Positions 1 to 24,409 of a stretch of 24,409 nucleotides of DNA are shown in pieces. The DNA lies in the IMG/VR virus record IMGVR_UViG_3300010885_062243, positions 1 to 24,409 of that record; one strand, given 5' to 3'. Under the pieces are notes generated by a model. That model did no database searches, had not been told where the DNA came from, and was given only the letters and a program-made list of their open reading frames with translations. A program made the position numbers and the translations under genes. Source of the DNA: a virus. Position 1 is the first letter of the stretch. Every line of letters begins with the position of its first letter.

Positions 1-123
1 AGTATTTGAAGCTAAACTATAGGCACCTACCGCGATGTTAGATTTGCCAATAGTATTTAATTTTAAACTTTCAAAACCAATTGCAACATTATCTACACCA
101 GTAGTATTTGAAGCTAAACTATA
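1..123 (-). repeat. 102-bp-period coding repeat in the fibre gene
   Basis: A 21-bp block is identical at 1-21 and 103-123. Both copies encode the same peptide YSLASNT. The copies are the DNA trace of the YadA-like adhesin repeats and could recombine to change repeat number. The array probably continues past the left edge. Confidence 0.7.
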
Positions 124-1446
124 ATTACCAAGTGCGGTATTACCCACACCTGTAGATATCATATTTCCAGTATTAATTCCTATTATTGTATTATGTCCGC
201 CAGTAGGAAGTGGCAAAGGAACTGAATTAGCACCAAAAAAAAGATTATTCGATATAACATCATTATAGATAGGTATAGTATAAGGCGTAGCATAAGCGGC
301 AGCTACATTAATACCAATTAATCCATTGGATAATTCCCCTAAATTAACTTGATTAGGTAAAGATGAATTTGAATTAGATACCCAAAAAGTAGCTGAAGTA
401 GGAGCACCTGAATTACTTGGAACATTATATAATTCAGAAGTATCAGTAAAATAAGCATATCTTTCTTGATCTCTTAAAATAAAAGTATTTATCCCACCAA
501 GAATAGAAACTGTAATACTAAAACCACCAATAGTATTATTATAAATATCATATTTATTTACTTGAACAGGAGAAAAATAAACATTAATATTTTTAGATAA
601 AGTTCCAGAAAATATAATAATATTATTACTAGATTGAGCAGAAGTTAAAGTTATGTTAATACTTGCAGATACATCTAATCCAAGTAATGAATTAGTACCA
701 AAATTTAATCTTCCAATACCAATAGCATTATAATTAATACCACCAGTAATAAAAGTAGAGTCTCCAGGAGCAAGAATTAAATTAGAAGAATTATTGATGG
801 TAAAACCAAGTGGTGCTTGTATAGTTAAAAGACCACCAACTTTACTATTATTAATAACTCCAACTATAAATCCATCTACAGGTAAAGGTAAAGTCATAGT
901 ATTAGTACCACCAATATAACTAAGTATAGATCCACGATCACTAGATTGAACTGTATAAGCACCTGTTATTACAATTTCAGGCAAATTAGTATTAATTTTA
1001 GAATTAGTTAGGGATGAAAGTCCATAACCTGATAAAGCATCAGCATTTGCACCTGAGCTACCAGTACCAAGTAGTAATACTTTCCATATTCCAGCAGAAA
1101 TACTATTATCTATTACGGTACATTGATAAAGTTGTCCTGGATTAATAGTTGCTAAAGAAATAGCACCACTATTATCATAAACAGTAAATGCCAATAATCC
1201 AAAATTATATATTTGAAATGTCCTCCCAGTTCCTACTAAATTAGCTGGAGGAAAAATAAATTTATTATTAACATTAGTAGTATTAACATACATTTGCTGA
1301 GCAATTATATACTGTGAATCTGAATTATTTTCAGGCCATGCAAAAATAAAATCATTAGTTAAAGCAATTGATAAATATCCATATTGACTAGGTGATGTCG
1401 GATATAAAGAATAGGGATTGTAAAAACTAGAAGTGCTAGATACCAT
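1..1446 (-). CDS. Tail fibre-like virion protein with YadA-head-type repeats (partial, 3' end off window)
   Basis: The reading frame is open for 482 codons from an ATG at 1446 to the left edge with no stop, so the C-terminus is missing. The start has an AGGAG ribosome site about 9 nt upstream, and TAATG couples it to the stop of the adaptor gene by one base. The protein is rich in Asn, Thr, Gly and Ile with beta-type segments. From about residue 433 on it shows a repeating pattern of the type NTALGNYSL..NT.G..NVAIG..SL..NT.G..NIAVGAYSL. This is the left-handed beta-roll signature of YadA-like adhesin heads, and it is also common in phage tail fibres, often ahead of an intramolecular chaperone domain. 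From position after the adaptor and from this repeat, I infer a receptor-binding tail fibre. The N-terminal 430 residues match no family I recognise. Confidence 0.75.
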   Translation of the reverse strand, partial: MVSSTSSFYNPYSLYPTSPSQYGYLSIALTNDFIFAWPENNSDSQYIIAQQMYVNTTNVNNKFIFPPANLVGTGRTFQIYNFGLLAFTVYDNSGAISLATINPGQLYQCTVIDNSISAGIWKVLLLGTGSSGANADALSGYGLSSLTNSKINTNLPEIVITGAYTVQSSDRGSILSYIGGTNTMTLPLPVDGFIVGVINNSKVGGLLTIQAPLGFTINNSSNLILAPGDSTFITGGINYNAIGIGRLNFGTNSLLGLDVSASINITLTSAQSSNNIIIFSGTLSKNINVYFSPVQVNKYDIYNNTIGGFSITVSILGGINTFILRDQERYAYFTDTSELYNVPSNSGAPTSATFWVSNSNSSLPNQVNLGELSNGLIGINVAAAYATPYTIPIYNDVISNNLFFGANSVPLPLPTGGHNTIIGINTGNMISTGVGNTALGNYSLASNTTGVDNVAIGFESLKLNTIGKSNIAVGAYSLASNT

Positions 1447-2099
1447 TATTGTAAACTCCTTGTAAAATATCCTGAGGTTTTGCGCATTTGTTCTTCACGT
1501 TGATATTTACCTAAAGTATCGGTGTATAATTGGTCATATTTAGTACGTTCATCAGCTTTCTCATAAGGAATAGCTTCAAGTAAACAGCGATAAAGCAATA
1601 GGTTATAAGCATTATTAGTTAAAGTATTAGTCGGTGTAAGCTCACTAAGTGCTAAAGGCAATTGATAATATATTATTCTAGCTTGATAATTCTGCTTAGG
1701 AGTTGGTGTTATAAAAAAATTATAAACATCTGCTTCGGCAATATATTTAGGCTGTCCTAATATTGATTGATTAGGACTATATTTATAACAATAATCTAAT
1801 GATGCTGATTTAAGCGGTGTTAAAATATTATAAACTAATGGTGTTACAAGATCAGCAGTAAAAATATAAAATGTAGATAGATTTTTATAATCAATAGGTT
1901 TTGGGAAAGTCGGTTGACTAGCCTCTAAAGTAAAATCTCTGGTAACTCGATCTTCAATAGATTTTAAATCAAGCGCAATAGATTGTTGAGCATTAGATAT
2001 AAATCTTGGTATTTCATTGGATAAAGACAATGAAGAATTTTGCATATATTGCTGTATATCATTGACCAATCCAAAATAATCATTTTGGGCTAGCGGCAT
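1446..2099 (-). CDS. Phage adaptor protein (SU10-type head-tail adaptor)
   Basis: The 217-aa protein fits the family of short-tailed-phage adaptors that join the portal ring to the tail nozzle. Family features visible in order are an N-terminal helix with IPRFISNAQQSI (family pattern IP.FI..AE..I) and a central beta region with a GQPKYIAE stretch. A YYQLPLALS segment follows, then TNNAYNLLLYRCLLEAIPYEKADER, which fits the conserved helix near the C-terminus (family pattern TN.LL...PDLLLYAALLEA.P..KD.ER). Length is normal for the family. It lies between a virion protein and the fibre gene, as expected for neck and tail genes, and is coupled to the fibre by TAATG. Family assignment is from recognised sequence pattern only. 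Confidence 0.75.
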   Translation of the reverse strand: MPLAQNDYFGLVNDIQQYMQNSSLSLSNEIPRFISNAQQSIALDLKSIEDRVTRDFTLEASQPTFPKPIDYKNLSTFYIFTADLVTPLVYNILTPLKSASLDYCYKYSPNQSILGQPKYIAEADVYNFFITPTPKQNYQARIIYYQLPLALSELTPTNTLTNNAYNLLLYRCLLEAIPYEKADERTKYDQLYTDTLGKYQREEQMRKTSGYFTRSLQ

Positions 2100-2119
2100 A
2101 GTTGTCTCTTACTGTCCTC

Positions 2120-2830
2120 CTATTCTTGGCAAAGTACATTAGTGTAACCTCCGTCACTATTTATACCTGCATTATTCATTGCAATAAATTTTACACTTTT
2201 ATTTATTATTTGTGAATTAAAAGTTAAAAAATTAATGTTTTGTAAAATTGCTGAAGCATTAGTATTATTAGCTCCTGGTTGTAATAATATATAAAGTGGT
2301 GTTCCATTACCTCCACCGCGAATTGTTCCTATATTTATTCCACCAACTATTACATAATTTCCACTAACAATTACCGACCCACCGCTTATAACAGTTAAAT
2401 TATCTTCTAAAGTTACATTATCATAGATAAGCACCTGTAATATACCTGTACTTAAATCCGTAGCACCATTTGCTTGAGATATGGTAATATTAGGATTAAG
2501 AATTACCGAAGGACCACCAATAGTATAAATTACGGTATTACCAGTATTATTAAGTGTTATAGCCTCAGTAGGTTGTACGTAGAAAGGACGAGGAGTATCA
2601 ACCGGAAACGGATCTCCAGGTAATGCAAGGACCTTCCCTTGAGGATTAGGTTCTGTTAAAAAATCTTTATGAACATAAAATCCAGTAAAAGTTAAAGTAT
2701 TACCATACCATTCATATTGTTTTTTTAAATCATAATGCATAATCTTAAAGCCAGATGTATCACATTTAGCGGTAGGATTATGGTTCCTGAAAGAATAAGG
2801 TTGATACTTACGATTTTTTTTATATTTCAT
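2120..2830 (-). CDS. Conserved podovirus virion protein of unknown function
   Basis: The 236-aa protein has two parts. Residues 1-80 contain a CDTSGFKIMHYDLKKQYEWYG segment and VHKDFLTEPNPQG. These resemble a small conserved phage domain (CDRSGF....L+K.W.GL.V....EP+HPQ) that often sits among podovirus neck and tail genes. The rest is Gly/Asn/Ile-rich, predicted beta, and looks like a fibre or beta-helix segment. The ATG shares an ATGA overlap with the stop of the gene upstream. The role is unknown; a tail-associated structural protein is inferred from the neighbours. Confidence 0.6.
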   Translation of the reverse strand: MKYKKNRKYQPYSFRNHNPTAKCDTSGFKIMHYDLKKQYEWYGNTLTFTGFYVHKDFLTEPNPQGKVLALPGDPFPVDTPRPFYVQPTEAITLNNTGNTVIYTIGGPSVILNPNITISQANGATDLSTGILQVLIYDNVTLEDNLTVISGGSVIVSGNYVIVGGINIGTIRGGGNGTPLYILLQPGANNTNASAILQNINFLTFNSQIINKSVKFIAMNNAGINSDGGYTNVLCQE

Positions 2831-3912
2831 AAATTAAACTGAAAAATATATGGTGCATGTTCGGTATCTTCTTGCTCGATATCTTCCATAGATTTTGCAG
2901 CTGATTGCATTAAATTAGCCATTTTATCAGGTGATATTTCAATACCCATTATTTTATCTTTCTGTGCAAGTTTTAAAGCTAAATTTGCACAGAAAGCTTC
3001 ATAAAATCTATTAGGAATATTCAATATATCCGTCAGATAAATAATCTGAGGACTCAAGACTTTTAAATTAAGAATAAGATAAGGATAATCAAGCTTTCCA
3101 TCAGGGACAGGCCATAAAATAATTGAAGGATTAATATCTCTGTTTAATAAATAACTTGAAACACTTCCTGTTAAATCTTTGGTTGCTATTCCTAAATATT
3201 GACTACGACTAAGTAAACTTATTTGTCTTGAAATATTATGCGTACAAAAATAGAGCTCTTGGATATCTAAAGTAGCTCCGTTTGTTTCTCTAATACGCCA
3301 ATAAGGAGCTAATTGCGCAACTTTATTTACATACCAAACTTGCTGACCGGCAAGATATGTTTGTAGACCAGTAGTTGGTGGATTTTGATTATTAATAACT
3401 GGATAAATATTGATCCAATTACTATTATCAAAAGAATATTCTATTGCTAATGTATATTGCTGCGTAGTATTAGATTGAATTCCAATATAATCAAGAGCAA
3501 AACCAGGATTATTATTAAAATTATAAGCTATATAACCGTTAGACGCAGTTTGTGTACAAGAAGTTGTACTATTACCGTCAAAAGCATTTTGTGCAACTCC
3601 TGAACTGCTACTAGCAACACCCCCTAGTTGTCTGGTGATATTAGCTATCGATACTTCTCGCTCAGGAACATCAGCAGTTCCAATAGGCAATTGATAACTT
3701 TTTTGACCAGTTGTCAAATTAACCATAAACGGTTGAATACTATAAAGATTATTATATTTTGCCCAATCAGTAAGTAAAATATTTAAAGAATTTATTGCAC
3801 TAATAAGAGGATTTCCAACTAATTCAGGTAAAGTTAAACCAATACGTTCAAAAGACTCTATAATAATTTCATTTGCTGTTACATTTATAAAAGGGTTCAG
3901 AGTAATTGCCAC
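2827..3912 (-). CDS. P22 gp4-like head-completion protein with inserted F5/8 type C domain
   Basis: The 361-aa protein starts at GTG (3912) behind a good AAAGGAGAG site. Residues 1-90 and 228-361 form a family resembling the P22 gp4 packaged-DNA stabilisation (head-tail connector) protein. The signatures are ANEIIIESFERIGLT, a long helix with LNILLTDWAKYNNLYS, GQKSYQLPIGTADV, LLSRSQYLGIATK, ILWPVPD, and a terminal helix FYEAFCANLALKLA. Residues about 91-227 interrupt this core with a discoidin-like (F5/8 type C) beta-sandwich: NAFDGNSTTSC near 109-119, YSFDNSNWINIY at 159-170, and a closing strand WRIRETNGATLDIQELYF at 205-222. Such domains bind carbohydrate or lipid in other proteins. The core role is closing the portal after packaging. 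The role of the insert, perhaps surface display on the neck, is inferred. Confidence 0.75.
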   Translation of the reverse strand: MAITLNPFINVTANEIIIESFERIGLTLPELVGNPLISAINSLNILLTDWAKYNNLYSIQPFMVNLTTGQKSYQLPIGTADVPEREVSIANITRQLGGVASSSSGVAQNAFDGNSTTSCTQTASNGYIAYNFNNNPGFALDYIGIQSNTTQQYTLAIEYSFDNSNWINIYPVINNQNPPTTGLQTYLAGQQVWYVNKVAQLAPYWRIRETNGATLDIQELYFCTHNISRQISLLSRSQYLGIATKDLTGSVSSYLLNRDINPSIILWPVPDGKLDYPYLILNLKVLSPQIIYLTDILNIPNRFYEAFCANLALKLAQKDKIMGIEISPDKMANLMQSAAKSMEDIEQEDTEHAPYIFQFNL

Positions 3913-3923
3913 TTAACTCTCCT

Positions 3924-4613
3924 TTATAAGGTTCCTTGCTGTGCTATAAATGCTTGAAATGTAGGAGCAGTACCAGAATTAATTACAAATCTAATTGCAT
4001 AAACAGGTGCTGCAAAATTTAAATATTGTGAAGTAGTGAGAGCAGCAATTACTGTACCTATACCAGTATTTCCTCCAGGTGCTATAATGGGAATATTAAG
4101 CCAATTATTTGTAAAATCAAATGTTGGTGGGGAAGTATAGTTTTCAAAAGGAAATAATGTATATTGTAAATCATAATTTATTGTTCCTCCTACAACAGTT
4201 TGAACCGCCCATTGAGCTTTTGAAACATTCATTGACATTTTAAAAGGAAGAGATTGAGCTGAAATACCAAAACCAACACTCATATTAGTAATATTTCCGT
4301 TAGTAATTAGAGAAGTTATCGTACTATAATATTGGATTGAAGTTACTGTATTATTATTAGATCCAGCTAAAACTTCAGTAACAATATTTCCAAATACATC
4401 ATTACCAATAATAGTAACGTTAGTTGCTGAGTTATTTGCAACAGAAGTAAAAGTAACTTTTCTATTCCACTCAGAAGTAGACACAACAATATTAGCATCT
4501 GCATTAAGAGCAGCATAATTAAGTACTAATGCTCCAGCACCTGTTCTACTTTGAACAGCAGCATAAAATGTAGTATTAGCAGCTAAATAACTATTAAGTA
4601 CTTGAATTTTCAT
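3924..4613 (-). CDS. Virion structural protein, unknown function
   Basis: I chose the ATG at 4613, giving 229 aa; a TTG two codons earlier is the longer alternative. The protein is Asn/Thr/Ala-rich and predicted beta throughout, with no signal peptide or membrane helix. It contains VTIIGNDVFGNIVTEVLAG, a strand-turn-strand motif that recurs in the next gene upstream as FTVWGFDQDDLFMTEQISA. The two products are probably distant relatives. Its position between the capsid gene and the gp4-like gene suggests a capsid-associated or neck protein. No named family recognised. Confidence 0.6.
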   Translation of the reverse strand: MKIQVLNSYLAANTTFYAAVQSRTGAGALVLNYAALNADANIVVSTSEWNRKVTFTSVANNSATNVTIIGNDVFGNIVTEVLAGSNNNTVTSIQYYSTITSLITNGNITNMSVGFGISAQSLPFKMSMNVSKAQWAVQTVVGGTINYDLQYTLFPFENYTSPPTFDFTNNWLNIPIIAPGGNTGIGTVIAALTTSQYLNFAAPVYAIRFVINSGTAPTFQAFIAQQGTL

Positions 4614-4628
4614 TAGCAAATTTCCATT

Positions 4629-5444
4629 TTAATTATAAGGAGCTGCGTATTGAGGTAGTCCATAAACAGTTTTATAAGTTTGTTGATTTACTTCAAATGG
4701 AATTGCTGCCATAATCCATGTTACAATAAGTCTTTTAATCCCATCAGCAGCACTAGGAAGTAAAACCGTACCTCTAATATCTCCGGTAATTGCTGTTGCT
4801 GGTGCCGTCTGATCAGCAATTGTGTAATTAGTACCTATACCAGTTGCTGGAATTGCAGCAATTACAGTCGGTATTCCAAAATTACCATTAATAATTCTAT
4901 TAACATTATTTAATACATAAGGAAGACCGATAACACCACTTGTTCCTACAGATACAACAGTAATAGTTGCACCACCTGCCCAAACTCTAGTAACACCTGC
5001 AAAAGCTTTTTTACCGGAAGTAGTAGCAGCTGCAACAGCAGAAATTTGTTCAGTCATAAATAGATCATCTTGATCAAATCCCCACACAGTAAAAGTAGTA
5101 GGAGTAGCTCCTGTGCCTAAGGTAATAGTTACTGCACGTGGAGTATCAAAAAAATAAATTGTGTCAGTTGTATTAGTAAACACATTATAAATACCAGATA
5201 CTGTCGTTACACCAGTTCCAGCTGTAAGAGGTATATAAGAAGCAACAGTTGGAGCAGTTACTGCTGCTGCTAAATTATTATTAGTAGCAGCTAAAGGGAT
5301 AACAGAAATACAACCTAACTGAGGTTGTGGAATACCCACTTGCATTCCATTTAAAGCCTGAGCCTGTACTGTACCGATACTAATTAAATTACCGAAATTA
5401 TTAGGTTGATAAAATTTATTTTGTGTAGTTAATGAAAAAACCAT
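4629..5444 (-). CDS. Virion structural protein, unknown function
   Basis: The 271-aa product is rich in Ala, Thr, Val and Ile, low in charge and predicted all-beta. It lies just downstream of the major capsid gene (15-nt gap) with an AGAGGTTATA leader. The C-terminal segment IKRLIVTWIMAAIPFEVNQQ and the central FTVWGFDQDDLFMTEQIS motif are the most distinctive parts, the latter shared in outline with the next gene. Similar beta-rich proteins follow capsid genes in many short-tailed phages, but I cannot name the family. Decoration, head-fibre or neck roles are all possible. Confidence 0.6.
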   Translation of the reverse strand: MVFSLTTQNKFYQPNNFGNLISIGTVQAQALNGMQVGIPQPQLGCISVIPLAATNNNLAAAVTAPTVASYIPLTAGTGVTTVSGIYNVFTNTTDTIYFFDTPRAVTITLGTGATPTTFTVWGFDQDDLFMTEQISAVAAATTSGKKAFAGVTRVWAGGATITVVSVGTSGVIGLPYVLNNVNRIINGNFGIPTVIAAIPATGIGTNYTIADQTAPATAITGDIRGTVLLPSAADGIKRLIVTWIMAAIPFEVNQQTYKTVYGLPQYAAPYN

Positions 5445-5459
5445 TATAACCTCTTTAAA

Positions 5460-6362
5460 TTAAAAACCTTGACAACAAATAGTTGACCTAGCATTACTTG
5501 GACCGCTTGAATAACGATCAAAACCACCCATACCAACAGTTCTATTCTTTTCATCCATCCATGAAGATACTTCAGCCATGTTTTTCTCATAAAAAAGCAA
5601 TCCGTTTGGACATGTTGTAAATAAGAAAAATGAGTTAGGATTAGTTAAATAAGGATTAACCACGTAACCACCTTTTACAAATCCTTGATGATATACAACA
5701 CCGATATCACGATTAGCAGTACCAGGACGTTCGGCATTAAATAACACTCGAGCCACATCATATTGAAGAGTTGGTGAACAAAGTAATTTATCACCTTCAT
5801 AATTTAATACTTTACCAGCAGCATCAGGTAATGTCTGAGCAATTGTGATCATATCTGTAAGAGCTGTCTCACTAAAAGTAGCAGGAGAAAGAACATTAGA
5901 ATACACACCAACTGCTGTTGGATGTTGAGTTGATGCAAATGCTTGACCATCACCGATTGGATTAGTATTATTAAACGCAAAATTAAATACGTTAGTTGCA
6001 TTCACGTCACGAGTTAATACTAAAGAAGCTTTAATTTGTTCTCCAGCATTTGGAAACTCATCGGTATATAAATTATCGTCTATTGATTCGAAAGTGAATT
6101 CTATCGCGCTACTAAAGCTGGTATGATCGTACTGCGTTTTATTAATAATGAAGTTAGTTTGTAGTTCATATGCTTCACCTTCGTTCATTGCTTTCGCATA
6201 TCCCATTGGTGCATATTCAACAACTATATCAAATGCTTTTTTAGTTGGAACTAACTTAAAATACTTTTTATATAAGCTTTCATAATATTTAGCATCACAT
6301 AATACTAAGCTTAATCCAGGCCACATAAAATTTATAATTTGCGATCTTGTTACTTGTGCCAT
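5460..6362 (-). CDS. Major capsid protein (HK97-fold, Mu gpT-like type)
   Basis: The 300-aa product has the pattern of this capsid family. A central VFNFAFNNTNPIGDGQAFASTQHPTAVG segment matches the F..AF......DG..LFST.HP consensus. ETALTDMITIAQTLPDAAGKVLNYEGDKLLCSP matches the long spine helix and the strand with LL.P. The C-terminal VVNPYLTNPNSFFLFTTCPNGLLFYEK matches the P-domain strand. The protein assembles the icosahedral shell, and many hundred copies are needed. A strong ribosome site (AGGAG) precedes the ATG, and the nearest promoter upstream (7085-7113) has near-consensus boxes. No cleaved prohead peptide is evident, and a separate scaffold candidate is encoded upstream. Confidence 0.85.
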   Translation of the reverse strand: MAQVTRSQIINFMWPGLSLVLCDAKYYESLYKKYFKLVPTKKAFDIVVEYAPMGYAKAMNEGEAYELQTNFIINKTQYDHTSFSSAIEFTFESIDDNLYTDEFPNAGEQIKASLVLTRDVNATNVFNFAFNNTNPIGDGQAFASTQHPTAVGVYSNVLSPATFSETALTDMITIAQTLPDAAGKVLNYEGDKLLCSPTLQYDVARVLFNAERPGTANRDIGVVYHQGFVKGGYVVNPYLTNPNSFFLFTTCPNGLLFYEKNMAEVSSWMDEKNRTVGMGGFDRYSSGPSNARSTICCQGF

Positions 6363-6389
6363 TTAAATATCTCCTCTTAAATGTTTTAA

Positions 6390-7037
6390 TTATATTGTTA
6401 ATGATGGGTAGCAAATGCTTGCATTGATTTTTACCAATACATTATTACTTATTGTGCTCCATGCATTTCCATTGTTTGGTGATAAATTAATCACTTGAAA
6501 ATTTGTTGTAGCAGCAGGGGTAGTTATTAGTTGTCTAATCTCGGCTGTTGAATAACCTGTTGAAATATTACCATCACCTGCTGAAAAATTAAGTTGACTT
6601 GAAAAGTTTGCTCCATCAAATAAACTTATTACTGGAAAACCAGTAGGCATATCTGTTGAATTTGATTGCATATCATATAAAGTATTCATATCAACCTGAA
6701 CAGCAACATATGTTTGCACACCTGTAGGTTTAATTGTATTTTTTACCCAATATTGTTGTATTGTTGTTGGAATTACTCCTTGATTTGCACTTGGTGCAAC
6801 TATTCCTGTACCACCGGTTGTAAAATCTTTAAATGCTCTTGCTGAACCAAGTATTGGAGCATTAGTTGCACCAATAGTAATTGTACCAGAGTTTGTTGCT
6901 ACTGTTACTGGACTTCCTACAAAAATGTTTGCATTATATCCACTTGCTATAGGATACCATAAGAAATTTGCTGAATAAGGATGATCCGCAAAAGATTTTA
7001 CTGGATTCATTCCCTGATTTTGATTATAAGCTACCAT
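6390..7037 (-). CDS. Capsid decoration/head-stabilising protein candidate
   Basis: The 215-aa product is the first gene behind the internal promoter and directly precedes the capsid gene. It has an AAAGGAGATAA ribosome site. Features are FLWYPIASGYNANIFVGSPVTVAT, then GATNAPILGSARAFKDF and VAVQVDMNTLYDMQS. The layout resembles a family encoded next to capsid genes in short-tailed phages (YPIADGY...I..GDPV....G.I..A....ILGVF.G....YV.DDPD..FEVQ). By this pattern and position I infer a head protein, possibly a decoration protein. The alternative is a minor capsid protein. Confidence 0.6.
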   Translation of the reverse strand: MVAYNQNQGMNPVKSFADHPYSANFLWYPIASGYNANIFVGSPVTVATNSGTITIGATNAPILGSARAFKDFTTGGTGIVAPSANQGVIPTTIQQYWVKNTIKPTGVQTYVAVQVDMNTLYDMQSNSTDMPTGFPVISLFDGANFSSQLNFSAGDGNISTGYSTAEIRQLITTPAATTNFQVINLSPNNGNAWSTISNNVLVKINASICYPSLTI

Positions 7038-7084
7038 GTTAGTTATCTCCTTTAATTAATATAAGTTTTCCGACCTATATTAAT

Positions 7085-7113
7085 ATTGTAGGTAACTAAC
7101 AAAGATATGTCAA
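7085..7113 (-). promoter_or_regulatory. Promoter of the capsid sub-operon
   Basis: Read on the minus strand, the -35 box is TTGACA (7108-7113), the spacer is exactly 17 bp, and the -10 box is TACAAT (7085-7090). This is one mismatch from the sigma70 consensus. Transcription would start near 7078, about 40 nt before the decoration-like gene. It would give the capsid genes extra transcripts beyond those from the main late promoter. Confidence 0.75.
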
Positions 7114-7197
7114 AAATTTGTAATAACAGTTAATTTTTTGAAAAATAAAAAATAAAATATTTTGATTTAAACTATAATTTGTTTATAAATAAAAATA

Positions 7198-7274
7198 GGA
7201 AATCCTAATCTTTTATAAATCCATTAAATTGAATGCTTAATTTTAAACTAGTTAGAGCAACGATTAGGATTTCC
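7198..7274 (-). terminator. Long-loop stem with U-rich tail between scaffold cluster and capsid cluster
   Basis: A perfect 13-bp inverted repeat lies at 7198-7210 and 7262-7274, separated by 51 bp. It begins one base after the stop of the 175-aa gene. On the minus strand the distal arm is followed by TATTTTTATTT. This could be a weak or partial terminator or an RNA-processing site that separates the two transcripts. The loop is long for a classical rho-independent terminator, so the function is uncertain. Confidence 0.5.
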
Positions 7275-7275
7275 A

Positions 7276-7803
7276 TTAGAAATCATCATCTCTAACCGGA
7301 CGTCTTACATGACTATACTCTTTTACTTTACCCTCAGCCCTTTCAAATAAACCAGGACGTGCTGGAGAATAATTAGGTTTACGACCTGCGGTAGCTGCGC
7401 CTTGAAGTGCTAATTCATGATTAGCTTTCTCATGATATTCCCAGATATATTTATCTATTTCCATCAATATCTGTCCATGTCTTATTACCACATCTTCATT
7501 ATTATTTTTATTCTTTTCAGTAATAATATTAAAATATGGATGCATACTTTTTTTAACAGGTATCCATCCTTTTTCCATAAGTTCCATTTGATAATCACGT
7601 TTACTAGCAGGATTAAGATCTGCAAATAACCACATTTTATCAGATGGAATTATTTCTTTTGGAATATGTAATTTACCAAGACGACTATTCATCATAGTCG
7701 TTCTATACTCATCATAAGATAATTTAGTTTTACGTTTATCATCAGAACGAGTTTTAATAGCTTTAAAACTTACTTCATCTTCTTTGTTTTCATGATTATT
7801 CAT
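7276..7803 (-). CDS. Conserved head-cluster protein, unknown function
   Basis: The 175-aa product is hydrophilic and basic at the C-terminus, ending in a short acidic tail (RDDDF). A central segment MWLFADLNPASKRDYQMELMEKGWIPVKK, then VVIRHGQILMEIDKYIWEY, resembles a small phage family encoded between scaffold and capsid genes (RWV......RI.....KGWE.VP...., then I..G...LM..P.E). The start codon overlaps the scaffold stop as ATGA, so the two are probably translated in a coupled way. No enzymatic motif is visible. A minor head or assembly role is inferred from position. Confidence 0.6.
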   Translation of the reverse strand: MNNHENKEDEVSFKAIKTRSDDKRKTKLSYDEYRTTMMNSRLGKLHIPKEIIPSDKMWLFADLNPASKRDYQMELMEKGWIPVKKSMHPYFNIITEKNKNNNEDVVIRHGQILMEIDKYIWEYHEKANHELALQGAATAGRKPNYSPARPGLFERAEGKVKEYSHVRRPVRDDDF

Positions 7804-8867
7804 GAGTAATAACCTCTTTCATGTGCTTTATTTTCTTGATGTTTATCATTATATTTTTTATATAATTTAGCTTTAAGTTCAGGATTTAAAGGTTTTCCAT
7901 TTTTATCTTTTACTTCAACTTTTTTAATTAATTGTCTAGCCATATTATTTAAAACTCCTAAACTCTTATTTTTTCCATCTTTCATAAAATCTCCATTTCT
8001 TTTTACACCTGTTATAGGATTATTTATTAAATTATGCATTCTTTCATCATGAGTACTATATTTATTATGCATAGCGTCTTCTACCTCTCTATAGAATCCA
8101 GCAGAATAAACTTTAACTTTTTTACCACTAAACACATATTTTTTCTTTAAATCTTCCATAACTGCTATTGTTTCATCAACAAGTCCTTGATCATAATGTT
8201 CTGAAGATGGATTCATATAAGGGTTAGCTTTAACAAAATTTCTAGAATCAGGATCTAATTTATTAATATCAAATTTAGAAGATTGTTTTCGTGGAGTAGG
8301 GCGATTCTCAGTAATATACTCTTCATCACTAGAATACTCTTGAGGTGCTTGCTTAGCAAATTCTCGCATTTTCAGATCTAAATTAAAGCGCGCTTCATTT
8401 AGCTTTTCTAAAGTGTCTTCAGCTTGAAATATACGTGTTTTTTCTTCTTTTAATTCTGCATCACGTTTAATAGCTTTAACAGTTTCAATATCATCTTGAA
8501 CTTTTTTATAATCAGAAGCCATTTTATCTGCTTGTTGCTGATAAATAAGTTTACGTTGCTGAATTATTTCATATTCTTTAGCTAATTTTTCTTCATTGTT
8601 TTGATTAACTTGCTCTTCTAAAGCATTTAAACGTTCTACAAGCTTTCTATTATTTTCAATTTCTTCTTGTTTATCACGCCTGCTTCTTTCATCAAAAGAA
8701 TCTACATCTATTTCTTCTTCCTCTTGATCATCAAACTCAAAATCATTAGCATCATCATCATTTGAATGATTATCTACGATTTCTTGAAGATCTCTCTGAG
8801 TAGTTGGTATTCTTCCTTCTAAAATTGCCTCTTCTTCATCGTCTAAAAATTTACTTTTATCATCCAT
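7800..8867 (-). CDS. Putative scaffolding protein
   Basis: The 355-aa product has a strongly acidic N-terminus (residues 1-60, many Asp and Glu). A long charged coiled coil follows (about 65-180, Glu/Lys/Gln-rich), then a mixed C-terminal part. That part includes DSRNFVKANPYMNPSSEHYDQGLV, resembling the W....NPWF.......A....A motif of podovirus scaffold families, and a Lys-rich end. This composition, the place two genes ahead of the capsid gene, and the lack of any other scaffold support an internal assembly scaffold. It follows the GroES-like gene by 23 nt with a GGAGACAACC leader. Assignment is by architecture, not by clear homology. Confidence 0.6.
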   Translation of the reverse strand: MDDKSKFLDDEEEAILEGRIPTTQRDLQEIVDNHSNDDDANDFEFDDQEEEEIDVDSFDERSRRDKQEEIENNRKLVERLNALEEQVNQNNEEKLAKEYEIIQQRKLIYQQQADKMASDYKKVQDDIETVKAIKRDAELKEEKTRIFQAEDTLEKLNEARFNLDLKMREFAKQAPQEYSSDEEYITENRPTPRKQSSKFDINKLDPDSRNFVKANPYMNPSSEHYDQGLVDETIAVMEDLKKKYVFSGKKVKVYSAGFYREVEDAMHNKYSTHDERMHNLINNPITGVKRNGDFMKDGKNKSLGVLNNMARQLIKKVEVKDKNGKPLNPELKAKLYKKYNDKHQENKAHERGYYS

Positions 8868-8890
8868 TGGTTGTCTCCTCTAGGTTGATA

Positions 8891-9358
8891 TTAAATATAA
8901 GGCGTTAAAAACAAATGATCGACATAATACGGATCACATACATGAGCTTTTAAAGTAATGTCAGGTAACAAAGCAACATATTCACCGCCAACTTTAAACT
9001 TATCATATTCGTATTTAGAAAATTTATACCATTGACCTATATAAAAACGCTGACCATTAGGAAAAGATTCTTTATCTTTAAAACAATCTTCACCAAAAGC
9101 TAATATTTTAAATACAGATTGTTCTAAAACATCTTTAATAATGGTTTCTTCAGCATAATGAATAGTCATACCTTCATTACTCATTTTATAAAGTTTACCG
9201 TACACATAATTTCTTGCCGGTCTGATTATATCATAGCCTATTTCTTTAATTATATTTGCGGTGATTTCTTCTTCTGTCCATTCTTTCTTAAATTCTGTAT
9301 ACCATAATGGGGATATATTATACTTGGAACTATGTTCTTCAAAATTTTTTCCGTTCAT
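8891..9358 (-). CDS. GroES-like co-chaperonin (phage type)
   Basis: The 155-aa product fits the phage GroES-like pattern. IIRPARNYVYGKLYKM (45-60) matches the first strand, and a loop region with THYAEET-like sequence would be the mobile loop. LEQSVFKILAFGEDCFKDKESFP (78-100) matches G.V.A.G......F, and YIGQWYKFSKYEYDKFKVGGEYVALLPD (106-133) matches VGD.V.F..Y.G....G..Y.LL.D. KAHVCDPYYV closes the fold. Phage versions such as T4 gp31 replace host GroES so that GroEL can fold the capsid protein. Location among head genes supports this. An extra N-terminal 40-residue stretch is unusual, and the mobile-loop tripeptide is not obvious. Confidence 0.65.
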   Translation of the reverse strand: MNGKNFEEHSSKYNISPLWYTEFKKEWTEEEITANIIKEIGYDIIRPARNYVYGKLYKMSNEGMTIHYAEETIIKDVLEQSVFKILAFGEDCFKDKESFPNGQRFYIGQWYKFSKYEYDKFKVGGEYVALLPDITLKAHVCDPYYVDHLFLTPYI

Positions 9359-9380
9359 GTTGTCTCCTCTGAATAGATAA

Positions 9381-9605
9381 TTAAATTATAGTTGTTCCAG
9401 TAAATTTTATTTTTAAAGCATCACTGTCTCTAGCATCATTTTGAAACTTTTTAAATTCTTCTAATATTTCTATGATTGTTTTTCTTCTTTCAGAAATGCG
9501 ATTATAATTATTAATATCGCCTTGAATAAAATTTTGATCTAGTAACATATCTGCACATTCAGCGCGCATATAAAGTAATCGTTGTATAAAATTTTCCAAA
9601 TCCAT
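9381..9605 (-). CDS. Small helical protein, unknown function
   Basis: The 74-aa product is mostly alpha-helical by composition (FIQRLLYMRAECADMLL, then RKTIIEILEEFKKFQND) and lacks membrane segments. It sits between the basic virion proteins and the GroES-like gene, with 22 nt to the latter, and is the first gene after the 9642-9670 promoter candidate. No ribosome site of good quality is seen. No family recognised. Confidence 0.5.
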   Translation of the reverse strand: MDLENFIQRLLYMRAECADMLLDQNFIQGDINNYNRISERRKTIIEILEEFKKFQNDARDSDALKIKFTGTTII

Positions 9606-9641
9606 AATTATTAAAACATTTAGAATTATTGAATTCGTAAC

Positions 9642-9670
9642 AATATAATTTAAAAAAAAACTTTATACAA
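9642..9670 (-). promoter_or_regulatory. Candidate internal promoter before the GroES-like/scaffold genes
   Basis: On the minus strand, TTGTAT (9665-9670) and TATATT (9642-9647) are separated by 17 bp containing a run of nine T. The gap 9606-9710 holds no gene and is extremely AT-rich, so chance matches are likely. Confidence 0.4.
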
Positions 9671-9710
9671 CTTTTTTTTAAACATTTTATAATATTTATT
9701 ATTTTATTAA

Positions 9711-10196
9711 TTATTTTTTTTTAGATCCAGTACGTCCACCTTTTTTTTGAGCTTGTCCTGCTTCCATTTGCCTTTTAAGATAAGCATTTTGATCTTCAGC
9801 ACTTTGAGCTTGTGCATTTATCATTCTTTCTTGAGCGGCTGCGGCTCTATTAGCTTGTTTAGTTTGACTTAATGCTGCACCAGTTTGTGCTAAAGAACCA
9901 ACAGCGTTAACTGCATGTCCTATATTTTTAGCATTTCTAGAAAGTGTGCCGCTAGCTGCACTAAGACCTTTAGCTCCCATGCCTATACCTTTAGCTAAAT
10001 AAGGAGCAGCTTTTCCTAACCCTTTAGAAAGCATACCAATTAAACTTCCCAAAAAATGATGTTCTTCTAAAGCTTTTTTATGAGTTTTTTTATCCATATT
10101 TTGTATACACTCAAGATTTTTATCACCAAGCATTTTTCCAATCATATGATGTTCTTTCATTGCTTTTTTAATATGAGCTTTTGTTATATGATTCAT
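9711..10196 (-). CDS. Small basic Gly/Ala-rich virion protein with two EHHxxG repeats
   Basis: The 161-aa product is basic and Gly/Ala/Gln-rich, ending in a Lys-rich tail (GGRTGSKKK). Residues 11-24 and 41-54 are an internal duplication of the type KKAxxEHHxxGxxxG. The next gene upstream has a third EHHFLG copy. A small-residue amphipathic stretch (about 56-110, LSKGLGKAAPYLAKGIGMG onward) could insert into membranes. The Gln/Ala-rich C-terminal helix recalls internal virion or ejection proteins of short-tailed phages. I do not recognise a named family. An injected or core protein is inferred only from composition and from position after the portal. Confidence 0.55.
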   Translation of the reverse strand: MNHITKAHIKKAMKEHHMIGKMLGDKNLECIQNMDKKTHKKALEEHHFLGSLIGMLSKGLGKAAPYLAKGIGMGAKGLSAASGTLSRNAKNIGHAVNAVGSLAQTGAALSQTKQANRAAAAQERMINAQAQSAEDQNAYLKRQMEAGQAQKKGGRTGSKKK

Positions 10197-10217
10197 TTTA
10201 TAATCCTATTATTATAA

Positions 10218-10526
10218 TTACTTCTTTCTAAATAGATCTATAAGAGCAGGTATTGCTGAAGCAGCACCTAATAAAGCTCCTAAAAAATGATGCTCACGTT
10301 TCACCATTTTACCTTTTTTATGACCAAATTTAGCAGCAGAAGGAGCTGGAGCCATCATATTATTATAACCACTATAAGCAGGAAGAGCAGCACCCCCCAT
10401 ATCATGTTTTGTTCTTTTTATACAACCACCTTTTTTACGATGTAATCTTTTTACTATTTCACTTCTGCCAGTATGAATTTTAGCATTAGGCGAACCTAAT
10501 TTACTTTTTATGTGTTCTAAATACAT
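10218..10526 (-). CDS. Small basic protein with EHHFLG motif
   Basis: The 102-aa product is strongly basic in its first half (KRLHRKKGGCIKRTKH, 26-41). It has a Pro/Ala/Met linker (49-64), then KREHHFLGALLGAASAIPALIDLFRKK at the end, a hydrophobic 18-residue stretch flanked by Lys and Arg. The EHHFLG at 78-83 matches the motif repeated in the neighbouring downstream gene, so the two are likely relatives or partners. DNA binding by the basic half and membrane contact by the end are possible, but no function is known. It follows the portal by about 85 nt. Confidence 0.5.
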   Translation of the reverse strand: MYLEHIKSKLGSPNAKIHTGRSEIVKRLHRKKGGCIKRTKHDMGGAALPAYSGYNNMMAPAPSAAKFGHKKGKMVKREHHFLGALLGAASAIPALIDLFRKK

Positions 10527-10566
10527 TTTTATCTCCTAAAATTAATGTTAATAACTTAACAATATA

Positions 10567-10595
10567 AGTGTATTATTATTTAATATAATTTGCAA
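10567..10595 (-). promoter_or_regulatory. Candidate promoter downstream of the portal gene
   Basis: On the minus strand, TTGCAA (10590-10595) and TACACT (10567-10572) are 17 bp apart. They lie in the gap between the portal and the 102-aa gene, which has a clear AGGAGAT ribosome site. Both boxes deviate from consensus. Confidence 0.4.
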
Positions 10596-10611
10596 AAATA
10601 TGTAAAAGCTA

Positions 10612-13170
10612 TTAAAGCTGCTGTAATTTATTAGATATTTCAGTCAGTTTAATTTTCGCAACAATATTAGCTTTCTCTATCTCCTTTTCACGATCAATCA
10701 TTGCTTTTTGCAACGTAGTTTGTTGACTAATCTGAGCTTTTTGAAGTTCGGTTTGAGCTTTAATGTTATCAGTTTGAGCACGTTGTTCAATTGCTGACGC
10801 ATCAACTTGAACTTTTTGAGCTTCCACTTCAACTTGATTTTGCATAACTTGATTTGGATCAAGTGGTGGTGATAACTTCGCTGCTGCTTCTTGTTGTTGT
10901 TGTTGATCTTGAGCAATACTTTGAGCTTCCATAAGAGCAATTTGATTAAGAATAGCAGGATCAAGCTCAGATATATCTTCAGGTAATTTAAACTCTGCTA
11001 TTTCCTCTTTAAACACTCCTTCTTGTGCAAAATTTTCTTTAATTTGTGTTTCAATCTTATTTAAAGCATCAAAGAATTTTCTTTGAGCCATTAACATAGT
11101 TGCATTATTTAATATTGGTTGTTTAATTTCAGGAGGCATATCTTGTGTTTCTTGTAATGAAGTCATAAAAGTTTGTAGAGCTAATATATAAGACTCTTGA
11201 TCTTGATCTCTAAATGCTTTTACAGGTTGTCCTGCCATTAAAGATGCAGTCTCCATTAACGGAGTCATCGGCGAAATTTGTGCTTCAGGCTTTAAGATTT
11301 CATCAGGATTAAAATCTAAATTAGCTACATAATTCCTAAGAATATAATCTACATTAATTTGACTATATTTATCAGATAAATTAAGTAAGCTTTCATATTT
11401 AATCATATCAATATATTGAGATGATACTTTGCTATTGGCAGTAGGAGTAATAATTACATTAGGATCATTAAAATCAAATTCATTAAGCAAATCTCTAAAC
11501 TCAAAACTCATATACTCGGGATCAATTAAATGAGCATATTTTTTAAGTTGAGTTAGAAATATTCTATATTCACGAGTTAAAGCATCATAAACACCACGAA
11601 TAATAAAATTAGGTATTTTAGACGCTTCATCTATCATCATCATAATAGAACTTGCAGGAGTATTAGCACCAATATTACTTATATTATTTAAACTTAAAGT
11701 GATTTGATCTACACCTTGTTCATAATATTGCATCAATTCAGATAATGAAGGTGATGCTTGCGGAAAAGGCAGCGGACTAATTTGTTCAGATAATTTAAAG
11801 TTCCCACCAGTATCAATCGGTATCATACTACCAGGGAATAATACTTGTGTGGTATTAGTATTCTTAATAGCTTTATTAACTAATACTGTTGGATGACTTG
11901 AATAAGCACCGGCATTAGCAATCATTCTGATTTTATTAGTAGCTGATTTAACTAATGGAGCAGCCAAATGTAACAATCCCCAATTCCAACTTTCTGAATT
12001 AGGAAAATAAGCGTTTTTTACATAATTTTGAATGGTTTTAAAATTAGGATCATCAGATTCCCAGAATTCATGAATAGCTGCAATTCTTCCCGAAGAAGCA
12101 TCAATATCTATTAAGTACGGTAAGTCTCTTTCAACAGGTGGCTTATAATCTCCCAGATCTCCGAAATCATTTAACTTATATCTAACTCTAACCTGATAAA
12201 ATTCATAAATATTATCATCCCTATCTTCACTGGTATTAACCATATCATCATCATACTCATCATCATCTTCACCATATCCAGATCCAATAGGACGATAATT
12301 ATATTCAAGAAAATCTTTATTAACAATTTTAGCATCTAACTCAAATTTATTCATATGAACACGTTGAGATATACGAATAGCATCATCAGCACTACGTGAA
12401 TAAGGATTAACTTCTACATCTAATGCAGGTAAATAATAATTAACAAGTTTCTTCTCGGTTGAATCATAATAGATTTTTTGATAAACATTTCCTTCTAGAG
12501 CTAAATCATAAAAAGAATTTCTTTTATCTTCTTTATAATTCGGAATAGCTAAACTAAAATATTGATTAACAAAATTTTTAAGCTTTAAGGCTTTATTTTT
12601 TAACTCAGTTGATCCTTCTGTGATTGAAAAATTAACAATCTCTTCACCTAAAAAGATAGATGATAACGTTGAAGTAGCTTTAATTATCGCGTTGTTTAAA
12701 GCATAAGATTTATCAGATGACATCTGCTTACGACCTTCTACTGTTTGATTATCAGAGCTTCTTGGATCGTCTTTAGTACGTATATTAAATTGCTCTTTGC
12801 CCTCTCTGATATTATCTAACCATTCTTCACGAGATCTTTTATCATTATCAAGATTATCCATTACATCTTTAGCAATAGCTTGTCTTGTATATTCAGGTAT
12901 TAAATTAGCTATATTCCGAAGTTCATAAATTAAACCAGTTTTGATTTTTTCATTATCTTGATCAATTACCTTCTTACCTTGTTGCATTTCATTATCAAGC
13001 ATATCTTCTTGTTCTTGACCTTTATTCATCTCAAGATTAGCATTAAACAAATCATTAATAACATCCTCTTGTTCGTTATCTAATTCTCGCTCTAAAGATT
13101 TATTCTTTTGCTCTATATTATTAACTAATTTCTCTTGGTGAATTTTGTTGAATACATTTTGTAGGTTCAT
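10612..13170 (-). CDS. Portal protein
   Basis: The 852-aa product is large, like portals of P22-type short-tailed phages. A Glu/Gln/Asp-rich N-terminal region (1-80) is followed by the portal core. Core features include DLALEGNVYQKIYYD (clip/stem-proximal), YLPALDVEVNPYSRSADDA and RISQRVHM. A segment WNWGLLHLAAPLVKSATNKI follows, which matches the family's helix after ....YG.G...L. LFPGSMIPIDTGG and NTPASSIMMMIDEASK complete the wing and stem pattern. The last 120 residues are a Gln/Ala/Lys coiled coil that would form the barrel inside the head. The dodecameric ring would be the DNA entry gate and terminase dock. It follows TerL by 8 nt. Confidence 0.88.
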   Translation of the reverse strand: MNLQNVFNKIHQEKLVNNIEQKNKSLERELDNEQEDVINDLFNANLEMNKGQEQEDMLDNEMQQGKKVIDQDNEKIKTGLIYELRNIANLIPEYTRQAIAKDVMDNLDNDKRSREEWLDNIREGKEQFNIRTKDDPRSSDNQTVEGRKQMSSDKSYALNNAIIKATSTLSSIFLGEEIVNFSITEGSTELKNKALKLKNFVNQYFSLAIPNYKEDKRNSFYDLALEGNVYQKIYYDSTEKKLVNYYLPALDVEVNPYSRSADDAIRISQRVHMNKFELDAKIVNKDFLEYNYRPIGSGYGEDDDEYDDDMVNTSEDRDDNIYEFYQVRVRYKLNDFGDLGDYKPPVERDLPYLIDIDASSGRIAAIHEFWESDDPNFKTIQNYVKNAYFPNSESWNWGLLHLAAPLVKSATNKIRMIANAGAYSSHPTVLVNKAIKNTNTTQVLFPGSMIPIDTGGNFKLSEQISPLPFPQASPSLSELMQYYEQGVDQITLSLNNISNIGANTPASSIMMMIDEASKIPNFIIRGVYDALTREYRIFLTQLKKYAHLIDPEYMSFEFRDLLNEFDFNDPNVIITPTANSKVSSQYIDMIKYESLLNLSDKYSQINVDYILRNYVANLDFNPDEILKPEAQISPMTPLMETASLMAGQPVKAFRDQDQESYILALQTFMTSLQETQDMPPEIKQPILNNATMLMAQRKFFDALNKIETQIKENFAQEGVFKEEIAEFKLPEDISELDPAILNQIALMEAQSIAQDQQQQQEAAAKLSPPLDPNQVMQNQVEVEAQKVQVDASAIEQRAQTDNIKAQTELQKAQISQQTTLQKAMIDREKEIEKANIVAKIKLTEISNKLQQL

Positions 13171-13178
13171 ACTAAGGC

Positions 13179-14822
13179 CTATTGATAGTTGAAAATGTTA
13201 AAATCGGTTTCATTCTCTGGTTCTTCATAAATATCTTCATGAATTAATATTTTTTCACGTTTGAGAGTTATAAGAACTTGACTCATGGTATCAATAATAT
13301 CATTACTTGAATGAGATGGGAAATTTATGGCAGCTTCTAATAATTCTTTAGCATGTTTAAATAATTTTTTACTTTTAAAGGATTCTCGTACATAAACTCT
13401 TCCACTAGCTATTTCAGGTAAAGTTGACCTAGCTCTTGCAACTTTACCACCATGACCTTGAGGATTAAACCCTCTGGTAGGAATGCCTGCCATATATAAT
13501 TCATTCATTAACGGATCACCAAGAGTCTTAGTTTCTATTAATACATAATCCACAGGCCTTTTACCGCCTATAGGATTATCATAATCAGTATCTTTATAAT
13601 TATTAGCCATTCTTTGAGCCATTTCTCTCATTACGTGAAATTCTATATGACCGGCATAAAGCTCTAATAACATAATACAGGTAAGGCCATAGAAGTTTTT
13701 AAACACTCCCCAAGTAGTACATACTGACATACAAGGGTCTGAACTTTCATCAGCTTTCTTACCAACCAAAGCAGTGTCCCATGACTGTATAATACGTTCA
13801 AAATCAGGAGCATGCTCCTCATCCCAAATCATGAAATCATCTTTTGTAAAGATACCACCTTGCATTGGTGATGGTCTTTGTTGATATAATGAAGCATATG
13901 CAAATGCCCCTTTAATTTTCTTTTCTTGTTCAATATAACGCTTAGGATGTTTATAAGGCCATAATAAATCGCCTTCATTATGTCTTGGGTCAGACCATTT
14001 TTTATTATTAGTTGAAGGTAATATAATAGTTGAACAACGATGAGCTTTCTCAAATTCCATAGGTAATCTTAGATGCACAACATTCTTTTGATTCTCTAAA
14101 ACATGACCAGTTAAATCTTCCATGTGAGGTCTATGTTGCAATATAATCTTACAACCAGTTTTTTTGTCATTAAGACGATCGCTCATAGTACGATCATACC
14201 AATTGTTTACAGCTGTTCTTCTAGCCTCAGAGTCCATATCTTCAATGGAATTCGGATCATCCAGTATTATCTGATCTCCCCCCATACCGACACCCCCTCC
14301 AACAGAGCAAGCAATACGATATCCCTTTTTATTATTGGAGAATTTTACAATAGCATTGTTATCATCTCTAAGTTTAAATACATTTCCAAATATTTCTTGA
14401 TACCACTGGCTATTAATCAGATCTCTACATTTAAGCGAGTGTTCATTAGAAAGCTTAGCAGCATAAGTACCACAAAGAAATTTCTTCCACGAGTCACCTA
14501 TTCCCCACACCCAAGCAGGATACATTATTGAAATGATAGAAGACTTCATACAACGAGGGGGCATGTTGACTATCAAGAAGTTAATATCACCTCTATTACA
14601 TGCTTCTAAATGCTCTGCAATAGCTTGTATGTGCCAGTTATCATAAAAGGTAACATTTAATCCCTCTAAGGCTGTCCAAGCATCCTTAATAAACAAATAA
14701 AAATTGTCTTTGTATTTTGCTTGTTGCTGCAATGCATAGTCAGATACGTAATTTGTAGTATCAAGAATGGCAAATTTCTGTTCTAATGTTAAAACTTTCT
14801 TATGAAAACTTAATCTATTCAT
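13179..14822 (-). CDS. terL: Terminase large subunit (TerL)
   Basis: The 547-aa product is a packaging motor with both domains intact. The Walker A-type loop is PPRCMKS (88-94), the Walker B is IILDDP (185-190), and the coupling motif IILQHRPHMEDL is at 226-237. The RNase H-like nuclease has QSWDTA (D349), LIETKTLGDP (E430) and FPSHSSNDIIDTMSQ (D508/D511). The usual HDD of the last motif is replaced here by SSND, but an acidic residue is kept. It overlaps the TerS candidate by 8 bp. It pumps DNA into proheads through the portal encoded next. The family is the Terminase_6-type TerL of headful or cohesive-end phages; the packaging strategy cannot be told from the sequence. Confidence 0.95.
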   Translation of the reverse strand: MNRLSFHKKVLTLEQKFAILDTTNYVSDYALQQQAKYKDNFYLFIKDAWTALEGLNVTFYDNWHIQAIAEHLEACNRGDINFLIVNMPPRCMKSSIISIMYPAWVWGIGDSWKKFLCGTYAAKLSNEHSLKCRDLINSQWYQEIFGNVFKLRDDNNAIVKFSNNKKGYRIACSVGGGVGMGGDQIILDDPNSIEDMDSEARRTAVNNWYDRTMSDRLNDKKTGCKIILQHRPHMEDLTGHVLENQKNVVHLRLPMEFEKAHRCSTIILPSTNNKKWSDPRHNEGDLLWPYKHPKRYIEQEKKIKGAFAYASLYQQRPSPMQGGIFTKDDFMIWDEEHAPDFERIIQSWDTALVGKKADESSDPCMSVCTTWGVFKNFYGLTCIMLLELYAGHIEFHVMREMAQRMANNYKDTDYDNPIGGKRPVDYVLIETKTLGDPLMNELYMAGIPTRGFNPQGHGGKVARARSTLPEIASGRVYVRESFKSKKLFKHAKELLEAAINFPSHSSNDIIDTMSQVLITLKREKILIHEDIYEEPENETDFNIFNYQ

Positions 14823-15339
14823 TTTTTAACTTCTTAACTTTCTCTGCCATTTCCATTAATTTAGAAAAACCATCAGAAGCAAGAAAATCATTAACAACAC
14901 TATCTAACATTTCAGTTGCAAATTTAGCACCTTCCATACTTACCACTCCATTACCTAAATCCTCTAATAAGCGCAAACGAGTTTTCTTTATATCCTCAAT
15001 TGTTTTAATGCCGCCAAAGTCATAATTTAAAGTATTAGCAATCGGAAATTTATTAGTTCCTTTTAAAGATTTATGAGTTAATTGTAGTATAGCGGAATTG
15101 CCTTTAGCCATTTCTTTTAAAGCGCAATCATCCCAAAAGCCTCTAACTTGCTCTTTTACATCTAAAGTAGCTTGTTTAAACTTAGGATACTTTTTACACC
15201 AATCGTAATAAGTACTATTGTCTATACCGTATACATTACATGACTTTTGAATATGACCTGCATGAGCTTTATATATTTCTAAAAACTTGTCAGGATCTTT
15301 ATACGGTTTATTGGTTTTATGGGGTTTTTTGGTTTTCAT
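14815..15339 (-). CDS. Terminase small subunit candidate (TerS)
   Basis: I chose the ATG at 15339 (174 aa); a GTG four codons upstream is also possible. Both starts overlap the end of the ParB-like gene. After a Lys/Pro-rich leader, residues about 15-80 have a helix-turn-helix layout: FLEIYKAHAGHIQKSCNVYGIDNSTYYDWCKKYPKFKQA. This matches the small-terminase pattern (..A...G.I...C...GI...T.Y.W....P.F..A). The C-terminal half is helical (IEDIKKTRLRLLEDL, then KLMEMAEKVKKLK) and would mediate ring assembly. The gene overlaps terL by 8 bp, the normal order for terminase pairs. TerS recognises packaging sites and regulates TerL. Confidence 0.75.
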   Translation of the reverse strand: MKTKKPHKTNKPYKDPDKFLEIYKAHAGHIQKSCNVYGIDNSTYYDWCKKYPKFKQATLDVKEQVRGFWDDCALKEMAKGNSAILQLTHKSLKGTNKFPIANTLNYDFGGIKTIEDIKKTRLRLLEDLGNGVVSMEGAKFATEMLDSVVNDFLASDGFSKLMEMAEKVKKLKNE

Positions 15340-15823
15340 ACTCACAACCACATTGCGGACAGATTATTGTTTCAGGTATAGAAGCAATATTCTGAGAGGA
15401 TTCTATCTCTACTTCTTGTTTAGGCTCATCAAATATATTCTCAGGCATTCCCCATTCTTTGAGATCATCCATATCAAAGTTATTAGCTAACATATCCATG
15501 TCCCAATCACCAAAACCTAGATTGTCTCTAATATTTAAACGTTTAAGTTCTTCTTCAGATAACAGTCTATTTGGTTTTAAAACATTAATATCATCACTTT
15601 CTTTAAAACCTGCTGCAAGAAGAGCTTTTTTACGTGAATGACCACCAATGATAACGTTATCATAAGTAACTAAAATACGACGATGATAACCATCTTGTTT
15701 AATGTCGTTAACTAATCGATTGAAATCTGTCTTGCTTATTCTACGTGGATTAATAGCGTAATCTTTTAATTCTTTAAGTTTAATTGTTGTTTCAATCCAT
15801 AATATTTTATTTGATTGTTCCAT
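15317..15823 (-). CDS. ParB/Srx-like domain protein with C-terminal Cys knuckle
   Basis: The 168-aa product has a ParB N-terminal-like fold. DYAINPRRI is at 21-29, a helix LVNDIKQDG at 37-45, and the signature IIGGHSRKKALLAAG at 58-72. The RLNIRDNLGFGDWDMDMLANNF segment (95-116) is typical of phage proteins where this domain is fused to a DNA methyltransferase. Here no methyltransferase follows. The protein instead ends with CPQCGCEYEN (155-164), half of a zinc ribbon. ParB-like domains bind CTP or act as nucleases in different families. Position directly before the terminase genes suggests a role in packaging or DNA processing. It starts in a TAATG overlap with the 56-aa gene. Confidence 0.75.
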   Translation of the reverse strand: MEQSNKILWIETTIKLKELKDYAINPRRISKTDFNRLVNDIKQDGYHRRILVTYDNVIIGGHSRKKALLAAGFKESDDINVLKPNRLLSEEELKRLNIRDNLGFGDWDMDMLANNFDMDDLKEWGMPENIFDEPKQEVEIESSQNIASIPETIICPQCGCEYENQKTP

Positions 15824-15993
15824 TAATAATCTTCTTCCTTCTCCATCCCCCTACAATATTCTATTAACTTTTTAGAATATTCCATAAGTAAAGTTTTTTT
15901 TTCACAATCATTATCAATAATTTCATCAAAAATAAAATAATTATCTTCTTCCGATAAAAAATCAGTGATAATATCTTTAATATATTTATTCAT
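15823..15993 (-). CDS. 56-aa acidic protein, first gene of the late operon
   Basis: The ATG at 15993 opens a 56-codon frame whose TAA stop overlaps the ParB-like start as TAATG. This is the same coupling used elsewhere in the operon and the main reason to believe it. The product is acidic and helical (KDIITDFLSEEDNYF, then KKLIEYCRGMEKEEDY). It is the first gene behind the 16025-16053 promoter, with a leader of about 25 nt. No ribosome site of note is seen and no family is recognised. Confidence 0.55.
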   Translation of the reverse strand: MNKYIKDIITDFLSEEDNYFIFDEIIDNDCEKKTLLMEYSKKLIEYCRGMEKEEDY

Positions 15994-16011
15994 GTAAAAC
16001 AATTATTAATT

Positions 16012-16497
16012 ATGATCATTGCGAATTGTAAAAAATTAACCATTAAACGTCAAGGAATAAAAACAAAAGAATCAGTTATAGGTAAAATATTTGTACAATT
16101 ATTTAATTATGGTGTTGCCAAAGGTAAAATTCCCAAAGAAAGCATTTTAGTTAAAAATACTAATGAACATAAGATTACTTCACATAAAAATAATCGCTTA
16201 ATTAATTATAAAGGAAAACAAATAGCACAACGTACTTTAGATATGCTTTATATGCGTAGTTTAGCTCAGCAAGGTATGATGGCTGGTTTATTTGATTATA
16301 CCTTTAAATATCAAGTAGAGCATGCAGGTAAAAAATTTGCTTGTGTAGCTGAAATTGAGCTAAAACGTGATAAGACAGAGAAGCTCTCAGCTTCACAAGC
16401 AATTTATAAGCAGAAACTTGATAATATCGGATGTCCTAATATCATGACACATGACCCTGAAGTTGCGTTGAAGTTTCTAATTAATTTATGCAAATAA
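16012..16497 (+). CDS. VRR-NUC-type nuclease
   Basis: The 161-aa product ends in a PD-(D/E)xK nuclease core: GLFDYTFKYQ (catalytic Asp), then CVAEIELKRDKTEKLSASQAIYKQKLDNIGC. The latter carries the E-x-K motif and the LS..Q......L...G helix typical of VRR-NUC proteins. Such enzymes occur as stand-alone Holliday-junction or flap nucleases in phages. The N-terminal 90 residues are Lys-rich, as in DNA-binding extensions. The start is uncertain: no good ribosome site precedes 16012, and the late promoter of the opposite strand lies within its first 14 codons. Only 18 bp separate it from the divergent 56-aa gene. Confidence 0.7.
   Translation: MIIANCKKLTIKRQGIKTKESVIGKIFVQLFNYGVAKGKIPKESILVKNTNEHKITSHKNNRLINYKGKQIAQRTLDMLYMRSLAQQGMMAGLFDYTFKYQVEHAGKKFACVAEIELKRDKTEKLSASQAIYKQKLDNIGCPNIMTHDPEVALKFLINLCK
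16025..16053 (-). promoter_or_regulatory. Late-operon promoter
   Basis: On the minus strand, TTGACG (16048-16053), a 17-bp spacer and TACAAT (16025-16030) form a near-consensus sigma70 promoter. Transcription would start near 16018 and run through the 56-aa, ParB-like, terminase and portal genes. The element lies inside the first codons of the plus-strand nuclease gene. Confidence 0.7.
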
Positions 16498-16533
16498 GGA
16501 CATCCATATTATAATTTGCATAATAATTAGAAA
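16474..16533. terminator. Inverted repeat spanning the convergent 3' ends of the nuclease and OmpW-like genes
   Basis: The arms are 16474-16495 and 16514-16533. They match over about 20 bases with two extra bases in the left arm, and include a perfect 10-bp core TTATGCAAAT / ATTTGCATAA. The loop is 18 nt. The arms overlap the last codons of both genes. A bidirectional transcription barrier is likely from the position. There is no long U tract, so it may act as an mRNA 3'-end stabiliser instead. Confidence 0.55.
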
Positions 16534-17294
16534 CTAAATGTTAAACCGGCAGTAATAGCAGTTGTACTAGGATGAAGCCTCAAAGTCTTAGAACTTGGTA
16601 ATACATCTTTATATTTCTGTGGAATTTTTTGTGGATTCATAAAAAGGACATTTTTAACATTTATATCACTAGACGGTCTATGAGTATATTTAACGTCAAC
16701 GTTAAAACCAACCAAATCATTATAAGGTATGTCAAAGCCAATTTGGCCTACGATACCACCGCCATTTTTTAAACTAATATTATCTGCTCCGCCCTTCATA
16801 AATCTATAAGAATAACCTGCACCAACATAAGGTCTAAATAAACCTTCAGGAAAAAAGTGATATTGAATAAGTGCAGTAATAGGTATAACATCTACTGCTT
16901 TTGAACTTTTATTATGAGCTCTTACATAAAGAGCAATAGTATCAGCTTTGCTATCTGTTTCAGTTGATATTTTAATTGTTTTATGACCGATAGAGCCTTC
17001 AATAGCAATATTATCAGTAAGAAAATAACCTGCAGCTATCTCATATATACGGCCATTATGAAATTTAACATCAGCTTTATTAATCAAAGCATTTGGATAA
17101 AATTTATTATTTAGTGTTAAATCTTGTCCATAATTTAAATGGCCTTTATATGCAGAAAACATATAACCACCACGTAGTTTAATTACTACTTTATTAGTAG
17201 GTTTAACAACATCCGCAGCTAGAGCAGGTAAAGAAGTTATAATGATTAATATGGCTGTTATTAAGGCTATGCTTGTTTTTTGTAGTTTTATCAT
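16527..17294 (-). CDS. OmpW-like outer-membrane beta-barrel protein
   Basis: I chose the ATG at 17294 because of the AGGAGG site 7-8 nt upstream and the clean signal peptide; a longer frame to 17369 lacks both. Residues 1-26 are a Sec signal (KLQK, hydrophobic core, ALA cut site). The mature protein shows OmpW-type features: KLRGGYMFS (first strand), AAGYFLTDNIAIEGSIGH, ITALIQYHFFPEGLFRPYVGAGYSY, VGFNVDVKYT, and a terminal ITAGLTFSF strand ending in Phe, the signal for outer-membrane insertion. It has its own promoter (17314-17342), so it may be expressed in the lysogen. A cargo or surface-altering role is inferred; a homologous rickettsial antigen family is also possible. Confidence 0.75.
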   Translation of the reverse strand: MIKLQKTSIALITAILIIITSLPALAADVVKPTNKVVIKLRGGYMFSAYKGHLNYGQDLTLNNKFYPNALINKADVKFHNGRIYEIAAGYFLTDNIAIEGSIGHKTIKISTETDSKADTIALYVRAHNKSSKAVDVIPITALIQYHFFPEGLFRPYVGAGYSYRFMKGGADNISLKNGGGIVGQIGFDIPYNDLVGFNVDVKYTHRPSSDINVKNVLFMNPQKIPQKYKDVLPSSKTLRLHPSTTAITAGLTFSF

Positions 17295-17313
17295 AAGAAG
17301 TCCTCCTATATTC

Positions 17314-17342
17314 ATTATAACATTTATTCTTATAAATATCAA
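17314..17342 (-). promoter_or_regulatory. Promoter of the OmpW-like gene
   Basis: On the minus strand, TTGATA (17337-17342), 17 bp, then a perfect TATAAT (17314-17319). The start point would fall near 17307, at the edge of the AGGAGG site (17302-17307), so the leader would be very short. Confidence 0.65.
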
Positions 17343-17377
17343 AATAAGGGACATCTTTAAAATATGCATTTGCAGCT

Positions 17378-17395
17378 ACGTGACTATTGTCACGT
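17378..17395. promoter_or_regulatory. Palindrome upstream of the OmpW-like promoter (possible operator)
   Basis: Two perfect 7-bp arms, ACGTGAC and GTCACGT, flank a 4-nt centre (TATT). The site lies about 36 bp upstream of the -35 box. It could be a regulator site or a small hairpin. Nothing else supports it. The rest of 17370-17535 holds no convincing gene. Confidence 0.35.
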
Positions 17396-17549
17396 TCTTC
17401 ATATTTAGATAACAACCCACCTAAAGTACCTAAAGTTGGAAGTAAATGAGTTATCAAGTCACTGTAAAAATTAGGTGAAGAAACCGGGAAATTTTTAGTG
17501 GGGGGTTATGTCACCGTTTTTATGGCAACATATTTATTGTTGTTATATG

Positions 17550-17578
17550 TTGACATATATTGTTATGTGTTGTATGCT
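17550..17578 (+). promoter_or_regulatory. Module A promoter
   Basis: TTGACA (17550-17555), a 17-bp spacer, then TATGCT (17573-17578). Transcription would begin near 17585, at the left end of the 16-bp palindrome. A repressor on that palindrome would therefore block initiation. Compare module B, which has TTGACA at almost the same distance from its palindrome (30 versus 29 nt). Confidence 0.65.
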
Positions 17579-17584
17579 TGTTTT

Positions 17585-17600
17585 GTAAGTATATACTTAC
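17585..17600. promoter_or_regulatory. Operator-like palindrome, module A copy
   Basis: GTAAGTATATACTTAC is a perfect 16-bp palindrome 36 bp before the first module A gene. A close copy stands in the same place before module B (22666-22681). Two copies of one perfect dyad before two related gene sets point to one shared DNA-binding regulator. Confidence 0.7.
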
Positions 17601-17636
17601 GATATAACAACAACACAAAACATAAGGAGTAATAAA

Positions 17637-17783
17637 ATGATTAAATCAAGAACATTAAGAATGATCGATATTACCATAAATGCTTATAAAAATAGACATA
17701 TTAGTTTATTAGAAGCATTAGAAATAATTAAAGTTTATATAGGAATAAATCTTAAACGTAATCAAATAAAAATAAAAAGGTAA
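17637..17783 (+). CDS. 48-aa basic micro-protein, module A (paralogue of 22514-22642)
   Basis: The ATG at 17637 is preceded by AAGGAG at good spacing. The product is basic and mostly helical. Residues 17-44 (YKNRHISLLEALEIIKVYIG onward) align with the 42-aa product of module B (YKDGYINFFEALQIILLYVG onward). Shared positions are YK, I/N-F/L-EAL-II, Y-GLN/GIN, and the end KR.QI. The conserved heptad-like hydrophobics suggest an interacting helix. The family is not known to me. It is the first gene behind the operator and lies 4 nt before the next gene. Confidence 0.65.
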   Translation: MIKSRTLRMIDITINAYKNRHISLLEALEIIKVYIGINLKRNQIKIKR

Positions 17784-17787
17784 AATT

Positions 17788-18093
17788 ATGCTTATTTTAA
17801 ATTTGACCCCCGACCAATATATTCGATTATCAGAAGAAGAACAAAAAATATTGCAATCGTATTATAAAAAAGTTGCTTTAAGCCAAGAACAATATAATAA
17901 ATTATCTGACGAAGAAAAGGAGCCATTGTCTTATGAAGACTCTCCTTTAGATGAGTATTGCGGTAATTTGACTTTAAATTATCTAACTCAATTAATCGAT
18001 AATAATGATATAGGTTCAAAAATGACGCGATATTTAATAAACAAATTAACTATGTTAATTATACAACTTAAACTTTTAAAACAAGGTCATTAA
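17788..18093 (+). CDS. 101-aa acidic protein with an internal repeat, module A
   Basis: The product is acidic and helical. Residues 6-22 (LTPDQYIRLSEEEQKIL) and 31-47 (LSQEQYNKLSDEEKEPL) are an internal duplication with pattern L-S/T-x-D/E-Q-Y-x-x-L-S-x-E-E. The C-terminal half (about 60-98) is hydrophobic and Leu/Ile-rich with a KLTMLIIQLKLL segment. The module B gene at the same position (22137-22502) shows no convincing similarity. It lies 4 nt after the micro-protein gene and 4 nt before the HTH-like gene, so co-transcription is likely. Function unknown. Confidence 0.6.
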   Translation: MLILNLTPDQYIRLSEEEQKILQSYYKKVALSQEQYNKLSDEEKEPLSYEDSPLDEYCGNLTLNYLTQLIDNNDIGSKMTRYLINKLTMLIIQLKLLKQGH

Positions 18094-18097
18094 AATA

Positions 18098-18307
18098 ATG
18101 ACTATTCCTGCTTTAAATAATTTAGTTACAGTTGAACAGCTTGTTAAAAAATACCCTCAATTAACTATTGGAGGTGTGAGATGGTGGATATTCCACCGTA
18201 AAACAAATAATCTTCAAGATAGTAAAGCAATTATTAAAATATCTAGAAAACTATTTATAGATGAAGCTAGATTTATTGACTGGTTATACAAAAATAAGGT
18301 ACAATGA
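18098..18307 (+). CDS. 69-aa helix-turn-helix-like DNA-binding protein, module A
   Basis: The protein has the layout of small excisionase/MerR-like winged-helix proteins of phages and mobile elements. LVTVEQLVKKYPQLTIGGVRWWIFHRKTNNL (9-39) gives the HTH with GGVRWWIF as recognition helix. KAIIKISRKLFIDEARFIDWLYKNK (43-67) gives the wing and last helix. The same family pattern is TV.QF...HP.FT.G.LR..IF......GL...GAI...GR+.LIDE..F..WL. The second half aligns closely with the module B gene at 21935-22150 (KI.R.L.IDE..FIDWL.KNK). A regulator or excisionase role is inferred. The 16-bp operator before the module is a natural target. Confidence 0.7.
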   Translation: MTIPALNNLVTVEQLVKKYPQLTIGGVRWWIFHRKTNNLQDSKAIIKISRKLFIDEARFIDWLYKNKVQ

Positions 18308-18334
18308 TAGCAAATTTAAGTTTGCGTATTAAAA

Positions 18335-18781
18335 ATGAGAACAAAAATTTATATAAATCAAACTAATTTGATAATTGATAAAATCATAATTATTAAAGAA
18401 ACCTTTAGCAGTATAATTAAGATAATAGTTGCAATAACAAGTATTAATATCATTTATTTATTGTTTGATAAATTTATAATACCCTTTATAAATAAAGATA
18501 TAAAAACTGATCTTAGTAACGATACTAAGTTAGTTTTAGAAAAAAAAGATAATGAATCAGATACTATTGTATCATTACCGAAAAACCCTGTTTTAAATAT
18601 AGAGACTAATATTATGATTGATAATAAAGAAGAAGATACAAATTCTCTAGCTACTACAGCTTCTGAACAGCCTAATACTATTATTGACCCAGTTATTCTT
18701 TCTAATCCTCCTATTGTTTGTAATGATATACATCCAATAAATTTACCAGGAGAAGATAGAGATGTGATTATTATTGAATAA
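18335..18781 (+). CDS. 148-aa single-pass membrane protein, unknown function
   Basis: A basic and Ile-rich N-terminus is followed by one hydrophobic segment at about 25-50 (SSIIKIIVAITSINIIYLLF and beyond). The remaining 95 residues are hydrophilic, acidic and Pro/Asn/Thr-rich, with no cysteine pair. The leader lacks a clear ribosome site, so translation may be weak or coupled. It follows module A by 27 nt; module B also ends with a small membrane protein. No family recognised; membrane anchoring of the acidic domain is the only supported statement. Confidence 0.55.
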   Translation: MRTKIYINQTNLIIDKIIIIKETFSSIIKIIVAITSINIIYLLFDKFIIPFINKDIKTDLSNDTKLVLEKKDNESDTIVSLPKNPVLNIETNIMIDNKEEDTNSLATTASEQPNTIIDPVILSNPPIVCNDIHPINLPGEDRDVIIIE

Positions 18782-18796
18782 TAATAACAAATCAAA

Positions 18797-19486
18797 ATGA
18801 AAAATTGCAGTTATACAGATATAAGCAATATATTAGTTAGCGCCGGGTCAAAAGCAGCTTTTATTGATGGAATAGCAAATATAATTTTAATCGGTACTTT
18901 TACTCCGCCTCAATTAACAGTAGCTAGAATTGGTGTAGAGATTAGTACAGCATTTGTTAGCTATGCAATAAGAGAATATGCCACAAAATGTGTTGATGAT
19001 ATGCAATATGTTGGCGGAGTTGTTGGTGGCTTATTAAAATATGGAATTAAAGGTAGTAACCCAATTATTGGGGCAATTAACAATCTTGGTTATGAAATGT
19101 GTAATTTTCATAATTTAGATTCTGGTTATTGTGCAATTACAATAGAAACTACTGAAGAAGTAACAACAAGCTTGCTAGGCCTAAGTAGTTCTATGGTTAG
19201 TAAGGCATTCTTTAATGGAATAATTGCTAGCTCAGTGATAGTTACGAGCGCAGATTATGCTTATGTGCCATTAGATAAACATGTAAAAGCTGCTTTAAAC
19301 TTCACGGTGGTGGGTATAAATATTAATACCTTAGTACTAGGGCATCAATCCGATACGTGCTTTGAGCAAAGCTATAATCAGTATATGGGTAATGATATAT
19401 TTGATAAAGATATGTGTTTATTAGGAGAAACTAATTTTACAAATCAGTATAAAGATATGTGCCTTTGTGATATGAATGAAGCTTAA
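18797..19486 (+). CDS. 229-aa hydrophobic, Cys-containing orphan protein
   Basis: The product is rich in small and hydrophobic residues, with two or three possible membrane-associated stretches. Examples are AAFIDGIANIILIGTF near 20-35, GGVVGGLLKYG near 74-84, and SKAFFNGIIASSVIVTSADY near 134-153. About eight cysteines are spread along the chain, three of them in the last 25 residues (DMCLLG, DMCLCDM). There is no signal peptide, catalytic motif or ribosome site of note. The 3' end overlaps the convergent 53-aa gene by 3 bp. No family recognised. Composition resembles membrane-inserting or effector-like small proteins, but this is speculative. Confidence 0.5.
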   Translation: MKNCSYTDISNILVSAGSKAAFIDGIANIILIGTFTPPQLTVARIGVEISTAFVSYAIREYATKCVDDMQYVGGVVGGLLKYGIKGSNPIIGAINNLGYEMCNFHNLDSGYCAITIETTEEVTTSLLGLSSSMVSKAFFNGIIASSVIVTSADYAYVPLDKHVKAALNFTVVGININTLVLGHQSDTCFEQSYNQYMGNDIFDKDMCLLGETNFTNQYKDMCLCDMNEA

Positions 19487-19644
19487 TTTATTTTTTTCTC
19501 TTTTAGCCTTTTTAATTGCCACTCTACATCCTCAATACGGTTTTTAAGAGCATATCGGATGTTTTTAGGTAAATCCTTCCAATTATTGGCTTCCATTAAT
19601 CTTGCGAGTTCTGCTTCTAGAGATTGTAGTATTTTATCAGTCAT
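19483..19644 (-). CDS. 53-aa charged helical protein
   Basis: The frame starts 3 nt after the stop of the 103-aa gene. It is a charged helix (ILQSLEAELARLMEAN, then RIEDVEWQLKRLKEKK). LPKNIRYALKNRI resembles LPDKIREELDRL of the 103-aa neighbour, so the two may be related. The tight spacing is the main support. No function known. Confidence 0.5.
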   Translation of the reverse strand: MTDKILQSLEAELARLMEANNWKDLPKNIRYALKNRIEDVEWQLKRLKEKKIN

Positions 19645-19647
19645 TCT

Positions 19648-19959
19648 TTAATGTATTGTTGTATTCTTTTGATAATTGGTTTTCTCACTCATTTTCTCAT
19701 AAAGATGCTTTAAAGTATGATGGTAAGGCATATTCGTTCGCATGTCCATTACCTCTCCTAAGCGAACTATTAAGCAATATACTATACTATTAAGTATTAT
19801 ATCTTTATTGTCTTCGTTATTTTTTCCTATATTAAGCCTATCAAGTTCTTCTCTGATTTTATCGGGCAATTTTTTAAATGATGCAACTATTTCTTGAGAA
19901 AATGGTGCATATAATTTATCAGCTATTTCTTTTTTTTTATTAAAAGTTAATTTTTTCAT
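19648..19959 (-). CDS. 103-aa basic/helical protein, unknown function
   Basis: The ATG has an AAGGAAAT site directly upstream. The product is Lys/Glu-rich and helical, with a hydrophobic centre at about 55-70 (IILNSIVYCLIVRLGEVMD) and a His-containing C-terminal part (MPYHHTLKHLYEKM). It forms a pair with the 53-aa gene downstream, and both carry an LPxxIRxxL stretch. No family recognised. A role beside the wHTH gene further upstream cannot be judged. Confidence 0.5.
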   Translation of the reverse strand: MKKLTFNKKKEIADKLYAPFSQEIVASFKKLPDKIREELDRLNIGKNNEDNKDIILNSIVYCLIVRLGEVMDMRTNMPYHHTLKHLYEKMSEKTNYQKNTTIH

Positions 19960-20009
19960 ATTTCCTTTTTATATATTGTTTCGATATGAATTTTATCATA
20001 TTAATTATA

Positions 20010-20237
20010 CTAATAACAGTCTTCATCACAATCTTCTTGTAGCTCAGGAAATCTGGCATAAAGATCAGGACTTTCCATTATATCTAATTTTAAATCACTA
20101 TATTCTCTGTCTAAATATTGGTGACGTTTAATAGATTGTTTCCTTTCATCTTCCTTAATATAATCAAAAGTATTTCGTTTTGTTATTATACTATCTATAA
20201 TAAATTTAATATGTATTTTTATCTTACTTGCTATCAA
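20010..20237 (-). CDS. 75-aa charged protein, TTG start coupled to the wHTH gene
   Basis: The frame begins with TTG, overlapping the TGA of the wHTH gene as TTGA, and an AGGAA site precedes it at a short distance. The product has a basic first half (RKQSIKRHQYLDREY) and an acidic end (ELQEDCDEDCY). With a non-ATG start, confidence comes mostly from the coupling. No family recognised. Confidence 0.4.
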   Translation of the reverse strand: MIASKIKIHIKFIIDSIITKRNTFDYIKEDERKQSIKRHQYLDREYSDLKLDIMESPDLYARFPELQEDCDEDCY

Positions 20238-21469
20238 ATTCCTGCGTATGGTCTAAATTTAAAACCTGGAGTATAAACACGTTGACGATAAGGTAATCTA
20301 TGGCGCGGTATACTTGTAAGTAAAGGACTCTCTGGAGGTTTAGTTATTCCTAATTTTTTGCTTGCATTGGAATATAAGAGTATTGACAAGTCTTTTAGTA
20401 ATTGAGTTGTTAGATTTGTAGATAATTTCAAAGTCTTGCGTTCTTCTATAAGATCTCGGTGTTTACCAATTCTCCTATTTCTTTCTTCACCTTCTTCTTG
20501 CTCAGCAGTAACAAATTGCAGTAAAAATTGCTCAATCCTTCTATCTTCTTCAACTGAAAAAGTCTTATATTCTTTGTTGTTGTAATATACTTTATCAAAA
20601 CTTATCCGGTTTCTTCTTTTATTTTCATCATTTAAAAATTTTTTAAACTTATTATTATTATATACTATATTAAGACTATATTTAGTGGTGACATTTTTTT
20701 TTCGTTTGATTAAATTCTGTTTAAGAGAGTCATCATAGAACTCTGTAAGCCTGTTAAGACCGTTTATTTTAAGGGTATTATTCTTTTTTTGTTCTATTCC
20801 TGATGCATTATATGCTTTTCTTATTCTGCTGCTTTTGACCCTGGCGTAATTATAAAAATGATTCTTGGTAAGTCCATACTCTTTCAAAAGAGCAAAGTTT
20901 ATAGAATAAGTATATTTGTTATTAGGATAACCATACTTTGTTCTTGGTTGTTCCTTAGTTACTGTTATAAGACCACATTTAATAATCTTCTTTCTTTCTC
21001 TTATAATAGTCCTTTTGCTTTTAATCATTCCTTTGGATAACTCTATTAAATCTTCATCAGTACAATAATATTTTAAATCAAGATCAATTGAATTCTTATG
21101 TGAAAATTTTGTTTTGCCCATTTTTTCTGCCATATGTATTAGCATTCCCATCATTTCCGCGGTAGCGCCTGTAAACCTACCAAAGCTAGGTTTAAGAATT
21201 TCATTGTTGCGCTCAACAAATTTCTGCATATTAGCTAAAATTTTAGGGGGCGAAAAAGTACCTGAGAAAGTGCCTAAGAAAGTAACGGCATGAAATATAC
21301 CTTTAACGTCTAAAATTTTAATGGTTTTAGCTTTATTAGAAGAGATAATATTAAGAGCATTTAAATTATCATTAATATCTTTTCGACAAAGGTTAACAGA
21401 GTCAATATTAAAATTAACGAATTTATGGTTTTTTTGTTGACAGGGAATATTTGATGAGATAATATTCAT
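20234..21469 (-). CDS. 411-aa winged-helix protein, possible replication initiator
   Basis: Residues about 95-192 form a winged-helix-like domain. TAEMMGMLIHMAEKMG is the first helix, then YCTDEDLIELSKGMIKSKRTIIRERKKIIKCGLITV gives the HTH and strand. RTKYGYPNNKYTYSINF supplies a wing. This is the order seen in phage O-like and plasmid Rep-like initiators. The C-terminal half is very basic and Asn/Lys/Arg-rich (to 411), with a Pro/Arg-rich tail. No helicase or primase motif is visible. It lies behind a strong terminator, so it is a separate unit. A replication-initiation or transcription-control role is inferred; alternatives are open. Confidence 0.5.
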   Translation of the reverse strand: MNIISSNIPCQQKNHKFVNFNIDSVNLCRKDINDNLNALNIISSNKAKTIKILDVKGIFHAVTFLGTFSGTFSPPKILANMQKFVERNNEILKPSFGRFTGATAEMMGMLIHMAEKMGKTKFSHKNSIDLDLKYYCTDEDLIELSKGMIKSKRTIIRERKKIIKCGLITVTKEQPRTKYGYPNNKYTYSINFALLKEYGLTKNHFYNYARVKSSRIRKAYNASGIEQKKNNTLKINGLNRLTEFYDDSLKQNLIKRKKNVTTKYSLNIVYNNNKFKKFLNDENKRRNRISFDKVYYNNKEYKTFSVEEDRRIEQFLLQFVTAEQEEGEERNRRIGKHRDLIEERKTLKLSTNLTTQLLKDLSILLYSNASKKLGITKPPESPLLTSIPRHRLPYRQRVYTPGFKFRPYAGI

Positions 21470-21604
21470 TTCGAAAGCCTTCGAAAAGCGTTTCGTTCGT
21501 TTAAGAAGTTTTTCATAAGAACCATATATTAGGTTTTGGTCGACTTTTAATATATCTCAGGTTTTTTAATTTACAAGTTCTTTGTTTTGTAGTTAGTAGT
21601 TAAT

Positions 21605-21633
21605 AAAAAAGGCTCTTTAACGGAGCCTTTTTT
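21605..21633 (-). terminator. Rho-independent terminator at the end of module B
   Basis: Perfect 11-bp arms AAAAAAGGCTC (21605-21615) and GAGCCTTTTTT (21623-21633) flank a 7-nt loop. The stem is followed by U-runs in both directions. It stands 3 bp after the end of the 66-aa gene and before the wHTH gene, so it stops module B transcripts on the minus strand. It could also act for plus-strand reads. Confidence 0.85.
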
Positions 21634-21636
21634 AAT

Positions 21637-21837
21637 TTAAACAATTAAAGATTTAATTAAAAAAACAATAGTTATAATCACCAATATAACTAACAAATAA
21701 TTTAAACAGTTATTCTTATTATTTATCTGAGAATTGTTAAACCTTTCTCTAGGATCTCTCCATAAATTATCTAATTTAGCTTGCCTAGACTTTTCTAAAG
21801 TCTTTTTTATATCTACTTTAATTTGCTCTTCAATCAT
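21637..21837 (-). CDS. 66-aa tail-anchored membrane protein, module B
   Basis: The first 45 residues are charged and helical (EEQIKVDIKKTLEKSRQAKLD, then WRDPRERFNN). Residues 46-66 are a single hydrophobic helix (LLVILVIITIVFLIKSLIV). This matches a C-tail-anchored inner-membrane topology. The ribosome site is weak. It is the last gene of module B and ends at the terminator. Module A also has a membrane gene next (18335-18781), with its helix near the N-terminus, so any equivalence is only positional. Confidence 0.55.
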   Translation of the reverse strand: MIEEQIKVDIKKTLEKSRQAKLDNLWRDPRERFNNSQINNKNNCLNYLLVILVIITIVFLIKSLIV

Positions 21838-21934
21838 TTAACCTATCTAATTAAATTGATTTTCTTTTTAAGATTTATAACATAAATTATAATAATAAAG
21901 CAAATTTTTGTATATTGTCACGTTTGTCAACTGG

Positions 21935-22150
21935 CTATGTCTTCATTTTATTCTTTTGTAGCCAGTCAATGAACTTAGTCTCATCTATTAATAACTGTCT
22001 TTCGATTTTAACAATTGCTCCGCTTTCTTTAAGACCGTTTTCATTACGGAGACGTAACCAAAATTTTATTCTTGTTGCAGTTAATATAGTAGGCAATCTT
22101 CTTGCCATCTCGTCTATAGTGATTAGATTTCTAGGATCAGATAGGGTCAT
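21935..22150 (-). CDS. 71-aa helix-turn-helix-like DNA-binding protein, module B
   Basis: I chose the ATG at 22150, preceded by AAGGAAAT. It overlaps the end of the 121-aa gene by 14 nt; an earlier ATG would lack this site. The product has ITIDEMARRLPTILTATRIKFWLRLRNENGL (10-40) and GAIVKIERQLLIDETKFIDWLQKNK (43-67). The second block is nearly the same as in the module A paralogue (18098-18307), including LFIDE/LLIDE, FIDWL and KNK. The first block differs more, so the two may recognise different or overlapping sites. Small excisionase/MerR-like regulators are the nearest known type. Confidence 0.7.
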   Translation of the reverse strand: MTLSDPRNLITIDEMARRLPTILTATRIKFWLRLRNENGLKESGAIVKIERQLLIDETKFIDWLQKNKMKT

Positions 22151-22502
22151 TAATAATTTCCTTTTTGAAAGCATTTTCTTCATTAGAATTTTTAACTTTT
22201 ATCTTGTCAACCATATTTTGCAAACTATCTATTAAAAATTGAACAGAAACTACATCTAAATACACGCTTAATCCTGTAATATGTTTGTTGTTTTTAAATG
22301 TTTGAATATTAATACGTATAGCTTCTTGATCAGGGAAATCATGATTATTAAAAGAATTTAATATCTGCATTATAGTAGAATTTCTTTCATTATCTACAGA
22401 TGTAATATTTAAAAGATTTTTTAATAAAGTATTATCTTCCAAAACATAATTCATATGAATATCATAAATTCCTAATTTAGTATCTATAAATTTTTTGCTC
22501 AT
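22137..22502 (-). CDS. 121-aa protein, module B, unknown function
   Basis: The product is mixed alpha/beta in appearance (TKLGIYDIHMNYVLEDNTLL, then ITGLSVYLDVVSVQFLIDSLQNM). It is neither membrane nor secreted. An Asp/Asn-rich middle (VDNERNSTIMQILNSF) and a Lys-rich tail follow. The last codons overlap the start of the HTH-like gene by 14 nt. It holds the same place as the 101-aa protein of module A but no shared sequence is seen. No family recognised. Confidence 0.6.
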   Translation of the reverse strand: MSKKFIDTKLGIYDIHMNYVLEDNTLLKNLLNITSVDNERNSTIMQILNSFNNHDFPDQEAIRINIQTFKNNKHITGLSVYLDVVSVQFLIDSLQNMVDKIKVKNSNEENAFKKEIINDPI

Positions 22503-22513
22503 AATACTATACC

Positions 22514-22642
22514 TTAAAATATTGTTTTTGCTGAAATTTGTTTACGTTTAGTATTTAAACCCACATAAAGAAGGATTATCTGTAATGCTTCAAAAAAATT
22601 AATGTATCCATCTTTATATGTTCGTATAGTTTTTTTAATCAT
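22514..22642 (-). CDS. 42-aa basic micro-protein, module B (paralogue of 17637-17783)
   Basis: The ATG at 22642 has an AAGGAG site upstream. The product aligns with the module A micro-protein from YK to KR.QI (YKDGYINFFEALQIILLYVG and GLNTKRKQI). It lies 11 nt before the 121-aa gene. The same place, size and start context (TAAGGAG...ATGATTAAA) as in module A support that it is real despite the small size. Confidence 0.65.
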   Translation of the reverse strand: MIKKTIRTYKDGYINFFEALQIILLYVGLNTKRKQISAKTIF

Positions 22643-22665
22643 TTTTAAACTCCTTATTTTAAATT

Positions 22666-22681
22666 ATAAGCATATGCTTAC
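22666..22681. promoter_or_regulatory. Operator-like palindrome, module B copy
   Basis: On the plus strand ATAAGCATATGCTTAC; the inner 14 bp (22667-22680) are a perfect palindrome. On the minus strand TTGTAAGCATATGCTTATAAT parallels TTGTAAGTATATACTTACGAT of module A, so similarity extends past the dyad. Confidence 0.7.
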
Positions 22682-22688
22682 AAGTTAA

Positions 22689-22717
22689 ACATTATATACA
22701 ATACAATCGCATGTCAA
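22689..22717 (-). promoter_or_regulatory. Module B promoter
   Basis: On the minus strand TTGACA (22712-22717) is followed by TATAAT at 22691-22696 (15-bp spacer), or by TAATGT at 22689-22694 (17-bp spacer). The palindrome lies just downstream, as in module A. Confidence 0.55.
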
Positions 22718-22800
22718 TACATTATATATAATACATATATACTATTCGAGAGTTTGTTAAAACTACCCTATACAATATATTAACATTATATACACAATAC
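22689..22800. repeat. Three iteron-like direct repeats in an AT-rich intergenic region
   Basis: Copies of the form ACATTATATA-(C/T)A-(AC)-AATAC lie at 22689-22704, 22719-22734 and 22783-22800. The gap 22643-22881 holds no gene and is extremely AT-rich. The repeats lie between two divergent promoters. They could be regulator sites or part of a replication origin. Low-complexity AT sequence can mimic this. Confidence 0.45.
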
Positions 22801-22817
22801 ATATACAAAATAATACA

Positions 22818-22846
22818 TTGACAGCTTATAATTTTTGTTCTATATT
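22818..22846 (+). promoter_or_regulatory. Promoter of the Sak4-like gene
   Basis: TTGACA (22818-22823), a 17-bp spacer and TATATT (22841-22846) precede the gene by about 35 nt. A good AAAGGAG ribosome site follows. Confidence 0.7.
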
Positions 22847-22881
22847 TAAAATGTTATATAATTTAAAAAAGGAGCAAAAAT

Positions 22882-23766
22882 ATGTTAGATTTATCAAAAT
22901 TAGAAGCAAGAATTACATTAAAGCCTCATAGGTGGGTAGTTTATGGTGGTGAAGGAGCTGGAAAAAGTACATTAGCATCTCAAGCACCTAACCCTATATT
23001 CTTATGTGCTGAAAATGGTGCCGAGGCTCTTCCGGTACGAGCTCATCAAATTAAATCCTATCAGGATCTTACAGACAGTATTCAATGGTTATATAAAGAA
23101 GAACATGACTATCAAACTGTAGTTATTGATACTATGGATGCCCTTGAGAAACTAGTATGCGCTAAAATTGTAGAAGAACATAATAATGATCCTCGCAATA
23201 ATAGGGTTGAAACACTTGCTGAGATTAATCAGAAAGTCTATAGAAAAGGTACTATTTTATTTCTCGACAAATGGTCAAAAATAACATCTGCTTTAGATGC
23301 ATTACGTAATAAATGTAATTTAAACATAATATTACTGGCTCATAGTAACTTTGAAGGAAAAGTTATCCAAGACCCTATTAATGGATCTTATACGAAATTT
23401 GATCTTAAACTTGATAAAGACGTTACCTCTCATTTAGTTGAATGGGCTGATTGTGTGTTTTTCTTATGTAAAGACATGTATGCAATATCTTCTGCTGCTG
23501 AAACAAAAAAAGGTAAAGTACGTATGGCAACTGATGATAGAGTAATAATAACAGAAGATAATGGCAGAGTAAGAGCTAAAAATAGATTTAGATTACCGCC
23601 AAAAGTTGTAAATCATATCGACAAAGCATATACATTATTACATGAAATGATTGTAGAATATATCGATACAAGCAATTCTAATATTGTAGAGTTTAAAAAT
23701 GCTAGCGAGTCTGAATCTGAAAATATAGAAGAAAGAGAAGCAACTGATTATTTAACAGCAGGATAA
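22882..23766 (+). CDS. Sak4-like P-loop ATPase (single-strand annealing/recombination type)
   Basis: The 294-aa product has a RecA-like fold. The Walker A is GGEGAGKST (22-30) and the Walker B is VVIDT (80-84). A strand with LLAHSNFEG (151-159) plays the sensor-like role. A C-terminal region about 200-250 (KNRFRLPPKVV) is typical of AAA_24/Sak4 proteins, which in phages work with single-strand annealing proteins and SSB in recombination-dependent replication. An acidic Ser/Glu-rich tail ends the protein. No SSB or exonuclease is seen right after it. It is the first gene behind its own promoter. Confidence 0.8.
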   Translation: MLDLSKLEARITLKPHRWVVYGGEGAGKSTLASQAPNPIFLCAENGAEALPVRAHQIKSYQDLTDSIQWLYKEEHDYQTVVIDTMDALEKLVCAKIVEEHNNDPRNNRVETLAEINQKVYRKGTILFLDKWSKITSALDALRNKCNLNIILLAHSNFEGKVIQDPINGSYTKFDLKLDKDVTSHLVEWADCVFFLCKDMYAISSAAETKKGKVRMATDDRVIITEDNGRVRAKNRFRLPPKVVNHIDKAYTLLHEMIVEYIDTSNSNIVEFKNASESESENIEEREATDYLTAG

Positions 23767-23854
23767 TATCAGAAATTTATTTTACTATACAATCAGAAAA
23801 ATTACTTGAATTACTAAAAGAAGCTAAATAACAATTAATTTAATGAAGTAAAAC

Positions 23855-24409
<555 letters not shown>

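Follow-up and report, generated by a model that had tools for sequence, protein, structure and literature searches.

A narrow family of phage microproteins heading two paralogous three-gene cassettes behind a common promoter dyad

We analyzed a 24.4-kb virus record from IMG/VR (24,409 nt; hereafter the window, meaning the whole stretch of DNA) and found that it carries a pair of paralogous three-gene cassettes, A at 17637–18307 (+) and B at 21935–22642 (−), each encoding in the same order a microprotein, an acidic gene 2 product, and a winged-helix-like gene 3 product. Sequence comparison indicates that the microproteins form a real, narrow, and unnamed family, and both stand behind the same dyad, GTAAGYATATRCTTAY, with half-sites TAAG-N6-CTTA. 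We tentatively favor a model, at somewhat less than an even chance, in which this basic hairpin protein recognizes the dyad, either dimerized or together with a partner, and autoregulates its operon. An earlier reading of the window made from the sequence alone (the sequence-only reading) had picked out the two short open reading frames and overlooked the cassettes that they head. The features are as follows.

17550–17578 (+): promoter-like TTGACA-17 nt-TATGCT of cassette A; the TTGACA block aligns across copies and reads TTTACA in record L007
17585–17600 (no strand): dyad A, GTAAGTATATACTTAC, beginning 6 nt past the predicted −10 element and covering approximately +1 to +16; identical in copy A of record L004
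17624–17629 (+): Shine-Dalgarno AAGGAG of cassette A, 7 nt upstream of the ATG
17637–17783 (+): microprotein A, 48 aa, net charge +8, heading cassette A
17788–18093 (+): gene 2A, 101 aa, pI 4.9, starting 4 nt past microprotein A
18098–18307 (+): gene 3A, 69 aa, winged-helix/HTH_17-like
21935–22183 (−): gene 3B, 82 aa, winged-helix/HTH_17-like, overlapping gene 2B by 47 nt
22137–22502 (−): gene 2B, 121 aa, pI 5.5
22514–22642 (−): microprotein B, 42 aa, net charge +6, heading cassette B
22650–22655 (−): Shine-Dalgarno AAGGAG of cassette B, 7 nt upstream of the ATG
22666–22681 (no strand): dyad B, GTAAGCATATGCTTAT
22689–22717 (−): promoter-like TTGACA-17 nt-TAATGT of cassette B, overlapped by a TATAAT at 15 nt spacing

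The two microproteins are 51% identical and 69% similar over 39 aa (E = 6e-13, as a single comparison), and the core that the sequence-only reading had described, YK..I...EAL.II..Y.G.N.KR.QI, matches exactly in both window copies. Scans of IMG/VR recovered relatives in five records beyond the window, so that the comparison set comprised six records of 8–50 kb with nine microprotein copies in total; type B was found in all six genomes and type A in three. The microprotein A homologue of record L003 is 100% identical to the window copy, and for L004 the identity is 79–81%. In the alignment of the copies, the invariant residues of this motif are Y, I, E, L, I, I, Y, G, K, R, Q, and I, and the first K, the A, and the N vary. 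A Shine-Dalgarno sequence precedes all nine copies, every copy keeps its ribosome-binding site and ATG, and all frames are unbroken. The sequence-only reading had let the family stand or fall with homologues beyond the window and a translation signal, and both were found. In neutral simulations, the same base changes yielded less similar proteins than observed, indicating purifying selection between microproteins A and B (p = 0.0125) and within type A (window A versus L004 A, p = 0.0015); the corresponding signal within type B was weak (p = 0.06–0.33). A leader peptide was ruled out, as the residues, besides the position, are conserved across the two paralogue types. Very probably, then, the microprotein is a true product of a phage gene that opens a duplicated, self-contained regulatory cassette.

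We then searched for the family in public resources. No match was obtained in Pfam, PHROGs, NCBIfam, or PADLOC, and profile scans and tblastn gave no credible match in bacterial genome contigs, annotated phages, or plasmids; the tBLASTn search that had been proposed earlier thus returned nothing in annotated phages or plasmids. Profile scans of viral contigs and bacterial genome contigs detected no distant homologues beyond the six records, and the three Candidatus Megaera plasmids that were searched contained none. A scan for the combination of dyad, Shine-Dalgarno, and ATG across 2.9 million viral contigs recovered no diverged microproteins and returned the known copies together with unrelated genes, mostly one recurrent phage gene. 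An apparent remnant in record L100 (15 residues, E = 0.004) was attributed to chance, as it lies in a different frame within a longer reading frame that encodes another protein. Searching predicted viral structures by fold identified A0A6J5RMA0 (42 aa, 74% identity over all 42 residues, E = 1.4e-4, TM 0.97) and A0A6J5RWD9 (43 aa, 49% identity, E = 0.22). Both are deposited UniProt entries from uncultured Caudovirales phage, uncharacterised and without name or function, and they probably represent the two microprotein types because their lengths equal those of L004 B (42 aa) and L004 A (43 aa). The earlier concern that such proteins are too short for gene calling and may be missed is not supported, since two members of 42 and 43 aa had already been deposited. 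A literature search found no paper on a matching phage system. Given that phage genomes contain millions of small genes, often without known function (review PMC11323111), the family is ordinary in kind, and its point of interest is the modeled 42-residue hairpin as a possible operator-binding protein.

The AlphaFold model of microprotein B, built with eight relatives, reached a mean pLDDT of 92.4 and predicted helices at residues 2–10 and 16–40, forming a helical hairpin whose second, long helix bears the invariant K-R-x-Q-I. No solved structure matched this model (best PDB fold match E = 2.6), and we compared it with known classes of small proteins. The ribbon-helix-helix fold consists of an N-terminal strand and two helices and was rejected for the predicted, strandless model. 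Its members Arc and CopG (45–53 aa) are likewise small, basic, and first in the operon behind a promoter dyad operator, but the model of the microprotein is helical throughout, without a strand at the N-terminus, and there is no sequence match. A helix-turn-helix protein was also rejected, as proteins of this class have three or more helices, among them a short recognition helix, whereas the model has two helices and the microprotein has no Pfam HTH match. Rop/Rom of ColE1 plasmids (63 aa, an RNA-binding four-helix bundle) resembles the model as a hairpin of two helices that could dimerise; the microprotein differs from it in having unequal helices of 9 and 25 residues and shows neither sequence nor fold match to it.

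Two further classes did not fit the microprotein. A calcineurin B profile matched with E = 0.005 over KDGYIxxxEAL, and EF-hand proteins such as calcineurin B and NCS-1 likewise have a helix-loop-helix, but the microprotein loop is too short. EF-hand loops bind calcium through acidic or polar residues at positions 1, 3, 5, and 12 and have Gly at position 6, whereas the loops RTYKDGYINFFE and NAYKNRHISLLE have no Asp at position 1 and no ligand at position 3. Ligands 1 and 3 were absent in all copies tested, and Gly 6 is also missing in the microprotein A copies; the match is therefore attributed to convergence. A type I-like membrane toxin would have a hydrophobic helix of about 20 residues, and the maximum 19-residue mean hydropathy of the microproteins was 1.06–1.67. 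Among the three roles that the sequence-only reading had offered, a regulator fits best, a type I-like membrane toxin is unlikely at a hydropathy of 1.1–1.7, and an anti-repressor may apply.

The earlier observation that each microprotein lies behind a dyad was borne out, with the dyads ending 36 nt (A) and 23 nt (B) before the ATG. From TTGACA to the end of the dyad, the spacing hardly changes between copies, and the dyad keeps a nearly constant place between the −10 element and the Shine-Dalgarno sequence. Within the six records, the dyad (at most one mismatch) occurs at microprotein promoters only, before 8 of the 9 copies. When the six B promoters were aligned, 2 of 16 dyad columns varied, compared with 48 of 60 columns upstream, and the B copies of the window, L005, L006, and L007 carry an identical 16-nt dyad. 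Between types A and B, a T..A pair is replaced by C..G on both arms so that the symmetry is kept. The T..G variant of L004 B keeps a G-U pair in RNA and breaks the symmetry in DNA. In copy A of L003, the dyad and the promoter are gone and the microprotein is intact. A lone dyad of this kind is not rare, as the AT-rich window contains two 16-nt perfect palindromes against approximately 1.5 expected; what goes beyond chance is the presence of the same dyad before both paralogues and before their homologues in five other records. The 16-mer is also found upstream of unrelated genes in other phages, and the motif alone is not diagnostic. At positions 6036–6104 of record L049 and at approximately 35 similar loci in unrelated phage records, GTAAGTATATACTTAC and a Shine-Dalgarno sequence precede one conserved gene (MSNTHVKNIKLGACKVSFGG...), where the 16-mer may be a coincidence or the site of a host factor.

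We next compared the second and third genes. The genes of cassette A are spaced 4 nt apart. No homology was found between genes 2A and 2B or between the microprotein and gene 3, whereas genes 3A and 3B are 43% identical and are paralogues. Gene 2A (17788–18093, +) contains an internal repeat, LTPDQYIRLSEEEQKIL and LSQEQYNKLSDEEKEPL, which is also a repeat at the DNA level. Gene 3 resembles the AlpA/excisionase-like winged-helix proteins (HTH_17, RdfS) in element order, size, and basic charge, but all of its matches lie under the curated cut-offs (HTH_17, 15.1 bits versus 27; DUF6462, 18 versus 27.1). The gene 3B model has the element order of a winged helix at low confidence (mean pLDDT 63.7) and matched the RdfS excisionase weakly (TM about 0.5, E = 1.1). 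The predicted recognition helix of gene 3 (residues 35–50) was variable at 13 of 16 sites versus 22 of 66 elsewhere (p = 0.0007, for a segment picked after viewing the alignment that coincides with AlphaFold helix 36–48). This hypervariable segment, in a protein that is otherwise conserved, is seen in window gene 3B and in gene 3 of L003, L004, L006, and L007. In L006 and L007, which have a single cassette, the B gene 3 carries an A-like hypervariable segment, which suggests recombination between the two cassettes. In cassette A of L003, gene 3A is truncated, and the microprotein and gene 2 survive.

An operator-like dyad at the promoter of its own operon is a hallmark by which we recognize an autoregulated phage regulatory cassette, and it was found for 8 of the 9 copies; judged from this arrangement, the cassette is probably autoregulated. 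In the mechanism that we propose, a sigma-70-like promoter would give one message for the microprotein, gene 2, and gene 3, and the dyad over the predicted transcription start would serve as the operator. A putative microprotein dimer, or the microprotein together with an acidic gene 2 partner, would bind the dyad and shut its own promoter, so that expression of the cassette would be short or level-controlled. Gene 3, whose predicted recognition helix changes fast, would target other sites in the phage.

The question of which product reads the dyad was weighed across the cassette. Because 2A and 2B are unrelated, gene 2 is a poor candidate for a reader shared by both cassettes. Of the cassette products, only the microprotein has kept a single core sequence in both types, matching the conservation of the dyad, and we favor it as the reader because of this common core, its strong basic charge (+6 and +8), and its stable predicted hairpin; a counterpoint is that it has no known DNA-binding fold. 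Alternatively, gene 3 as an excisionase/AlpA-like winged-helix protein could be the autorepressor that reads the dyad, with the microprotein as a small effector or co-factor, for example an anti-repressor or an inhibitor of a host protein. This we consider rather unlikely. Gene 3 is the only cassette product that resembles a DNA-binding family, through the sub-threshold HTH_17 and DUF6462 matches and the weak RdfS match, and in cassette A of L003 damage has struck both the dyad and gene 3 but spared the microprotein and gene 2, as would be expected if gene 3 were the reader. However, genomes with an identical dyad differ strongly in the predicted recognition helix of gene 3, which makes it a less likely reader of a constant site, and the stand-alone gene 3 of record L106, which has no microprotein match, has no such dyad in the 120 nt upstream. 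For the microprotein as the reader, the intact L003 A copy without a dyad implies that the protein must do more than bind its own operator, or that it acts in trans on dyad B.

The dyad could instead act as RNA, with a stem-loop at the 5′ end that protects the message or tunes its translation and a microprotein that is unrelated to it. By the predicted start, the message would begin with the dyad, the two leaders each fold into the hairpin (whole-leader energies of −6.4 and −7.5 kcal/mol), and the L004 B variant retains a G-U pair but breaks the DNA symmetry. On the other hand, the leaders are only modestly better folded than shuffled sequences (z about −1.7), and a symmetric site at a transcription start is a common location for a repressor operator. 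We therefore regard an RNA role as improbable and prefer the dyad as an operator over a 5′ RNA hairpin. Similarly doubtful is a toxin-antitoxin-like or effector/inhibitor pairing of the microprotein with gene 2, in which both would be accessory phage cargo and the dyad would be their operator: a small basic protein is followed after 4–11 nt by an acidic one, the two persist alone in cassette A of L003, the second genes of A and B are unlike each other, as can happen with the partners in such modules, and cassette A lies within a variable cargo region, but neither the microprotein nor gene 2 matched any toxin or antitoxin model, the microprotein has no membrane helix, and the third gene overlaps gene 2B. 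These readings overlap in part, and a factor from outside the cassette is a further possibility as the reader.

In its most far-reaching form, the proposal that the microprotein reads the dyad would describe a two-helix hairpin of 42 residues that, without an HTH or RHH fold, recognizes a 16-bp dyad as a dimer. This minimal operator–repressor unit would be duplicated in one phage and combined with second genes that can be exchanged and a third gene with a diversifying recognition helix; we hold this full version to be quite unlikely. Should the microprotein prove to read the dyad, it would rank with the smallest DNA-binding repressors; otherwise, it would be one more narrow, uncharacterised family of small phage proteins.

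The distribution of the cassette was examined in relation to the terminase. Of nine viral records whose terminase shares at least 87% identity with that of the window, five have the microprotein and four lack it (L100, L101, L102, and L106, which may be incomplete records), indicating that the cassette is accessory in this phage group. Cassette A sits in a variable region, where relatives hold other cargo. The nearest terminases outside the group are on plasmids of Candidatus Megaera (Rickettsiaceae), at 40% identity, followed by Roseobacter phages at 37%. The host is thus likely alphaproteobacterial and probably rickettsial by inference from these relatives, and the rickettsial guess of the sequence-only reading is plausible. 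Rickettsiales phages are little studied, and the cassette offers a compact regulatory unit, a 16-bp site and three small proteins, from a phage of a probable Rickettsiales host.

Several neighboring genes were also observed. In the window, an OmpW-family gene for an outer-membrane beta-barrel (16527–17369, −; Pfam E = 2.6e-18) adjoins cassette A; it is also present in L004, which additionally has a C-5 cytosine methylase at this place. L004 encodes a 412-aa protein (1950–3188, −) in which an N6/N4 DNA methylase domain is fused to an N-terminus that looks ParB-like by eye, and its 168-aa homologue in the window (15317–15823, −) has kept both ends and lacks the methylase middle. Response-regulator receiver-domain genes are found in the early regions of L005 (3865–4311, −) and L006 (4010–4378, −), with a Pfam match at E = 5e-25 for that of L005. 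In the related phage L098 (IMGVR_UViG_3300047565_000205), a thiE-thiM-thiD-tenA cluster (5091–8025; Pfam E = 3e-52, 1e-68, 2e-92, and 3e-27) sits between the early genes and the terminase block, where the window has OmpW, cassette A, and the genes at 18335–19486. As cargo of a phage whose host is probably an intracellular symbiont, this thiamine salvage cluster could be of interest in its own right.
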